Below are positions 1 to 64,000 of a DNA stretch of 64,000 bases, piece by piece. How positions within the stretch are numbered: the stretch's first letter is position 1; the number at the start of each line of letters is the position of its first letter. The notes under the pieces were generated by a model. The model saw nothing but the letters and a program-made list of their open reading frames with translations, searched no databases and was not told where the DNA came from. The DNA is from Gallionellaceae bacterium (GTDB lineage Bacteria; Pseudomonadota; Gammaproteobacteria; Burkholderiales; Thiobacillaceae). A program made the position numbers and the translations under genes. Location of the stretch: positions 1-64,000 of the forward strand of contig JAQTLN010000020.1 of assembly GCA_028714875.1 (NCBI GenBank), given 5' to 3'.

Positions 1-33
1 ACCCAATGCCCACACTTAAAGGCTGTAAGCAAC

Positions 34-44
34 TTGTTAAAGAA
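34..44 (-). promoter_or_regulatory. boxA antitermination element of an rRNA operon leader
   Basis: Read on the minus strand this is TTCTTTAACAA, matching the boxA core of bacterial rRNA leaders, where the NusB/S10 complex binds to make transcription resistant to Rho. It is followed by a GTGTGGGCATT-like stretch of the kind seen just before mature 16S rRNA. The 16S gene would therefore begin to the left of the window. The open frame across this area is not a gene. nusB itself lies at 5078-5539. Confidence 0.72.
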
Positions 45-114
45 CTGTTTTTAAACCACTTTCTTCTACTTCTTCCTACTCCCCGCCACTTCGTTTCAGC
101 AGCGAGAGGCCGGC

Positions 115-142
115 ATTCTACAGACTTAAACCCGATGGTCAA
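115..142 (-). promoter_or_regulatory. sigma70-type rRNA operon promoter
   Basis: The minus strand shows TTGACC (137-142), a 16-base spacer and TAGAAT (115-120), followed by a GC-rich discriminator (GCCGGCC). This is the usual make-up of a stringently controlled stable-RNA promoter. Transcription would run left through boxA and off the window edge into 16S rRNA. The assignment rests on motif match and on the order promoter, discriminator, boxA. Confidence 0.7.
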
Positions 143-198
143 CTGTTATTTTCAAGGAACCTTTCAGCACTCAAATCAAACATCGCACATCTTGTAAC

Positions 199-275
199 TG
201 GTTGCGGGGACAGGATTTGAACCTGTGACCTTCGGGTTATGAGCCCGACGAGCTGCCAGACTGCTCCACCCCGCG
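199..275 (-). tRNA. initiator tRNA-fMet (anticodon CAT)
   Basis: A 77-nt cloverleaf with encoded CCA. The acceptor arm begins CGCGGGG and ends CCCCGCA-ACCA, so position 1 (C) faces position 72 (A): the unpaired C1-A72 that marks bacterial initiators for formylation. The anticodon stem carries three stacked G:C pairs (GGG-CTCATAA-CCC), the second initiator hallmark. It lies directly upstream of the rRNA operon promoter on the same strand but has its own promoter. Confidence 0.97.
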
Positions 276-288
276 TTAGGAGTCCGCT

Positions 289-317
289 ACTATAGGGGGC
301 ACACTAGGCCATGTCAA
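289..317 (-). promoter_or_regulatory. promoter of the tRNA-fMet gene
   Basis: On the minus strand a perfect TTGACA (312-317) is separated by 17 bases from TATAGT (289-294). The predicted start falls a few bases before the mature tRNA 5' end at 275. A consensus promoter this close to the tRNA supports its separate transcription from the rRNA operon. Confidence 0.85.
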
Positions 318-390
318 TAAAATTTGCCGCTTATCTGTGAGCTGCCGCCAATTAAATGTCCTTCCATCCTCAACCTTCCGGTGCATAAAC

Positions 391-1575
391 GTGATTTTTC
401 CCTTTTCTATCGCGCGGTTACCGCGCATTGAGTTTGGCGCTGGGTGTATCGCTAGCATCCCCGGTCTCGTGGCATGTTATGGATCCAAATTATTGATCGT
501 GACCGGTTCGAGTTCATTTGTGGGCTGCGGGGCTTGGGCGACTTTGTCTCAGGAGTTGACGCGGCGTGGCTTGTCCTGGCGACTTGTGCATGTCACCGGC
601 GAACCTTCACCCGGCTTGGTTGATGACACAGTCAGGAACCTTCGTGGCAGCCATTTTGATTGCGTCCTGGGCATAGGCGGCGGTAGCGCGCTGGATGCCG
701 CCAAGGCCATAGCCGGCCTGTTGCGGCCCGGCAATTCGGTGCTTGACCACCTCGAAGGGGTCGGGCCTGAGTTGCTCTATCAAGGACCAACGACCCCGTT
801 TATCGCTGTGCCCACCACGGCCGGGACTGGCTCCGAGGCAACCAAGAATGCTGTACTCAGTGTGCGAGGCCCCGATGGTTTCAAGAAATCATTTCGCGGT
901 GACAAGTTGGTTGCGGAGTATGCCGTTATCGATCCCGACCTATTGGCGACCTGCCCGCCCGCCGTCCTGGCGGCCAATGGCATGGATGCCTTTACTCAGT
1001 TACTTGAATCCTATGTTTCCAGCAAAGCCAACCCCTTTACCGATGCCCTGGCGCTATCAGGTATGGCGGCGGTACGCGATTCGCTACTGCCTTGGTATGA
1101 GGTAAGTGGCGACCTGGCGGCGCATCGCGCCAACATGGCCTACGCTGCCTTGCTCTCCGGAATCACTCTGGCACAGGTTGGCTTGGGCTCGGTACATGGC
1201 CTGGCCTCGCCGCTGGGCGCATTCTTCCCGATCCCACATGGAGTGGTGTGTGGCACCCTGGTAGCGGAGGCCACACGAGTCAATCTGGTGGCGCTACGCG
1301 AACGAGAACCACGGCATCCGGCTCTGACCCGGTACGCGGAGGTAGGCCGCCTGATGACCGGGAGCACTCTGACTGACACGAACGCACATACAGCGCTGGT
1401 CGAATTACTGGGGAACTGGACGCGGCGCCTTGAACTACCTCGCCTGGGCGCATATGGCGTAACTGAAGCGGATGTGGCGCGCATCGTCGCCAACAGCCGC
1501 GGATCGAGCATGAAGACCAATCCCATCGTTCTGACCGATGAGGAAATTGCCAGCCTGGTGCGGGCACGGCTTTAG
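391..1575 (+). CDS. iron-containing alcohol dehydrogenase family protein
   Basis: A member of the Fe-ADH (group III) dehydrogenases, which use NAD(P) and usually a divalent metal to oxidise alcohols or reduce aldehydes. It has the nucleotide-binding motif GGGSALDAAK near residues 96-105, PTTAGTGSE, and the metal region GMDAFTQ...SVHGLASP...PIPHG. The usual ligands are D, H, H, H. Here they read D199, Q203, H269 and H283, so one histidine is glutamine although the spacing is kept. The GTG at 391 is chosen because it begins just before the family's first conserved block; an in-frame GTG at 337 would add 18 residues. Neither has a convincing ribosome-binding site. Substrate unknown. The stop codon overlaps that of convergent recX. 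Confidence 0.85.
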   Translation: MIFPFSIARLPRIEFGAGCIASIPGLVACYGSKLLIVTGSSSFVGCGAWATLSQELTRRGLSWRLVHVTGEPSPGLVDDTVRNLRGSHFDCVLGIGGGSALDAAKAIAGLLRPGNSVLDHLEGVGPELLYQGPTTPFIAVPTTAGTGSEATKNAVLSVRGPDGFKKSFRGDKLVAEYAVIDPDLLATCPPAVLAANGMDAFTQLLESYVSSKANPFTDALALSGMAAVRDSLLPWYEVSGDLAAHRANMAYAALLSGITLAQVGLGSVHGLASPLGAFFPIPHGVVCGTLVAEATRVNLVALREREPRHPALTRYAEVGRLMTGSTLTDTNAHTALVELLGNWTRRLELPRLGAYGVTEADVARIVANSRGSSMKTNPIVLTDEEIASLVRARL

Positions 1576-2000
1576 TCGTCCTCGCCGCCCACTACGCGCC
1601 TCACCACCTCAGCGGGGAAGCCGCGTCCCAGGAGAAACCGTTGCTGTTTCGCTCGTTCCCTGGCATCAACCGGGGGCTCACCGAACTTCTTCCGCCAGAC
1701 CGCGCGCGCGGCGGCCAGATCCGCGTCGCGCGCCTGGCCGACAACCTCGGTTACGATCGCTTCCGGCACACCCTTTTCCCGTAATTCCGACTTAAGCCGC
1801 ACGCTGCCGTGGCGACCGGCACGACTGTGCGCCAGTGCTTCGGCATAGCGTGAATTGGATAGCAGATTTTCCCGCTCCAATTGATTGAGCAAGGCGGTGA
1901 TTTCCTCCGCCTCGCCATGTGGAAGCAGCTTGCGAGCCATCTCGGCGCGGCTGTGCTCCCGCCGCGCCAGGAAATTCATGGCCCGCTCTCGCAGATTCAC
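1572..2000 (-). CDS. recX: regulatory protein RecX
   Basis: RecX binds RecA filaments and modulates recombinase and coprotease activity. The 142-residue product has the RecX layout of three-helix repeats, with [23 protein letters not shown] in the middle and the [13 protein letters not shown]-type block near the C-terminus. The start is GTG, overlapping the recA stop by four bases (GTGA), which indicates translational coupling and RecX kept below RecA in amount. The stop shares two bases with that of the convergent dehydrogenase gene, leaving no room for a terminator between them. Confidence 0.93.
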
Positions 2001-3013
2001 GCCGCGAGGGTCGCCGCCGAGGTTTTTACGCCAAGTTGCTCGCGTATCTTTGCTTCGATCTCCTGGGCTATTTCCGGGTGCGAACGCAGGAACTCACGCG
2101 CGTTGTCCTTGCCCTGGCCGATCTTCTCACCCTGGTAGGCGTACCAGGCGCCGGACTTGTCGATGAATTTCTGGGCCACACCCATCTCGATGATCTCACC
2201 TTCGCGCGAGACACCTTCGCCATAGAGGATGTCGAAGATGGCTTCCCGGAACGGCGGCGCGACCTTGTTCTTGACCACCTTGACGCGAGTTTCAGAGCCG
2301 ACCACTTCGTCGTTTTTCTTGATCGCGCCGATGCGGCGAATATCCAGGCGCACGGAAGCATAGAACTTCAACGCATTGCCGCCGGTGGTGGTTTCCGGGC
2401 TGCCGAACATGACACCGATCTTCATGCGGATCTGGTTGATAAAGATGACCAGGGTATTGGTGCGCTTGATGTTGGCGGTGAGTTTGCGCAGAGCTTGGCT
2501 CATCAGACGGGCTTGCAGGCCGACGTGGGAGTCGCCCATTTCGCCTTCAATTTCCGCCTTCGGGGTCAACGCCGCGACAGAATCGATCACGATCACATCC
2601 ACCGCGCTGGAACGCACCAGCATGTCGGCGATTTCCAAAGCCTGTTCGCCCGTGTCCGGCTGGGAAATGAGCAGTTCCGAGACGTTCACACCCAGTTTCT
2701 GCGCGTATTGCGGATCGAGAGCGTGTTCCGCGTCGATGAAGGCGGCCGTGCCGCCGATTTTCTGCATCTGCGCGATGACCGACAGGGTCAACGTGGTCTT
2801 GCCGCTGGATTCCGGGCCGTAGATTTCCACCACCCGCCCGCGCGGCAGGCCGCCGATGCCGAGCGCCACATCCAGGCCCAGGGAGCCAGTGGAGACAGAC
2901 TGTATATCGTCGGCGATGCTGCCATCGCCCATACGCATGATGGAGCCCTTGCCGAACTGCTTTTCGATCTGCGCGAGTGCGGCGGCGAGCGCCTTGCTGC
3001 GGTTTTCATCCAT
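1997..3013 (-). CDS. recA: recombinase RecA
   Basis: A 338-residue RecA: an ATP-dependent DNA strand-exchange protein and coprotease of the SOS response. The Walker A motif GPESSGKTT is at residues 66-74, and the DNA-binding loop region [17 protein letters not shown] is intact. The start is ATG at 3013, with AGGAGG seven bases upstream. The frame stays open for 53 more codons upstream, but these belong to the intergenic spacer and pncC. The gap to pncC is only 29 bp. I saw no LexA-type box in it, so SOS control, if present, would act further upstream. Confidence 0.98.
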
Positions 3014-3042
3014 GTTTGTTTCCTCCTGATTGAGCCGGGCGA

Positions 3043-3537
3043 TTATGTCATGAGGGCCAGCATGTTCCTGAGCGCCAGTTGTACCGATTGCGCGCGGATC
3101 TGCTGCCGGTCGCCGGAAAACTGTCGCCGTGCCGTGACCACGTCCGCAGTGACACACGCCCAGGCAAAACACACGGTGCCGACGGGTTTATCAGGGGTTC
3201 CGCCGCTCGGCCCGGCGATGCCGGTGATGGCGCAAGTGGCCTGTGCCCGGCTGCGCGCCAGGGCGCCTAGCGCCATCTCGCTCGCGATTTCCTCGCTCAC
3301 CGCGCCGAAGATTTCCAGGGTTTTCGCTTGAACGCCCAGCAAGTCCATCTTGGCTTCGTTGCTGTAGGTGACGAAGCCGCGCTCGAACCAGGAAGAAGAG
3401 CCCGCCACGGCGGTTGCCGCCTGCGCCGCCCAGCCGCCGGTACAGGACTCCGCCGTCGCCAGCATCCAGCCGCGCTGGAGCAGGGCGGTGCCCAATTCAG
3501 CTGCAAGCGTCTCCAGCTCGGCCTGCGTTACATCCAT
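3043..3537 (-). CDS. pncC: nicotinamide-nucleotide amidohydrolase, CinA C-terminal family
   Basis: The 164-residue product is the stand-alone CinA C-terminal domain (PncC), which deamidates nicotinamide mononucleotide to nicotinate mononucleotide in NAD salvage. Family blocks are present: [12 protein letters not shown] near residue 28, the [12 protein letters not shown] segment, and [18 protein letters not shown] near residue 105. The start overlaps the end of pgpA by 10 bases and the gene sits directly before recA, the common pncC-recA-recX order of proteobacteria. Confidence 0.94.
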
Positions 3538-4097
3538 CTCGCCGCCGCCAATAGCACCAGGATCGCGTAAACCGCCGCCAGCACGTCGTCGAGCATCACC
3601 CCGAAACCGCCTGGCACGCGCGCATCCAGCCAGCCGATGGGAAAAGGCTTCCAGATGTCGAACAAACGGAACAGCGCGAAGGCCAGCGCATAGCCCAGTA
3701 AGGTAGGCGGCGCGAACGGCAGCACCATAAGGAAGGCGGCCACTTCGTCCCAGACCAGGCCACCGTGGTCATGCACCCCCAGCGCGCGGCCGGCCACGTC
3801 ACAGGCCCAGACACCGACCGCGAGGAACAACACAATCCAGGCCCAGTAAAGCGGCGAGCCAGCCAAGAGCCAGAACAGGGGGAAGCCGACCAGGGTACCG
3901 ACTGTGCCAGGCGCCTTGGGCGAAAGGCCGGCGCCGAAGCCGAGGGCGAGGAAGTGGGCGGGGTGGGCGAGGAGGAAAGCAAGCGTGGGCTGGGTTGCCG
4001 AGGTTACTCCCTCTCCCCCAGCCCCTCCCCCGGAGGGGCTGGGGTGACTATTTGAAGTGGTCAAAGCCGGTGTCCTCCAAACGCATTCCCAAACCAT
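3528..4097 (-). CDS. pgpA: phosphatidylglycerophosphatase A
   Basis: PgpA is an inner-membrane enzyme that dephosphorylates phosphatidylglycerol phosphate. The conserved body starts at about residue 38 (FLLAHPAHFLALGFGAGLSPKAPGTVGTL), followed by several membrane segments and the acidic motif VWDEVAAF; FDIWKPFPIGWLD and LDDVLAA lie near the end. The N-terminus is odd. The only in-frame starts, ATG 4097 and TTG 4064, lie inside thiL, so translation must run through the perfect palindrome at 4016-4044. This gives a low-complexity [11 protein letters not shown] stretch before the real protein. A rare non-standard start after the palindrome cannot be excluded. Confidence 0.88.
   Translation of the reverse strand: MVWECVWRTPALTTSNSHPSPSGGGAGGEGVTSATQPTLAFLLAHPAHFLALGFGAGLSPKAPGTVGTLVGFPLFWLLAGSPLYWAWIVLFLAVGVWACDVAGRALGVHDHGGLVWDEVAAFLMVLPFAPPTLLGYALAFALFRLFDIWKPFPIGWLDARVPGGFGVMLDDVLAAVYAILVLLAAARWM
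4016..4044. repeat. palindromic CCCTCTCCC-type repeat inside the pgpA 5' end
   Basis: Perfect 13-bp inverted arms (CCCCAGCCCCTCC and its complement) around a 3-base loop, preceded by CCCTCTCC. Related elements occur at 19838-19875, 42589-42633 and twice at 49921-50042. It straddles the thiL/pgpA junction and is translated as part of pgpA whichever visible start is used. Confidence 0.85.
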
Positions 4098-5007
4098 CTG
4101 CCGACAACATACGTAATCCAGGCTCTGCCGTGATGTGGCCGATGCGAGTCACATGAACCCCGGACGCCGCGGCGGCGGCCAGCACCACATGCGCGCGCTC
4201 CGGCGCGGCGGTGAAGCAGAGTTCGTAATCATCGCCTCCGGCCAGCAGGCAGCGTTGCATCAATGTATGAGAAAGACGGCTAGCCACGCTGGGATGCGCG
4301 GGCAGAAGCGCGTATTCAATTTCTGCGCCGACCTCGGAACATTCCAGGATGTGGCCCAGATCCGCAAGCAGGCCATCGGAAATATCGATCGCGGCATGCG
4401 CCACACCAAGCAGGGCGCGCCCCAGGGCGACGCGCGGTTCCGGGGCATGCAGGCGGGTGAGGCAGGACTCGATTTCGTCCGCGTCGGACAGATCGACTTC
4501 GCCCAACAGGGTGCGCAGGCCCAGTGCCGCGCCGCCGAGGTCACCGGAAACCCAGATGTCGTCGCCGACGCGCGCGGCGGAACGGCGCAAAGCCTTGCCC
4601 GCCGGCACTTCGCCGAGAATGGTCACGTTCAGGTTGAGCGGTCCGCGAGTGGTGTCACCGCCCACCAGGCTCACATCAAAACGCGCGGCCATGTCGAACA
4701 GGCCCCGACTGAACACCTCCAGCCAGCCCGCTTCGGCCGCCGGCAAGGCCAATGAAAGCGTGGCCCAGCGCGGGGTGGCGCCCATCGCCGCGAGATCGGA
4801 CAGATTCACCGCGAGGGTTTTGTGGCCGAGCAGATAGGGGTCCACATCGGGAAAAAAATGCTGGCCCGATACCAGCATGTCGGTGGATACCGCCAGTTCC
4901 ATGCCTGGCGACACCGCCAGCAGGGCCGCGTCGTCCCCCACGCCAAGCACCGCGTTGGGCGCGGGGCGGGTGAAAAAACGGGCGATCAGATCGAACTCTG
5001 AGGGCAT
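4048..5007 (-). CDS. thiL: thiamine-monophosphate kinase
   Basis: ThiL phosphorylates thiamine monophosphate to thiamine pyrophosphate using ATP. The 319-residue product carries the AIR-synthase-like pattern: GVGDDAALL near residue 22, STDMLVSGQHF, VNLSDLAAMGA, GGDTTRGPLN and DISDGLLADLGHI. The ATG at 5007 is chosen because the protein begins MPSEFDLIARFF, as is usual. The open frame upstream consists of a short-repeat spacer and shadow of nusB. It lies between nusB and pgpA in a long minus-strand operon linking riboflavin and thiamine synthesis, antitermination and recombination genes. Confidence 0.96.
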   Translation of the reverse strand: MPSEFDLIARFFTRPAPNAVLGVGDDAALLAVSPGMELAVSTDMLVSGQHFFPDVDPYLLGHKTLAVNLSDLAAMGATPRWATLSLALPAAEAGWLEVFSRGLFDMAARFDVSLVGGDTTRGPLNLNVTILGEVPAGKALRRSAARVGDDIWVSGDLGGAALGLRTLLGEVDLSDADEIESCLTRLHAPEPRVALGRALLGVAHAAIDISDGLLADLGHILECSEVGAEIEYALLPAHPSVASRLSHTLMQRCLLAGGDDYELCFTAAPERAHVVLAAAAASGVHVTRIGHITAEPGLRMLSADGLGMRLEDTGFDHFK

Positions 5008-5011
5008 GATC

Positions 5012-5076
5012 GAGCGCTGAGGACTGAGTGCCGAGGACGGAGAGGTGGACCACTCGCTACTCAGCACTCTGCACTC
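5012..5076. repeat. GAGTGC/ACTCAGC short-repeat spacer between nusB and thiL
   Basis: The spacer holds an imperfect inverted arrangement of ACTGAGTGCCGAG and CTACTCAGCACTCTGCACTC. It resembles the low-complexity ACTCAGTACTC-type repeats of many bacterial genomes. It accounts for the whole gap between the two genes and leaves thiL without an evident ribosome-binding site. Confidence 0.5.
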
Positions 5077-5077
5077 G

Positions 5078-5539
5078 CTACTTCCCTCCCAGCTCCACCG
5101 CCCGCGCCACGCGGGCCAGTTTATCCAGCACGCCGTTGACGAACTTGTGGCCGTCGGTGCCGCCATATGACTTGGCCAGATTCACCGATTCATTGATGCA
5201 CACCTTGTAGGGCACGTTGAGGCTGTGACCGAGTTCATAGGCGCCGATCAGCAGGGCCGCGTGTTCCACCGGGGAAAGTTCGCTCACCGGACGGTCGAGA
5301 TGCGGCTCCAGGGCCGTATCCAGCGCCGACATCTGTTTCAGCACCCCTTCCAGCAATTCCCGAAAGAAACTCGTATTAGCTTCGGCGTACTCCCTGGCCT
5401 CCTCGGCAAAGCCGACCAGGCCGGGAAAATCGGTGCCCGCCGACAGGCGTTCGTACAGTGCGCGCAGCACCAGTTCGCGGGAAATCTGGCGGCTGCCGCG
5501 TCCGGTTCCGGCGGCTCTTGAAGGTTTATCGGCGCTCAT
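5078..5539 (-). CDS. nusB: transcription antitermination factor NusB
   Basis: NusB binds boxA RNA together with ribosomal protein S10 and supports processive transcription of rRNA operons. The 153-residue all-helical protein shows the SRQISRELVLRALYER opening and the PYKVCINESVNLAKSYGGTDGHKFVNGVLDKLA signature at the end. Its ATG overlaps the ribH stop by one base (TAATG), the typical ribH-nusB coupling. A likely boxA target is present at 34-44. Confidence 0.97.
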   Translation of the reverse strand: MSADKPSRAAGTGRGSRQISRELVLRALYERLSAGTDFPGLVGFAEEAREYAEANTSFFRELLEGVLKQMSALDTALEPHLDRPVSELSPVEHAALLIGAYELGHSLNVPYKVCINESVNLAKSYGGTDGHKFVNGVLDKLARVARAVELGGK

Positions 5540-6006
5540 TACAGCGCCTGGAGCAGGCGCACCATCTCGATGGCGACACGGCCGGCTTCCGCGCCCTTCT
5601 CCGACATGCGCGCGGTCGCTTGATGTTCGGTATCGGTGGTGAGGATGGCGTTGGCGATGGGCACGCCGGTATCCAGACCCACCCGCATGATGCCGGAGGC
5701 GGATTCGTTGGAGACCACTTCAAAGTGATAAGTGTCTCCGCGCACCACGGAGCCCAGGGCGATCAGCGCATCGTACTTGCCGGATTCCGCCATCTTCTTC
5801 AGCGTCAACGGAATTTCCAGCGCGCCGGAAACAGTGGCGATACGGATGTCTTCCTGCGCCACGCCATGTTTGATTAGCGATGCCTTGCAGGCGGACAGCA
5901 GGCCTTCGCAGATGTCGATATTGAAGCGGCTCATGACGATGCCGATCTTCAGGCCCTTGCCGTCTTCGTTCGGTTCGAATTCAAAAATCTGTGCGTAACG
6001 GCCCAT
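5539..6006 (-). CDS. ribH: 6,7-dimethyl-8-ribityllumazine synthase
   Basis: RibH condenses 5-amino-6-ribitylaminouracil with 3,4-dihydroxybutanone 4-phosphate, the penultimate step of riboflavin synthesis. The 155-residue protein has the conserved SRFN block at the N-terminus, [34 protein letters not shown] with the catalytic histidine, and [17 protein letters not shown]. It sits one base from the ribBA-like gene and overlaps nusB by one base. Confidence 0.97.
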
Positions 6007-6007
6007 T

Positions 6008-7117
6008 TCAGTTTCCTTCCTGTTCCAGATAGCCCGTCACTTCCAGCCCGAAGCCGTCCATGGCCGGCATCTTGCGGGGGGTGGCGAGGAGTTTCATTTT
6101 GCCGACACCGAGATCGCGCAGAATTTGCGCGCCGGTGCCGTAATTGCGCAGATCGAATTTCTTCGCCGGCGCGGCGTTGGTCGTCGGCAGCGCGCGGCTG
6201 GCGAGGTCGTCGGCGGATTCCGTGCGATGCAGCAGCACAAGCACACCCGCCTTATCGTTCGCGGCGGCAGCGGCGATGATCTTGAGCGCGGCGGGTACCG
6301 AATAGGCATGGCCAGCCGCGTTCATATCGAGCGCGTCGATCAGCGACACCGGCTCATGCACCCGTACCAGGGCCTCGCTATCGGCACGGATGTCGCCCTT
6401 GGACAAAGCCAGGTGAGTCGCGCGGCTGACCTTGTCGCGATAAACGGTCAGGTTGAATTCGCCGTAGGGCGTGACCATCGCGCGCGAGCCTTCGCGCTCC
6501 ACCAGGCTTTCATTGGCGGCGCGGTAATGGATCAGATCGGCGATGGCGCCGATCTTGAGGCCATGTTCCTTGCCGAATTCCAGCAGATCCGGCAGCCGCG
6601 CCATGGTGCCGTCTTCCTTCAGGATTTCGCAAATCACCGAAGCGGGCTCCAGGCCGGCCATACCGACCAGATCGCAGCCCGCCTCTGTGTGTCCGGCGCG
6701 CACCAGCACGCCGCCCGGCTGCGCCCGCAGCGGGAAGATATGGCCGGGCTGGACGATGTCCGTCGGCAGCGCGTTCTTGGCCACGGCGGCCTGAATGGTA
6801 ACGGCGCGGTCGGCGGCGGAAATGCCGGTAGTCACGCCCTCCGCCGCTTCTATGGAAACGGTGAAGGCCGTGCCGTGTGGCGTCTGGTTGTCACTCACCA
6901 TTTGTTTCAGACCCAACTGGCGGCAACGCGCTTCGGTCAAGGTCAGGCAGACCAGACCGCGCGCGTGGCGGACCATGAAGTTGATCGCATCCGGGGTGAC
7001 ATGCTCGGCGGCCATCACCAGATCGCCCTCGTTCTCGCGGTCCTCCTCGTCGACCAGGATGACCATGCGGCCGGCTTTCAGCTCGGCGACGATTTCTTCG
7101 ATGGGGGCGAGGCTCAT
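6008..7117 (-). CDS. ribB: 3,4-dihydroxy-2-butanone 4-phosphate synthase with degenerate GTP cyclohydrolase II domain (RibBX type)
   Basis: The N-terminal 200 residues are an intact RibB domain ([37 protein letters not shown]), making the four-carbon unit of riboflavin from ribulose 5-phosphate. The C-terminal part aligns in layout with GTP cyclohydrolase II but lacks its working parts. The three zinc cysteines (normally SLRCDCG after TGD) are absent, with [14 protein letters not shown] there instead, and no QEGRG motif follows. This matches the RibBX variant known from proteobacteria, so a separate ribA is expected elsewhere. The ATG at 7117 gives 369 residues; the frame upstream belongs to a dispersed repeat. 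Confidence 0.9.
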
Positions 7118-7127
7118 GTCAGTACCG

Positions 7128-7262
7128 CCGGGCCGTCCCAAGGTACTGACATCCCCCCCTCGGGGGGGTAAGGCAGGAAATTCGCGGCGCACTGCGCCGT
7201 GCCTGCCGAACGGCCCGGCGCACCACCCGGGCCTCCGCGAACTTGTGAGCGTGGGGGTCGTG
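7128..7262. repeat. dispersed repeat in the ribB leader (CCGGGCC-CCCAAG / CCCCCTCGGGGGG family)
   Basis: The gap between ribE and the ribB start holds CCGGGCCGTCCCAAGG, a CCCCCCTCGGGGGGG hairpin and a GAGCGTGGGGGTCG tail. Related copies lie at 51018-51094 (inside murB) and 63475-63540 (inside rsmH). A local inverted pair GTCAGTACC/GGTACTGAC flanks the first part. I looked for an FMN riboswitch here and did not recognise one. Confidence 0.65.
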
Positions 7263-7267
7263 TCATC

Positions 7268-7888
7268 TCAGTCTTTATCCTGTTCGTGTACGTAATTCAT
7301 CAAGCGGTCGGCGTAGCGGGCCAGCATGTCGGCCTCCAGGTTCACCTTGCCGCCGGCCAGCAAACGCTTGAGCATGGTCTGCTCCAGCGTATGAGGGATG
7401 AGGTTGATGGAAAAATCGGTGCCCCGTACCGTGTTCACCGTGAGCGAAACCCCGTTCACCGCCACCGACCCCTTGGGCGCCAGGTAGCGCGCCATAGTAC
7501 TCGGCGCCCGAATATCCAGACGCCAGCTACTTTCCGCGCCCGCCGCTACCGGCGCGAAGTGCAGTACCGTGCCGACACCATCGACATGCCCGGAGACCAG
7601 ATGGCCACCGAGGCGGTCGGACAAGCGCATGGCCATTTCCAGATTGATCTTGTCGCCCGGCGCGAAACCGATGGTGCAGGAGAAAGTCTCGGCGGAGACA
7701 TCGACGCTGAAGCTGCCCGCGGTTTTCTCCACCACAGTGAGGCAGACGCCGTTGCAGGCAATCGAATCGCCCAGTTGCGCCTCGGAGAGATCGAGTCCGT
7801 CCGCCGCGACGGTGACACGCGCGTCTCCCCCGCTGGTTTCGACAAGATTGGAGATGTGGCCGACGGCCTGGATGATTCCGGTGAACAT
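7268..7888 (-). CDS. ribE: riboflavin synthase, alpha subunit
   Basis: This enzyme dismutates two molecules of dimethylribityllumazine into riboflavin and the ribH substrate. The 206-residue product shows the two homologous lumazine-binding halves: [10 protein letters not shown]...[10 protein letters not shown]...[11 protein letters not shown] in the first and [11 protein letters not shown]...IPHTLEQT in the second. It is separated from ribB by the repeat-filled spacer. ribD is not in the window. Confidence 0.97.
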
Positions 7889-7915
7889 GAGGGGATTCCG
7901 ATGAAGGGCGCTGGC

Positions 7916-8671
7916 TTACGCAACAGCCACACGCCCAAGCCGTAGAGAAAGCGGCCATTTTATGGTTTTGCGCCCCTCATTGGAAATCCAGCGTGTTTCC
8001 AGGCTCGCGCGCAAGGCCGGCAAGGGGTCTTGATTCGTCGCGGCGCGATACGCTTTCACCGCCGACCAGGTAGCGAAATATCCCATCAATTGATCGAGAC
8101 TCCACTCCACCCGCATCTCGAAAGCCGGAACCCGCTCTTCTTGAAAGGGAAATGGCAAGTCGCGGTAACCGCCTTCCACCCAACGCCGTTCCGGCGGCCA
8201 GTATGGGCCAAGAATATGGGTATAGAAATATTCGATCAGCGGGTCGATACCAGGGTCCACGCCCAGGCGTTCGTAACACCACAACGCCAACACCCCGCCG
8301 GGACGCGACACCCGCTTCACCTCGTCATAAAACAACGGCAAGTCAAACCAGTGGGCGGCCTGAGCCACCGTTACCAGATCCACGCTTGCCGCTTCCAGGC
8401 CAGAGTTTTCCGCCGCCGCCATCCGGTAACTCACAGCGGGATGGGCAACCGCGTGTTCAATCTGTCGCGTGCTCGCATCGGTCCCCACTACCTCCCGGAA
8501 ATGTCTTGCCAACCCACAGGCCGCCTGGCCGTTACCGGTAGCGCAGTCCCAGGCCAGCTCATGCCGTTTCAGCTGGCCGGCGAGAAAGGCAAACAACTCG
8601 GCGGGATAGTCAGGCCTGTAGAGAGCGTAACCTTTCGCATCGGCTGAAAAATGGTCTTTGTAATCAGTCAT
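7916..8671 (-). CDS. class I SAM-dependent methyltransferase
   Basis: The 251-residue product has the Rossmann-type methyltransferase core of the Methyltransf_11 kind: motif I is WDCATGNGQAACGLA near residue 43, the acidic residue ending strand two is in VVGTDAS, and AAAENSGLEAASVDLVTVAQAAHWF contains motifs II-III. The substrate cannot be told; relatives are annotated only as methyltransferases. The start is taken at the second ATG (MTDYKDHFS); an ATG two codons upstream is equally possible and neither has a clear ribosome-binding site. The gene ends 27 bases before ribE on the same strand. Confidence 0.82.
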   Translation of the reverse strand: MTDYKDHFSADAKGYALYRPDYPAELFAFLAGQLKRHELAWDCATGNGQAACGLARHFREVVGTDASTRQIEHAVAHPAVSYRMAAAENSGLEAASVDLVTVAQAAHWFDLPLFYDEVKRVSRPGGVLALWCYERLGVDPGIDPLIEYFYTHILGPYWPPERRWVEGGYRDLPFPFQEERVPAFEMRVEWSLDQLMGYFATWSAVKAYRAATNQDPLPALRASLETRWISNEGRKTIKWPLSLRLGRVAVA

Positions 8672-8784
8672 GTGCAAGCAAGAACGGGCGGCGCGGATAA
8701 GCCGTGATCAGCGCCGCCACACCACACAGGCAGCCCGCGAAATTTCCGCATTCCGTGGCCTGGCCTGTGTTCGGCTTCGTCCAT

Positions 8785-10038
8785 TCAAAACTGGTAAGTA
8801 GCCTGGAGCAGAAATAAATTCCAGTACGGCGAGGTGTTGCCTGGAGCCCACTGGCCATTTGTCAGGTTATCCGCCGGCGGTAGCCACCCGGTTCCATGCA
8901 CGCGATGTGCCTCGGCGGCCAGCAGCCATTGCCTATCCAGGCGATAACGCACACCGACCGTCCAGTCCTTGGCGAAGCGCATCCAGGCCGGCTTGCCCCC
9001 ATTGAGCGGGTCCGCCGCATACGCCGTGCCGTCGCGGTCATGGTTGCTGGCGTAATTCACGTCATAGCGCAGCAGCCCCTCCCACTGGGGCGCGAAACGC
9101 CATTGGCCTTGCAGGTACCATGAATCACCAATGTCGTGGCTGGCAATATCCACAGGGGAGATACGCCCGGGAATGTTGAATTTGAAGTTATTGCGCGCCC
9201 ATTCCCCCGAGAGAGAAATCCGCTCGCCATTCCATTGCAGGGACAAGGCCGAGAACTTGAAATCAAGGCGGCCGTCATTCCAGATATCCGCGACACCGGG
9301 CCTGTATCGAGCGGCCCCTTGCGCGTGGCTGATCAGGGCGCGCAGACGGCCCCCATCGTGGTCATAGGCCAACTGTCCGGCGAAAGCCTCGTTATCACGG
9401 GAATACAGTTCGCCCGGAAAAGTGTTGTGGTTACCCAGGAAAGCCCAAAAAGTATTGTCGCTGCGGACATTCGGCTTGATCTGGGAAAAGCGTAGCGTAA
9501 ACGTGTCGTCGCCCAGGTTGCGTTCAGCTTCCAGATGAATGCCGGAGGCGGCCTGATTGAGTTGACGCAGCGAATCCAGGTAGATGGATTGCGGCGCCAA
9601 TATGCCCGGCCGCGTCATCGGTGTATCGCGCATGTCGTTATAGAGCCCATAGGGCACCTTGATCTTGCCCAACTTGACCGTCAGGTGGCCTGCTTCGCTC
9701 TCCCACGGCGTATAGGCCGCGTAGTAATAATCGGGTTCGACCCCATCCTTTTCCGAAGCGCCTCCTCGCCGATAGATGGCCTGCCCCGAAAGCAGCCACT
9801 GCGGATGCGGGCGCCAGGACACCCCGGCACCAACTTCCGTGTAGTCGGCGGAGAGATTCCCACTGGTGTCGCCGAAGAAATTGTTCTTCCCGCTGCTGCT
9901 GGTGAGACGCTGGCTGGCAAAACCCTGGAAGCGGAAATCGGCTTCATCGGCACGCGCCAGTGAAGCGCCCAGCAATGCCGCCGCCAAGGTTAGAGTCGGG
10001 ACGATTTCAGCGAACAAGTAACGCGCGTACTTTGTCAT
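8785..10038 (-). CDS. predicted outer-membrane beta-barrel (porin-like) protein
   Basis: The 417-residue product starts with a signal peptide (hydrophobic ALTLAAALLGASLARA, residues about 15-30, cleaved near ARA-DE). It then shows alternating amphipathic strands rich in aromatic residues and ends in phenylalanine (LLQATYQF), the BAM recognition signature. No specific family could be assigned. The ATG at 10038 follows GAGAG and overlaps the upstream phosphate-binding-like gene by 32 nt, so the two are co-translated and probably co-functional. Anion or phosphate passage is only an inference from this partner and from psiE across the divergent gap. Confidence 0.75.
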   Translation of the reverse strand: MTKYARYLFAEIVPTLTLAAALLGASLARADEADFRFQGFASQRLTSSSGKNNFFGDTSGNLSADYTEVGAGVSWRPHPQWLLSGQAIYRRGGASEKDGVEPDYYYAAYTPWESEAGHLTVKLGKIKVPYGLYNDMRDTPMTRPGILAPQSIYLDSLRQLNQAASGIHLEAERNLGDDTFTLRFSQIKPNVRSDNTFWAFLGNHNTFPGELYSRDNEAFAGQLAYDHDGGRLRALISHAQGAARYRPGVADIWNDGRLDFKFSALSLQWNGERISLSGEWARNNFKFNIPGRISPVDIASHDIGDSWYLQGQWRFAPQWEGLLRYDVNYASNHDRDGTAYAADPLNGGKPAWMRFAKDWTVGVRYRLDRQWLLAAEAHRVHGTGWLPPADNLTNGQWAPGNTSPYWNLFLLQATYQF

Positions 10039-10432
10039 TTTTTTGCACTCTCCCGATGTAGCCGATTGCCCCTGGAACCGAAGCAACCTGTTTGCGCATT
10101 TCCGATTCGTTTGCAACCTGGACAGGCGCCTGGCCGATGCCGGTATAGATGACCCGATCCCAGGCGGCGCGGAGTTGGTAGGGATACAGATCGAGGATGC
10201 CTTTGCTCATTTCCTGATGCAGTGGCGAGTCGTCCGGCAAGACAAAAACCCGGATGGCGCCGCCATCCTCCCAGCGCGTTACCTTCGCGCCGAATATCAG
10301 GCGCGCGAGTGGACGCGACACCTCCTGCGCGTCAACGCCAGGATGGACAATAAGCTCAACCCCCCATGCCAGTCCCGCTCTGAAGCAAACCAGCGCAACG
10401 AGAACCCCGCCCAAGCAAGCGCGACTGATCAT
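10007..10432 (-). CDS. small periplasmic phosphate-binding (PstS-like) domain protein
   Basis: The 141-residue product has a signal peptide (LGGVLVALVCFRAGLAWG) and a compact PBP-like domain: LARLIFGAKVTRWEDGG, a partial ligand site, and SVPGAIGYIG near the end, as in PstS-type proteins. At half the size of true PstS it is one of the small single-domain members often found next to signalling or outer-membrane proteins; a transport role is unproven. The ATG at 10432 has no evident Shine-Dalgarno sequence; a GTG at 10474 would add 14 residues. The 3' end overlaps the barrel gene by 32 nt in another frame. Confidence 0.7.
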   Translation of the reverse strand: MISRACLGGVLVALVCFRAGLAWGVELIVHPGVDAQEVSRPLARLIFGAKVTRWEDGGAIRVFVLPDDSPLHQEMSKGILDLYPYQLRAAWDRVIYTGIGQAPVQVANESEMRKQVASVPGAIGYIGRVQKNDKVRALLVR

Positions 10433-10550
10433 ATAGTTCACGGAACCGGCTCGCGGTGATCCACAACACAACACCCAAGGAGAACTAGAGCAGGCACTGT
10501 GGTCATAACGCGGAAGTCACTTGCGCGTATGCATTGAAGAGCGGCAACCA

Positions 10551-10587
10551 AGATATATCCCTATGATTTTTGTGCCTGAGTATATCT
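10551..10587. promoter_or_regulatory. inverted repeat in the divergent region upstream of psiE
   Basis: Perfect 7-bp arms AGATATA and TATATCT, 23 bases apart, lie between the phosphate-binding-like gene and psiE in an otherwise GC-rich gap. The position suits an operator or a UP-like AT-rich segment for divergent promoters. No consensus Pho box (CTGTCAT repeats) is visible. The regulator is unknown. Confidence 0.3.
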
Positions 10588-10661
10588 GCCCTTGGCGGGG
10601 TCGAGTACGCGAGGGAATCGACCTGAGGTAGCATGCGCGCCAGCCAGCTAGGAGACACGCC

Positions 10662-11060
10662 ATGCGTCAAAACCTGTTCACCCATCACGCCCATACTGTC
10701 CTCGGGTTTATCGAGTATGTCGGCCTGACCGTCATCACGATTGCCACTGTGATCGCCGGCTACCTAGAAGTCAGTCATATGGTGGCGGCGGGCACGGTCA
10801 CGCTGGCTGATCTGTTGCTGATGTTTCTTTACCTGGAAATCCTGGCGATGGTGGCCATGTACTTCGAGTCCGGCAAATTACCAGTGCGTTTTCCCATCTA
10901 CATCGCGATAGTCGCTCTCGCGCGTTATCTCGTGCTGGACATGAAAAACCTGGACATGTGGCACATGCTCGGCGTGGCCGCCTCCATCCTTTTACTCACA
11001 CTTGCCGTGCTGGCCCTGCGCTACGGCCATGTCCGCTTTTCCTACAACGAGCACGAGTAA
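10662..11060 (+). CDS. psiE: phosphate-starvation-inducible PsiE family membrane protein
   Basis: The 132-residue product has four hydrophobic segments and the PsiE pattern, including ADLLLMFLYLEILAMVAMYF and PIYIAIVALARYLVLD. PsiE in E. coli is induced by phosphate starvation; its molecular role is unresolved. The ATG at 10662 is preceded by AGGAGA at good spacing. The gene is divergent from the phosphate-binding-like/barrel pair and convergent with argB, 41 bp away. Confidence 0.88.
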   Translation: MRQNLFTHHAHTVLGFIEYVGLTVITIATVIAGYLEVSHMVAAGTVTLADLLLMFLYLEILAMVAMYFESGKLPVRFPIYIAIVALARYLVLDMKNLDMWHMLGVAASILLLTLAVLALRYGHVRFSYNEHE

Positions 11061-11101
11061 ACGTGAATTTGCCGGGTCCGCCATGCGCGCCCGGCAACCT
11101 A

Positions 11102-12031
<930 letters not shown>

Positions 12032-12082
12032 CTAACCACTCAAGCGGCCAGGGTTGCGCCTGGCGTCCACCCCGCGCGGAGC

Positions 12083-12107
12083 AAAAAGGGGCGACCGAAG
12101 TCGCCCC
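12083..12107 (-). terminator. Rho-independent terminator of hsp20
   Basis: On the minus strand GGGGCGAC-TTCG-GTCGCCCC forms an 8-bp stem with a UUCG tetraloop, directly followed by five T. It lies 22 bases after the hsp20 stop and separates hsp20 from argB. Confidence 0.92.
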
Positions 12108-12128
12108 TATGTCGCCATAAGCAAGGAC

Positions 12129-12563
12129 TCACTCGATGGCCAGTTTCCTGGCGGCACTTACCGCTTTCTTGGGCAGGACCAACTCCAGCACGCCATTGTC
12201 AAACTTGGCGTGGGCGCCGGATTCATCCACTTCCTGGCCCAGCGCGAAACTGCGGTAGACCTTGCCGTAGTAACGCTCTTTACGCAGCACCTTGTCGCCT
12301 TCCTTCTGCTCGGTAGCCTTCTTGACTTCCGCGCTGATGGCCACGCTATTGCCTTCGATGGTGACATGGATGTCGCCCTTGTTCACGCCGGGCAATTCAG
12401 CGTGCACGGTGTATTCCTTGTCACTCTCCTTCACATCCATCTTGATCATCTGCATTTCAGACTGTTCGCCGGACATGCGCATCGGGCGCACGAAATAGCC
12501 TTTGAACAGATCGTCCAGCATGTCGTCGATGGCGAATGGATCGCGTTGAACAATGTTGCTCAT
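12129..12563 (-). CDS. Hsp20/alpha-crystallin family small heat-shock protein
   Basis: The 144-residue product is an ATP-independent holdase chaperone. The alpha-crystallin domain runs from about residue 42: TVHAELPGVNKGDIHVTIEGNSVAISAEV, then the strand pair ending AKFDNGVLELVLPKK, with a short C-terminal tail. The N-terminal arm is short. The start is ATG 12563, with AAGGAG seven bases upstream; the frame open further upstream is spacer. A weak sigma32-like promoter and a strong terminator bracket it as a single-gene unit. Confidence 0.95.
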   Translation of the reverse strand: MSNIVQRDPFAIDDMLDDLFKGYFVRPMRMSGEQSEMQMIKMDVKESDKEYTVHAELPGVNKGDIHVTIEGNSVAISAEVKKATEQKEGDKVLRKERYYGKVYRSFALGQEVDESGAHAKFDNGVLELVLPKKAVSAARKLAIE

Positions 12564-12613
12564 CTCAGACTCCTTGACGGGGTTTGCCGGAAACCGCTCG
12601 GCTCGGTAATTCC

Positions 12614-12642
12614 AATATCGCCCCTTCCGCGAAAGATTCAAG
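12614..12642 (-). promoter_or_regulatory. possible sigma32 heat-shock promoter of hsp20
   Basis: On the minus strand CTTGAA (12637-12642) is followed 16 bases later by CGATATT (12614-12620). The -35 matches the sigma32 core well, the -10 only in its AT part. The placement, about 50 bases before the hsp20 start, is right for the gene class. Confidence 0.35.
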
Positions 12643-12821
12643 AGCTACGTATCTCTTTGACTTTCAAAAAGAACTTGCTAATTCAGAGCGCCCTTGTCTA
12701 CATTGCCGTCGGCCTCTTCCCGGGGTGCATCCAGCCGCATCCAAGCCTGAATCCGTCGCGCGTACGGCCACCGCGCCGGCAATGGCAATTCATCTGAACT
12801 CATACATTGAAAGGAATCACC

Positions 12822-13205
12822 ATGACTTCCAAGAAAACCGTTCTGACCCTGCTCCTGAGTACCGCCATTGCCGCCGTCCTGGCAGCCGCGCCCGTCTCAG
12901 CCGCCGACAACCCGTTCGCCTCCACCGCATTGAGCAAGGGCTACATGGTGGCAGAAGGAAAATGCGGCGGCATGAAAGGCAAGGAAGGCAACTGCGGCGG
13001 CGCCAAGAAAACGGAAAAAGAAGCCAAATGTGGCGGCATGAAGGACAAGGAAGGCAGCTGCGGTGGCGCCAAGAAGCCGGAAAAAGAAACCAAATGCGGC
13101 GGCATGAAGGACAAGGAAGGCAGCTGCGGCGGCGCCAAGAAGCCGGAAAAAGAAACCAAATGCGGCGGCATGAAGGGCAAGGAAGGCAAGTGCGGCGGCA
13201 AGTAA
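12822..13205 (+). CDS. HvfA-like secreted cysteine-repeat protein, putative copper-binding RiPP precursor
   Basis: The 127-residue product has a signal peptide (LTLLLSTAIAAVLAAAPVSA, cleavage near residue 27), then NPFASTALSKGYMVAEGKCGG, and a repeat region with eight CGG cysteines (C48, C58, C70, C80, C92, C102, C114, C124) in EGKCGG, EGNCGG, EGSCGG and ETKCGG contexts. EGKCG motifs after an NPF...GY leader are typical of the HvfA family, in which a DUF692-type MNIO enzyme (HvfB) with HvfC turns the cysteines into copper-binding oxazolone-thioamide groups. Neither enzyme nor a DoxX partner is next to this gene. The start is ATG 12822 with GAAAGGAA upstream. It could instead be an unmodified metal or redox buffer. 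Family call likely, modification inferred. Confidence 0.72.
   Translation: MTSKKTVLTLLLSTAIAAVLAAAPVSAADNPFASTALSKGYMVAEGKCGGMKGKEGNCGGAKKTEKEAKCGGMKDKEGSCGGAKKPEKETKCGGMKDKEGSCGGAKKPEKETKCGGMKGKEGKCGGK
12960..13202. repeat. 66-bp tandem repeat coding for the CGG units
   Basis: Three full 66-bp units (12960-13025, 13026-13091, 13092-13157) and a 45-bp partial one (13158-13202). Each encodes 22 residues with two CGG cysteines, so the cysteine spacing alternates 10 and 12. Units two and three are nearly identical in DNA, pointing to recent duplication and likely copy-number variation. Confidence 0.9.
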
Positions 13206-13225
13206 GCCACTGAACTGTCTTTGCG

Positions 13226-13262
13226 CACCTCTCCACGCCATTGCGAACGGGGAGGTGGTTTC
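13226..13262 (+). terminator. possible terminator after the HvfA-like gene
   Basis: CACCTCTCC and GGGGAGGTG form a 9-bp stem (one G-U pair) with a 14-base loop, 21 bases after the stop and followed by GTTTCC. The T-run is weak, so termination efficiency is doubtful. Confidence 0.4.
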
Positions 13263-13285
13263 CGAAGTAATCAGATTACCGAACG

Positions 13286-13322
13286 CACAATGGGCAAACA
13301 GCGAAGCTGTTTGCCCATTGTG
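13286..13322. repeat. 17-bp perfect palindrome between convergent genes
   Basis: CACAATGGGCAAACAGC and its exact complement flank a GAA loop, between the HvfA-like gene and nuoN (convergent). There is no T-run, so it is not a classical terminator. It looks like a REP-type element that could stabilise the 3' end of both transcripts. Confidence 0.75.
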
Positions 13323-13370
13323 CCCACCTGAACGGAAGGCAAGCCGAAGCCACTTGCCGCCCTACCTCAG

Positions 13371-14825
13371 CTACTGCATCGACATCTGCATCGCGTAAAC
13401 GCAGAGAGCGATCAACCCTTGCGGCGCAAGACCCAACAACAGAACAGCCAGGCCATTGATCGAGAGCAGCGCGCGGCTGTCCGCTTGGCCTGAGAGTTTC
13501 GGCGCGTCGGCACGCGGAGTATCGAAGTAAAGAATCTTCACCACGCGCAGGTAATAGAAGGCGCCGATCAGAGAGAACAGCACCGCGACCAGCGCCAACC
13601 ACAACCAGCCGGCGCCGACCAGTGCCTGAAGAACCGAGAGCTTGGCGTAGAAACCGACAAAGGGAGGAATTCCGGCCATCGAGAACATCAACATGGCCAT
13701 CAGCGCGGCCAGCCAGGGTTGGCGCTGGTTGAGCCCCTTGAAATCGTCCAGATTTTCCGCCTCGTGGCCGTTCTGCGACAGATACACCACCAAGCCGAAG
13801 GTGCCCAGGCTCATCAGCACGTAGACGATGGCATAGAACATGGAAACCGAGTAACCCGCGAAAGTGCCGGAGAGAATGCCCAACAGCAGGAAGCCCATGT
13901 GCGAGATGGTGGAGTAGGCCAGCATGCGCTTGATGTTGGTCTGCATGATGGCGGCCAGGTTGCCGATGGCCATGCTGAGCACCGCCATCACCGCAAGCAT
14001 GCCCTGCCACTCCACCACGGCGGGTTGTAGGCCGTCGACAAGGATGCGCATGGTAAAGGCAAAGGCGGCGAGCTTGGGCGCGGAACCGATAAACAGGGTC
14101 ACCGCGCTGGGCGCGCCCTGGTATACGTCAGGCACCCACATGTGGAAGGGAGCGACACCCAGCTTGAAACCGAGGCCGGCGACCAGGAAGACCAGGCCGA
14201 AACTGAGCAACGTGGGATTCTGCACGCCCATATAGACGGTGGCGGCCAGTTTGTTCAGCTCCAGCGTGCCGGTGAGGCCGTAGAGAATGGACATGCCATA
14301 AAGCAGCAGGCCGGAGGCCAGGGCGCCCAGCACGAAATACTTCATCGCCGCCTCAGTGGCTTGCGCATTGTCCCGATGCATGGCGACCAGCGCGTAGAGC
14401 GACAGCGACAACAGTTCCAGGCCGACGTAGAGCACCAGGAAATGATTGGCCGAAATCATGACCATCATGCCCAGAGTGGCGAACAACAGCAGCACGAAGA
14501 ACTCGCCCTTGAACAGGCCACGTTCGGTCAAATAAACGCGCGAGTAGACCAGCACGGCGAAGGACGCCAGGTAGGTCATGAGCTTCAGCACATCGGCCAT
14601 CATGTCGTCGACGAACTGCCCGCCGAAGGCGTATTGCGGGGCGCCGGAAGCCGAGAAGAAGGTGAGCGCGGCGGCGCCAGCCAGGGTGAGCAGGGTCAGC
14701 GTGTAAGACAACATGCGCTGCTTGGCTGTGACGTCGAACAGCAATATGGCGCAGGCCATGACCAGCACGAAAATCTCGGGCAGGGCGGGAACGAGGTCGG
14801 AGAAGGTGAAAGTCATCGCGTGCAT
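13371..14825 (-). CDS. nuoN: NADH-quinone oxidoreductase subunit N
   Basis: NuoN is one of the three antiporter-like proton-pumping subunits of complex I. The 484-residue product has about 14 hydrophobic segments, [14 protein letters not shown] in the glutamate-bearing helix, and the [20 protein letters not shown] signature near residue 225 with the lysine-histidine pumping motif. A second ATG three codons in (MTFTFSDLV) is a possible start. It is the last gene of the nuoA-N operon, followed by a large palindrome. Confidence 0.97.
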
Positions 14826-14831
14826 GATTAA

Positions 14832-16328
14832 TCAGGGCACCAGTTTGCTGTGCGACACATGCGCCAGCAGATTGTCCACGGAGGCGTGCATGACCTCGGT
14901 CAGGGGCAACGGGTACAAGCCCATGGCCAGCACACTGGCGGCCAGTAGCGCCAGGACGATGAACTCGCGGCCATTGATGTCCCGCATCTCCTCGACATGG
15001 GCGTTGCCGACCGCGCCGAACACCACGCGCTTGTACATCCACAAAGTGTAGGCGGCGCCGAAGATCAGGGTCGTGGCGGCGAGGAAGGCCCACCAGAAGT
15101 TCACTTTCACCGTACCCAGAATCACCAGGAATTCACCGACAAAACCCGAGGTACCGGGTAGGCCGGCGTTGGCCATGGCGAACAGCATGAAGAACGCCGC
15201 GAACATCGGCATGCGATTGGCGACGCCGCCATAGTCGGCGATCTGGCGTGAATGCACCCGATCGTACATGACGCCCACGCAGAGGAACATGGCGGCGGAG
15301 ATGAAGCCGTGCGAGATCATCTGGATCAGGCCGCCTTCCATGCCGAGTTGGTTGAAGATGAAGAAGCCGAGGGTCACGAAGCCCATGTGGGCGATCGACG
15401 AATAGGCGATCAGTTTCTTCATGTCCGACTGCACCAGCGCGACCAGACCAATGTACACCACCGCGATCAGGGACAGGGTAACCATGAAGCCGGCCAGATA
15501 ATGGCTGGCGTCTGGCGCGATCGGCATGGCGAAACGGAGGAAACCGTAAGCGCCTACTTTCAGGGTGATGGCGGCCAGCACCACGGAACCGCCTGTGGGC
15601 GCCTCAACGTGGGCATCCGGCAACCAGGTGTGGACCGGCCACATCGGCACTTTCACCGCGAAGCCGAAGAAGAATGCAATGAACAGCAGGATCTGCGCGG
15701 TCATCGCCAGCGGCAGCCTGTGCCAGGTAAGAATTTCAAAGCTGCCGCCGCTCTGGAAGAACAGATAAAGCAGCGAGATCAGCATCAGCAGGGAACCGAG
15801 CAGCGTGTAGAGGAAGAACTTGATCGCGGCATAGACTCGGTTCTGGCCGCCCCACATACCGATGATCAGGTAGAGCGGGATCAGCATGGCCTCGAAGTAC
15901 ATGTAGAAGAGGATGCCGTCGAGCGAGGCGAAGACGCCATTGATCAGGCCCGACTGGATCAGAAAGGCCGCCATGTACTGGCCGACGCGCTCCTTGATCA
16001 CTTGCCACCCGGCCAGCACCACCAGGATGGTGGTGAAGCTGTTGAGCAGGATGAAGGGCATGGAAATGCCATCCACCCCGAGGTGGTAATTGATCTTGAA
16101 CATCGGCACCCAGCGCGCCAGCTCCTCGAACTGCATGTCCGCCGTGCCCGCGTTGAAACCGGTCCACAGGGGGATGGCGACCGCTAAACCCAGCAGGGAA
16201 CCGAGCAGGGCCAGGGTGCGCTGCCCCTCGGCGTTCTTGTCGCCACCGGTGATGAGGATGAGCACACCCGCCAGGATGGGCACCCAGATGGTCAGGCTCA
16301 ACACGCCGATTCCTAATCCTTCCGTCAT
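14832..16328 (-). CDS. nuoM: NADH-quinone oxidoreductase subunit M
   Basis: A 498-residue antiporter-like membrane subunit of complex I. The conserved FEAMLIPLYLIIGMWGG (glutamate of helix five), AVKVPMWPVHTWLPDAHVEAPTGGSV near residue 225, and the VALVQSDMKKLIAYSSIAHMG block are all present. Six bases separate its stop from the nuoN start. Confidence 0.98.
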   Translation of the reverse strand: MTEGLGIGVLSLTIWVPILAGVLILITGGDKNAEGQRTLALLGSLLGLAVAIPLWTGFNAGTADMQFEELARWVPMFKINYHLGVDGISMPFILLNSFTTILVVLAGWQVIKERVGQYMAAFLIQSGLINGVFASLDGILFYMYFEAMLIPLYLIIGMWGGQNRVYAAIKFFLYTLLGSLLMLISLLYLFFQSGGSFEILTWHRLPLAMTAQILLFIAFFFGFAVKVPMWPVHTWLPDAHVEAPTGGSVVLAAITLKVGAYGFLRFAMPIAPDASHYLAGFMVTLSLIAVVYIGLVALVQSDMKKLIAYSSIAHMGFVTLGFFIFNQLGMEGGLIQMISHGFISAAMFLCVGVMYDRVHSRQIADYGGVANRMPMFAAFFMLFAMANAGLPGTSGFVGEFLVILGTVKVNFWWAFLAATTLIFGAAYTLWMYKRVVFGAVGNAHVEEMRDINGREFIVLALLAASVLAMGLYPLPLTEVMHASVDNLLAHVSHSKLVP

Positions 16329-16342
16329 GGTCGTTTTCTTGG

Positions 16343-18355
16343 TCAGGCCCGCGCGAACAGGGTGGCCAGCAGCAGCACACCGATGATCATGGCGAAGGCG
16401 TAGTGGTAGATGTAACCGGATTGGATGCGGCGCACGATGCTGGCGATCTTGCCGACCAGATGGGCGGAGCCGTTCACCACCCAGCCGTCGATTGCTTTCA
16501 CGTCACCCCAACGCCACAGGCGGCCACCCAGCATGCGGGCGCCACCGGCGAAGAACCAGTCGTTGAAAATATCGAAGCCGTATTTCTGGTCCAGTATCAG
16601 GTAGATCAGGCTGAACCGTTTCTGGATCGCGGCGGGAATATCTGGCCGCTTCATGTAGAAGAACCAGGACAAGCCGACGCCCGCCGCCGCCAGCAGGAAC
16701 GGCAGGCTGGACAAGGCATGCAGGGCCATCGCGGCGGCACCATGGAAGTGGTGTTGCAACTCATGCATGGCGCCATGTCGTTCCGCGACCTGAATGGCAT
16801 GGCCGAACCAGTCGCCGAACAACATGGGTTCGATGACGATATAGCCGATCACCAGGGAAGGAATCGCCAACAGAACCAGCGGCAGCGTCACCACCCAGGG
16901 CGTCTCGCGCGGGCAGCTATGGCCGCCATGATGGTGGCCATGCGCGTCCCCATTCTTGTCAGCCTCATGGTCGTGGGTGTCGTGCGCGCACTTGAAGCGT
17001 TCCTTGCCGTGGAACACCAGGAAGTACATGCGGAAGGAGTAGAAGGCGGTGACGAACACCCCCAGCACGACGGCGAAATAGGCGAAGCCGGAACCGGGCA
17101 GACTGGAGAATTTCACCGCCTCGATGATCGAATCCTTGGAATAGAAACCAGACAGGAATGGCGTGCCGATCAGGGCCAGGGAACCGATCAGGGAAGTCAT
17201 CCAGGTAATAGGCATGTATTTGCGTAGGCCGCCCATGTTGCGGATGTCCTGGTCATGGTGCATGCCGATGATGACGGAGCCGGCGGCCAGGAACAGCAGT
17301 GCCTTGAAGAAAGCGTGGGTCATCAGGTGGAAGATCGCCACCGAGTAGGCGGAAGCACCCAGCGCCACGGTCATGTAGCCCAGCTGCGACAGCGTGGAAT
17401 ACGCCACGACCCGTTTGATGTCGTTCTGGATGATGCCGAGGAAGCCCATGAACAACGCGGTGATGGCGCCGATCACCATGACGAATGACAGAGCGATGTC
17501 GGACAACTCGAACAACGGCGACATGCGCGCCACCATGAAGATGCCGGCGGTCACCATGGTCGCCGCGTGGATCAGCGCGGAAATCGGGGTGGGGCCTTCC
17601 ATCGAGTCGGGCAGCCAGACATGCAGCGGGAACTGCGCCGACTTGCCCATCGCGCCGACGAACAGCAGGATGCAGATCACCGCCATCAGTGGCCAGGAAT
17701 GGCCCTCGATCAGGCTGATCTCCTGGTTGGCCAAGTGCGGCGCCATCTGGAATACCTGCTGGTAATCGAGGCTGCCGAAGTAAGCCAGCACCATGCCGAT
17801 ACCGAGGAGGAAGCCGAAATCGCCGACACGGTTGACCAGGAAGGCTTTCAGGTTGGCGTAGATCGCCGTCTCGCGTGTGTACCAGAAACCGATCAGCAGA
17901 TACGACACCAGACCCACCGCTTCCCAGCCGAAGAACAACTGCAGGAAATTGTTGCTCATCACCAGCATCAGCATGGAGAAGGTGAACAGCGAGATGTAGC
18001 TGAAGAAACGCTGGTAGCCGGGGTCGTCCGCCATGTAGCCGATGGTGTAGATGTGCACCATGAGCGAGACGAAAGTCACCACCAGCATCATCACGGCGGT
18101 GAGGCGGTCGATGAGGAAGCCGATCTCCAGGGTAACGTCGCCCGACGTCAGCCAGGTGTAGATCGTGCCGTTGAAGGTATTGCCGGCTTGCACGTCCTGG
18201 AATACCGCCAGCGAGGCCAGCAGGGAAATCGCCACGCCGAGGATGGTGACCGTGTGCGCGCCAACGCGGCCTATCTGCTTGCCGAACAGGCCGGCGATGA
18301 TCGCCCCGACTAGCGGAGCCAGCGGAACGATGAGGTAAAGGGTTTTCATGTCCAT
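16343..18355 (-). CDS. nuoL: NADH-quinone oxidoreductase subunit L
   Basis: NuoL is the distal proton pump of complex I and carries the long lateral helix at its C-terminus. The 670-residue protein shows FFGWEAVGLVSYLLIGFW, GKSAQFPLHVWLPDSMEGPTP and IQNDIKRVVAYSTLSQLGYM. A histidine-rich cytoplasmic loop (HDTHDHEADKNGDAHGHHHGGH, about residues 465-490) follows the pumping core; such loops occur in some homologues and may bind metal incidentally. Two ATGs, two codons apart, can serve as the start. Confidence 0.98.
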   Translation of the reverse strand: MDMKTLYLIVPLAPLVGAIIAGLFGKQIGRVGAHTVTILGVAISLLASLAVFQDVQAGNTFNGTIYTWLTSGDVTLEIGFLIDRLTAVMMLVVTFVSLMVHIYTIGYMADDPGYQRFFSYISLFTFSMLMLVMSNNFLQLFFGWEAVGLVSYLLIGFWYTRETAIYANLKAFLVNRVGDFGFLLGIGMVLAYFGSLDYQQVFQMAPHLANQEISLIEGHSWPLMAVICILLFVGAMGKSAQFPLHVWLPDSMEGPTPISALIHAATMVTAGIFMVARMSPLFELSDIALSFVMVIGAITALFMGFLGIIQNDIKRVVAYSTLSQLGYMTVALGASAYSVAIFHLMTHAFFKALLFLAAGSVIIGMHHDQDIRNMGGLRKYMPITWMTSLIGSLALIGTPFLSGFYSKDSIIEAVKFSSLPGSGFAYFAVVLGVFVTAFYSFRMYFLVFHGKERFKCAHDTHDHEADKNGDAHGHHHGGHSCPRETPWVVTLPLVLLAIPSLVIGYIVIEPMLFGDWFGHAIQVAERHGAMHELQHHFHGAAAMALHALSSLPFLLAAAGVGLSWFFYMKRPDIPAAIQKRFSLIYLILDQKYGFDIFNDWFFAGGARMLGGRLWRWGDVKAIDGWVVNGSAHLVGKIASIVRRIQSGYIYHYAFAMIIGVLLLATLFARA

Positions 18356-18358
18356 GAT

Positions 18359-18664
18359 TTAACCCTTCAGACGATCGAGGTCGTCGACGTTGATGGTGCG
18401 CAGATTGCGGAACAGCACCACCAGGATGGCCAGGCCGATGGCGGATTCCGCCGCCGCCACGGTGAGGATGAAGAACACGAATACCTGGCCGGCCATGTCG
18501 TTGAGGTAATGCGAAAAGGCGACGAAGTTCATGTTCACCGCCAGCAGCATCAGCTCGATGGCCATAAGCAGAATGATCACGTTCTTGCGGTTCAGGAAGA
18601 TGCCCACCACGCTGATGGCGAACAACACGGCACCCAGGATGAGGTAATGGTTCAGACCGATCAT
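18359..18664 (-). CDS. nuoK: NADH-quinone oxidoreductase subunit K
   Basis: A 101-residue, three-helix membrane subunit of complex I linking the quinone site to the pumps. The two membrane glutamates are visible in [16 protein letters not shown] and [15 protein letters not shown]. It overlaps nuoJ by four bases (ATGA), indicating coupled translation, as expected for subunits needed one to one. Confidence 0.98.
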
Positions 18665-19278
18665 TCCTCGTCCTCCTTCGGCGCTTCCGGTTTTTGTGAC
18701 TTGATGTTGACCATGTAGATGCGATCAGCGCGTTTCACCTTCACCTGCTCGCCCGGGTTGAGCCGCTTGCTGTCGCCGCGTTTGCGATGGGTCAACGTGA
18801 TGGCCGCGACCATCGCCACCAGCAGCAGCACCGCCGCCAGCTCGAAGGGGTAGACGTAAACCGTATAGAGCAGTCTCCCGAGTTCCTTGGTATTGCTGTA
18901 ATCGGCCGGCAGCGGCGCCGGCTCGGCCAGGCCGAGATCGGCCCCGCCCAGCACCATGACCATCTCCAGCACCATCAGGCCGGCCACCAGCAGACCCGCC
19001 GGCAGGTAATTCCAGAAACCCTTGCGCAATTCGGCGAGGTTGATGTCCAGCATCATCACCACGAACAGGAACAACACCATCACCGCGCCGATGTAGACCA
19101 GCACCAGGGTGATGGCGAGAAACTCGGCTTCCAGCAACATCCAGATGCCCGCCGCCGTGAAGAAAGCCAGCACCAGGGCCAGCGCGGAGTGCACCGGGTT
19201 GCGCGCGGTAATCACGCGCAGGGACGCCAACAGCAGGATGGCTGAAAAGACGTAAAAAACGAGGCTCTTGAATTCCAT
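18661..19278 (-). CDS. nuoJ: NADH-quinone oxidoreductase subunit J
   Basis: A 205-residue membrane subunit with five hydrophobic segments. The third ([20 protein letters not shown]) contains the conserved [11 protein letters not shown] pi-bulge region that changes shape during catalysis. A charged cytoplasmic tail of about 40 residues ([21 protein letters not shown]...EDEE) extends the C-terminus, as in betaproteobacterial homologues. Confidence 0.97.
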
Positions 19279-19289
19279 GTGCTTATCCG

Positions 19290-19793
19290 TCAGCGGTACT
19301 TGGCATCGACCGCGCGATCGCGCGCGATCTGTTCTTCGTACTGGTCACCCACCGCCAGAAGTTTTTCCTTGGTGTAGTAAAGGTCGCCGCGCTGTTCCCC
19401 GTGGTATTCCAGGATGCGCGTCTCGACGATGGCGTCCACCGGACAGGCTTCCTCGCAGAAGCCGCAGAAGATGCACTTGGTCAGGTCGATGTCATAGACC
19501 GTGGTGCGGCGCGATGTTGCTCCATTGCCATCGTCGCGCTGTTCGGACTCGATCTTGATCGCCATCGCCGGACACACTGCCTCGCACAGTTTGCAGGCAA
19601 TGCAGCGCTCCTCGCCATTGGCATAGCGGCGTTGCGCGTGCAGACCGCGAAAGCGCGGCGATTGCGGGGTCTTTTCTTCCGGGAACTGCACCGTGATCTT
19701 GTGCGCGAACAGGTTGCGGCCGGTCAGGGCCATGCCGCGCAGCAGTTCGGTGAGCAGGAAGGTATCGAGGAAGGACTTGATGCCGTTGAACAT
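19290..19793 (-). CDS. nuoI: NADH-quinone oxidoreductase subunit I
   Basis: NuoI carries iron-sulfur clusters N6a and N6b, passing electrons towards N2. The 167-residue product has two CxxCxxCxxxCP motifs: [12 protein letters not shown] near residue 63 and [16 protein letters not shown] near residue 103. An amphipathic N-terminal helix docks it to the membrane. The 135-base gap on its upstream side (towards nuoH) is largely a dispersed palindromic repeat. Confidence 0.98.
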
Positions 19794-19837
19794 GGTCGTC
19801 CTCGTTAACGTGGACGTCGCGCGAGCGACGCTTGAAG

Positions 19838-19875
19838 CTCCCCTCTCCTCCTGGGAGAGGGGCTGGGGGTGAGGG
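19838..19875. repeat. CCCTCTCC-type palindromic repeat between nuoH and nuoI
   Basis: CCCCTCTCC-TCCT-GGGAGAGGGG followed by CTGGGGGTGAGGG, a member of the same family as the element in pgpA. It sits in the widest gap of the nuo operon. No promoter or terminator T-run accompanies it, so the operon is probably still read through. Confidence 0.75.
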
Positions 19876-19928
19876 AACGGGCATGGCGCGCGGTGTTCAA
19901 CATGAGTGATGTCCTCGATCCATGCCTG

Positions 19929-20957
19929 TTAGTGGAACAGGTAGCCGTAGGGCGTCTGCATGGCGGCGCCGACGACGACGATCCAGACCAGGGTCACCGG
20001 AATGAACACCTTCCAGCCCAGCCGCATGATCTGGTCATAGCGATAGCGCGGGAAGGTGGCGCGGAACCAGAGGAACAGGAACAGCACAAAGCTCATCTTC
20101 GCGCCGATCCAGATGATGCTGTCCGGCAGGAACGGGAACGGCGACAGCCAGCCCCCCAGGAACAGGATGCTGGTGAGGCCCGCGACCAGGATCATGTTGG
20201 CGTATTCGGCCAGGAAGAACACGGCGAAGGCCATGCCGGAATATTCCACATGGAAGCCGGCGACGATCTCGGACTCGCCTTCCGCCACGTCGAACGGCGC
20301 GCGGTTGAGTTCCGCCACGCCGGACACCAGGTAGACGATGAACAGCGGGAACAAGGGCAGCCAGTACCAGTGCCAGAAGCCGCCTTCCTGGGCTTTGACG
20401 ATTTCGGTCAGGTTCAGGCTCTGCGCGCACATCAGCACGCCCACCAGCGCGAAACCCATGGCGATTTCATAGGACACGATCTGCGCCGAGGAACGCAGGG
20501 CGCCGAGGAAGGCGTACTTGGAGTTGGATGCCCAGCCGGCGATGACCACGCCATACACACCCATCGAGGTGATGGCCATGACGTAGAGCAGTCCGGCGTT
20601 GACGTTGGCCAGGACCAGCGTCTCGGTGAACGGGAACACCGCCCAGGCCGCCAGCGCCGGCGCGAGCACCAGCACCGGGCCGAGGATGAACAGACCCTTG
20701 TTGGCGCCGCTGGGGATGATGATTTCCTTCATCAACAGCTTGAGGCCGTCGGCGATGGGTTGCAGCAGGCCTAGCGGCCCGACCCGGTTGGGGCCGATAC
20801 GCACCTGCATGTAGCCGATGACCTTGCGTTCGGCATAAGTCAGATAGGCCACGCCGATCATCAGGGGCGCGACGATGGCGATGATCTTGACCAGAGTCCA
20901 GATCGGCAGCCAGGCGGGGCCGAGCAGTTCGACCAGGGGAGCGAGCATTGCTTCCAT
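19929..20957 (-). CDS. nuoH: NADH-quinone oxidoreductase subunit H
   Basis: NuoH forms the membrane part of the quinone chamber. The 342-residue product has eight or nine membrane helices and the conserved loop sequences [20 protein letters not shown] near residue 45 and [24 protein letters not shown] near residue 205, whose glutamates line the quinone path. It lies one base after nuoG. Confidence 0.98.
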
Positions 20958-20958
20958 A

Positions 20959-23313
20959 TCAGGCTTTCTCCACGCTCACGGGGCCGAGGCGGGCACCCAG
21001 GGTGGCGGTCAGAGGGTGCGCGGCGGCCACCCGCACAGCATCGACCGCGAGGCGGTCATCCCGGCGCACCGGCAGGATGGCTTCGGCGCCACCTTGGCGC
21101 ACTCGCACCATGCCGCCTTCGGCAAGCCCCAGGCCGGTCAGCAACTCGCTGCCGATCCAGATCACCGGGACGGCGGCGTCCACGGTCGCCTGCAAAGCGG
21201 GAGCGCGACGCACGATGGGGTCGAGTTGGTACAGCGGGGTTTCTCCCACGCGCTCGATACCGCCCGCGATGTCGAGGCCAACCAGTACGGTCGAAGTCGG
21301 GCTGTTGTTCAGGCTGGCGCTGAAATCCGACGGCAACGCGTCGGCCCGCACGGATTCCGCCGTGTCGTAGTCGAATCCGCCCAGGCTCAGCAGGTTGCCC
21401 AGCACGCGCAACACCTTCCAGGCGGGTCGCGCCTCGCCTTGCGGCTTGACCACGCCGTGGAAGCTTTGCGGGCGGCCTTCCATATTGACGAAGCTGCCGG
21501 CGGTTTCCGTGAATGGCGCGATGGGAAGCAGCACATCAGCGTATTCCAGCGCGGCGGTCTTGAACGCGCTCAGCGCGACCACGAACTCGGCGCCATGCAG
21601 GGCGACCGTGGCCGCGGCGGCATCATAGGCATCCAGCTCCGGTTCGGCGCCGAGCAACACATAGGCGGATAAAGTGGCGGCGCCCGGTTCGGCCAGCATC
21701 CCGGCGGCGCCAAGGCCCGCGGGGCCGGGCAGCACACCCACCAGTTGCGCGCCGACGCTGTTGGCGGCGGGAGAGAGGAAACCCAGTGTCGCGCCGGCGG
21801 CGGTGGCGATGGCCTGCGCCAAGGCATGCAGTCCGTCGCTGGCGGGATGGTTCTGCGCCAGGGCGCCGAGCAAAACGGCTTTCTTTTCGCCACCGCTGTT
21901 GCCACTGAGCAAACTGGCGGCGATGGCGCGAGCGGCGTCACCGGCGACGGCCAGGGAAACCGCGCCGGCCACCGCGCCGAGATCGGCGCCGGCTTCCTGC
22001 ATGGCTTTGCCGATCTGCGCCAGAGCATTCAGCCACGCACCCGGCTTGGCGATCAGGCGGGCATTCACCTTGCACAGCAGGTCGTCACCGACCGCATGCA
22101 CGACGTTGAGTTGCGCGCCGCGCTTGACCGCCTGGCGCAGGCGCTGCGCGACCAAAGGCTGTTCCTGGCGGATCGTGGCGCCGACCAGCAGGACGCGATC
22201 CAGCGTATCGAGCTCGGCGACCGGCAGGCCCAGCCAGCGGGCTCCGCCAGCAACGGGGGTATCAGCCTGGGCCAGGCGATGATCGATGTTTTCCGTGCCG
22301 AGGCCACGCATCAGCTTGGTGAAGAGATACAACTCCTCGACCGTCTGGTGTGGCGAGGCCAATGCGCCAATCGCGGCCGCGCCCTTGCTTTCGCGGATAT
22401 GGCCGAGACGGTCGGCGACGTGTTCCAGAGCTTCGCGCCAACTCGCTTCACGCCAATGCCCGTTCTGCTTGAGCATCGGCGTGGTCAGGCGTTGCTCCGT
22501 ATTCAATGCCTCATAGCTGTAACGGTCGCGGTCGGCGATCCAGCATTCGTTGATGGGCTCAAAGTCCCGCGGCACCACGCGCAGGACGCGGTTGTCCTTC
22601 ACATGCACCTGGAGGTTGGCGCCGAGACCGTCGTGCGGACTTACCGACTTCCTGCGCGAGAGTTCCCAGGAGCGCGCGGAATAGCGGAATGGTTTGGAAG
22701 TCAGCGCGCCGACCGGGCAAAGCTCGATGACGTTGCCGGAGAGTTCGTGGCTGACCTGGGTTTCCAGGAACGGCATGACCTCCATGTGCTCGCCGCGACC
22801 GGGCATGCCCAGTTCCATCAGGCCGGCGATTTCCTGGCCGAAACGCACGCAGCGGCTGCAATGAATGCAACGCGTCATGTCGGTGGCGATCAGCGGGCCG
22901 AGGTCTTTCTCTTTCACCACGCGCTTGGGTTCGCTATAGCGCGAAGCGGAGCCGCCGTAACCGACGGCGATGTCCTGCAACTGGCACTCGCCGCCCTGGT
23001 CGCAGATCGGGCAGTCGAGCGGGTGGTTGATCAGGAGGAACTCCATCACGCCTTGCTGCGCGGTGATGGCCTTGGGTGAACGGGTCATCACCTTCATGCC
23101 GTCGGTCACCGGGGTGGCGCAAGCGGGCAGCGGTTTCGGCGCTTTCTCCACTTCCACCAGGCACATGCGGCAACTGGCGGCGATGGACAGCTTCTTGTGG
23201 TAGCAGAAATGCGGAATGACGATGCCGGCTTGATGCGCGGCATCCATCACCGTCGCCCCGGCTGCGATCTCGATCTTCTTGCCGTCAATTTCGATCAAGG
23301 GCATATCAGACAC
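20959..23313 (-). CDS. nuoG: NADH-quinone oxidoreductase subunit G
   Basis: The largest peripheral subunit of complex I (784 residues), holding one [2Fe-2S] and several [4Fe-4S] clusters. The N-terminus gives CYHKK...CRMCLVE...C for the binuclear cluster, then [18 protein letters not shown] with its histidine ligand, [10 protein letters not shown] and [13 protein letters not shown]. The rest is the molybdopterin-oxidoreductase-like domain without cofactor. The long C-terminal part is alanine-rich and less conserved, as usual. It overlaps nuoF by eight bases; a second ATG at 23304 could be the start. Confidence 0.97.
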
Positions 23314-24592
23314 CCACCATGCAGCGTTTGTTTTCGATGTGGTACTCGAACTCTTTGCGGAAATGCTTCACGAAGCTGGCGACCGGACCCACCGCCGCCT
23401 CGCCGAGCGCGCAGATGGTGTTGCCGCCGATGTTCTTGCCGATGCGCAACAGTTCATCCAGATCTTCCGGGCGCCCCTTGCCATGCTCGATGCGATGGAC
23501 GATGCGATAAAGCCAGCCGGTTCCCTCGCGGCAGGGCGTGCACTGGCCGCAGGATTCCTCGAAATAGAAGTAGGACAGGCGCTCCAGGGCTTTCACCATG
23601 CAGACGCTGTCGTCCATCACGATCACCGCGCCGGAACCCAGCATGGAGCCGGCCTTGGCGATGGAATCGAAGTCCAGGGTGCAGGCCATCATCACGTCGG
23701 CGGGCAACACCGGGGCGGAGGAGCCGCCGGGGATCACCGCTTTCAGTGTGTGCCCCGCGCGCACACCGCCGGCCATGTCCAGCAGGTCGGCGAACGGAGT
23801 GCCGAGCGGAATCTCGTAGTTGCCGGGCTTGTTGACGTGGCCGGAGATGGAAAAGATTTTGGAGCCACCGTTGTTGGGCTTGCCCAGTTCCAGGAAGGCC
23901 TGGCCGCCGTGGCGCATGATCCAGGGGATCGAAGCCAGGGTTTCGGTGTTGTTGATCGTGGTCGGCTTGCCGTAGAGGCCATAGCTGGCGGGGAACGGCG
24001 GCTTGAAGCGCGGCTGCCCTTTTTTGCCTTCGATAGATTCCAGCAGCGCGGTTTCCTCGCCACAGATATAGGCGCCGTAACCATGATGCGCGTGTAGGTC
24101 GAAATCCCAACCGGAGCCCAGGATGTTCTTGCCCAGGAAACCGGCGGCGCGCGCCTCGATCAGCGCGCGCTCCCAGGATTGATATTCCTCGAAGATTTCA
24201 CCGTGGATGTAGTTGTAACCCGCCACCGCGCCCAACGTGTATCCGGCGATGATCATGCCCTCGATGAGCTGATGCGGGTTGAAGCGGACGATGTCGCGAT
24301 CCTTGAAGGTGCCCGGCTCGCCCTCGTCGGTGTTGCACACCACGTATTTGTCACCAGGGAAATTGCGCGGCATGAAGCTCCACTTCAGGCCGGTTGGGAA
24401 ACCGGCGCCGCCGCGACCGCGCAGCGCGCTGGTCTTGACTTCGGCGATGACGGCTTCGGCCGGCGTTTTTTCGGCGAGGATTTTCTTCAGCGCTTCATAA
24501 CCGCCATTGGCCGTGTAGGTGGCCAACGAGGCGGGTTCGGAATGTTGCAGCGTCCAGAGACAGACCTGAGTGTCGGGCGTGTTCAAACTCAT
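23306..24592 (-). CDS. nuoF: NADH-quinone oxidoreductase subunit F
   Basis: NuoF binds NADH and FMN and carries cluster N3. The 428-residue product has [17 protein letters not shown] near residue 60 (NADH binding), the FMN-site segment [15 protein letters not shown], and the cluster ligands [11 protein letters not shown] with a distant cysteine ([10 protein letters not shown]). Its ATG overlaps the nuoE stop (ATGA). Confidence 0.98.
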
Positions 24593-25062
24593 TTCATTTC
24601 GTCCAGGAGTTTGTCCACCGATTCCGGCGTCAGGTGGTCATGCATCTTGTGGTTGTTGTGCAGACACAGGGGGCCGTGGCCGCAGGCGCCCATGCACTCG
24701 CCTTCCTTCAGGGTGTAGCGGCCATCCGCCGTGGTCTCGCCGAAGCCGATGCCCAGCTTGCCTTGCATGTGCTCGGCAATCTTGTCGGCGCCTTGCAACT
24801 GGCAAGGCAGATTGGTGCACAGCGTGACCTTGTTGCGGCCGACCGGCGCCAGGTCGTACATGTTGTAGAAGGTAGCGACCTCATAGGCGGCGATGGCCGG
24901 CATGGCGAGGTAGTGGGCGACGAACTCGATGGTGTCGCGTGACAACCAGCCCAATTCGTTCTGGGCGATGCGCAAGGCCGCCATCACCGCCGACTGCTTC
25001 TGGTCGGACGGGTACTTGGTCAACTCGTGGTCGATCTGGGCGAGGGATTCAGCGGAAAGCAT
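24589..25062 (-). CDS. nuoE: NADH-quinone oxidoreductase subunit E
   Basis: A 157-residue thioredoxin-fold subunit carrying the [2Fe-2S] cluster N1a. The ligands appear as CTNLPC (Cx4C) near residue 83 and [10 protein letters not shown] (Cx3C) near residue 125. It lies 20 bases after nuoD and overlaps nuoF by four. Confidence 0.98.
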
Positions 25063-25082
25063 TGTTCGTTTTTACCTATCGC

Positions 25083-26360
25083 TTATCTGTCTATATCGCC
25101 GAACACGATGTCCAGGGTGCCGATGATGGCCACCACGTCGGCGATCATGTGGCCACGCGACATTTCATCAAGGCCGGCCAGATGCGAGAAACCGGGCGCG
25201 CGCAGCTTGAGGCGGTAGGGCTTGTTGGCGCCGTCGGAGATCATGTAGACGCCGAACTCGCCCTTGGAATGCTCCACCGCCGCGTAACACTCGCCTTCCG
25301 GCACGTGCATGCCTTCAGTGAACAGCTTGAAGTGGTGGATCAGCTCTTCCATGTTGGACTTCATGGCCTCGCGCGAAGGCGGCGCGACCTTGTGGTTGTC
25401 GCTGATCACCGGGCCGGCGCCTTTGGTGGCATCAGTCTTCAACCAGGCCACACACTGCTGAATGATGCGGTTCGACTGGCGCATTTCTTCCATACGCACC
25501 AGGTAACGGTCATAGCTGTCGCCGGTACGGCCGATGGGTATCTCGAAATCGAGTTTGTCGTACACCGCATAGGGCTGCATCTTGCGCAGGTCCCAGACGA
25601 TGCCGGAACCACGCAGCATGGGGCCGGTGAAGCCCAGCGCCTTGGCGCGGTCGGCGTCGACCACGCCGATGCCGACGGTGCGCTGCTTCCAGATGCGGTT
25701 GTCGGTGAGCAGGGTTTCATACTCGTCGACATAACCGAAGAAGCGGCGGCTGAAATCCTCGATGAAATCGAGCACGCTGCCCTGGCGGTTTTCGTTGAGG
25801 CGGCGCAGGTCGGATTCGTTCTTCTTCTTGCTGGCCTGGTATTGCGGCATCGCATCCGGCAGATCGCGGTAGACGCCACCGGGACGATAGTAGGCCGCGT
25901 GCATGCGCGCGCCTGTCACCGCCTCGTAGACGTCCATCAGGTCTTCCCGCTCGCGGAAGGCGTAGAGGAAGACGGTCATGGCGCCGATGTCGAGCGCGTG
26001 GGTGCCGAGCCAGAGCAGGTGATTCAGAATGCGGGTGATCTCGTCGAACATCACGCGGATGTATTGCGCGCGTTCCGGCACCTCGATGCCCATCAGGCGC
26101 TCGATCGCCATGCAGTAGGCATGCTCGTTCTGCATCATGGACATGTAGTCCAGGCGGTCCATGTAGGGCACGTTTTGCAGGAAAGTGCGGGTTTCCGCCA
26201 ACTTCTCGGTGCCGCGATGGAGCAGGCCGATGTGCGGGTCGGCGCGTTCGATCACTTCGCCGTCCAGCTCCAGCACCAGACGCAGCACGCCGTGCGCGGC
26301 CGGGTGCTGCGGACCAAAGTTGATGGTGTAGTTGCGGATTTCAGCGGTGGAGGCGGTCAT
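25083..26360 (-). CDS. nuoD: NADH-quinone oxidoreductase subunit D
   Basis: NuoD is the 49-kDa type subunit forming the quinone site with NuoB. Starting at ATG 26360 the product is 425 residues, beginning [28 protein letters not shown], with the conserved [19 protein letters not shown] and the C-terminal VFGDIDR. The upstream open frame is shadow of nuoC. The ATG shares one base with the nuoC stop (TGATG), so the two are translationally coupled. Confidence 0.98.
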
Positions 26361-26956
26361 CACGCGGCCCCGTAGTTGTCTTCGCGCACGATGCGCGGGG
26401 TCACGACACGTGGCTCGATGCTCACCGGCTGATACACCACGCGCTTGAGTTCCGGGTCGTAACGCATTTCCACGTGGCCGGAAATCGGGAAGTCCTTGCG
26501 GAAGGGATGACCGATGAAGCCGTAGTCGGTGAGGATGCGGCGCAGATCGGGATGCCCATCGAAAACGATGCCGAACAGGTCGAAGGCCTCGCGCTCGAAC
26601 CAGTTCACCGCCGGCCAAATTTCCATCAGGGAAGGCAGGATGGGCAATTCATCATCGGCGCAGAAAGTACGCACGCGCAGACGGTGATTGCGCTTGATCG
26701 ACAACAGATTCAGCACCACGGCAAAGCGCTGGCCTGCCCATTCACCGTCCTTGTAAGTGGAATAATCGACGCCACAGAGGTCCATCATCAGATCGAAGGC
26801 CAGCACGGGGGTGTCGCGCAAGGTCGCGCAAACTTCCAGCCAGTCGCCGACCGGCACCTCGATGGTGATCTGCTCCTGCGCGATCTTGCTGGTCAGAACC
26901 TTGTCGCCAAGCGTATCGATAACACGCTCAAGCAGGACTTCCGGAGTCAAAGGCAT
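26360..26956 (-). CDS. nuoC: NADH-quinone oxidoreductase subunit C
   Basis: A 198-residue 30-kDa-type structural subunit of the peripheral arm. The signature [29 protein letters not shown] lies near residue 120, followed by GHPFRKDFP and a tail ending in an [11 protein letters not shown] segment. It is a separate gene from nuoD, unlike the fused form in enterobacteria. Confidence 0.98.
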
Positions 26957-26971
26957 GGGTGCGTGATCCTG

Positions 26972-27445
26972 TCAGCGGGCAATGGTGCTGGTACGGCGGA
27001 TTTTTTTCTGCAACTGGATCAATCCGTACAGCAACGCTTCCGCCGTGGGCGGGCAACCCGGCACATAAATATCCACCGGCACGATGCGGTCGCAACCGCG
27101 TACCACGGAGTAGGAATAGTGGTAGTAGCCGCCGCCATTGGCACAGGAACCCATCGAGATCACCCAGCGCGGCTCGGCCATCTGGTCGTAGACCTTGCGC
27201 AATGCCGGCGCCATCTTGTTGCACAGGGTGCCGGCGACAATCATCAGATCAGACTGGCGCGGACTCGGGCGGAACACGATGCCGAAGCGATCGAGGTCAT
27301 AACGGGAAGCGCCTGCCTGCATCATCTCGATGGCGCAGCAGGCCAGACCAAAAGTCATCGGCCACAGGGAGCCGGTACGGGTGTAATTCACCACCGCGTC
27401 GACACTGGTGGTGACAAAACCTTTTTCCAGAATGCCTTCGATACT
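26972..27445 (-). CDS. nuoB: NADH-quinone oxidoreductase subunit B
   Basis: NuoB holds the terminal cluster N2 next to the quinone site. The 157-residue product starts [11 protein letters not shown] at ATG 27445 and shows LACCAIEMM (tandem cysteines), [40 protein letters not shown] with the remaining two cysteine ligands. The frame open upstream of 27445 overlaps nuoA and is not used. Confidence 0.98.
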
Positions 27446-27452
27446 CATGTCG

Positions 27453-27809
27453 TCATTCCCAATCCAGGGCGCCCCGCATCCACTCGTAGACGAAGCCCAC
27501 CACGAGGACGCCAAGGAAAATCATCATGGAAACAAAACCGAACAGCCCGATCTCCTCCAGCACCACGGCCCAGGGAAAGAGAAAGGCGATTTCCAGATCG
27601 AACAGGATGAACAGGATGGCCACCAGGTAATAGCGCACGTCGAACTTCATGCGCGCATCCTCGAAGGCCTCGAAGCCACATTCGTAAGGAGAGTTTTTTT
27701 CCGCGTCCGGCTTATGCGGGGCGAGCACGAAACCGGCGACCATGGGGCCGACGCCAACGGCCAGACCCACCAGGATGAACATCAGAACCGGAAAATAATT
27801 TTCAAGCAT
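27453..27809 (-). CDS. nuoA: NADH-quinone oxidoreductase subunit A
   Basis: First gene of the complex I operon; a 118-residue, three-helix membrane subunit. The family blocks [41 protein letters not shown] are intact. The ATG at 27809 ([11 protein letters not shown]) is preferred: it matches homologues and has GGGGGAG just upstream. An earlier in-frame codon at 27833 would add eight unlikely residues. Confidence 0.98.
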
Positions 27810-27853
27810 GACTCCCCCGAATGGCACATTCACACTACGCCAAGAAGGCGCGC

Positions 27854-27882
27854 AGTCTAGGCTTTCAGTAACCTTACGTCAA
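27854..27882 (-). promoter_or_regulatory. sigma70-like promoter of the nuoA-N operon
   Basis: On the minus strand TTGACG (27877-27882) and TAGACT (27854-27859) are 17 bases apart. It is the only good promoter seen for the 14-gene operon and lies directly after the terminator of the tpiA-secG-tRNA unit, about 45 bases before the nuoA start. Confidence 0.72.
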
Positions 27883-27886
27883 GGCG

Positions 27887-27921
27887 ACAAAAAACAAAAA
27901 ACCCATTGGTATCAATGGGTT
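27887..27921 (-). terminator. Rho-independent terminator after tRNA-Leu
   Basis: On the minus strand AACCCATT-GATACC-AATGGGTT forms an 8-bp stem, followed by TTTTT, G and a further T-rich run. It ends the tpiA-secG-tRNA-Leu transcript just before the nuo promoter. Confidence 0.93.
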
Positions 27922-27955
27922 ATTAAATGGTTTGAGGGAATATAAAGAAATTCGA

Positions 27956-28040
27956 TGGTGCCGACGGCGAGACTCGAACTCGCACGACTTTCGTCACTGC
28001 CCCCTCAAGACAGCGTGTCTACCAATTTCACCACGTCGGC
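27956..28040 (-). tRNA. tRNA-Leu (anticodon GAG)
   Basis: An 85-nt class II tRNA with encoded CCA, acceptor GCCGACG/CGTCGGC, an anticodon loop TTGAGGG giving GAG, and the long variable arm typical of leucine tRNAs. It decodes CUC and CUU. Its place between secG and nuoA is a conserved betaproteobacterial arrangement. Confidence 0.97.
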
Positions 28041-28086
28041 GTTTACAACTTCTTACGCGGCATGCTCAGCGAGCATGCCGAAGAAC

Positions 28087-28425
28087 TCATTTCGGGATTG
28101 CGCCCGATTTATCCAACTCGGTCGGCGCCTGTACCGGGGCCTGCTGTGGGGCGGCAGGTAGCGCGGGGTGCGCGGCCAGTTTCGCCGCATTGCCCTTCTG
28201 GCCGGAAAAATAGGTCAAGCCCATGCTGGTCAGGAAAAATGCGGTTGCCAGCACGGCGGTGGTACGCGACATGAAGTTGGCCGAGCCGGTCGCCCCGAAC
28301 AAACTGCCGGAGGAACCGCTGCCAAACGCCGCGCCCATATCGGCGCCTTTGCCATGCTGCATCAGCACCAGACCGATCACGGCCAACGCCACCAGCACAT
28401 GAAAGACCCAGACGATAAATTCCAT
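28087..28425 (-). CDS. secG: preprotein translocase subunit SecG
   Basis: SecG is the small accessory subunit of the SecYEG protein-export channel. The 112-residue product has two membrane helices (residues about 4-22 and 54-72) flanking the conserved QHGKGADMGAAFGSGSSGSLFGATGSANFMSRTTA cytoplasmic loop. A proline/alanine-rich tail follows. It lies 10 bases after tpiA. Confidence 0.96.
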   Translation of the reverse strand: MEFIVWVFHVLVALAVIGLVLMQHGKGADMGAAFGSGSSGSLFGATGSANFMSRTTAVLATAFFLTSMGLTYFSGQKGNAAKLAAHPALPAAPQQAPVQAPTELDKSGAIPK

Positions 28426-28435
28426 TTCTATACCT

Positions 28436-29182
28436 TTAACCCGCCCGGCAAATTGCCAGGAATTCTTCCGCGTTCAGGGCGGCGCCGCCAATCAGGCCAC
28501 CGTCGATATCCGGCTGACCGAGCAACTCGACCGCGTTGTTGGCCTTCATGCTGCCGCCGTACTGGATGATCAAACCATCCGCCACAGCCGCATCCAGTCC
28601 ACGAATCTTGGCGCGGATGAACGCATGCACCGCCTGCGCCTGATCCGGACTCGCCGTCACACCCGTGCCGATCGCCCAGACCGGCTCATAAGCCACCACA
28701 GCCTTGGCCAGAGCGGCCACGCCACACTTGGCGATCACGGCATCAATCTGGCGCGCCACCACGGCTTCGGTAATGCAACCCTCACGCTCGCTCAGAGTCT
28801 CGCCCACACACAGGATAGGCGTCATCCTGGCCGACTGAACGGCGGCGAATTTTTCCGCCACCAACTCGTCGCTCTCGCCATAAATGGCGCGCCGCTCGGA
28901 GTGACCGACAAGCACGTAGGCGCAAGCAAAATCCTTCAGCATGCTGGTGGACACTTCACCAGTGAACGCACCCTTGGCCTGCTGACTCACGTTCTGCGCG
29001 CCCCAGCGAATCGCGCTGCCAGTCAGCTTGGCCTGCGCCTGCGCGAGATAGGGAAACGGCACACAAACCGCCACGTCCGCCTTCACGCCGCCCATGCCGG
29101 CGAGAATGCCGGACAACAGCGCTTCGTTTTCAGCCAGACTGCCATGCATCTTCCAATTGCCGGCGACCAGTTTGCGACGCAT
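28436..29182 (-). CDS. tpiA: triose-phosphate isomerase
   Basis: TpiA interconverts dihydroxyacetone phosphate and glyceraldehyde 3-phosphate. The 248-residue TIM barrel shows GNWKMHG (catalytic lysine) at residues 8-14, VGHSERR with the electrophilic histidine, and AYEPVWAIGTG with the catalytic glutamate and the flexible loop. First gene of the tpiA-secG-tRNA-Leu unit. Confidence 0.98.
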   Translation of the reverse strand: MRRKLVAGNWKMHGSLAENEALLSGILAGMGGVKADVAVCVPFPYLAQAQAKLTGSAIRWGAQNVSQQAKGAFTGEVSTSMLKDFACAYVLVGHSERRAIYGESDELVAEKFAAVQSARMTPILCVGETLSEREGCITEAVVARQIDAVIAKCGVAALAKAVVAYEPVWAIGTGVTASPDQAQAVHAFIRAKIRGLDAAVADGLIIQYGGSMKANNAVELLGQPDIDGGLIGGAALNAEEFLAICRAG

Positions 29183-29211
29183 CGGGTTTCCCCCTCCAAA
29201 AAAGGCCGCGA

Positions 29212-29240
29212 ATCGTATGTTGAAACGCGACCAAGGTCAA
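29212..29240 (-). promoter_or_regulatory. sigma70-like promoter of tpiA
   Basis: On the minus strand TTGACC (29235-29240) and TACGAT (29212-29217) are 17 bases apart, about 30 bases before the tpiA start. The rest of the gap to the next gene (29241-29413) shows nothing I could identify. Confidence 0.65.
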
Positions 29241-29413
29241 TCCAGAACTGAGCTATTACTTCGGGCGAGGATGGTTTCGTGAGGCTCGCGTGCTTCTCCG
29301 GCGCGGAAAGCAGCTTGCCGAGGCGCTATCGGGATGGACCAAACTCAACAAGACCTATCGCGCGGGCGCCGGGTCGAGCCTGTATGTCTTTAGCCTCTCA
29401 GGGCCAGGCGGGG

Positions 29414-30181
29414 TCAGGGTGTGGCGTTGCCCGCGTCGTGCCGGCACGCTTCACAGCCGGGGTCCGGCTTCAGGCGGATGGCGCGCCAGTCGGCGGCAAG
29501 CGCGTCGAACAGCAACAGGCGACCGGACAGGCTTTCCCCGATACCGATCAGCAATTTCAGGGCTTCCAGCGCCTGCATCGCCCCCACCACACCGACCAGT
29601 GGCGCGAACACGCCGAATTCCGCGCAACGCATTTCCGCGTCCCGTGCATGCTCGGGAAACAGGCAGGCATAGCAGGGAGCCTCTTTGCGGCGCAGATCGA
29701 ATACCGCCACCTGTCCATCGAAACGCACCGCGGCGCCGGATACCAGGGGTTTTCGGTGCGCCACGCAGGCGCGATTGACGGCATGTCGGGTGGCAAAGTT
29801 GTCGGAACAATCGAGCACCACATCGGCGCTGACGATAGCGACATCGAGTGACTCGCCCTGCAAACGCACAGGCAATTCGACCACCCGCACATCCGGATTC
29901 ATCGCTCGCATGCGGCCGGCGGCGGAGCGTGCCTTGTTCTGCCCCACACTGGCAAGATCGTGGGCAATCTGGCGTTGCAGATTGGTGAGGTCGACCACAT
30001 CGTGGTCCGCCAGAGTGATACGCCCCACGCCCGCCGCCGCCAGGTAGAGCGCAACGGGTGAGCCAAGACCACCCGCCCCGATGATCAAGGCATGGGCCGC
30101 CAGCAGCGCCTCCTGCCCGGCAATCCCGACCTGGTCGAGCAGGATGTGACGTGAGTAACGGAGGAGTTGGGAGTCGTTCAT
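29414..30181 (-). CDS. MoeB/ThiF/HesA family adenylyltransferase
   Basis: An E1-like enzyme that adenylates the C-terminal glycine of a small sulfur-carrier protein (MoaD or ThiS) for molybdopterin or thiamine synthesis. The 255-residue product shows the opening LLRYSRHILLDQVGIAGQEALL, nucleotide site GAGGLGSPVALYLAAAGVG near residue 30, and DCSDNFATRHAVNRAC. Two CxxC motifs for zinc are visible (CYAC near residue 170 and CEAC near the end). Neither substrate can be chosen from the sequence, so the gene symbol is left open. The ATG at 30181 matches homologues. Confidence 0.88.
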   Translation of the reverse strand: MNDSQLLRYSRHILLDQVGIAGQEALLAAHALIIGAGGLGSPVALYLAAAGVGRITLADHDVVDLTNLQRQIAHDLASVGQNKARSAAGRMRAMNPDVRVVELPVRLQGESLDVAIVSADVVLDCSDNFATRHAVNRACVAHRKPLVSGAAVRFDGQVAVFDLRRKEAPCYACLFPEHARDAEMRCAEFGVFAPLVGVVGAMQALEALKLLIGIGESLSGRLLLFDALAADWRAIRLKPDPGCEACRHDAGNATP

Positions 30182-30248
30182 CGTGAGGCGTGAAGCGATA
30201 GGCATGAGGCGAAATAACGACGCGACACCTCACGCCCACAGCGTCGCC

Positions 30249-30644
30249 CTACTTGTACTGGCGCCACTCTGTCGGCGTTTCGTCGTGGTCGCCGTGCGGG
30301 TGCTTTTCCCAGGCTTCCATGTGCGGCTTGTATTTCTTGGTCTGCACTTCCGGTTTGTGCAGGTTTTCCCGCTGGACGTGTTCGCAATAGTAGGCCAGCG
30401 CGCGTTTGACCCGGATCAGCAGAGTCGCCTCCAGGTGAAAGCCCCGTATACCCAGCATGGTTTCCACATCCTGCAATGAGTGGTCAGTGATGCAATAAGC
30501 GATTTGCAGGGTTTGCGGTCCGGTCCGGGTGGCGTTCAGCCCCGGCAAGTCGGCGAGCAATTCGAGGGCGCGCTCGACCTGCTCGGGAGGCAGGGGGTGA
30601 AAAACGATCTCCCGCAGCTTGTCGACGTCACTGGGCGCCGACAC
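30249..30644 (-). CDS. conserved protein of unknown function, coupled to ctpA
   Basis: I do not recognise a characterised family. The 131-residue product is soluble, without signal or membrane segment. It appears to have a compact alpha/beta N-terminal domain (LREIVFHPLPPEQVERALELLADLPG ... GPQTLQIAYCITDHSLQDVETMLGIRGFHL, reminiscent of a ferredoxin-like beta-alpha-beta fold) followed by a long basic helix and a charged tail rich in histidine and tryptophan (KYKPHMEAWEKHPHGDHDETPTEWRQYK). Tail histidines could bind metal, but this is speculative. It starts three bases after the ctpA stop and is surely co-transcribed with it. Confidence 0.75.
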   Translation of the reverse strand: MSAPSDVDKLREIVFHPLPPEQVERALELLADLPGLNATRTGPQTLQIAYCITDHSLQDVETMLGIRGFHLEATLLIRVKRALAYYCEHVQRENLHKPEVQTKKYKPHMEAWEKHPHGDHDETPTEWRQYK

Positions 30645-30647
30645 GGT

Positions 30648-32060
30648 TCACTCCTTGCGGCCTTGCAGCAGGTTGAGCCCCTTGAGCAGGATCAGCGCCT
30701 GATTGAACTGGTAGTCGCTCTTGCTGACGACCTCACCGGGCTCCAGCGCCGGCTTGGCCTTGCCACCCTTGGCCTTATCGTCTTTGGGCTTCTTGTCGTC
30801 CTTGGGTGCCTGCGGTGTTTTTGCCGCGTTCTCTTCATCGCCGTTGGTGAGATGCCGCTCCAGGTCGGCTTCACGCACTTCGATCTTGGCCGTCTCACCC
30901 GACGATACCGTCGCTTCTTCCACAGGGATGTCCGGTGTGATGCCCTTGGCCTGGATGGAGCGGCCGCTCGGTGTGAAGTAGCGCGCGGTGGTGAGTTTGA
31001 TGGCGGTGCCGTTGTTGAGCGGCAGGATGGTTTGCACCGAGCCCTTTCCGAACGACTGGGTGCCGACGATCAGTGCGCGCTTGTGGTCCTGCAACGCACC
31101 CGCGACGATTTCCGAGGCGGAAGCCGAGCCACCGTTCACCAGCACCACCAACGGCACGGTCTTGGCCCAAGCCGGCAGATTCTTGAGATAGTCGGTCTCT
31201 CCGGGGCGCAGATAGTTTTCCCGCGAATTGGTCAGGCGCATCTTGGCGTCTTCAATGCGACCATCGGTGTACACCACCAACTCGCCCGGCTTGAGGAAGG
31301 CGCCGGAAACGGATACGGCGGTATTGAGCAGACCACCGGGATCATTGCGCAGGTCCAGCACCAGGCCCTTCAGCGCGCCCTTGTTCTGCTCACCCAGGTC
31401 GTTCAGCGCATCCACCAGGTTTTCGCCGGAGTGTTCCTGAAACTGGGTAATGCGCACATAACCGAAGCCGGGCTCGACCAGCTTGTATTTGACGCTCTTG
31501 ATCTTGATGACCGCGCGCGTGATGGTGATCGTGAGCGGCTTGGTCTCGCCCTTGCGGATGATGGTCAGGGTGATGTCGGTGCCGGGCTTGCCACGCATGC
31601 GCTTGACCGCGTCGTTCAAGGTCATGCCCTTGACCGGGGTGTCATCCAGTTTGATAACCAGATCGCCACTTTTCACTCCGGCCTTGAAGGCGGGGGTGTC
31701 TTCGATCGGGGATACCACTTTCACGAAGCCGTCTTCCATGCCGACTTCGATGCCGAGACCGCCAAACTCGCCCTGAGTCCCGACCTGGAGTTCCTTGAAG
31801 GCTTCGTTGTCTAGATAGGCGGAATGCGGGTCCAGGCCGGAGAGCATGCCGTTGATGGCTTCGGTGATCAGCTTCTTGTCTTCCACCGGCTCGACATAAT
31901 CGCTCTTGATCTTGCCGAAGATCTCGCTGAACGCACGGAGATCCTCTAGTGGCAAGGGCTCGGGTTCGCGTTCCGCGTTGGCCGAATAATTGAGGGTGAG
32001 CGCGGCGCCGATCAGGACACCCATACCCACGAGACTGAATTGCTTGAATTTGCTGGCCAT
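30648..32060 (-). CDS. ctpA: carboxyl-terminal processing protease (S41 family)
   Basis: A periplasmic serine protease that trims or degrades envelope proteins, often lipoprotein-assisted peptidoglycan hydrolases. The 470-residue product has an N-terminal membrane/signal segment (LVGMGVLIGAALTLNYS), a PDZ domain around residues 90-170 (GGLGIEVG...GVKSGDLVIKLDD), and the catalytic part with LVLDLRNDPGGLL, the serine in NGGSASASEIVAGAL and the lysine in GTQSFGKGSVQ. A lysine-rich spacer precedes the last helix. Its closeness to envC (12 bp) suggests shared control of cell-wall cleavage. Confidence 0.95.
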   Translation of the reverse strand: MASKFKQFSLVGMGVLIGAALTLNYSANAEREPEPLPLEDLRAFSEIFGKIKSDYVEPVEDKKLITEAINGMLSGLDPHSAYLDNEAFKELQVGTQGEFGGLGIEVGMEDGFVKVVSPIEDTPAFKAGVKSGDLVIKLDDTPVKGMTLNDAVKRMRGKPGTDITLTIIRKGETKPLTITITRAVIKIKSVKYKLVEPGFGYVRITQFQEHSGENLVDALNDLGEQNKGALKGLVLDLRNDPGGLLNTAVSVSGAFLKPGELVVYTDGRIEDAKMRLTNSRENYLRPGETDYLKNLPAWAKTVPLVVLVNGGSASASEIVAGALQDHKRALIVGTQSFGKGSVQTILPLNNGTAIKLTTARYFTPSGRSIQAKGITPDIPVEEATVSSGETAKIEVREADLERHLTNGDEENAAKTPQAPKDDKKPKDDKAKGGKAKPALEPGEVVSKSDYQFNQALILLKGLNLLQGRKE

Positions 32061-32071
32061 GATGCCTCTGG

Positions 32072-33256
32072 CTATTTGAGATTGACCCAGGTGAGTGGGT
32101 CGAAGGGTTTGCCCTGGCGGCGCAGTTCAAAATAGAGACCGGGTTCATCCTGGCCCCCTGTGGCGCCTACCGCCGCCACCACATCACCCGCCTTGATAGG
32201 GTCGCCCGGCTGTTTATACAAGCTTTCATTATTGCTGTACAGACTGAGGAAACCGTCGCCATGGTCGATGATCAGCAGGTTGCCGAAGCCGCGCAGCCAA
32301 TCCGCGAAGGCCACCTGACCGGAGCCTACCGCGCGCACTTCCTGACCTTGCCGGGCACGGATGAACAGTCCTTTCCAGGCCGGGCCGCCGCCGTCGCGGT
32401 TCTGCCCGTAGCGATGCAGGATTTCCCCCGCCACGGGCAGGGCAAGCTTGCCCTTGAGACGATTGAAATCCAGCCCCGCCAGGCTGGCATCGGCTACCCG
32501 GTTCACTTTCTGGCCCGGTTTGCTTGCCGCCTGGGGCTTCGGCACGGCCAGACGCGCGAGGCGCTCGATCAAGCGAGTCAGACGTTTCTCGTCGCGCGCC
32601 AGGGTGTCGATTTCCTTGCGCTGCTTGCGAATCTGCTCGGAAAGCTTGTTAAGCACCTGCTGACGTGTACTTTTCTCGTTTTCCAGCGCCTTTTTCTGAG
32701 CTACACGGTCATCCCTGACCTGACTCAGGTTGTCGCGCCGCGCCTGGGCCTGTTCCTTGAGCGTGCCGAGGCGGGCTAGCGAATTCTGGTACTCGTGGAT
32801 GATCTCCGCGCGAGCACGGCCGATGTAGCCGTAATACTCCAGATTGCGCGCCACCTCGCCGGGGTTCTGGCCGTTGAGTAGCAGCTTCATGGCATCATTG
32901 CCGCCCTGTACATAGCGCTCACGCAGCAGAGTGGCCAGACGTTGCCGCTGGTCCGCGATCTCGCCGCCGACCGAGCGCGCCTCCTCTTCCAGTTTCTTCA
33001 GCTCGCGCGCCAGACGGCGTTGCTTTGCCTCCAGATCGCGCAGACTGCGCGCCACATTGGAAATGCCGCGTTCGGATTTCTTCAGGCCGTCAGCCGCTTC
33101 CGAGCGATCTTCACTGGCCTGCTCCAGTTCCTGTTGCAACGCTTCGATACGACCACGTAAATCCTTGAGTTCCTCCTGCTTGCCGGCCTCGGGGCCGGCC
33201 AAGGCCGGGGATGCAAGCGCGAGAATGAGGAGAACGGCACGAATCAACGAAAGCAC
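32072..33256 (-). CDS. envC: murein hydrolase activator EnvC-type protein
   Basis: The 394-residue product has a signal peptide (LLILALASPALAG), a long coiled coil of about 220 residues and a C-terminal LytM (M23) domain. The LytM metal ligands are not kept: WKGLFIRA stands where a histidine is expected, and LYFELRR replaces the HxH strand. EnvC likewise is a catalytically dead activator of amidases, so the call is activator rather than peptidase. The start is GTG at 33256, one base after gpmI's stop codon on the same strand. Confidence 0.88.
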   Translation of the reverse strand: MLSLIRAVLLILALASPALAGPEAGKQEELKDLRGRIEALQQELEQASEDRSEAADGLKKSERGISNVARSLRDLEAKQRRLARELKKLEEEARSVGGEIADQRQRLATLLRERYVQGGNDAMKLLLNGQNPGEVARNLEYYGYIGRARAEIIHEYQNSLARLGTLKEQAQARRDNLSQVRDDRVAQKKALENEKSTRQQVLNKLSEQIRKQRKEIDTLARDEKRLTRLIERLARLAVPKPQAASKPGQKVNRVADASLAGLDFNRLKGKLALPVAGEILHRYGQNRDGGGPAWKGLFIRARQGQEVRAVGSGQVAFADWLRGFGNLLIIDHGDGFLSLYSNNESLYKQPGDPIKAGDVVAAVGATGGQDEPGLYFELRRQGKPFDPLTWVNLK

Positions 33257-33257
33257 G

Positions 33258-34805
33258 TCATTCGAATTCGATGAGCGCGCTGCCGGTCATTTCCGGCGGT
33301 TGCGGCAGGCCCATCATCTTCAGCAGGGTGGGGGCGAGGTCTTCCAGCGCGCCGCTATGTTCCAGACGCGCCGGCCTGCCAATGTAAACCAGGGGCACCA
33401 GGTTAATGGTGTGGGCGGTGTACGGCTGGTTGGTGCTGATGTCCAGCATGGTCTCGGCATTGCCATGATCGGCGGTGATCAGCACTTCCCCACCACTGGC
33501 TTGCATCGCCGCCACCACACGTCCCAGACAACTATCAACCGCCTCCACCGCCTTCACGGCGGCTTCCATGATGCCGGTATGGCCCACCATGTCGCAGTTG
33601 GCGTAGTTGCAGATGATGGCGTCGTATTTGTGGCTCTCGATCGCTTCGACCAGTTTGTCGGTGAGTTCGAAAGCATTCATCTCGGGCTTGAGATCGTAGG
33701 TCGCCACCTTCGGCGACTGCACCATGACGCGGTCCTCGCCGGGATAAACCGTTTCCTCGCCACCGTTGAAGAAATAGGTGACGTGCGGATATTTCTCGGT
33801 TTCCGCGATGCGCAACTGGCGCAGTCCCAAGTTGGCGATGTACTCGCCGAAGCCATTGCGCACCCGCTCCGGCGGGAAAGCGACGGGCACATCGAATTCT
33901 TCGCTATAGCCGGTCAGGGTGCAGTAGCTGGAGAGCTTAGGCACATATTCGCGCGCAAACTCCTTGAATCCCGGCTCGATGAACGCCTTGGTGATCTCGC
34001 GGGCGCGGTCGGAACGGAAATTCATGAACACGACGGCATCGCCGTCATGCATGCGCACCGGCTCGGAGCCTTTCTCGACGATCGTGGTGGGCTTCACGAA
34101 TTCGTCATTTTCGCCGCGCTCATAGGCCATTTCCAGGCCCAATGCCGCGCTGGGCGCCTGATATTCAGCGCGTCCCAGAGTCAGCAGCTCAAAGGCAATC
34201 TTCACCCGGTCCCAACGTTTGTCGCGATCCATGGCGTAATAACGGCCGACGATGCTGGCGATGTGACCACCGCGCAGCCCGTCCATCTTGTCCTGCAGGC
34301 AACGGATGTATGCCTCCGCGCTTCTCGGCGGGGTGTCACGGCCATCCAGGAAAGCGTGCACATAGACCTTCTTGAGGCCTTCGCGCAACGCCAGGTCCAG
34401 CATGGCATGGATGTGGTTCTCGTGGCTGTGCACGCCGCCATCCGAGAGCAAGCCGAATATGTGCAGCGCGCCGCCATTGGCCTTGAGCTTGCCGATGACT
34501 TCATTGAGCGCCGGGTTGCTCGGGAAATGGCCGCTGTTGATGGCGTGGTCGATGCGGGTGAATTCCTGATACACCACGCGACCCGCGCCGATATTGAGGT
34601 GGCCGACCTCGGAATTACCCATCTGACCGGCCGGCAAACCCACAGCGGCTTCGGAGGCCTGAATCAGGCTATGCGGAAAGTCTTTCCAGAAACGATCGAA
34701 ATTTGGTTTGCTGGCGCTGGTGATGGCGTTATAGGCATCAGCACGGCGACAGCCGAAACCATCGAGGATGATAAGCAGAACGGGGGTAATGGAAGCAGGA
34801 GGCAT
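33258..34805 (-). CDS. gpmI: 2,3-bisphosphoglycerate-independent phosphoglycerate mutase
   Basis: GpmI interconverts 3- and 2-phosphoglycerate through a phosphoserine and two manganese ions. The 515-residue protein has LLIILDGFG at the start, the catalytic serine in GQMGNSEVGHLNIGAG near residue 65, DGRDTPP, and the metal site ADHGNAE near residue 440. It heads the gpmI-envC-ctpA transcript, a linkage found in many proteobacteria. The divergent gap to the ArsR gene holds AT-rich inverted repeats. Confidence 0.97.
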   Translation of the reverse strand: MPPASITPVLLIILDGFGCRRADAYNAITSASKPNFDRFWKDFPHSLIQASEAAVGLPAGQMGNSEVGHLNIGAGRVVYQEFTRIDHAINSGHFPSNPALNEVIGKLKANGGALHIFGLLSDGGVHSHENHIHAMLDLALREGLKKVYVHAFLDGRDTPPRSAEAYIRCLQDKMDGLRGGHIASIVGRYYAMDRDKRWDRVKIAFELLTLGRAEYQAPSAALGLEMAYERGENDEFVKPTTIVEKGSEPVRMHDGDAVVFMNFRSDRAREITKAFIEPGFKEFAREYVPKLSSYCTLTGYSEEFDVPVAFPPERVRNGFGEYIANLGLRQLRIAETEKYPHVTYFFNGGEETVYPGEDRVMVQSPKVATYDLKPEMNAFELTDKLVEAIESHKYDAIICNYANCDMVGHTGIMEAAVKAVEAVDSCLGRVVAAMQASGGEVLITADHGNAETMLDISTNQPYTAHTINLVPLVYIGRPARLEHSGALEDLAPTLLKMMGLPQPPEMTGSALIEFE

Positions 34806-34850
34806 TAGCGGATTTTATCGTCTCTAACAGACTTTTTCATGTCGTATTTT

Positions 34851-34880
34851 AGTATATTTGAATACTTTACGAACTATACT
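34851..34880 (+). promoter_or_regulatory. candidate operator/promoter of the ArsR-family gene
   Basis: AGTAT and ATACT (34851-34866) form an inverted repeat with a 6-base centre. AGTATA (34851) also pairs with TATACT (34875-34880), which is a good -10 sequence. The matching -35 position (34852-34857) is poor and lies within the repeat. Binding there would block the promoter, so autoregulation is plausible. Confidence 0.4.
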
Positions 34881-34934
34881 GACGCGGCTGGCATCAGCTC
34901 GCGCCTTTATATAACCGGCAGCACGGAGCCCACA

Positions 34935-35252
34935 ATGACCACCGAGTCCACCGATCTCATCGACAAGGACGAGCATATCGAACAAGCATCCCGCGCCCTC
35001 AAAGCCATGTCTCACCCTTTGCGGTTGAAGATTTTGTGCGTGCTGGGTGACAAGGAAGTCAGCGTTCAAGACATCGTGGAAAGCGTCGGCACCTCGCAAA
35101 GCAACATTTCCCAGCATCTGGCCATCCTGCGCGACAAGGGCGTGCTGCGCACCCGCAAGGACGCCAACCGTGTCTACTACCGTGTCGGCGACACCCGCAC
35201 GTTGCTGCTCATCGGCATGATGCGCGACGTTTTTTGCGGTTTCGCGAAATAG
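34935..35252 (+). CDS. ArsR-family regulator of the SqrR/BigR/YgaV persulfide-sensor type
   Basis: The 105-residue winged-helix protein shows MSHPLRLKILCVLGDKEVSV, recognition helix TSQSNISQHLAILRDKGVL and wing TRKDANRVYYRV. Two cysteines, C35 and C101 (in LCVLGD and VFCGFAK), are 66 residues apart. In SqrR (C41/C107) and BigR (C42/C108) cysteines at the same spacing and in similar contexts (RLMLVCTL; YTIFCA) form a tetrasulfide bridge that releases DNA. Arsenic- or cadmium-type metal sites (CVC-type motif) are absent. The ATG at 34935 is preferred because residues upstream are not family-like and ACGGAG precedes it. Role as sulfide/persulfide-responsive repressor of the following operon is inferred. 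Confidence 0.8.
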   Translation: MTTESTDLIDKDEHIEQASRALKAMSHPLRLKILCVLGDKEVSVQDIVESVGTSQSNISQHLAILRDKGVLRTRKDANRVYYRVGDTRTLLLIGMMRDVFCGFAK

Positions 35253-35293
35253 CCGCGCCGCCTCCGGCACACGACATGTAGCCGGACTTATCT

Positions 35294-35337
35294 TTGCATA
35301 AAAAAAACTGATCATGTATATTAGCCACGTCTAATAT
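35294..35337 (+). promoter_or_regulatory. promoter with overlapping palindromic operator upstream of the RND operon
   Basis: TTGCAT (35294-35299), a 17-base spacer and TATATT (35317-35322) form a good sigma70 promoter. A perfect inverted repeat, ATATTAG-CCACGT-CTAATAT (35318-35337), covers the -10 box and the start point. Such a site would let the upstream ArsR-family protein shut the operon off by blocking RNA polymerase. Confidence 0.68.
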
Positions 35338-35390
35338 TCCCCACGTGCCTTGTTGGCCATGGGGTCAGCGTCCCAGCAAGGAGCGTTGTC

Positions 35391-36743
35391 ATGAAGAATC
35401 GCAATCCGCGACAGCGTCTGGTTGTCGCAATCACCTTGGTCCTATCACTGGCGGCCTCCGCCGCCTGGGCTGAGAAGCTGGAGTTCAAGCAATGCGTCGA
35501 GACGGCGCTGGCGCAGAACCCGGATTTGAGCATCAGCCACGCCCAGATCGAACAGGCGGAAGCCGCCTTGCGCCAGGCCCAGGGCAACCGGTTGCCGCGT
35601 GTCAATCTGTCACTGACGGCCATGCGCAGCGACGATGCCTTGAATGCCTTCGGCTTGAAACTGGGGCAGCAGCGCGTTAACCCGGCAACCGATTTTGGCC
35701 CGGCCGCGTTGAACCACCCCGACGCCGTCAATAACTTCAACTCTCGCATCGAAGTGCAAGTTCCCGTCTACAACGGCGGCATGGTGCAAAGCTATATCGA
35801 CACCGCGAAAGCCCATGTGCGCGCCGCGCAATCGGGTGATGAGGTCGCGCGCCAGCAACTGACCAAAAATATTTTGATGGCCTATCAGGGCGTCCACACC
35901 GCCCGCGCCTATATCAAAGTGGCCGACGAGGCGCGCGCCGCCGCCGAGGAATATGTGCGCATCACCGACAAACTGCACATACAGGGCATGGTGGTGAAAA
36001 GCGACCTGCTCTCGGCCCGAGTCAATCTGGAAGACGTCAAGGTCAAGGGCCTCGAAGCCCGCAATGCCGAAAAAGCGGCATTGAACCAGTTGGCCCTGCT
36101 GCTGGGCAGGTCGCTGGACGAGCCGCTCGACGTCGGCGCGCCGGTGGCGCCCGCCCTGCTCGCCGGCGGCGAGTCGGATCTACGCCGCCAGGCCCGCGAC
36201 AGCCATGCCGGCCTGCGCGCCCTACGCAACCAGATCGAGGCGGCCGGCGCCCAGGTCGGCGCCGCGCGCGCCGGCAAGAAACCGCAATTCAACGTCATGC
36301 TGCGGCAGGACTGGAACGACAAGAACTTGGGTATCGACGCCTCCTCCTACACGGTGGCCGGCGTGCTGTCCTGGGCGGCGTTCGACGGCGGCGTGACCAA
36401 TGCCGGCATCGACCGCGCCGAGGCGGCCCGCTCCGAGTTGAAGGCGAAACTGCGCCAGGCCGAGGATGGCATCGGCTACCAGGTCACCGACGCGCGGCGC
36501 CGCGCCCTGGAAGCCGAGGAGAAAGTCGCCGCCCGTGTAGCCAATCTGGAACAGGCGAAGGAAGCGCAGCGACTGGTCAAAAAACGCTACGAGAACGGCA
36601 TGGGCACCATGGTCGAACTGCTTGCCGCCCAGGCCCAACTCGACAAGGCCAACGCCGATCTGGTCGCCAGCCAATACGAACTCGCCGTCAACCGGGCGGA
36701 ACTGAAGCGCGCCGTCGGCGTGCTTGCCGCCGATACGCTTTAA
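35391..36743 (+). CDS. TolC family outer-membrane efflux protein
   Basis: The outer-membrane channel of a tripartite exporter. The 450-residue product has a signal peptide ending AASAAWA-EK and two long-helix repeats of the OEP family (residues about 30-225 and 240-445), rich in alanine and charged residues as expected for the alpha-barrel. ATG 35391 has AAGGAG eight bases upstream. It is first in the operon with the adaptor and the RND pump, 12 bases before the adaptor gene. Confidence 0.93.
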   Translation: MKNRNPRQRLVVAITLVLSLAASAAWAEKLEFKQCVETALAQNPDLSISHAQIEQAEAALRQAQGNRLPRVNLSLTAMRSDDALNAFGLKLGQQRVNPATDFGPAALNHPDAVNNFNSRIEVQVPVYNGGMVQSYIDTAKAHVRAAQSGDEVARQQLTKNILMAYQGVHTARAYIKVADEARAAAEEYVRITDKLHIQGMVVKSDLLSARVNLEDVKVKGLEARNAEKAALNQLALLLGRSLDEPLDVGAPVAPALLAGGESDLRRQARDSHAGLRALRNQIEAAGAQVGAARAGKKPQFNVMLRQDWNDKNLGIDASSYTVAGVLSWAAFDGGVTNAGIDRAEAARSELKAKLRQAEDGIGYQVTDARRRALEAEEKVAARVANLEQAKEAQRLVKKRYENGMGTMVELLAAQAQLDKANADLVASQYELAVNRAELKRAVGVLAADTL

Positions 36744-36755
36744 CCGGAGGCCGAC

Positions 36756-37847
36756 ATGTCGACCGCATATTCCACCGATTTTTTCAGACTCACTCTCATG
36801 AAACCGCTTGTCGTCGCGCTCGCGCTCGCGCTGGCCGGCTGCTCCGGCGAGGACAAGGCCAAATCGGCTGAAACCGCCCAACACGTCACCCAAGCCCAGG
36901 TAACCGTGCTGCAAGCGACAGAAGCCGTCACCACCAACGCCACGCCAGGCAACGTCGTCGCGCTGGAATCGGTGCAGGTCGCCTCGCGTCTGATGGGTTA
37001 CCTGCGCAATATCGCCGTGGTCGAGGGCCAGTCGGTGAAAAAGGGCCAGCGCCTGTTCACCATCGACCCGCTCGACATCGAGGGCGCGGTGGAACAGGCC
37101 CGACTCGGCCTGCAACAGGCCGAGGACGCGATGCGGGACGCCAAGACCGATTTCGAGCGCTTCGAGAACCTCTACAAGGAGGAAGTGGTGAGCCGTCAGC
37201 AATATGAAAAGATGAAGCTCAACCACGACATCGCCGTGTCGCGAGCGGCGCAGGCCAAGGCCGGCCTCGGCACCGCGCGCGGGCAGATGCGCTACGCCAC
37301 GGTGACCGCGCCGATCAATGGCGTGGTCACCCGCAAGCTGGCCAACGAAGGTGACATCGCCGCCCCCGGCCAGCCCGTGTTGCTGCTGGAGAACCCGGCC
37401 CGGCTCCAGGTGCGGACCAGCGTCGACGAGGACTTGTACAAGCGCATCAAGATGGGCGACAGCGTGATGGTCGAAATCGACGGCCAGGACAAACCGGTGA
37501 ACGCGAAGGTGGCGCGCCTGTCACCCGCCGCCGACCCGATTACCCATACCTACATGGTCAAGCTCGACATTGCCGCGCCCGGTCTGAAGAGCGGCGTTTT
37601 CGCCCGCGTCCTGTTCCCCACCGGCAAGCGCAATGTCCTGGCCCTGCCGCAAGCCGCCGTGCTGGACCGCGCCGGCATCACCGGTGTCTTCGTGGTGGAC
37701 GACAAAGGTAACGCGCAATACCGCATGGTGCGCTTGGGCAACAGGTTCGAAGACCTGGTCGAGGTGCTGTCCGGGCTCAACCCGGGCGAACGGGTGGTCA
37801 GCGGCAACGCCCAGGCGGTGAACAACGGCGACAAGATTTCCGGGTAG
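36756..37847 (+). CDS. RND efflux periplasmic adaptor lipoprotein (membrane fusion protein)
   Basis: Connects the inner-membrane pump to the TolC channel. The 363-residue product has a lipobox (LALAGC) for lipid anchoring, a split biotinyl-lipoyl domain (YLRNIAVVEGQSVKKGQRLFTIDP and APINGVVTRKLANEGDIAAPGQPVLLL), a helical hairpin between them and a beta-barrel domain (VRTSVDEDLYKRIKMGDSVMVEI). ATG 36756 has a GGAGG ribosome-binding site. The ATG at 36798 gives a more usual lipoprotein signal but lacks such a site. Confidence 0.93.
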   Translation: MSTAYSTDFFRLTLMKPLVVALALALAGCSGEDKAKSAETAQHVTQAQVTVLQATEAVTTNATPGNVVALESVQVASRLMGYLRNIAVVEGQSVKKGQRLFTIDPLDIEGAVEQARLGLQQAEDAMRDAKTDFERFENLYKEEVVSRQQYEKMKLNHDIAVSRAAQAKAGLGTARGQMRYATVTAPINGVVTRKLANEGDIAAPGQPVLLLENPARLQVRTSVDEDLYKRIKMGDSVMVEIDGQDKPVNAKVARLSPAADPITHTYMVKLDIAAPGLKSGVFARVLFPTGKRNVLALPQAAVLDRAGITGVFVVDDKGNAQYRMVRLGNRFEDLVEVLSGLNPGERVVSGNAQAVNNGDKISG

Positions 37848-37851
37848 GGCC

Positions 37852-40800
37852 ATGAGCAATCACCAATCCCATCAAGAGGCGCCGATGAACCTGGCGGGCA
37901 AGCTCGCCAAAGGGTTCCTCACCTCCAAGCTCACCGCCCTGTTCATCCTGGCGGTGACCCTGACCGGCCTGCTCGCGCTGGTCGTCACGCCGCGTGAATA
38001 CAACCCGCAGATCGTGGTGCCGGCGGCCAACATCATCGTCGCCAAACCCGGCGCTTCCGCCAGCGAAATCCACAATCTGGTGGTGAAGCCGCTGGAAGCG
38101 ATCATGAACGCGCAATCCGGGGTGGACCACACGTTCGGCTACGCGAACAACGATTTCGGCCTGGTCACGGTGCAGTTCAAGGTTGGCGAGAACCAGGAAG
38201 ACAGCCTGGTGAAGCTGTACAACCAGTTGATGCAGAACATGGACCGCATCCCGCCCGGCGCAATGCAGCCTATCGTCAAGCCGATCAACGTAGATGACGT
38301 GCCGATCATGACCCTGACGCTGTCTTCCGCGACCCATGACGACATGCGCCTGCGCCAGGTCGGCCAACGCCTGCTGGAACATCTGCGCAACGTGCCGGGC
38401 GTGTCATTCACCCAACTCCTGGGTGGCCGGGCACAGGCGGTGAACGTCTGGATCGACCCGCAGCGCCTGGAAGCGGCCGGCCTCACGCTCGACCGTATCG
38501 ACCAGATGCTGCGTGGCGCCAACGTCGCCGCGCCGCTGGGTGAACTGGTGCGGGACAACAAAAGCGTGCCGTTGCGCCTGGCCGGCTTTCTCGGTTCCGC
38601 CGAAGAAGTGGGCCAGATCGTGGTCGGCACCGGCAAATCCGGAGGCGGGCCGATCTATTTGAAGGACGTCGCAAGAATCGAAGACGGCGCGGCTGAAATC
38701 GAAGAAACCACGCGCTTCGCCTACGGCCCGGCCGCGCTGGACAAAGCCGCCGGCAAACAACGCGGTGAACACCCCGCCGTCACCCTGGCCATCGCCAAGA
38801 AAGCCGGCACCAATGCCGTGGTGGTCGCCGACGCGGTGCTGGCCAAGCTGGAGGAACTGAAGCGGCAGGCCATTCCCGCCGGCATCGACGTCGCCGTGAC
38901 CCGCAACGACGGCGCCAAGGCCGACGCGGCGGTTAACGAACTGGTCATGCACCTCGGCATCGCCATCGCCTCAGTAGTGGTGATCTTGGTGTTCTTCCTC
39001 GGTTGGCGCGAGGCCGGCATCGTCACCATGACCGTGCCGCTGATCCTGTTCGTGGTGCTGGCCGTCGGCCTGGCGTTCGGCCAGACCATCAACCGCATCA
39101 CGCTGTTCGCGCTGATTCTCTCGCTCGGCCTGCTGGTCGACGCGGCCATCGTGGTGATCGAAAACATCCACCGCCACCTCCATCACGGCTCGAAGAAGCC
39201 GTTCGCGGAAACCCTGGTGATCGCCACCAACGAGATCGGCAACCCCACCAATGTCGCCACTGTCGCGGTGATCCTGGCCTTCATCCCGATGGCCTTCGTC
39301 ACCGGCATGATGGGTCCGTTCATGCTGCCCATCCCGTTCAACGTCCCGGTCGCCATGATCGCCTCCATCGTCATCGCCTACATGGTGGTGCCGTGGGCGG
39401 CCAAGCTCTGGCTGGCGAAGAAAGCCGCGCGCGAGGAACTGGAACGCACGCCCTGCCTGGAAGAACCAGACACGCGGAATCCGGACGCGCTGCAACGCGC
39501 TTATATCGCCGTACTGACGCCGCTGATCGGCTCCAGCGCCAAGCGCAACATCACCTTCCTGGTGGTGCTGGGCCTGCTCGCCGGCGCCATGCTGATGCCG
39601 GCCTGGCAGTTCATCCGGCCATCCGGCCTGAACGGCCCGCTTTCGCTGTTCGGCGTGGAACTCAAGATGCTGCCCAACGACAACACCAACACCATGCTGT
39701 TGCAGATCGACATGCCCGCCGGCACGGCCCTGGCCGCCACCGACCAGGTCGCGCGCGAAGTGGGCGCGGTGGTGGGCAAATACCCGCACGTCACCGATTA
39801 CCAGACCTTTCTCGGCCTGACCGCCCCGATCGACTTCGCCGCTCTGGTACGCGGCGACATGATCAAGCGCGGCGGCAACCTCGCCCAGATCCGCGTCAAC
39901 CTGGTCGACAAGCATCATCGCGACGAAGCCTCGCACGAGGTCGCGCAACAACTCGACGAGGCTTTGCGGGGGGTACGCAAACGCTTCCCGACGGCGCGCA
40001 TCAAACTCTACGAAACCCCGCCCGGCCCGCCGGTGCAGGCGCAAATTCTGGCGGAACTGTACGGCCCAGATTACGACGCGCTGCGCGCCGCCGCCCCTCA
40101 GGTGGACGCCGCGTTCGCGCGGATGTACGGCATGATCAACGTCGACGATTCCGTCACCGCCAACGCCGACAGCTACCACATCCATGTCGACAGCGAAAAA
40201 GCCTTGCTCTCCGGCGTCGCGCCCGGCCAGATCGCCAAGCTGCTACGCGATTACGTTTCCGGCTTCGACATCGGCACCCTGCATGTGGAAAGCGCCCGCG
40301 AGCCCATCGACATCAAGGTGCGCCTGCCGCGCGAACAGCGCGCCGGGCCGGAAGCGCTGATGAATCTTCGCGTCACCAATCCACACGGCATGCAGGTGCC
40401 GCTGTCCGCCATCGCCCGCGTCGAGCGCGTGACCGAAGCCAAGCCGATCTACGCCCGCGACCAGCATGCCATGGTCATGGTCGGCGGCGAGCTGCTGAAA
40501 TCCAGCCCGGTCTACGCCGTGCTGGCGATGGACAAACTGCTGGACGGCAAGAAACTACCCAACGGGGCCACCTTCACCACCGGCAACCTCGGTTTCACCC
40601 AGGCCAGCCCCAAGGATGTGGTGGATTACACCCTGCTCTGGGGCGGCGAGATGCGCCTCACCCTGGACGTATTCCGCGACCTGGGTTCCGCCTTCATCAT
40701 CGCGCTGATCCTGATCTACCTGATGCTGGTGGCCTACTACAAATCGTTCATGCTGCCGCTGATCGTCATGGGCGCGATTCCCCTCACCCTGGTCGGCGTG

Positions 40801-41157
40801 TTCCCCGGCCACTGGGCCACCAGCCAGGCCTTCACCGCCACCTCAATGATCGGCGTCATCGCTCTGGCCGGCATCGTGGTGCGCAATTCCCTGCTGCTGA
40901 TCGACTTCATCCTGGAATACCGCAAGCAGGGTTACGCCCTGGAAAAAGCCGTGATCGAAGCCGGCGCCGTGCGCTTCCGGCCGATCCTGCTCACCGCGCT
41001 GGCGATCATCCTCGGCTCCGCCATCATGATCACCGACCCGGTATTCGGAGGCTTGGCGGTCAGCCTGATCTTCGGTACCTTCGCCTCCACCGCATTGACC
41101 CTGGTCGTCATCCCGTTGATGTACTACCTGTGGCAACGGAAAGTTGCAGCCAAGTAA
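37852..41157 (+). CDS. RND efflux transporter permease
   Basis: The proton-driven inner-membrane pump. The 1101-residue product has the AcrB-like plan: one helix, a large periplasmic loop, six helices, a second large loop, and five or more helices. The helix-four motif reads LGLLVDAAIVVIENIHRHL, with D430 and A431 where drug pumps (HAE1) have two aspartates; metal pumps such as CusA also have VDAAIVMIEN with one. The C-terminal half has GVIALAGIVVRNSLLLIDF. Substrate is unknown; the regulator suggests a sulfur-related compound. It could also be a metal or general exporter. Confidence 0.92.
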   Translation: MSNHQSHQEAPMNLAGKLAKGFLTSKLTALFILAVTLTGLLALVVTPREYNPQIVVPAANIIVAKPGASASEIHNLVVKPLEAIMNAQSGVDHTFGYANNDFGLVTVQFKVGENQEDSLVKLYNQLMQNMDRIPPGAMQPIVKPINVDDVPIMTLTLSSATHDDMRLRQVGQRLLEHLRNVPGVSFTQLLGGRAQAVNVWIDPQRLEAAGLTLDRIDQMLRGANVAAPLGELVRDNKSVPLRLAGFLGSAEEVGQIVVGTGKSGGGPIYLKDVARIEDGAAEIEETTRFAYGPAALDKAAGKQRGEHPAVTLAIAKKAGTNAVVVADAVLAKLEELKRQAIPAGIDVAVTRNDGAKADAAVNELVMHLGIAIASVVVILVFFLGWREAGIVTMTVPLILFVVLAVGLAFGQTINRITLFALILSLGLLVDAAIVVIENIHRHLHHGSKKPFAETLVIATNEIGNPTNVATVAVILAFIPMAFVTGMMGPFMLPIPFNVPVAMIASIVIAYMVVPWAAKLWLAKKAAREELERTPCLEEPDTRNPDALQRAYIAVLTPLIGSSAKRNITFLVVLGLLAGAMLMPAWQFIRPSGLNGPLSLFGVELKMLPNDNTNTMLLQIDMPAGTALAATDQVAREVGAVVGKYPHVTDYQTFLGLTAPIDFAALVRGDMIKRGGNLAQIRVNLVDKHHRDEASHEVAQQLDEALRGVRKRFPTARIKLYETPPGPPVQAQILAELYGPDYDALRAAAPQVDAAFARMYGMINVDDSVTANADSYHIHVDSEKALLSGVAPGQIAKLLRDYVSGFDIGTLHVESAREPIDIKVRLPREQRAGPEALMNLRVTNPHGMQVPLSAIARVERVTEAKPIYARDQHAMVMVGGELLKSSPVYAVLAMDKLLDGKKLPNGATFTTGNLGFTQASPKDVVDYTLLWGGEMRLTLDVFRDLGSAFIIALILIYLMLVAYYKSFMLPLIVMGAIPLTLVGVFPGHWATSQAFTATSMIGVIALAGIVVRNSLLLIDFILEYRKQGYALEKAVIEAGAVRFRPILLTALAIILGSAIMITDPVFGGLAVSLIFGTFASTALTLVVIPLMYYLWQRKVAAK

Positions 41158-41161
41158 CTCG

Positions 41162-41192
41162 TAGGGCGGAACGCCGACAGGCGGTTCCGCCA
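41162..41192. repeat. short inverted repeat between the RND and YgaP-type genes
   Basis: GGCGGAAC (41165-41172) and GTTCCGCC (41184-41191) flank a CGCCGACAGGC-like centre, after TCGTAG. It resembles GTAGGGCGGAA-type dispersed repeats and fills the 56-base gap without a T-run. Confidence 0.55.
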
Positions 41193-41213
41193 AACCTCCC
41201 AAAGGAACTTCAA

Positions 41214-41444
41214 ATGACCATCGAACGCATCATCCGCATCATGGCCGGCGCCTTCATCCTGCTGTCCCTGGGCCTGGCCCACTTCAGCGGCCAGGCCGAC
41301 CTCGGCCACCTGTCCTGGCTCTGGTTCACCGCCTTCATCGGCCTCAACCTCCTGCAATCCGGCTTCACCGGCTTCTGCCCGCCGGAAAAATTGCTCAAGA
41401 AACTCGGCTTCCAGGAAGGCGGCAGCGCCTGTAGTACCAAGTAA
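41214..41444 (+). CDS. DUF2892 / YgaP-type inner-membrane protein
   Basis: A 76-residue protein with two hydrophobic segments (IRIMAGAFILLSLGLAHF and LSWLWFTAFIGLNLLQSGFTGF) and the cysteine pattern TGFCPPEKLLKKLGF, typical of the DUF2892 domain. In YgaP this domain anchors a rhodanese to the membrane, and free-standing copies recur in sulfide-responsive operons. ATG 41214 has AAAGGA eight bases upstream. It closes the exporter operon, and a membrane rhodanese follows 0.7 kb downstream. Confidence 0.88.
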   Translation: MTIERIIRIMAGAFILLSLGLAHFSGQADLGHLSWLWFTAFIGLNLLQSGFTGFCPPEKLLKKLGFQEGGSACSTK

Positions 41445-41551
41445 GGCACACGCGGAAGAAATGGCCACGGGGCCAAGCGATTCAGCCACGTAGTCATTTT
41501 CCGGCGTTTCATGGGCGATAATCCGCCCCCGACGCAAAACGGGAGATCGAC

Positions 41552-42133
41552 ATGGGTCTACCGCAACTGAAAACCGAGCACTACACCTACGCCGATTACT
41601 GTTCCTGGCCCGACGACACTCGTTACGAGTTGATCGACGGCGTGGCCTACGCGATGGCGCCGGCGCCGACGCGGACGCGGACGCACCAAAGCCTGGTGCT
41701 GGAGTTGGTACGTCAGGTCGCCACCGCGCTCCAGGGCAAGCCCTGCCAACCCTTCGTCGCGCCGCTCGACGTGCGTCTGTTCCATGCCGACGAGGCTGAC
41801 GAGCAGGTGGACACGGTGGTGCAACCGGATGTGCTGGTGGTGCGCGATGAAACCAAGCTGGACGAGCGCGGCGTGCGCGGCGCGCCGGACTGGGTGGCGG
41901 AGGTGCTCTCTCCCAGTTCCGCCAAGCACGATCTGATCGTCAAACTGGCTTTGTATGAACGGGCAGGCTTGCGCGAGTACTGGCTGTTGCACCCGACCGA
42001 TCGTCTGGTCACGGTTTACCGATTGGCCGATGGCCAATACGGCCGCCCGGAGATCAGCGAAATGACCGGAACTTTGAGCATCGGCATCCTGCCCGATGTC
42101 ACGGCCGACTGGTCACTTTTCCCCACCAACTGA
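41552..42133 (+). CDS. Uma2 family (DUF820) endonuclease-like protein
   Basis: The 193-residue product has the PD-(D/E)XK-type layout of the Uma2 family: RYELIDGVAYAM near residue 25, VVQPDVLVVRDE near residue 90, EVLSPSSAKHDLIVKLALYERAGLREYWLL with the catalytic E and K. Family members are abundant in cyanobacteria and sporadic elsewhere; their biological role is not established. It stands alone, with GGGAGA-type ribosome-binding sequence, between the YgaP-type gene and the rhodanese. Confidence 0.85.
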   Translation: MGLPQLKTEHYTYADYCSWPDDTRYELIDGVAYAMAPAPTRTRTHQSLVLELVRQVATALQGKPCQPFVAPLDVRLFHADEADEQVDTVVQPDVLVVRDETKLDERGVRGAPDWVAEVLSPSSAKHDLIVKLALYERAGLREYWLLHPTDRLVTVYRLADGQYGRPEISEMTGTLSIGILPDVTADWSLFPTN

Positions 42134-42156
42134 GCCCCAACCGAGAAGGAACACGA

Positions 42157-42567
42157 ATGGATTTCGCGCTACAAAACATCTGGCTGATTCTGCTTGCCGG
42201 CCTGTCCGGCTTCATGTTGCTGGGCGGCGGCCTGTTCGGGCGTATGTCCGGGGTCAAGCAGATCGGCCCGCAGGAAGCGGTCATGCTGTTCAACCACGAG
42301 GACGCCCTGTTGCTGGACGTGCGTGAACAGTCGGAATGGAGTGACGGCCATATCGCCAAGGCCCGGCACATTCCCCTGGGTAAACTGAAGGATCGCCTGT
42401 CCGAGCTGGAGAAATACAAGGGCAAGCCGATCATCGCCGTGTGTCGCAGCGGTAATCGCTCCGGCAGCGCCTGCGGCACGCTCAAGAAAGCGGGTTTCGA
42501 GAACCTGCACAACCTCGCCGGTGGCATGCAAGCCTGGGAACAGGCCGGCCTGCCACGCGAAAGATAA
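42157..42567 (+). CDS. membrane-anchored rhodanese-like sulfurtransferase
   Basis: The 136-residue product has an N-terminal membrane helix (IWLILLAGLSGFMLLGGGLF) and a single rhodanese domain with the active loop CRSGNRSG near residue 96. Such domains carry sulfane sulfur as a cysteine persulfide. It matches YibN, the partner of grxC in gammaproteobacteria, and grxC follows here too. Together with the sensor and YgaP-type protein it fits a persulfide-handling neighbourhood. Confidence 0.92.
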   Translation: MDFALQNIWLILLAGLSGFMLLGGGLFGRMSGVKQIGPQEAVMLFNHEDALLLDVREQSEWSDGHIAKARHIPLGKLKDRLSELEKYKGKPIIAVCRSGNRSGSACGTLKKAGFENLHNLAGGMQAWEQAGLPRER

Positions 42568-42588
42568 CCAACCGTTCCCTGAACGGTT

Positions 42589-42633
42589 CCCTCACCACCA
42601 GCCCCTCTCCCGCTCGCGGGCGAGGGGAGCGCC
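42589..42633. repeat. CCCTCTCC-type palindromic repeat between rhodanese and grxC
   Basis: CCCCTC-T-CCCGC-TC-GCGGG-C-GAGGGG (42602-42627) preceded by CCCTCACCACCAG, related to the elements at 4016 and 19838. Just upstream AACCGTTC-CCT-GAACGGTT (42570-42588) is a separate perfect 8-bp hairpin directly after the rhodanese stop. Confidence 0.7.
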
Positions 42634-42670
42634 AAGAGTCGCCTCGCGGCTGAGTAACCAAGGAAGCACC

Positions 42671-42928
42671 ATGCCCCACGTCAAGATGTACTGCACCGCC
42701 ACCTGCCCCTACTGCACCATGGCCGAGAAGCTGCTGGCCAAGAAGGGCGTCACCAACATCGAGAAAGTTCGTGTCGATCTCGACTCGGCCCAGCTCGAAG
42801 AGATGATGCGCATCACCGGCCGCCGCACCGTGCCGCAGATTTACATCGGCGACCGCCATGTCGGCGGCTTCGACGACATCTCCGCGCTGGATGCCGGCGG
42901 TGAGCTGGAGCCGTTGCTGGCGGCTTGA
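42671..42928 (+). CDS. grxC: glutaredoxin 3
   Basis: An 85-residue dithiol glutaredoxin. The active site CPYC is at residues 12-15, with the TVPQIYIGDRHVGGFDD glutathione-binding block. It reduces protein disulfides and mixed glutathione disulfides in the cytosol. ATG 42671 has AAGGAAG upstream. In related bacteria the next gene is often secB; here it is a palindrome and an aminotransferase. Confidence 0.97.
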   Translation: MPHVKMYCTATCPYCTMAEKLLAKKGVTNIEKVRVDLDSAQLEEMMRITGRRTVPQIYIGDRHVGGFDDISALDAGGELEPLLAA

Positions 42929-42940
42929 TGCTGTCGCCCA

Positions 42941-42980
42941 CGTAGGCCAGGTTGCGGCGACAGCCGCAACCTGGCCTACG
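42941..42980. repeat. 17-bp perfect palindrome after grxC
   Basis: CGTAGGCCAGGTTGCGG and its complement around CGACAG, 12 bases after the grxC stop. There is no T-run. Related CGTAGGTCAGG arms bracket 44331-44430. The rest of the gap to 43174 shows nothing identifiable. Confidence 0.8.
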
Positions 42981-43174
42981 CGTTTCCGCCCCCGGCTGAT
43001 TCGGTGATGCGACACAATGTTGACACCGCCAGGCTGGTCGCTCGGCATAGTGCGGGCGCGCCGCAACCGCACCATGCAATGCGACCGTACTTGATGCGGG
43101 CAGTTGCGTCGGCCTGCCTGGCTGCCGCTCAAGCTAATAGAATCGCGGCCTGATCCCGTCTCCCAGGAAACGCC

Positions 43175-44308
43175 ATGACCCAGCCCGCGCCCGCCATTTC
43201 ATCTTTCCAGCCCCCGCGTCGCATCCTCATGGGCCCCGGCCCATCCGATGTGCCGCTGCGCATTCTCGACGCGATGGCGCGCCCCACCATCGGCCATCTC
43301 GATCCAGCTTTCCAGGACATGATGGAGCAGACCAAGACGCTGCTGCGTTACGCCTTCCAGACCGAGAACAAGCTGACCTTTCCGGTGTCCGGACCCGGTT
43401 CCGTGGGGATGGAAACCTGTTTCGTGAACCTGGTGGAGCCAGGCGACAAGGTCATCGTCTGCGTCAATGGCGTGTTCGGTGGCCGCATGCTGGAGAACGT
43501 GAAGCGCGCCGGCGGCCTGCCGCTGCTGGTGGAAGACGCCTGGGGTCGGGCGGTGGACCCGAACAAGGTCGAAGCCGCGTTCCAGGCCAACCCCGACGCG
43601 AAAATCCTCGCCTTCGTGCACGCGGAAACCTCCACCGGCGCGCAATCCGACGCCGCCGCGCTGGCCGCCATCGCGCGCAAATTCGGCGCGCTGACCATCA
43701 TGGACTGCGTGACTTCCCTCGGCGGAACACCGGTGCTGCTCGACCAGTGGGGCATCGACGCGGCCTATTCCGGCAGCCAGAAATGCCTGTCCTGCACCCC
43801 CGGCCTATCGCCGGTCAGCTTCTCGGAGGCCGCCATTGCCAAGGTGCGGGCACGGAAAACCCCAGTGCAAAGCTGGTTCATGGACCTCAACCTGGTGCTC
43901 GGCTACTGGAGCGGCGAGTGCAAGCGCACCTATCACCACACCGCGCCGATCAACCCGCTCTACGGCCTGCACGAAGCCCTGGTGATCCTCGCCGAGGAAG
44001 GCCTGGAGGCCGCCTGGGCGCGGCATCGCGCCATGCACGAAATCCTCAAGACCGGCCTGGTAGGCATGGGGCTGTCTTTCGTGGTGCCGGAGAACGAGCG
44101 CCTGCCGCAACTCAACTCGGTGGCGCTGCCGGCCGGCATCGACGATGCCGCCGCGCGCGCGCGGCTGCTCAAAGAATTCAACCTGGAAATCGGCGCCGGC
44201 CTCGGCGCCCTGGCCGGCAAGATCTGGCGCATCGGCCTGATGGGCGCCTCGGCGCGGCGGGAGAACGTGGAGCTTTGCCTGAAGGCGCTCACCACCGTGC
44301 TGGCATAG
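43175..44308 (+). CDS. alanine/serine-glyoxylate aminotransferase family protein
   Basis: A class V PLP enzyme of the AGXT/PucG group, transferring the amino group of alanine or serine to glyoxylate. The 377-residue product has the family opening [19 protein letters not shown] and TIGHLDPAF, the cofactor region [12 protein letters not shown], and the Schiff-base lysine in [16 protein letters not shown] near residue 195. Glyoxylate use could support one-carbon or photorespiratory-type salvage. The exact amino donor is not decidable. It is a single-gene unit between repeat-rich gaps. Confidence 0.92.
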
Positions 44309-44330
44309 AGACGCGGACCCGGGGGGCACC

Positions 44331-44430
44331 CGTAGGTCAGGCTGGCGCGATAGCGACTGCCTGAAGGTCGTTTCATCTAGCCGTGATTTGATCGTGGGTC
44401 GTCAGGTAGCCTACGGCAACCTGACCTACG
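44331..44430. repeat. CGTAGGTCAGG-bounded inverted-repeat element
   Basis: A 100-bp segment bordered by 11-bp inverted arms CGTAGGTCAGG (44331-44341) and CCTGACCTACG (44420-44430), with an internal GTCAGGTAGCCTACGGC. It lies between the convergent aminotransferase and lpxC-side genes. The arms resemble those of the palindrome at 42941. Confidence 0.7.
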
Positions 44431-44453
44431 GGGGGCGATCGCCATGGCGATGG

Positions 44454-44639
44454 TCAAAGCACCATGACCAGCCGTTCCACCAGATAAGCCAACATGATCA
44501 GAATAGCCAGGGCGAGGCCGCCCTTCAGGCCGAGGCCGGCGAAGCGCAACCAGCGCGCGTCCCGATTGATGGTGTAGCCGAGCAGGGTGATGACCAGAAA
44601 AACGCCAACCAGAATCAGGAGCAGACGGACGCCCAGCAT
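44454..44639 (-). CDS. small two-helix membrane protein coupled to lpxC
   Basis: A 61-residue product ([27 protein letters not shown]...) with two membrane helices at about 4-22 and 38-58 and a short charged loop between. Its ATG shares a base with the lpxC stop (TGATG), so it is translated with lpxC. I do not recognise a characterised family; similar small hypothetical proteins follow lpxC in some betaproteobacteria. The frame open further upstream is shadow of lpxC. Confidence 0.65.
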   Translation of the reverse strand: MLGVRLLLILVGVFLVITLLGYTINRDARWLRFAGLGLKGGLALAILIMLAYLVERLVMVL

Positions 44640-45553
44640 CAGGCGGCCAGGGGATGCAGGTTGAGCAGGCCCTTGGGCACGCTGGCGTCGTCCTTGAACT
44701 CCGCCCATTCCCAGGCGCTGACGTCTGCCAGCAGGCCGCGCAACAGTTTGTTGTTGAGACCGTGGCCGGATTTGTAGGCGGAGAAGGCGCCCAGGATGGG
44801 GTGACCAGCCAGGTAGAGGTCGCCCACGGCGTCCAATACCTTGTGCTTCACGAACTCGTCGGCATAGCGCAGGCCGTCGCTGTTAAGCACGCGGAACTCG
44901 TCCATGACGATGGCGTTATCCAGGGTACCGCCGAGGGCCAGGCCATTGCTGCGCAGGTATTCCACTTCACGCATGAAGCCGAAGGTGCGCGCCCGGCTGA
45001 TTTCCTGGACATAGGACTGGCGCGCGAAGTCGAGCTTGATCTCGCGCGCGGAATGTTTGAATACGGGGTGATCGAAGTCGATCTTGAAGGCCAGCGTATA
45101 GCCTTCGTGTGGGGTGAACTCGGCCCATTTGTCACCTTCTTCCACGCGTACCGGGTGCTTCACCCGAATGAAACGCTTGGCGGCATTCTGCACTTCGATG
45201 CCGGTGGATTGCAGGAGATAGACGAAGGGCGCGGCGGAGCCGTCCAGGATGGGCACTTCCGGGCCATCCAGGTCGATGTAAAGGTTGTCGATGCCCAGCC
45301 CGGCCAGCGCCGACATCAAATGTTCGACGGTAGCCACCTTGGCCCCATTGCCTTCCAGCGCGGAACATAAGCGGGTATCAGTGACGGATTCCGGTGAAAC
45401 CCGGAATTCGCGTGGTTCAGCCAGATCGGTGCGGCGAAACCAGATTCCCGTCCCGGGTGCGGCCGGGCGCAAGGTCAGGTTGACCCGCTCGCCCGTATGC
45501 AGGCCGACGCCGGTGGCGCGTACCAGGGATTTGATGGTTCTTTGGCGGATCAT
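44639..45553 (-). CDS. lpxC: UDP-3-O-acyl-N-acetylglucosamine deacetylase
   Basis: LpxC is the committed, zinc-dependent step of lipid A synthesis. The 304-residue protein shows [16 protein letters not shown] with the first zinc histidine near residue 77, [19 protein letters not shown] with the second histidine and the aspartate, and the catalytic KSGHGLNN. It follows ftsZ at the end of the dcw cluster, the standard position, but with a 7-bp repeat array in the gap. Confidence 0.98.
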
Positions 45554-45672
45554 GGAATGGCGCTGCGCTGAATGAGACAGGAATGCCGAATGCTATCCCG
45601 GCGAGGCGGGAGGGATTGCGCCCAGCCGGGATAATCACCCAAGAAAACAACAGTTTGTGGCATTCCCGCCGT

Positions 45673-45717
45673 TCCGAAATTCGAAATCCGAAATCCGAAA
45701 TCCGAAATCCGAAATCG
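45673..45717. repeat. 7-bp tandem array (CCGAAAT) between ftsZ and lpxC
   Basis: About six copies of CCGAAAT (one imperfect), ending two bases before the ftsZ stop codon. The same heptamer forms arrays in murG (two, inverted), murD and the first codons of murE. The rest of the 166-base gap shows no clear terminator. Confidence 0.85.
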
Positions 45718-45719
45718 AC

Positions 45720-46907
45720 TTAGTCCGCCTGCTTGCGCAGGAAAGCAGGGATGTCCAGCGTATCGATGCCCGCCGACTGCGCCACTTCCACCGCCGCCTG
45801 ACTGCTGCGGCGGTTGCGGATGACCGTCGGGGTATCGATGTCACCGGCGTCATAACCGCTGGGATACGGACGCGCGTCGCTGGTGCCGGTGGCCTGCATC
45901 ATCACCGGTTCGACGATGCGAATCTCCGGCTTCTTGGTGGCCTTGACCGGGTTGCCCAGACCGGTCGCCACCATGGTCACGCGCAAGCCGTCGCCCATGG
46001 TGTCGTCCAGCGCGGTGCCGACGATCACGGTGGCCTCCTCGGCGGCGAAGCCCTGGATGGTGTTCATGACTTCGTAGTACTCATCCAGGGTCAGGCTGTC
46101 GTTGGAGGTGATGTTCACCAGGACGCCACGCGCGCCCTTGAGATCGACGTTTTCCAGCAACGGGCTGGCGACGGCCTGCTCGGCCGCCATGCGGGCGCGA
46201 TCCTCGCCTTCCGCCATGGCGGAACCCATCATCGCCATGCCGACTTCGCTCATCACGGTCTTCACGTCGGCGAAGTCGACGTTGATCATGCCCGGGTTCT
46301 TGATGATCTCGGCGATGCCGGACACCGCGCTGTGCAGCACGTCGTTCGCGGCGACGAAGGCCTCGGTCAGCTTGGTCTTGCCACCCAGTACCTGAATCAG
46401 CTTCTCGTTGGGGATGACGATCAGGCTGTCGACATGCTCGGACAGCGCTTTCAAACCCTGCTCGGCGGAGCGCATGCGCTTGTTCTGCTCGAACACGAAA
46501 GGCTTGGTGACCACGGCCACCGCCAGGATGCCCAGGTCTTTCGCCACTTCCGCCACCACGGGCGCGGCGCCGGTGCCGGTGCCGCCGCCCATGCCGGCGG
46601 CAATGAACAGCATGTCGGCGCCGTCGATCAAGGCGGCGATGCGTTCCTTGTCTTCCAGAGCCGCCTCGCGGCCCACTTCCCACTTGCCGCCGGCGCCAAG
46701 GCCCTTGGTAGCCGAGTTGCCTATCTGCAACTGCACCGGAGCGCGGTTGCGGCGCAGCGCCTGGGCGTCGGTGTTGATGGTGATGAACTCCACCCCCGCC
46801 ATGCCTTTGCCGATCATGTGATCCACGGCGTTGCCGCCGCATCCGCCCACGCCGATGACCTTGATCACGGCATCCTGGGTATTCAGGTCTTCCAGTTCGA
46901 ACAACAT
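45720..46907 (-). CDS. ftsZ: cell division protein FtsZ
   Basis: Tubulin-like GTPase that builds the division ring. The 395-residue product has VIGVGGCGGNAVDHM at the start, the signature GGGTGTGAAPVVAEVAK near residue 105, the synergy loop VNVDFADVKTVM, a variable linker, and the conserved C-terminal peptide DTLDIPAFLRKQ that binds FtsA and ZipA. ATG 46907 has AGGAGG seven bases upstream. A hairpin with a T-run lies in the gap from ftsA. Confidence 0.99.
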   Translation of the reverse strand: MLFELEDLNTQDAVIKVIGVGGCGGNAVDHMIGKGMAGVEFITINTDAQALRRNRAPVQLQIGNSATKGLGAGGKWEVGREAALEDKERIAALIDGADMLFIAAGMGGGTGTGAAPVVAEVAKDLGILAVAVVTKPFVFEQNKRMRSAEQGLKALSEHVDSLIVIPNEKLIQVLGGKTKLTEAFVAANDVLHSAVSGIAEIIKNPGMINVDFADVKTVMSEVGMAMMGSAMAEGEDRARMAAEQAVASPLLENVDLKGARGVLVNITSNDSLTLDEYYEVMNTIQGFAAEEATVIVGTALDDTMGDGLRVTMVATGLGNPVKATKKPEIRIVEPVMMQATGTSDARPYPSGYDAGDIDTPTVIRNRRSSQAAVEVAQSAGIDTLDIPAFLRKQAD

Positions 46908-46935
46908 GTTGCGTCCCTCCTACGGTTACTTACAC

Positions 46936-47006
46936 AAAAAAACGGTTACGGAACAGCCGGTTGGCGAAGAAAACGCTCTCCCATTCGCCAGCCGGCACAG
47001 CCCGTT
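46936..47006 (-). promoter_or_regulatory. hairpin with T-run between ftsA and ftsZ
   Basis: GCCGGCTGGCGAA and TTCGCCAACCGGC (46984-46996 and 46956-46968) pair with one mismatch. An outer GAAC/GTTC pairing extends the stem. Seven T follow about seven bases later (46936-46942), before the ftsZ ribosome-binding site. It may be a partial terminator or attenuator separating ftsZ from upstream readthrough. Confidence 0.45.
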
Positions 47007-47012
47007 CCCGAA

Positions 47013-48251
47013 TCAGAAATTCTGTTGAAACCATGACTTCATCCTTTCCAGAATCTGTTTGAAGCTGGCGCCCTGGATGCGCGCCGCTTGATCGTTTTCA
47101 TGCTTGTCGAGGCCGATCAGCAGCAGGCCGACGCTGGTGGCGAAGCGCGGGTTCTTCACGCGCTCCGAGAAGCCGCCGATGTAGTCCGGCATGCCGATAC
47201 GCACGGGCATGTGGAACACCTCCTCGGCCAGTTCCACCATGCCGCACATCTGGCTGCTGCCGCCGGTAAGCACGATGCCGGAGGATATCTGCTCCTCGAA
47301 GCCGGAGCGGCGCAACTCCGCCTGCACCAGGCTGTAAAGCTCTTCCGCGCGCGGCTCGATCACTTCGGACAGCAACTGCTTGGAGAGCATGCGAGGGCCG
47401 CGTTCGCCGATGCCCGGCACCTCGATCATTTCCTTGGGGTCGGCCAACTGGCGCAGCGCGGTACCGTGCTGAATCTTCAGGTCTTCCGCCTCGCGCGTCG
47501 GCGTGCGCAGGGTCATGGCGATGTCGTTGGTGATCTGGTCGCCGGCGATGGGTATCACCGCCACATGCTGGATGGCGCCGCGCGTGTAGACGGCGATGTC
47601 GGTGGTGCCGCCGCCGATGTCCACGAGACAGACGCCGAGATCTTTCTCGTCATCGTTCAGCACCGCCTTGCTCGAAGCCAGCGGTTGCAGCACCAAGTCC
47701 TGCACTTCCAGGCCGCAACGGCGCACGCACTTGACGATGTTCTGGGCGGCGGAGACGGCGCCGGTGACGATGTGCACCTTCACTTCCAGGCGTACGCCGG
47801 ACATGCCCAGGGGTTCGCGCACGCCGTCCTGGCCGTCGATGATGTATTCCTGCGGCAGTACATGCAGCACCTGCTGGTCGGCCGGGATGTTGAGGGCGCG
47901 GGCAATTTCCACCACCCGGTCCTTGTCCGACTGGCTGACTTCGCGGTCGCGGATCGGCAGCATGCCGCTGGAGTTCTGCGCCTTGATGTGGCTGCCGGCG
48001 ATCCCCGTGTAGACCTGCGTGATCTTGCAGTTGGCCATCAGTTCGGCTTCTTCCAGGGCGCGCTGAATCGCCGCCACGGTTGCCTCGATGTCCACCACCA
48101 CGCCTTTCTTGAGCCCGCGTGAAGGCGCCTGGCCCATGCCGATGATGTTGAGGCCGCCCTCCGGCAGCGCCTCCGCCACCAGCGCGACGATCTTCGACGT
48201 GCCGATATCCAGACCGACGATGAAATCCTTGTTTTCACGAATCTTGGTCAT
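47013..48251 (-). CDS. ftsA: cell division protein FtsA
   Basis: Actin-like protein that tethers FtsZ to the membrane. The 412-residue product has VGLDIGTSKIVALV near residue 13, the VDIGGGTTDIAVYTRGAI phosphate-binding motif near residue 205, GIVLTGGSSQM, and a C-terminal amphipathic helix (FKQILERMKSWFQQNF) for membrane binding. Its start overlaps the ftsQ stop by four bases. Confidence 0.98.
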   Translation of the reverse strand: MTKIRENKDFIVGLDIGTSKIVALVAEALPEGGLNIIGMGQAPSRGLKKGVVVDIEATVAAIQRALEEAELMANCKITQVYTGIAGSHIKAQNSSGMLPIRDREVSQSDKDRVVEIARALNIPADQQVLHVLPQEYIIDGQDGVREPLGMSGVRLEVKVHIVTGAVSAAQNIVKCVRRCGLEVQDLVLQPLASSKAVLNDDEKDLGVCLVDIGGGTTDIAVYTRGAIQHVAVIPIAGDQITNDIAMTLRTPTREAEDLKIQHGTALRQLADPKEMIEVPGIGERGPRMLSKQLLSEVIEPRAEELYSLVQAELRRSGFEEQISSGIVLTGGSSQMCGMVELAEEVFHMPVRIGMPDYIGGFSERVKNPRFATSVGLLLIGLDKHENDQAARIQGASFKQILERMKSWFQQNF

Positions 48252-49012
48252 GCCTTGCCTATGTTCTTAGCCATTTTTCCGCCTCGCATCTGAGCCGCGA
48301 AACCATTGGGATAGCGCATGTCGGCGCGCGCGATCGGCCCCAGCGTCGCCACCGCCTGTGGGTAGAAACGGGCGAAACGGGCGAGCCGTTCCGAAAGATG
48401 CTCGCGCCCCAGTTCCACCAACACACTTCCGGAGACGGTGCCCGCGCCGCCGCTTGCGCCACCACCATGCAGACGCACGCGCCAGGACTGGCGCGCTGTC
48501 ACCACGATCTGATCGACGCGCATGCCGAGCGGCTGCGCGACCGCGACAAACTCGCCATAGCGGCGTGCCGTCTCGCGTTCCGTGCCTTCCGGCGCATAAA
48601 GTCGCGGCAGATGGCTGAGGTATTTATCCATCGCCGCGACCGCGAACACCTCGCCGTGGGTATTGAGCAAGGCGCGGTCGTTCCAGGCCGCCGCCGCGCG
48701 CTGTTCTTCCAGCACGATCGCCAGACGCCCGGGCCAGACGCGACGAATATCCGCGCGCCGCACCCAGGGCAGCTGCTCGAATTGCACACGGGTCGCGTCC
48801 AGATCGAGCGCGAAAAACCCGCCGCGCAACTTGCCCAGGGCCGTCCGCGCCGCGACCCGGGTTTCTTCCTTGCTGGCGCCCACCACGTTCACCCGCGAAA
48901 ACGGCGCCAGACTCTCCGCCGCCGCCCGACCCAGGGTCCACAAGGTGAACAGCAGCGTGGCGACCAGAATCAGCCGGCTTAGCCGATTTAGGGCGACGGG
49001 GTCATTCCACAT
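48248..49012 (-). CDS. ftsQ: cell division protein FtsQ
   Basis: A bitopic divisome protein: short cytoplasmic tail, one membrane helix ([15 protein letters not shown], about residues 13-30), a POTRA domain ([22 protein letters not shown]) and the FtsQ beta domain ([30 protein letters not shown]). It bridges early and late division proteins through FtsB and FtsL. It overlaps ddl by 11 bases and ftsA by four. Confidence 0.96.
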
Positions 49013-50066
49013 GGGCCAACTCCAGGATGCGCAGGCACAGATCGGGAAACTCCAGGCCGGCCACGCGCGCCGCCATCGGCACCAGGCTATGGTCGGTCAT
49101 GCCCGGCGCGGTATTGGCTTCCAGCAGATAGGGGCGGCCGGCCGCGTCGAGTAGGAAATCCACCCGCGCCCACCCACGACAGCCCAGGGTCTGGAAGCCA
49201 CGCAAGGCCAGGTCGCGCATTTCCGCCTCCGCCGCGTCGCTCAGGCCGCTCGGGCAGAGGTACTGGGTGTCGTCACGGAAATACTTGGCCTCGTAGTCGT
49301 AGAACTCGGTGGCGGGCACGATACGGATGGAGGGCAGCGCGCTCAGTTGGGCACCCTCCCCCAATACCGCGACGGTGAATTCGCCACCGCTCATAGCCTG
49401 TTCCGCCAGCACCAGGTTGTCGTGGCGCGCCGCCTCGCGGTAGGCGGCGGGCAGATCGGCGGCCTGTTTCACCTTGATCACGCCGATGCTGGAACCCTCG
49501 CGCGCCGGCTTCACGAACAGCGGCAGGCCAAGACGTGCAACCACCGCCGTGAAATCACTGTTTTCCGTGAGCAGCGCATAGTCGGGAATCGGCAGCCCGG
49601 CGGCTTGCCAAAGCAACTTGCCGCGCCACTTGTCCATCGCCAGGGCGGACGCCAGCACGCCGCTTCCGGTGTACGGCATGCGCATCAGAGTCAACGCGCC
49701 TTGCAGGGTGCCGTCCTCGCCGCCACGCCCGTGCAGGGCGATGAACACCCGCTGAAAGCCTTCGCGGCGCAAATCTTCCAGTGGCCGCGCGGCCGGGTCG
49801 AAGGCGTGCGCGTCGACGCCCCGGCTTTGCAGAGCGGCCAACACCGCGGCGCCGCTCTTCAGCGACACTTCGCGCTCGGCGGAGGTGCCGCCGAACATCA
49901 CCGCGACTTTGCCGAAACGAGCCGCTCCCTCCCCCACTGGGGGAGGGCTGGGGAGAGGGAACAGCGGTCGATTCGGCGCAGCCGCCTGATTGAGCGTCGT
50001 TCCCTCTCCACCGGCTCCTCCCCCGGTGGGGGAGGGGGGCAGGTCGGCATTACCGAAATGAGTCAT
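49002..50066 (-). CDS. ddl: D-alanine--D-alanine ligase with repeat-derived N-terminal insert
   Basis: An ATP-grasp enzyme joining two D-alanines for the peptidoglycan precursor. The core runs from [22 protein letters not shown] (residue 51) through [23 protein letters not shown] and a C-terminal [17 protein letters not shown]. At 354 residues it is about 45 longer than usual. The excess is residues 6-50, encoded by two CCCTCTCCC-type repeats. The start MTHFG and the core start FGKVAV share the bases TTTCGG, as if the insert had split codon five. The ATG overlaps the murB stop by four bases, so the original coupling start is kept. Confidence 0.95.
49921..50042. repeat. pair of inverted CCCTCTCCC-type repeats (BIME-like) inside ddl
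   Basis: Two palindromes in opposite orientation: 49927-49947 (9-bp arms, loop ACT) and 50017-50035 (8-bp arms, loop GGT). Each has a GGGAGAGGGAAC/GTTCCCTCTCC side facing the other across about 40 bases. The composite is translated without a stop as residues 9-49 of Ddl. Confidence 0.85.
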
Positions 50067-51109
50067 GGCGTTGTCCCCGTGCCAGGTAACGCTGGCGCAA
50101 CCCGTTCGCCAATAATCCGTACTTCCCGGATCAGCTCCACACCACCTTTCGCCTTCACTTTTTCTTGCACCATTTCGATCAGGGTTTCGATATCGGTCGC
50201 TGTGGCCTGGCCCAAGTTGACGATGAAATTGGCGTGTTTTTCCGAAACCTGAGCGTCACCGATGCGCACCCCCTTCATGCCGCAGGATTCGATCAGGCGC
50301 GCCGCGTAGTCGCCCGGCGGGTTGCGGAACACCGAACCGGCATTGGGCAGATCGAGCGGCTGGCTGGCGATCCGGCGCTCCAGCAATCGCTTGATTTCCG
50401 CGCGCCCGGCCTCGCCGTCGCCTCTCGGAAATAGGAACCATGCCGCGACGAACCATTCCTTGCGCTGTCCGGTTGTATCGACGTGGCGGTAGGCCACCTG
50501 GAACTCACGCGGCGAGCGCTTATGCGTATTGCCCTGATGGTCCACGGTCAGCACCTGCGATACATAGGACCAGGTCTCATGGCCGTAACAGCCGGCATTC
50601 ATGGCCAGGGCGCCACCCACGGTACCGGGAATGCCGGCGAGGAATTCCGCGCCGGTCAGATCGTTGTTGGCGGCGAAGCGCGCCACCTTGGGGCTGGCCA
50701 CCCCGGCTTCCGCGTAGACCACGCCGAACCTTGATTCCGCGCCGCTTGCCCGACCCTGCATGCGGCGCTCCTCGAAGCGGATTTCCTTCAACGCGCCGTG
50801 CATGAAGATCACCGTGCCACGCAGCCCCCCGTCGCGCACCAACAGATTGCTGCCCAGGCCGATGAAATGCACGGGTTCGTCAGCGGGCAAGGTTTTCAGG
50901 TAGGCACACAGGTCGTCCAGGTCCGCCGGCTTGTACAAGCGATCGGCGGGGCCGCCGGCGCGCCAACTGGTGTAGCCGCTCATGGCGACGTTGTGTTCCA
51001 GAGCGCCGCGTATTTTGCCCGGCACCGGGCCATCCCAAGCCGGGCAATCCGCCCTCTCGGAGGGCAGCGAGCCGGGGTTGCGAGCGTGGGAGTCGTTCAA
51101 CTCTGTCAT
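50063..51109 (-). CDS. murB: UDP-N-acetylenolpyruvoylglucosamine reductase
   Basis: MurB reduces the enolpyruvyl group to lactyl, giving UDP-MurNAc, using FAD and NADPH. The 348-residue protein has [16 protein letters not shown] near residue 45, [17 protein letters not shown] (FAD binding), [18 protein letters not shown], the catalytic serine region [18 protein letters not shown] and [11 protein letters not shown]. Residues 6-31 (SDS between MTELN and KIRGALEHN) derive from a dispersed repeat and have no counterpart in the family. The start overlaps the murC stop by four bases. Confidence 0.96.
51018..51094. repeat. CCGGGCC-CCCAAG / CCCTCGGGGG-type repeat inside murB
   Basis: GCCCGGCACCGGGCC, ATCCCAAGCCGGGCA, a CCCTCTCGGAGGG hairpin and a GCGAGCGTGGGAGTCG tail. 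It is the same family as 7128-7262 and 63475-63540. It is exactly between codon 5 of murB and the conserved N-terminus, and is read in frame. Confidence 0.8.
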
Positions 51110-52503
51110 ACAAGCACTCCCATCTCCGCGAGCCTGACCGGTACCTGGCCGATGGAACCGGCGCCCATGCTCAGCACCACATCGCCATCGCGCACGAAGT
51201 CGGCCACGGCGGCGGGCAGATCGTTCACGTTTTCCACGAACACCGGCTCCACCTTGCCGGCCACACGCAGGGCGCGCGCCAGGGCGCGGCCATCGGCGGC
51301 GATGATGGGCTGCTCGCTCGCCGCATAGACCTCGGTGAGCAGCACGGCATCCGCCTGCGACAACACCCGCACGAAGTCCTCGAACAGGTCGCGGGTACGG
51401 GTGTAGCGATGCGGCTGGAACGCCAGCACCAGGCGGCGACCCGGGAAGGCGCCACGCGCGGCGTCGAGCGTGGCCTGCATTTCCACCGGGTGGTGGCCGT
51501 AATCGTCGACCAATGTGAAGTTTCGACCACCGGAGAGCGCAATCTCCCCATAACGCTGGAAGCGGCGGCCGACGCCGCTGAAATTCGCCAGCGCGCGTTG
51601 CAGCGCGGCATCCGGCACTTGCAGTTCCCAGGCCACGGCCACCGCCGCCAGGGCGTTGAGCACGTTATGCATGCCCGGCATGTTGACGGTGATGTCCACC
51701 GCCGAACGCACGCCGTTGCGGACGGCGGTAAAACTCATGCGGCCATCCTCGGCGCGGATGTTCACGGCGCGGATGGCGCAGTCTTCGCCGGTGCCATAGG
51801 TCATCACCGGCTTGTCGATGCGCGGCAACAGGGCGCGCACCACCGGATCATCGCCGCACAGGATGGCCATGCCCCAGAACGGTAGGCGATGCAGAAATTC
51901 CACGAAGGCCGACTTCAGACGCTCGAAGTCGTGGCCGTAGGTTTCCATGTGGTCGGCATCGATATTGGTGACGATGGAGACCACCGGCGACAGATGCAGG
52001 AAGGAGGCGTCCGACTCGTCCGCCTCCGCCACCAGCCATTCGCCCGTCCCCAGGCGCGCGTTGGCGCCGGCCGCCAGAAGCTTGCCGCCGATCACGAAAG
52101 TCGGGTCCAGCCCGGCCTCGTTCAGCACGCTGGCGATCAGGCTGGTCGTGGTGGTCTTGCCGTGGGTGCCGGCGATGGCGATGCCCTGTTTGAAGCGCAT
52201 CAACTCGGCCAGCATCATGGCGCGCGCCACTACGGGAATGCGGGCCGCGCGCGCCGCTTGCACTTCCGGGTTGTCTTCCTTGATGGCGCTGGAAATCACC
52301 AACACGTTGGCGCCCTGAATGTTTTCGCCGGCATGGCCCTGGAACACGGTCGCGCCCATTTCGGCCAGACGCTGGGTCACCGCGTTGCTGGCGCCATCGC
52401 TACCGGAAATCTGATAACCCAGATTGATCAGCACTTCGGCGATGCCGCTCATGCCGGCGCCGCCGATGCCGACGAAGTGGATGCGGTTGACCTTGTGTTT
52501 CAT
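51106..52503 (-). CDS. murC: UDP-N-acetylmuramate--L-alanine ligase
   Basis: MurC adds L-alanine to UDP-MurNAc. The 465-residue protein starts [25 protein letters not shown] at ATG 52503, with the ATP loop [12 protein letters not shown] near residue 113, [14 protein letters not shown], and the C-terminal domain [15 protein letters not shown]. The open frame upstream of 52503 crosses a repeat and is not coding. Unlike most dcw neighbours it does not overlap the gene before it (murG); a repeat has opened a 145-base gap. Confidence 0.98.
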
Positions 52504-52527
52504 GGCTTCGCTCCCGTCATACACCTC

Positions 52528-52625
52528 GTAGCGCAGGCGTCCCGCCTGCATCCCACACCGCCCGCGAGCGAGGGCCGGCCCCCACCTGTGCAAGCGGCGG
52601 AGGCAGGCGAGGACGCCTGCGCTAC
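52528..52625. repeat. GTAGCGCAGGCGTCC inverted-repeat element between murG and murC
   Basis: Bounded by identical 15-bp inverted arms, GTAGCGCAGGCGTCC (52528-52542) and its complement (52611-52625), with inner CGCCTGC/GCAGGCG pairings. The same arms bound the 59-bp element inside murE at 59630-59688, which shows the family is dispersed. Confidence 0.88.
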
Positions 52626-52648
52626 ATAGATGTCTGGTGCTTGCCGGT

Positions 52649-53836
52649 TCATTTCGCCAACTCCTTCACCACTTCCGCCACGCGCGCCGTTGCATTCGGC
52701 TTCGCCAGCGCGCGCGCCTTCACCGCGCGTTCGAGCAGTTCGGCTCGCGTGAGGCCGCTTAGCCACCCGGCCAGTTTTTCCGGGCTGAGGTCTTTCTGTT
52801 GCATCAGCCAGGCCGCGTCCTGGTCGGCCAGGAACGCGGCGTTGGCGGTCTGGTGGTCGTCCACCGCGAAGGGGAAGGGCACGAACAGGGCGGACAAGCC
52901 GGCGGCGGCGATTTCCGCCACGGTCAGCGCCCCGGCGCGGCAGATCACCACATCCGCCCAGGCGTAGGCGGCGGCCATGTCGTCGATGAAGGCCAGCGGC
53001 TCGGCCGCAACCCCCGCATCGGCATAGTTGCGCTTGAGCACTTCGAGGTGCCGCGCGCCGGACTGATGCCGCACCACGGGACGCCGCTCCAGCGGCAACA
53101 ACGCCAGGGCTCGCGGAATCATTTCATTCAAAGCCGCGGCCCCCAACGAGCCGCCGATTACCAGCAGACGTAGCGGGCCTCCGCGTCCCACCAGGCGTTG
53201 CGCCGGTGCCGCCAGGGCGGCGATCTCCGGGCGCACCGGATTACCGACCCACTCTTCTTTCGCCGAGAGCTGGGTGGCGAGGGGCAAGCCCAGGAGGACG
53301 CGATCGGCGATATGCGCCAGTATCTTGTTGGTCAGCCCGGCGATGCCGTTCTGTTCGTGGATCACCAAGGGCTTGTTCAACAGCACGGCCATCATGCCGC
53401 CGGGGAAGGCGACATAGCCGCCGAGGCCCAGCGCCACGTCGGGGCGCTCGCGGAAGATCGCGCGCGCGGCCTGCCAGAAAGCGATGAGCAGATTGAACGG
53501 CAGCAGCAGCTTGGTCAGCAGCCCCTTGCCGCGCACCCCGGCCACTTTCACCCAGGCCATGTCGAAACCCTTGGCCACCGCCAGCTTCGCTTCCATGCCC
53601 GCATGGGTGCCCAGCCAGACCACGCGCCAGCCGTCGCCACGCAAGGCTTCCGCCACCGCCAGCGCCGGCATCACATGGCCGCCGGTGCCGCCGGCCATGA
53701 CCAGGGCGGTGCGATTTCGGATTTCGGATTTCGGGTTTCGGATTTCGGATGGTGGAATGGTTTGATCACGCGCGGCTTCACTGCGCGAGAACATTCCGAA
53801 ATCCGAAATCCGAAATCCGAAATGAATCGCCGTCAT
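52649..53836 (-). CDS. murG: UDP-N-acetylglucosamine--lipid I N-acetylglucosaminyltransferase
   Basis: MurG makes lipid II at the inner membrane surface. The conserved body starts at residue 43 ([24 protein letters not shown]), followed by [35 protein letters not shown] and the donor site [31 protein letters not shown]. The N-terminus carries about 37 extra residues: FGFRISDFG (6-14) and [14 protein letters not shown] (29-42) are translations of inverted 7-bp arrays. ATG 53836 overlaps the ftsW stop (ATGA); an internal ATG at 53794 would remove only the first array. Confidence 0.95.
53713..53752. repeat. ATTTCGG heptamer array in murG, downstream copy
   Basis: Five to six copies of ATTTCGG on the plus strand, read in murG as [14 protein letters not shown]. 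Inverted with respect to the array at 53793-53823, 40 bases away, so the two can pair into a long hairpin. Confidence 0.85.
53793..53823. repeat. CCGAAAT heptamer array in murG, start-proximal copy
   Basis: Four copies of CCGAAAT on the plus strand, read in murG as FGFRISDFG directly after MTAIH. Confidence 0.85.
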
Positions 53837-54993
53837 GCCCGTTTCCCCTTCATCAGGCAGCGGTTCTCGTAATCCACCCGCAGCAGCAACGCCAGCGCCA
53901 GGCAGTTGGCGACGATGCCGGAACCGCCATAGCTCATCAGCGGCAGGGTGAGCCCCTTGGTGGGGAGCAGGCCGAGATTGACGCCCATGTTGATGAACGC
54001 TTGCAGCCCGATCCAGACGCCCACGCCCTGCGCGACCAGGGCGGCGTAATTGCGTCCCATCAGGCTGGCCTGCCAGCCGATAGAGAAAGCGCGCCAGGTC
54101 ACCCAGGCGAACAGGCCGATGACCACAAGCACGCCGATCAGGCCCATTTCCTCGCCGATGACCGCGAGCAGGAAGTCGGTATAGGACTCGGGTAGATAGA
54201 ACAGTTTTTCCACACTGTCGCCCAGGCCGACGCCGGTAATCTCACCGCGGCCGAGCGCGATCAGGGAATGAGACAGTTGGTATCCGGCGCCGTAGGGGTC
54301 GCTCCAGGGATCGAGATAGTTGGTGACCCGCGCCAGCCGGTAGGGCGACAGAATCACCATCAGCACGAAGCCCATCCCCAGCAGAGCGATCAAACCGACG
54401 AACAGGCGGGCATTGAGGCCGCCGAGGAACAGCACCGCCAGGGCAATCGCGATGATGACCACGAAAGCGCCGAAATCCGGCTCCATGAGCAACACCGCGC
54501 CGACGCCCAGCATCACCAGGAACATGGGCAGAAACCCTTTCGCCAGGTTCTGCATGTGGGACGCCTTGCGCACCGTGTAGTCAGCCGCATACAGGATGGT
54601 GGCGAATTTCATGAACTCGGAAGGCTGGAAATTGCCCAGCGGACCCAGGGGAATCCAACGCTGGCTGCCGTTCACCATCTTGCCGATGAAGGGAATCAGC
54701 ACCAGCAGCAGCAGCACCGCGCCGGCGATGAACAGGCCCGGCGCCAACTTCTGCCAGAGCGGGGTCGGCACCTGGAAAGCGGCATAACCGGCGGCCAGGC
54801 CGATGATCATGTAAACGGCATGGCGCAGCAGGTAATAGGTGTGCTCGTGCGCGCTGGATTTGGCCTCGGCCACGGTCGCCGACGCCGAGAACACCATCAC
54901 CAGGCCGATCACCAGCAAACCGGTGGCGGCGAACACCAGGCCCCAGTCATAAGGCGTCAGCGCCGTGCGCTTGAGGGCCGCGTTATGAAACAT
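53833..54993 (-). CDS. ftsW: SEDS-family peptidoglycan glycosyltransferase FtsW
   Basis: FtsW polymerises lipid II at the septum together with FtsI. The 386-residue product has ten hydrophobic segments, [23 protein letters not shown] near residue 110, the catalytic-loop region around [10 protein letters not shown], and [25 protein letters not shown] near the C-terminus. It overlaps murG by four bases and the murD end by 11. Confidence 0.97.
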
Positions 54994-56521
54994 GCTGCAT
55001 CCTGCGGCGTTCGCGGCGGCGCCGCTCTTCGCTCAATGTCGTGGCGCTACGGATTCGCCTCTCCTGCTGGCGGCGGCACTCTCCACCCACGGCTTTCAAC
55101 ACTTCCACGGCGGCGACGAAAACTTCGGCGCGGTGCGCGTAATTGCGGAACATGTCCCAACTGGCGCAGGCCGGCGACAACAACACCGCATCGCCCGGCT
55201 GAGAGAGCTGGAAGGCCACGTTCACGGCCTCTTCCATGGTTTCCGCCCGGAATACCGGCGCGGCGTCGCCAATGGCTTCCGCCAGCAGCGGCCCATCGCG
55301 TCCGATCAGCACCACGGCGCGGGCATGCATTACCGCTTCCCTGAGCGGGGAAAAATCCTGGCCCTTGCCGTCGCCCCCGGCGATCAGCACCACCGGGACG
55401 GTGAACCCGTGCAAGGCGGCGGCGGTTGCGCCGACGTTGGTGCCCTTGGAATCGTCATAGAAGGCGCGCCCCGCCACCTCGGCCACGCGCTGCACGCGGT
55501 GTGGCAAACCCTCGAAGGTTTTAAGCGCCGGAATCAGGCCGGCATAGGGCAGGCCGATGGCGCGGCACAGCGCCAGCGCCGCCAGCGCGTTGGCGGCGTT
55601 GTGCAGCCCGGCGATGGGCAGCTTGTCCACCGGCAACAGGGCTTCGTCGCCCTCGCACAGCCAGAGGCGTTCCTTGCGGGTGGTGAGGCCGAAATACCCC
55701 ACCTCCCGGCCCTCCCCCGGCTGGGAAGGGAGCAAACCGAACGTCCATTGCGCGCGCCCCGTCAGCGCCATCGCCATGACCATCGGGTCGTCGCGATTCA
55801 GCACCTGGATACAGTCGGGCACATCCGACATCCGAAATCCGACATCCGAAATCCCGAACACCCGCGTTTTCGCCGCCGCGTAGTCGCTCAGGTCGGCGTA
55901 GCGATCCATGTGGTCCTGCGAAATATTGAGCACGGTCGCGGCGTCGGGATGCAGGCTGGAGGTGGTTTCCAACTGGAAGCTGGACAGTTCCAGCACCCAC
56001 ACATCGGGGTCGCGGCCAAAGGTCTCGCGGTTTTCCAGCGCCTCCAGCACCGGCAAGCCGATGTTGCCGGCCACCACGGTTTCCAGACCCACGGCCGCGC
56101 ACAAGTGGCCGACCAGGCTGGTGACCGTGCTCTTGCCATTGGAACCGGTGATGGCAATGATTTTGGCCTGGCTGCCCCGAACAGCGCGGGCGAACAGTTC
56201 CACGTCGCCCACCACTTCCTTGCCCGCCTCGATCGCGGCGCACAGTTCCGGCGTGGCCAGGGCGACACCGGGGCTGGCGACGATGAGATCGGCCCAGTCG
56301 AAATCCGCCGGTTCGAATCCACCCAACGTCAGCGCCACTTCCGGGAAAGCCTCGCGCAGATGTTGCGCATGCGGCGGCTCGTCGCGGGTGTCCGTGCCAC
56401 GCACCTGGGCATCGTGTTCCAGCAGCCAGCGCACGCAGGCCGCGCCGGTATCGCCGAGGCCGACCACTAGAGCCTTGCGACCCTGAAATTCGCTACTGCG
56501 CGGGACGATGGACGTGTTCAT
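54983..56521 (-). CDS. murD: UDP-N-acetylmuramoylalanine--D-glutamate ligase with repeat-derived inserts
   Basis: MurD adds D-glutamate to UDP-MurNAc-L-Ala. The ATP loop [13 protein letters not shown] is near residue 126, ELSSFQLE and ISQDHMDRY follow, and the C-terminal domain has [15 protein letters not shown] and [12 protein letters not shown]. At 512 residues it is about 50 longer than usual. Residues 222-234 ([13 protein letters not shown]) come from a heptamer array, residues about 265-274 ([10 protein letters not shown]) from a second palindrome, and an arginine-rich tail of about 35 residues runs into ftsW. Both inserts lie in the central domain after conserved blocks. Confidence 0.94.
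55697..55735. repeat. CCCTCCCGGC-type palindromic repeat inside murD
   Basis: CCCACCTCCCGGCCCTCCCC followed by CGGCTGGGAAGGGAGC, a short REP-like element with CCGG centre. It is read in frame as SQPGEGREV in MurD. Confidence 0.55.
55821..55858. repeat. heptamer array (CCGAAAT/CCGACAT) inside murD
   Basis: Five units alternating ATCCGAC and ATCCGAA on the plus strand, read in MurD as residues 222-234 between AAAKTRV and [12 protein letters not shown] slightly diverged member of the same array family as in murG. Confidence 0.85.
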
Positions 56522-57603
56522 CTCAGTTTCAGCGTCGAAAGGCCGATCAACACCAGAATCATGCTGATGATCCAGAAACGGACCACCACCTGGGTTTCCT
56601 TCCAGCCCTTCTTCTCGAAGTGGTGATGGATCGGCGCCATGAGGAACACGCGTTTGCCGCGCAACTTGAATGAACCCACTTGCAACATCACCGACACCGT
56701 TTCGGCGACGAACACGCCACCCATGATGAACAGCACGATTTCCTGACGCACGATCACGGCCACCACGCCCAAGGCCGCGCCCAGGGCCAGCGCGCCGACG
56801 TCGCCCATAAATACCTCGGCCGGATAGGCGTTGAACCAGAGAAAGGCCAGCCCCGCGCCCACCAGGGCGGAGCAGAACACCACCAGCTCGCCCGCGCCGG
56901 GGATGTGCGGCAGACCCAGATATTTGGAGAACACGGCGTGGCCGGCCACGTAGGAGAAGATGGCCAGGGCGCCCGCCACCATCACGGTGGGCAGGATGGC
57001 GAGGCCATCGGCGCCGTCAGTCAGGTTCACCGCGTTGCTGGTGCCGACAATGACGAAGTAGGCCAGCAGCACGAAGCCCACCACACCCAACGGCATCACG
57101 ATGTTCTTGAAGAAGGGCACGATCAGTTCGGTCTGTGCCGGTAGATGCGCGGACCAGGCCAGCCAGCCCGCCACCGCGATACCAATCAGCGACTGCCAGA
57201 AATATTTCCAGCGCGAAGCCAGACCCTTGGGATTTTTTTCGACAACCTTGCGCCAGTCATCGACCCAGCCGATGCCGCCGAAGCCGACCAGGGTAAACAG
57301 GGCGATCCAAACGTACTGGTTGGTGAGATCCGCCCACAACAACGTGGTGATGGCCACCGAGGCGAGGATCAGCGCGCCGCCCATGGTCGGCGTGCCGGCC
57401 TTGATCAGATGGGTTTGCGGGCCATCGTCGCGCACCGGCTGGCCGACCTTCAGGTGGGTGAGCTTGCGGATCATCCAGGGCCCGACGACGAAGGAGATGA
57501 GCAACGCGGTCAGCGCCGCCAGCACCGCGCGCAGGGTGATGTAGTTGAAGACGTTGAACAGGCGGATGTCATGGCCGATCCACTTGGCGAGCATCAGGAG
57601 CAT
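56518..57603 (-). CDS. mraY: phospho-N-acetylmuramoyl-pentapeptide transferase
   Basis: MraY transfers phospho-MurNAc-pentapeptide to undecaprenyl phosphate, making lipid I. The 361-residue protein starts [25 protein letters not shown] at ATG 57603 and has ten hydrophobic segments, [14 protein letters not shown], the aspartates in [28 protein letters not shown], and the histidine loop [15 protein letters not shown]. It overlaps murF by 10 bases and murD by four. Confidence 0.98.
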
Positions 57604-58943
57604 GTCTGGTTCTCCATGAACGACCGCACCACCCGTTCCATTTTCATGAAGCGGGAACCCTTCACCAGCACGGTCACGTCCGCGCCAAGGGCGCATTCGA
57701 TTTCCGCCAGCATTTCCTCGATGCGCTCGAAGTGCATCGCCCCCTGGCCAAATCCCTGCACCGAGTTGAGTGACATTTCGCCCAGGCAGAGCAGGCGGTC
57801 GATGCCGGCGGCTTGGGCGCGCTCACCGACTTCGCGATGCAGCGCGGCGGTATCCGGCCCCAGTTCACCCATGTCGCCCAGCACCAGAATGCGCTTGCCC
57901 GGCCGCGCGGCCAGCACCTGAATGGCGGCGAGCACGGAGTCGGGATTGGCGTTGTAGGTGTCGTCGATCAGGGTGGCGCCAAGGATGCAGGGATGCGCTT
58001 GCAGACGGCCCTTGCTGCCGCTGTAAGCCGCCAGGCCGCGCGCCACGGCGTCCGCCGCGACACCCAGCGCCAGCGCGGCGGTGGTGGCGGCGGCGGCGTT
58101 GCGCAGGTTGTGTTCGCCGGGAACCTGCAACGTGGTTTCGACGCGGCCGACGGGGGTGTCGAGGTAGGCGGCCCGTTCACCGGACGCCGCGTGGATGCGC
58201 ACGGCGGCGCTCTCCGCGAAACCGAAGCTCAATACCTTGTGCTCGCCCGCCAGGCCGCGCCACAACTCGGCGTGCGGGTCATCGGCGTTGATGATGGCGA
58301 TGCCGTCCTCTTTCAGGCCGGCGTAAATCTCGCCCTTGGCGCGCGCCACGGCCTCGACGCTGCCGAGGCCTTCCAGGTGGGCGCGCAGGGCATTGTTGAC
58401 CAGGGCCACGTCGGGGCGGGCGAGGCGAGTCATGTAGTCGATCTCGCCGGAATGGTTCATGCCCATCTCGATGGCGGCGTAACGGTGCGCCGGTGTCAGC
58501 CTCAGCAAGGTGAGCGGCATGCCGATGTCGTTGTTGAGATTGCCGGCGGTGGCCAGCACCGCGTTTTCTCCCGCCTCGGCGGCGAGGATGGCGGCGAGCA
58601 TTTCCTTCACCGTGGTCTTGCCGTTGCTGCCGGTAATGGCGGCCAACTTCGCCGGCATGCGCGAACGGTGCCAGGCGGCGAGCTGGCCGAGGCCGATACG
58701 GGTGTCTTCCACCAACAGCGCGGGTGTGATGTTCAGTCCGGCACTTGCCGCCACCATTACCGCGGCGGCGCCGCTTTCCAACGCCTTCGCGGCAAAGGCA
58801 TGGCCGTCGAAGCGCGGTCCTTTCAGCGCCACATACAGGCAGCCCGGCGGCAGATCGCGGGTATCGCTGGAGACGGCTCCCAGCGCCACGTCGGCGCCGA
58901 CTGCGCTGGCGTTGAGGGCCTGGGCGGCTTCATGTAGATGCAC
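57594..58943 (-). CDS. murF: UDP-N-acetylmuramoyl-tripeptide--D-alanyl-D-alanine ligase
   Basis: MurF attaches the D-Ala-D-Ala dipeptide made by Ddl. The 449-residue protein has [19 protein letters not shown] near residue 25, ATP loop [16 protein letters not shown] near residue 106, [17 protein letters not shown], and [15 protein letters not shown]. It overlaps murE by 14 bases and mraY by 10. No repeat insert is visible in it. Confidence 0.97.
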
Positions 58944-60516
58944 GTTGCTTCCTTTCTGATAGCGCTTTTTGCGCTTCTTCCCTATCCGAGAACGGGACTC
59001 TCACGCCGTTGCTTTCCTGGTAAGGCTCATGCCCCTTGCCGGCCAACACGACGATGTCTTCCGGGCCGGCGGATTGAATGGCTTTGTGGATCGCGGCGCG
59101 ACGATCGACGATGGCGTCCTGGCCGGGCGGCATGCCGGCGAGGATGTCGGCGATGATGTGGGCCGGGTCTTCATTGCGCGGGTTGTCGCTGGTAACGATG
59201 GCGACATCGGCGCGCGCCGCCACCGCCGCGCCCATCAACGGACGCTTCGCCGTGTCGCGGCCACCACCACAGCCGAACACGCAAATCAACTTGCCTTTGG
59301 TGAGCGGCTTCAGGGCGGCCAGCACCTTTTCCAGCGCGTCCGGGGTGTGGGCAAAGTCGACGATCACGGTCGGCTCGCCGGCTTCGCCGTTCACGCTCTG
59401 CATCCGACCGGGTACGGCTTCGACCTTTGCCAGCGCGGCCAGCGCATCGGCCAGCGGCACATCGCCAGCCAACAACGCGGCCAGGGCGGCGAGCAGGTTG
59501 TAGGCATTGAATTCGCCGAGCAGCGGGCTGACCAGTTCACCCATGCCCCAAGGGGTGACGATTTCCATGCGCAGGCCATTGCGGTCGGCGCGCAGGATTT
59601 TCGCGCGGAGATCGCCGCCCTGGCCGGCTGTAGCGCAGGCGTCCTCGCCTGCACCTAGCGCTGAATGCAGGCGGGACGCCTGCGCTACGAGGGCGTGCAT
59701 GTTGGCATCGGGCCGCTCCAAACCGTAGCTAAGGACCCGGGTGGCGCCGCCGCGCAGTTGTTGCTCCAGGCTGGCGCCGAGTTCGTCATCAGCGTTGAGC
59801 ACCGCCCATTTCAGGCCGGGCCAGGCGAACAGGCGCGCCTTGGCGGCGGCATAGCTGGCCATGTCGCCGTGGTAATCGAGATGGTCTTGCGTCAGATTGG
59901 TCAGCACCGCGACATCGAACGCCACGCCGGCGACGCGCCCTTGATGCAGTCCGTGCGAGGAAACCTCCATCGCCACGCCGCCCGCGCCGGCTTCGCGGTA
60001 GTCAGCCAGCAAGGCTTGCAGGCTGACAGCGTCCGGCGTGGTGTGGCTGGCTACCCGAAGCTCTCCGGGAAAGCCGTTGCCGATGGTGCCGATGGCCGCC
60101 GTCTTGCGCCCCAGCGTGGTCCAGGCGGCGGAGAGCCAGTGCGCCACCGAGGTCTTGCCGTTGGTGCCGGTGATGCCGGTGATCCAGAGATGTTGCGAGG
60201 GGTTCGCATACCAGGCGGCGGCGAGGCTGGCGGCCTGTTCCTTGAGGTTGGCCACGGGCAGATTGGCGATCTCGCCGTCGTTCCAGACATGGTTGTCCGG
60301 CTCCCACAGCACGGCGGCGGCGCCGGCGTGTATCGCGGCGGCGATGTGGTCACGGCCGTCATGGGCGCCGCCGGGGAAGGCGAGGAACACGTCGCCCGCG
60401 CCGACGCGGCGGCTATCGGCGCTCATGCCGCGCGCGCCGGGCACGAGGGCGCGCAACTGGGCGACCACGGCGGCCGCGTCAAATCCGAAATCCGAAATCC
60501 GAGATCCGAAATCCAT
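58930..60516 (-). CDS. murE: UDP-MurNAc-L-Ala-D-Glu--2,6-diaminopimelate ligase with repeat-derived insert
   Basis: MurE adds the third residue of the stem peptide. The DNPRNEDP motif near the C-terminus predicts meso-diaminopimelate as substrate. ATP loop GTNGKTSVAHWL is near residue 115. Two repeat marks are seen. The first codons after ATG are a heptamer array (MDFGSRISDFGF). Residues about 275-296 ([22 protein letters not shown]) are encoded by an inverted-repeat element within the central domain. ATG 60516 and the GTG before it (60519) are both possible starts; each overlaps the ftsI stop. Confidence 0.95.
   Translation of the reverse strand: MDFGSRISDFGFDAAAVVAQLRALVPGARGMSADSRRVGAGDVFLAFPGGAHDGRDHIAAAIHAGAAAVLWEPDNHVWNDGEIANLPVANLKEQAASLAAAWYANPSQHLWITGITGTNGKTSVAHWLSAAWTTLGRKTAAIGTIGNGFPGELRVASHTTPDAVSLQALLADYREAGAGGVAMEVSSHGLHQGRVAGVAFDVAVLTNLTQDHLDYHGDMASYAAAKARLFAWPGLKWAVLNADDELGASLEQQLRGGATRVLSYGLERPDANMHALVAQASRLHSALGAGEDACATAGQGGDLRAKILRADRNGLRMEIVTPWGMGELVSPLLGEFNAYNLLAALAALLAGDVPLADALAALAKVEAVPGRMQSVNGEAGEPTVIVDFAHTPDALEKVLAALKPLTKGKLICVFGCGGGRDTAKRPLMGAAVAARADVAIVTSDNPRNEDPAHIIADILAGMPPGQDAIVDRRAAIHKAIQSAGPEDIVVLAGKGHEPYQESNGVRVPFSDREEAQKALSERKQRAST
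59630..59688. repeat. GTAGCGCAGGCGTCC inverted-repeat element inside murE
   Basis: 59 bp bounded by the same 15-bp arms as the element at 52528-52625 (59630-59644 and 59674-59688), with inner TCGCCTGC/GCAGGCGG pairing. It is read without a stop as [18 protein letters not shown]. Confidence 0.88.
60481..60515. repeat. heptamer array (CCGAAAT) at the first codons of murE
   Basis: Four to five units, one varied (CCGAGAT), directly after the murE start codon, translated DFGSRISDFGF. It is placed like the arrays in murG: just behind the overlapping start codon of a dcw gene. Confidence 0.85.
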
Positions 60517-62261
60517 CACACCGACTCCGCGATCACAGGCGCTTCGCCCGGGGGGGCGCTGTCGCTGTCGAAACGAGTGTCCGGCGGCACCGCCATGAAG
60601 CGCAGCGCCCCGGCCATGACGCGCGAGAACACCGGAGCGGCAACCAGGCCGCCGTAGTAATCGTGGCCACCCGGCTCATCGATCATCACCGCCACCACCA
60701 GGCGCGGATTGGAGGCGGGCGCCAGGCCGACGAAGGAACTGACGTACTTGTCCGACTCGTAGCCACCGCCGCTCAACTTGAACTTGTGCGCGGTGCCGGT
60801 CTTGCCGCCGACGCGGTAGCCGGCCACGCGCGCCATCGGCGCCGTGCCGCCGTTCTGGGTAACCAGTTCCAGCATGGCCAAAACCTTGTTCGCCGCGTCC
60901 GCCGACATCACGCGCACGCCGGTTGCCGCGCCTTCGCGACGCAGGGTGGTGAGCGCGGGCATGACGCCCTGGTTGGCGAAGGCGGTATAGGCGTGCGCCA
61001 GTTGCAACAGGCTGACCGAGAGGCCGTGGCCGTAAGCCATGGTGGCTTTTTCAATCGGCCGCCAGGAGGCGAATGGGCGCAGGCGGCCGTTGACCTCGCC
61101 GGGCAGGCCGGACTGCGGCGGCGCGCCGAGGCCGGCGCGGGTGAGCAGGCGCCAGTAGTCCTCGCCGCGCATTTCCAGGGCGATCTTGGCGGCGGCCACG
61201 TTACTGGACACCTGGATCGCCTGGGAAACGCTGAGCACACCCTTGGCATGGGTATCGGTGATTTTCTTGTCGCCGACGATGAACCAGCCCGGCCCGGTAT
61301 CGATGGTGGTTTCCGGGGACACCACCTTGGCATCCAGAGCGGCCGAAACCAGCAAGGGTTTCATGGTGGAGCCGGGCTCGAACACATCGGTGACCGCGCG
61401 GTTGCGCAGCCCCTCCGGGCGGTAGGTGGCGCGGCTGTTGGGGTTGAAGCTGGGGGTGTTGGCGAGCGCCAGGATTTCGCCGGTGCGCGCGTCGAGCACC
61501 ACCACGGAACCGGCGCGTGCATTGTGCTTGGTCACGGCATCCGAAAGCTCGCGATAAGCCAGATACTGGATGTGCTGATTCAGGCTCAGCACCAGATCGC
61601 GCCCCGGCTTGGGCGGCTTGATCTGCTCCAGCACTTCCACCACGTTGCCGAGACGGTCACGCACCACGCGCTGCGCGCCGGCCTCGCCCGCCAGCCAGGA
61701 CTGGAAGGCCAGTTCGACGCCTTCCTGGCCCTTGTCATCCAGATTGGTGATGCCCAGGACATGCCCCATGACCTCGCCGGCCGGGTAGTAACGGCGGTAT
61801 TCCGGCTTGCTAAACACGCCGGCCAGATTAAGCGCCATGATCTGCCTCGCCTTGGGCGGTTCGAGCTGTCGCTCCAGATAGACGAAGCCTTTGCTCTTGT
61901 CGGCGAAAACATGTGCCAACTGTTTCGGATCGCGCTCCAGAATCGTGGCCAGCGCCTTGATCTGTTCCGGGCTGGCGTCGGCCTGGCGCGGATTCACCCA
62001 GATGGTTTCCACCGGCGTGCTCACCGCCACCGGCTCGCCCCTGCGGTCGCTGATCACGCCGCGATAGGCCGGGATGGGCGCCACGCGCTGCACCCGCTTT
62101 TCGCCTTCCTCGTTGAGGAAATCGTTATGCCAGGCTTGCAGATAGACCGCGCGCACCGATAGCGCGGCGAAGCCACCGAACAACAGCGCCAGGGTCAGGC
62201 GCATGCGCCAGCGTTGCAGGTCCAGGTGCAGCATGGTGTGGGATTTGCGCGGAACGCTCAT
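60516..62261 (-). CDS. ftsI: septal peptidoglycan transpeptidase FtsI (PBP3)
   Basis: The division-specific class B penicillin-binding protein. The 581-residue product has a membrane anchor (LTLALLFGGFAALSVRAVYL, about residues 23-42), a pedestal domain with RGVISDRRGEPVAVS, and the transpeptidase with the serine motif STMK (in FEPGSTMKP, near residue 303), SSN (VSSNVAAAK) and KTGT (GGKTGTAHK). It overlaps ftsL by four bases. Confidence 0.98.
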   Translation of the reverse strand: MSVPRKSHTMLHLDLQRWRMRLTLALLFGGFAALSVRAVYLQAWHNDFLNEEGEKRVQRVAPIPAYRGVISDRRGEPVAVSTPVETIWVNPRQADASPEQIKALATILERDPKQLAHVFADKSKGFVYLERQLEPPKARQIMALNLAGVFSKPEYRRYYPAGEVMGHVLGITNLDDKGQEGVELAFQSWLAGEAGAQRVVRDRLGNVVEVLEQIKPPKPGRDLVLSLNQHIQYLAYRELSDAVTKHNARAGSVVVLDARTGEILALANTPSFNPNSRATYRPEGLRNRAVTDVFEPGSTMKPLLVSAALDAKVVSPETTIDTGPGWFIVGDKKITDTHAKGVLSVSQAIQVSSNVAAAKIALEMRGEDYWRLLTRAGLGAPPQSGLPGEVNGRLRPFASWRPIEKATMAYGHGLSVSLLQLAHAYTAFANQGVMPALTTLRREGAATGVRVMSADAANKVLAMLELVTQNGGTAPMARVAGYRVGGKTGTAHKFKLSGGGYESDKYVSSFVGLAPASNPRLVVAVMIDEPGGHDYYGGLVAAPVFSRVMAGALRFMAVPPDTRFDSDSAPPGEAPVIAESV

Positions 62262-62536
62262 GGCCGCGCTCCGGACTGTGCATGCAGCACATAGATGCGC
62301 CCGGGTCCGGGAATCGCCATTTTCAGGCGGTCGCGCGCCACTTCTTCCACCCGGTTGTGCATCAGCCAGGTGGATATCTCAAGTTGCAACTGGCCCCATT
62401 CCACATCCAGGGCGCGGGCGCGGGCCTGTTCCGACTGCAACGCTATAAACAATTTGCGCGCCTGGTGGCGCGCCGAGACGACGGTGAGGGCACAGGCGAC
62501 CAGGGCCGCGACCAGGATCATGTTCAGCTTGACCAT
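62258..62536 (-). CDS. ftsL: cell division protein FtsL
   Basis: A 92-residue bitopic protein: a short cytoplasmic tail, one membrane helix ([19 protein letters not shown]) and a periplasmic coiled coil ([30 protein letters not shown]) that pairs with FtsB and activates FtsW/FtsI. Position between rsmH and ftsI and length match the family although sequence conservation is low. It overlaps rsmH by 13 bases and ftsI by four. Confidence 0.93.
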
Positions 62537-63546
62537 GGCACCCCCGTGCGCTCGGCCACCCGCATGGTCGCGCTGCGCGCGCGCGGGTTCCCCCTGGATT
62601 CACTATCGGAAGGCTTCACCGCCCGGCCGACCAGGCGCAAGCAGCCGCCGCGCAGATCGGCGGCGAGCACGGGAATCTCGGGCGGCATCTGCTCGCCCTG
62701 GGATTCGCGGCGCATGTACTGCTTCACCATTCGATCTTCCAGAGAATGAAAACTGATCACCACCAGGCGTCCGCCCGTCTTCAGCAAGGCCGCGGCTTGC
62801 GGCAACGCCTGTTCAATCTCTTCAAGCTCGCGGTTAATGAAAATCCGCACAGCTTGAAACGTGCGCGTCGCCGGGTCCTGGCCGCGTTCGCGGGTGCGCA
62901 CGGCTCCGGCGACGACGACAGCCAACTGGCGGGTACTCGTGATCGGCGACTCCGTTCTTGCTTGCGCAATCGCCCGCGCAACCTGCCTAGCAAACCGCTC
63001 TTCGCCATAGTCCCTGACAACTTGGGCAATCTCCTCTACCGGTGCCTGGTTCAACCACTCGGCGGCGGTCATGCCCCGGCTGGTGTCCATGCGCATGTCC
63101 AAAGGAGCATCGAAACGAAAACTGAAGCCCCGCTCGGCCTCGTCCAACTGCGGGCTGGACACCCCCAGATCGAACAACACCCCATCCACTTCCAGCACAC
63201 CCGCCGCGCGCAGAGCCTCGGCCAACTCCGAGAACGGCGCATGGACCATGCGAAAACGCGCATCGTCCAGCGCATTCCCAACCGCCACCGCCGCGAGATC
63301 GCGATCCAGCGCGATCAGCCGGCCTTGCGGCCCCAGCTTCTCCAGAATCGCCCGGCTGTGGCCGCCACGGCCGAAGGTGGCATCCACATAAACCCCGTCC
63401 GGCTGAAGATTCATCGCCGCGACGGCTTCTTCCAGCAGGACCGAGACATGAGCCCCCACGCTCTCGTCCGTTCGCGGCCCCCCGAGGGGGAGCAATGCCC
63501 GGCTTGGGTCGGCCCGGCGCCGGGCATGCGCTGTCCCCGCGCTCAC
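62524..63546 (-). CDS. rsmH: 16S rRNA (cytosine(1402)-N(4))-methyltransferase
   Basis: RsmH (MraW) methylates N4 of C1402 in 16S rRNA. The 340-residue protein has [13 protein letters not shown] near residue 33, the SAM motif [18 protein letters not shown] near residue 52, [19 protein letters not shown] and the C-terminal [15 protein letters not shown]. The first 30 residues are not family-like; residues 3-24 derive from a dispersed repeat. The start is GTG, overlapping the mraZ stop by four bases (GTGA). Confidence 0.96.
63475..63540. repeat. CCGGGCC-CCCAAG / CCCCTCGGGGGG-type repeat inside rsmH
   Basis: On the minus strand GCCCGGCGCCGGGCC, GACCCAAGCCGGGCA and CCCCCTCGGGGGGC follow each other, as in 51018-51094. 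It sits directly behind the rsmH start codon and is read in frame. Confidence 0.78.
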
Positions 63547-64000
63547 AGAGAAAAGCCTTTGAGGCCTTCGGACAAGGTGCCGTCACGCGCGGCCACCGCC
63601 AGTTGTTCGGGAAAGTGCGCGGCTTGTTCAAGCCGGCCTTGCCAGGCGGCATCGTCCCAAAGCTCGAACTTCTCGCCCTGGCCGACCAGCGCCACGCTTT
63701 TTTCCAGCTTGGCGAAGCGGCGCAGCATGGGCGAAACCAGAATCCGGCCGGCGCTGTCCGCCTCCACTTCCTCGGCCGAACCGATCACCAGACGCTTCAA
63801 CTCCTTGGCGATGGGGTCCAGGCTGGGCAGTGCGTTGAGCTTGGCGGCGACTTTTTCCCACTCGGGAAACGGGTAGAGCAGCAGGCAACCGCTGGTCGGG
63901 TCGGCCGTCAATACGAGATGCCCGCCGCAAACCCCGGCCAGACGCTCACGCAAGCGCGCGGGAATGGCCAAGCGACCCTTCCCGTCCAGCGCCATCTGCG
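63543..64000 (-). CDS. mraZ: division/cell-wall cluster transcriptional repressor MraZ (5' end cut by window)
   Basis: MraZ is a ring-forming DNA-binding protein that represses the dcw promoter. Two AbrB/SpoVT-type units are visible: [16 protein letters not shown] at the start and [18 protein letters not shown] near residue 80. Family members have about ten more residues before this block, and the frame is still open at the window edge, so the true start is to the right of 64000; the internal ATG at 63995 is unlikely to be it. The promoter and MraZ operator therefore also lie outside the window. Confidence 0.93.

Follow-up and report, generated by a model that had tools for sequence, protein, structure and literature searches.

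The DNA analysed here (the window, a stretch of 64,000 nucleotides) carries a gene for a small ArsR-family regulator, followed by genes for a TolC-type channel, an RND adaptor, an RND permease and a DUF2892 protein, and further on by genes for a rhodanese and glutaredoxin 3 (Table 1). This order, proposed earlier in a sequence-only reading, was confirmed by domain searches. Between the DUF2892 and rhodanese genes lies a Uma2 family gene that the reading did not include; it was rejected as an operon member, being missing in many relatives and doubled in locus L065. The name gpmI for the divergent neighbour is a reading, the E. coli counterpart being gpmM. The CP motif of the DUF2892 protein is present in 62 of 63 relatives' rows, and the remaining translation stops after three residues. 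No Rfam family reached the gathering score between positions 30000 and 48000.

Table 1. Genes and candidate regulatory features around the regulator and exporter (positions in the window).
Feature	Position	Strand	Domain or remark
gpmI-like gene, divergent neighbour	33258..34805	-	divergent in 63/80 named loci
Degenerate operator TTTTAG-TATATT-TGAATA	34847..34864		3 mismatches; gpmI-arsR gap
Two-cysteine ArsR regulator, 105 aa	34935..35252	+	C35/C101; PF01022
Second palindrome CTTAT-N6-ATAAA	35287..35302		over -35 region
Promoter-like TTGCAT-N17-TATATT	35294..35322	+	weak -35 (3 of 6)
Candidate operator TATTAG-CCACGT-CTAATA	35319..35336		exporter promoter; overlaps -10 box
TolC-type outer membrane channel (OEP)	35391..36743	+	PF02321
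RND periplasmic adaptor (HlyD_D23, RND_mfp)	36756..37847	+	PF16576; TIGR01730 over cut-off
RND permease (ACR_tran), divergent	37852..41157	+	PF00873
DUF2892/YgaP-like_TM protein with CP motif	41214..41444	+	PF11127
Uma2 family gene, variable passenger	41552..42133	+	PF05685
Rhodanese, N-terminal hydrophobic stretch, yibN position	42157..42567	+	PF00581
Glutaredoxin 3 (Grx3, grxC)	42671..42928	+	TIGR02181 over cut-off

Across 80 named loci and further relatives, conservation of the regulator's surroundings is strong. Of the 80 named loci, 37 have an RND gene 3' of arsR, and DUF2892 was detected in 29 of these 37; in another 23, all without RND, arsR stands directly 5' of the rhodanese gene. In E. 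coli the order is gpmM/yibN-grxC-secB and arsR is absent there; judged from gene order, the rhodanese-grxC pair is part of an ancestral gpmI/yibN/grxC/secB neighbourhood. The two genes do follow the exporter as proposed, but because E. coli shares this neighbourhood without arsR their presence is weak evidence, and their use as a sign of a dedicated sulfur operon is weakened. A parallel is E. coli ygaV-ygaP, where a YgaV-like regulator also has a rhodanese and a membrane domain of the YgaP type next to it, and the C-terminal GFC..LL motif of YgaP resembles the FCP..LL of the DUF2892 protein. YgaP, however, fuses the rhodanese and a two-helix membrane domain in one protein with no RND gene nearby, whereas in the window these are separate genes and the exporter lies between the regulator and the rhodanese. 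The earlier view that an RND pump in such a regulon is unusual needs correcting, as RND genes next to such regulators are already mentioned in section 2.1 of Li et al. 2025 (PMC12423496).

Translation of positions 34935-35249 (105 aa) bore out the two cysteines read earlier, C35 (RLKILCVL) and C101 (DVFCGFAK), 66 residues apart. The protein has the ArsR helix-turn-helix fold (PF01022, 47.3 bits against a cut-off of 22), and a match at E ≤ 0.001 occurs in 57 of 61 genomes. Both cysteines and their spacing are kept in all 45 orthologue rows (E below 1e-35; not counted are L079-L081, three BigR-like rows, and L083, which is a second and truncated piece of genome G004), so the pair is more than a chance occurrence. 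Both are also kept in 79 of the 80 named loci; an automated count gave 75, but in four of its five exceptions the numbering is off by one residue and both cysteines can be seen in the sequence, and in L314, the sole true exception, position 35 is Ser.

The cysteine pair aligns with the sensing pair of BigR, YgaV and HlyU. Among solved sequences the nearest are BigR, YgaV, HlyU, SqrR (structure entries 6o8k-6o8o, which we take to be SqrR) and NolR, with SmtB, CadC and CzrA ranking behind. The regulator misses the NCBIfam BigR equivalog NF040642 (76 bits against a cut-off of 155) and passes the metalloregulator model NF033788 (86.6 against 55 bits), which is defined at subfamily level. It lacks the CxC-type arsenic/cadmium site, having just the two cysteines. 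In the tree it belongs to a separate clade (100/100) that includes neither E. coli ArsR nor the CxC ArsR of the same genome (C2, with ECCVCE); the metal sensors in this tree are of the arsenic type only, its deep forks are weak and long branches are flagged. The earlier assignment to the SqrR/BigR type thus stands as regards the nearest solved sequences, which are two-cysteine regulators (and NolR), while the phylogeny sets the protein apart from two arsenic-type sensors only. It resembles the sulfane-sulfur repressors SqrR, BigR, YgaV, HlyU, SoxR and sHdrR in its ArsR fold, its aligned cysteine pair and its nearest solved sequences, and differs from them in its separate clade, in falling below the BigR equivalog cut-off and in being anchored between gpmI/envC and yibN-grxC-secB. 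The regulator is a small DNA-binding protein that likely senses reactive sulfur.

The RND permease belongs to the same family as AcrB (drug) and CusA (copper/silver) and is 23% identical to each. The equivalents of D407, R971 and T978 are kept; the D408 position holds Ala in the window pump and Asp in some relatives. For this comparison rows L040 and L058 (wrong reading frame, not RND) were dropped, and L261 is partial. AcrB-type (HAE-1) drug pumps have a Phe-lined distal pocket, F610/F615/F617/F628, and CusA-type (HME) metal pumps a Met triad, Met573/Met623/Met672; the window pump has A, A, L and R at the former and Q, L and a gap at the latter. As neither set is kept, a sulfur cargo for the pump is a guess. 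Metal pumps are often under ArsR-family regulators, and the locus could be read as an operon for resistance to a metal or metalloid, with an RND heavy-metal exporter under a metal sensor of the SmtB/ArsR type, in line with the general NCBIfam metalloregulator label and with the Ala that, as in CusA, stands where the second TM4 aspartate would be. The lost CusA Met residues, the two cysteines 66 apart in place of a CxC site, the distance from arsenic-type sensors in the tree and the lack of a metal-handling gene among the assigned targets (see below) make this reading very improbable.

On the exporter promoter lies a spacing-specific palindrome, TATTAG-N6-CTAATA, which is new; in the literature searched, to which most subscription papers did not belong, we found no paper on the regulator clade or its operator. 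The right half of the palindrome doubles as the -10 box. Counting the window, 38 loci bear the exporter, and 32 of them have the palindrome with at most 2 mismatches between arsR and the exporter (L076 was dropped from an initial 39 because its adaptor match lies 8 kb off; L069, where tolC begins 2.4 kb after arsR, was scanned over 750 bases and is among the six siteless loci). So do 33 of the 37 RND-bearing named loci, and the palindrome is also present in a clade whose RND is ~40% identical. Near arsR, no such site was found in 39 of the 43 named loci without detected RND, so in most of these the rhodanese gene goes without the operator; the exceptions are L265 and L276, with the site downstream, where an adaptor begins, and L299 and L316, with the site upstream. 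Of the 45 orthologue rows, 26 have an exact copy of the degenerate operator's core, TTTAGTATATTTGAATA, upstream of arsR, and the degenerate operator may be an autoregulation site. Among 38 relatives with the exporter, 12 have the second palindrome as an exact CTTAT-N6-ATAAG. Scans for consensus promoters and terminators gave results near background. The motif ATTC-N6..14-GAAT, taken as a SqrR-like operator, was rejected, with 2 matches in the window against 6.6 expected.

In 23 genomes of the genus, TATTAG-N6-CTAATA with at most 1 mismatch was found at 125 sites, against 4 and 5 for the N5 and N7 spacings and 5 forward/11 reverse for a permuted left half. Genus counts were limited to this threshold because sites with up to 2 mismatches are at background in the window's own genome (25 against 29 controls). 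Among 200 genomes of the order, counted without regard to kinship, the 81 with an orthologue hold 325 sites against 191 reversed-pattern controls and the 119 without hold 387 against 534; at group level an excess of sites is thus seen only where the regulator is present, and 20 of the 119 regulator-free genomes also exceed their control.

The palindrome could be the target of a different transcription factor, with the ArsR gene lying next to it by descent and controlling only itself or rhodanese-grxC. Such a reading fits the siteless loci without RND, the overlap with the -10 box and the variation of target genes between groups, and binding of the operator by the regulator is itself something we infer. 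Against it stand the confinement of the site excess, by group, to genomes with the regulator, the sites with 1 mismatch upstream of arsR as well in L261, L264, L266, L268 and L269, and the fit to the consensus of the related NolR of Sinorhizobium, (A/T)TTAG-N9-A(T/A), which the window operator contains. By alignment offset, the counterpart of NolR's base-reading Gln56 is Q55, which does not vary in alignment A1. We hold this alternative to be quite unlikely. NolR, unlike the window regulator, is described as cysteine-free (PMC8960804) and as having nodulation genes as targets.

Other genus sites precede dsrA and genes for DsrC-like proteins, rhodanese, Sulf_transp, peroxiredoxin and C_GCAxxG_C_C proteins. 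The half-site GAT[AT]AG was present in all 19 genus dsrA promoters read; outside the genus, none of 7 retains the left half of the dsrA site. At the 64 examined genus sites that lie at neither the exporter nor dsrA, the targets include rhodanese (11), C_GCAxxG (10), a membrane protein with a haem motif (5), Sulf_transp (3), peroxiredoxin (3) and DsrC-like (2); 13 of the 64 have no assigned target, and 32 of the 125 genus sites fall outside the examined set. In the genus the candidate operator is shared with dsrA and with DsrC-like, rhodanese and Sulf_transp genes, which lends a sulfur role independent support, and sulfur genes behind the putative operator are a further likeness to the SqrR group, from which the palindrome itself and the links to RND and dsrA set the regulator apart. 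The likely recognition site before sulfur-metabolism genes suggests one switch for the pump and these genes. The regulator is also present in G040 (16/16 sites read) and Chitinibacter tainanensis (6/12 read), where inspection by eye revealed no sulfur gene behind the sites, but genes for proteases, sensory and secreted proteins; this argues against a universal sulfur role.

These non-sulfur targets, the orthologues in Chitinibacter, Deefgea and Azonexus, and the recurrence of peroxiredoxin and C_GCAxxG_C_C genes would also suit a general thiol-redox sensor of peroxide, disulfide or electrophile, governing a multidrug or envelope-stress RND pump, with sulfur genes as some of its targets; the ArsR relative RexT senses H2O2. 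We think this unlikely, as the two cysteines align with the pair found in persulfide sensors, the genus sites repeatedly front dsrA, DsrC-like, rhodanese and Sulf_transp genes, and HlyU, whose pair aligns, is reported in PMC10509353 to be unreactive with peroxides and disulfides. For HlyU a tetrasulfide, seen as a gain of +62 Da, has been reported.

Given the observed gene order, cysteine conservation, operator enrichment, regulator co-occurrence and downstream genes, we consider it fairly probable that the protein represses a dispersed regulon, this exporter among its members, and responds to sulfane sulfur, with sensing, binding and cargo inferred. The product of the gene at 34935 would be an ArsR repressor with two cysteines, akin to SqrR, BigR, YgaV and HlyU but in its own clade, whose dimer would bind TATTAG-N6-CTAATA; at the exporter promoter it would cover the -10 box and block tolC-adaptor-RND-DUF2892, and the degenerate site may serve autoregulation. 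A rise in sulfane sulfur (persulfide or polysulfide) would lead to a sulfur bridge between C35 and C101, upon which the dimer would leave the DNA and the exporter would be made. In the genus, dsrA, DsrC-like, small rhodanese, YeeE/YedE-type Sulf_transp, peroxiredoxin and C_GCAxxG_C_C genes would be co-induced, and the pump may export a sulfur compound or a substance that sulfur stress renders toxic. A fuller version, in which the regulator clade is the sulfane-sulfur switch of dissimilatory sulfur metabolism in these betaproteobacteria and gates dsrA and sulfur-relay genes directly while RND-DUF2892, under the same operator, expels persulfide or polysulfide sulfur, so that sensing, oxidation and export form one regulon, seems to us rather doubtful.

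The host bacteria probably oxidise sulfur. To our knowledge, how dsr bacteria sense their sulfur substrate and switch their dsr genes is poorly known, and the literature searched linked no regulator of this clade to dsr. The regulator, its candidate DNA site and a small number of targets make a testable set, and the exporter adjoining the regulator in 37 of the 80 named loci is a concrete candidate for sulfane-sulfur efflux.

The regulator, a two-cysteine ArsR protein of 105 aa, carries C35 and C101 in its translation, as the sequence-only reading had claimed. The window annotation likewise bears out the proposed gene order, in which arsR precedes a TolC/adaptor/RND/DUF2892 set (the exporter), followed by a rhodanese and grxC. 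The divergent genes upstream of arsR are gpmI, envC and an S41-type protease (names read by eye).

Genes of the regulator and exporter locus in the window
Feature	Position	Remark
regulator arsR	34935-35252	translation, C35 and C101
tolC	35391-36743	first gene after arsR
adaptor	36756-37847	between tolC and RND
RND	37852-41157	between adaptor and DUF2892
DUF2892/YgaP-like_TM	41214-41444	between RND and Uma2
Uma2	41552-42133	between DUF2892 and rhodanese
rhodanese	42157-42567	after Uma2; N-terminal hydrophobic stretch (read by eye)
grxC	42671-42928	after rhodanese

The solved sequences closest to the regulator are BigR, YgaV, HlyU, SqrR (presumably structure entries 6o8k-6o8o) and NolR. A maximum-likelihood tree of 30 rows unites the 19 orthologues in one clade (support 100/100), to which neither E. 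coli ArsR nor the CxC ArsR of the window's genome belongs; 14 of its 27 inner branches are open, and it carries flags for long branches. The regulator scores below the cut-off of the BigR equivalog model. Because of these neighbours and the tree, with the BigR model unreached, it seems to belong to the two-cysteine sulfane-sulfur regulators without being BigR. HlyU is described in a passage of PMC10509353 as forming a tetrasulfide with persulfides and as unreactive to peroxides or disulfides. In the Aquitalea orthologue (L314) C35 is replaced by Ser, the sole loss of the cysteine pair among the 80 named loci (best 80 of 586). The window's own genome also encodes a 223-aa protein in which an ArsR-type HTH precedes a rhodanese-like domain (G000:C4:124790; locus L003, 1429-2100; translation, by eye).

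The regulator-RND-DUF2892 arrangement recurs in relatives, as the earlier reading had proposed to check, in the order gpmI / arsR - (tolC) - adaptor - RND - DUF2892 - (Uma2) - rhodanese - grxC. Among the named loci (best 80 of 586, labelled Thiobacillus, Sulfuricella, Gallionellaceae, Thauera, Azonexus, Chitinibacter and Ectothiorhodospiraceae, among others), where some stretches stop early at contig ends, 63 have gpmI as their divergent neighbour and 37 have an RND gene downstream, 17 of these with this tolC type and 29 with a detected DUF2892. A rhodanese immediately follows arsR, without RND, in 23/80, and neither gene was found within the stretch in 16/80. The slot is held by two RND types, about 40% identical to each other. 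In E. coli K-12, gpmM is divergent from yibN-grxC-secB, without the regulator. Because the gpmI/rhodanese/grxC order recurs and is present in K-12 without it, the regulator is placed in an old housekeeping neighbourhood, the exporter lying between regulator and rhodanese in part of the group. The Uma2 gene, missing in many relatives and doubled in locus L065, seems to be a passenger, mobile or variable.

The RND protein of the window keeps the equivalents of D407, R971 and T978 and has Arg for K940; at the D408 position it has Ala, where some relatives have Asp. Its identity is 23% to AcrB and likewise to CusA, and it lacks the known binding residues of both. The Cys-Pro motif of DUF2892 is present in 62 of 63 relatives' rows; by eye, the matching position in YgaP reads GFC. 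An RND pump in such a regulon had been called unusual; Li et al. (2025, PMC12423496) already write, judging by genetic environment, that RND pump genes, alongside other sulfur genes, seem to be targets of two-cysteine ArsR regulators. Searches of largely open-access literature found nothing on the operator of this regulator clade or on a connection between the clade and dsr.

With up to 2 mismatches allowed, a predicted operator, the inverted repeat TATTAG-N6-CTAATA (35319-35336 in the window), lies between arsR and exporter in 32 of the 38 loci that have the exporter, counting the window (L076, with its adaptor match 8 kb off, was dropped from 39). No such copy was found there in L041, L057, L061, L063, L068 and L069. 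Among the named loci (best 80 of 586), the operator accompanies 33/37 with RND and is missing near arsR in 39/43 without detected RND; the other four have it downstream, beside an adaptor on a short contig (L265, L276), or upstream of arsR (L299, L316). The consensus of NolR, (A/T)TTAG-N9-A(T/A), is found within the operator on both strands. The gap between gpmI and arsR holds a degenerate copy of the operator (34847-34864, 3 mismatches), whose core recurs without mismatch ahead of arsR in 26 of the 45 orthologue rows. A second palindrome, CTTAT-N6-ATAAG, overlies the exporter promoter at its -35 region (35287-35302) and is exact in 12/38 exporter loci.

Scans of the 23 genus genomes (own included, ≤1 mismatch, reversed pattern as control) gave 125 sites vs 29 at N6 spacing, 4 vs 42 at N5 and 5 vs 21 at N7; a permuted left half gave 5 forward and 11 reverse. 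Across the order set of 200 genomes, the 81 with an orthologue hold 325 sites vs 191 controls (48 genomes above and 17 below control; 297 vs 183 sites minus the window's family), and the 119 without hold 387 vs 534 (20 above, 64 below). The rank test between these groups gave p = 3e-10, kinship not corrected for.

Outside the genus, operator sites outnumber controls in genome G040 (16 vs 3, with every site read) and Chitinibacter tainanensis (12 vs 2; 6 read), where the regulator adjoins neither RND nor rhodanese and the genes behind the sites encode proteases, sensory and secreted proteins (by eye). A clear sulfur theme was not seen behind the sites read in Azonexus (1 of 1), Thauera (2 of 3) and Zoogloea (2 of 3). 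Because of these non-sulfur genes, the predicted regulon is not sulfur-specific everywhere, or the palindrome is bound by other factors in those genomes. In two Chitinibacter-type genomes (L335-L354), which have the orthologous regulator, the palindrome precedes sensory genes and genes for secreted protease-like proteins; the site at the protease is shared by both (L343, L353).

Within the genus, 93 of the 125 sites were examined: 20 exporter and 9 dsrA sites, assigned by coordinates, and 64 by reading downstream genes. Query proteins came from the same loci, so that the 64 include one self-match per family, nor do orthologous targets represent independent events; of the family names, HPP, LysR, FolE2 and the cytochromes were read by eye. 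Most frequent are a small rhodanese (11/64, starting 19-24 bases past the site) and a C_GCAxxG_C_C gene (10/64, 13-16 bases), followed by a recurrent CxxCH haem-motif membrane protein without Pfam match (5/64; L181, L192, L200, L230, L231). Three sites each precede a Sulf_transp gene, a peroxiredoxin (frame interrupted in L225) and an HPP/LysR pair; two small families of no assigned identity follow 3 and 2. A DsrC-like gene stands behind two, 135 and 147 bases off, as do FolE2, an N-acyltransferase and a cytochrome-like group (two each); Sdh_cyt, another cytochrome-like gene and a 33%-identical rhodanese occur once each, and 13 sites have no assigned family.

At dsrA, the left half of the site reads GAT[AT]AG in all 19 genus promoters read, with variable adjoining bases, whereas 0 of 7 promoters in other genera of the family have it; the right half probably doubles as the -10 box. 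A separate element upstream of dsrA, TTACCCC-N-TCGGAATGATGG (L147-L172), possibly an activator site, hardly varies among the 19 and can be made out in most of the 7. A strong dsrA match (E below 1e-100) occurs in 20/23 genus genomes, the other three being 58-84% complete. Genus members in the named collection are labelled, for example, Hydrogenophilales bacterium or Hydrogenophilus sp., while Thiobacillus sp. is a label found on members of the family; from these labels and the dsrA matches we infer that these bacteria would oxidise sulfur.
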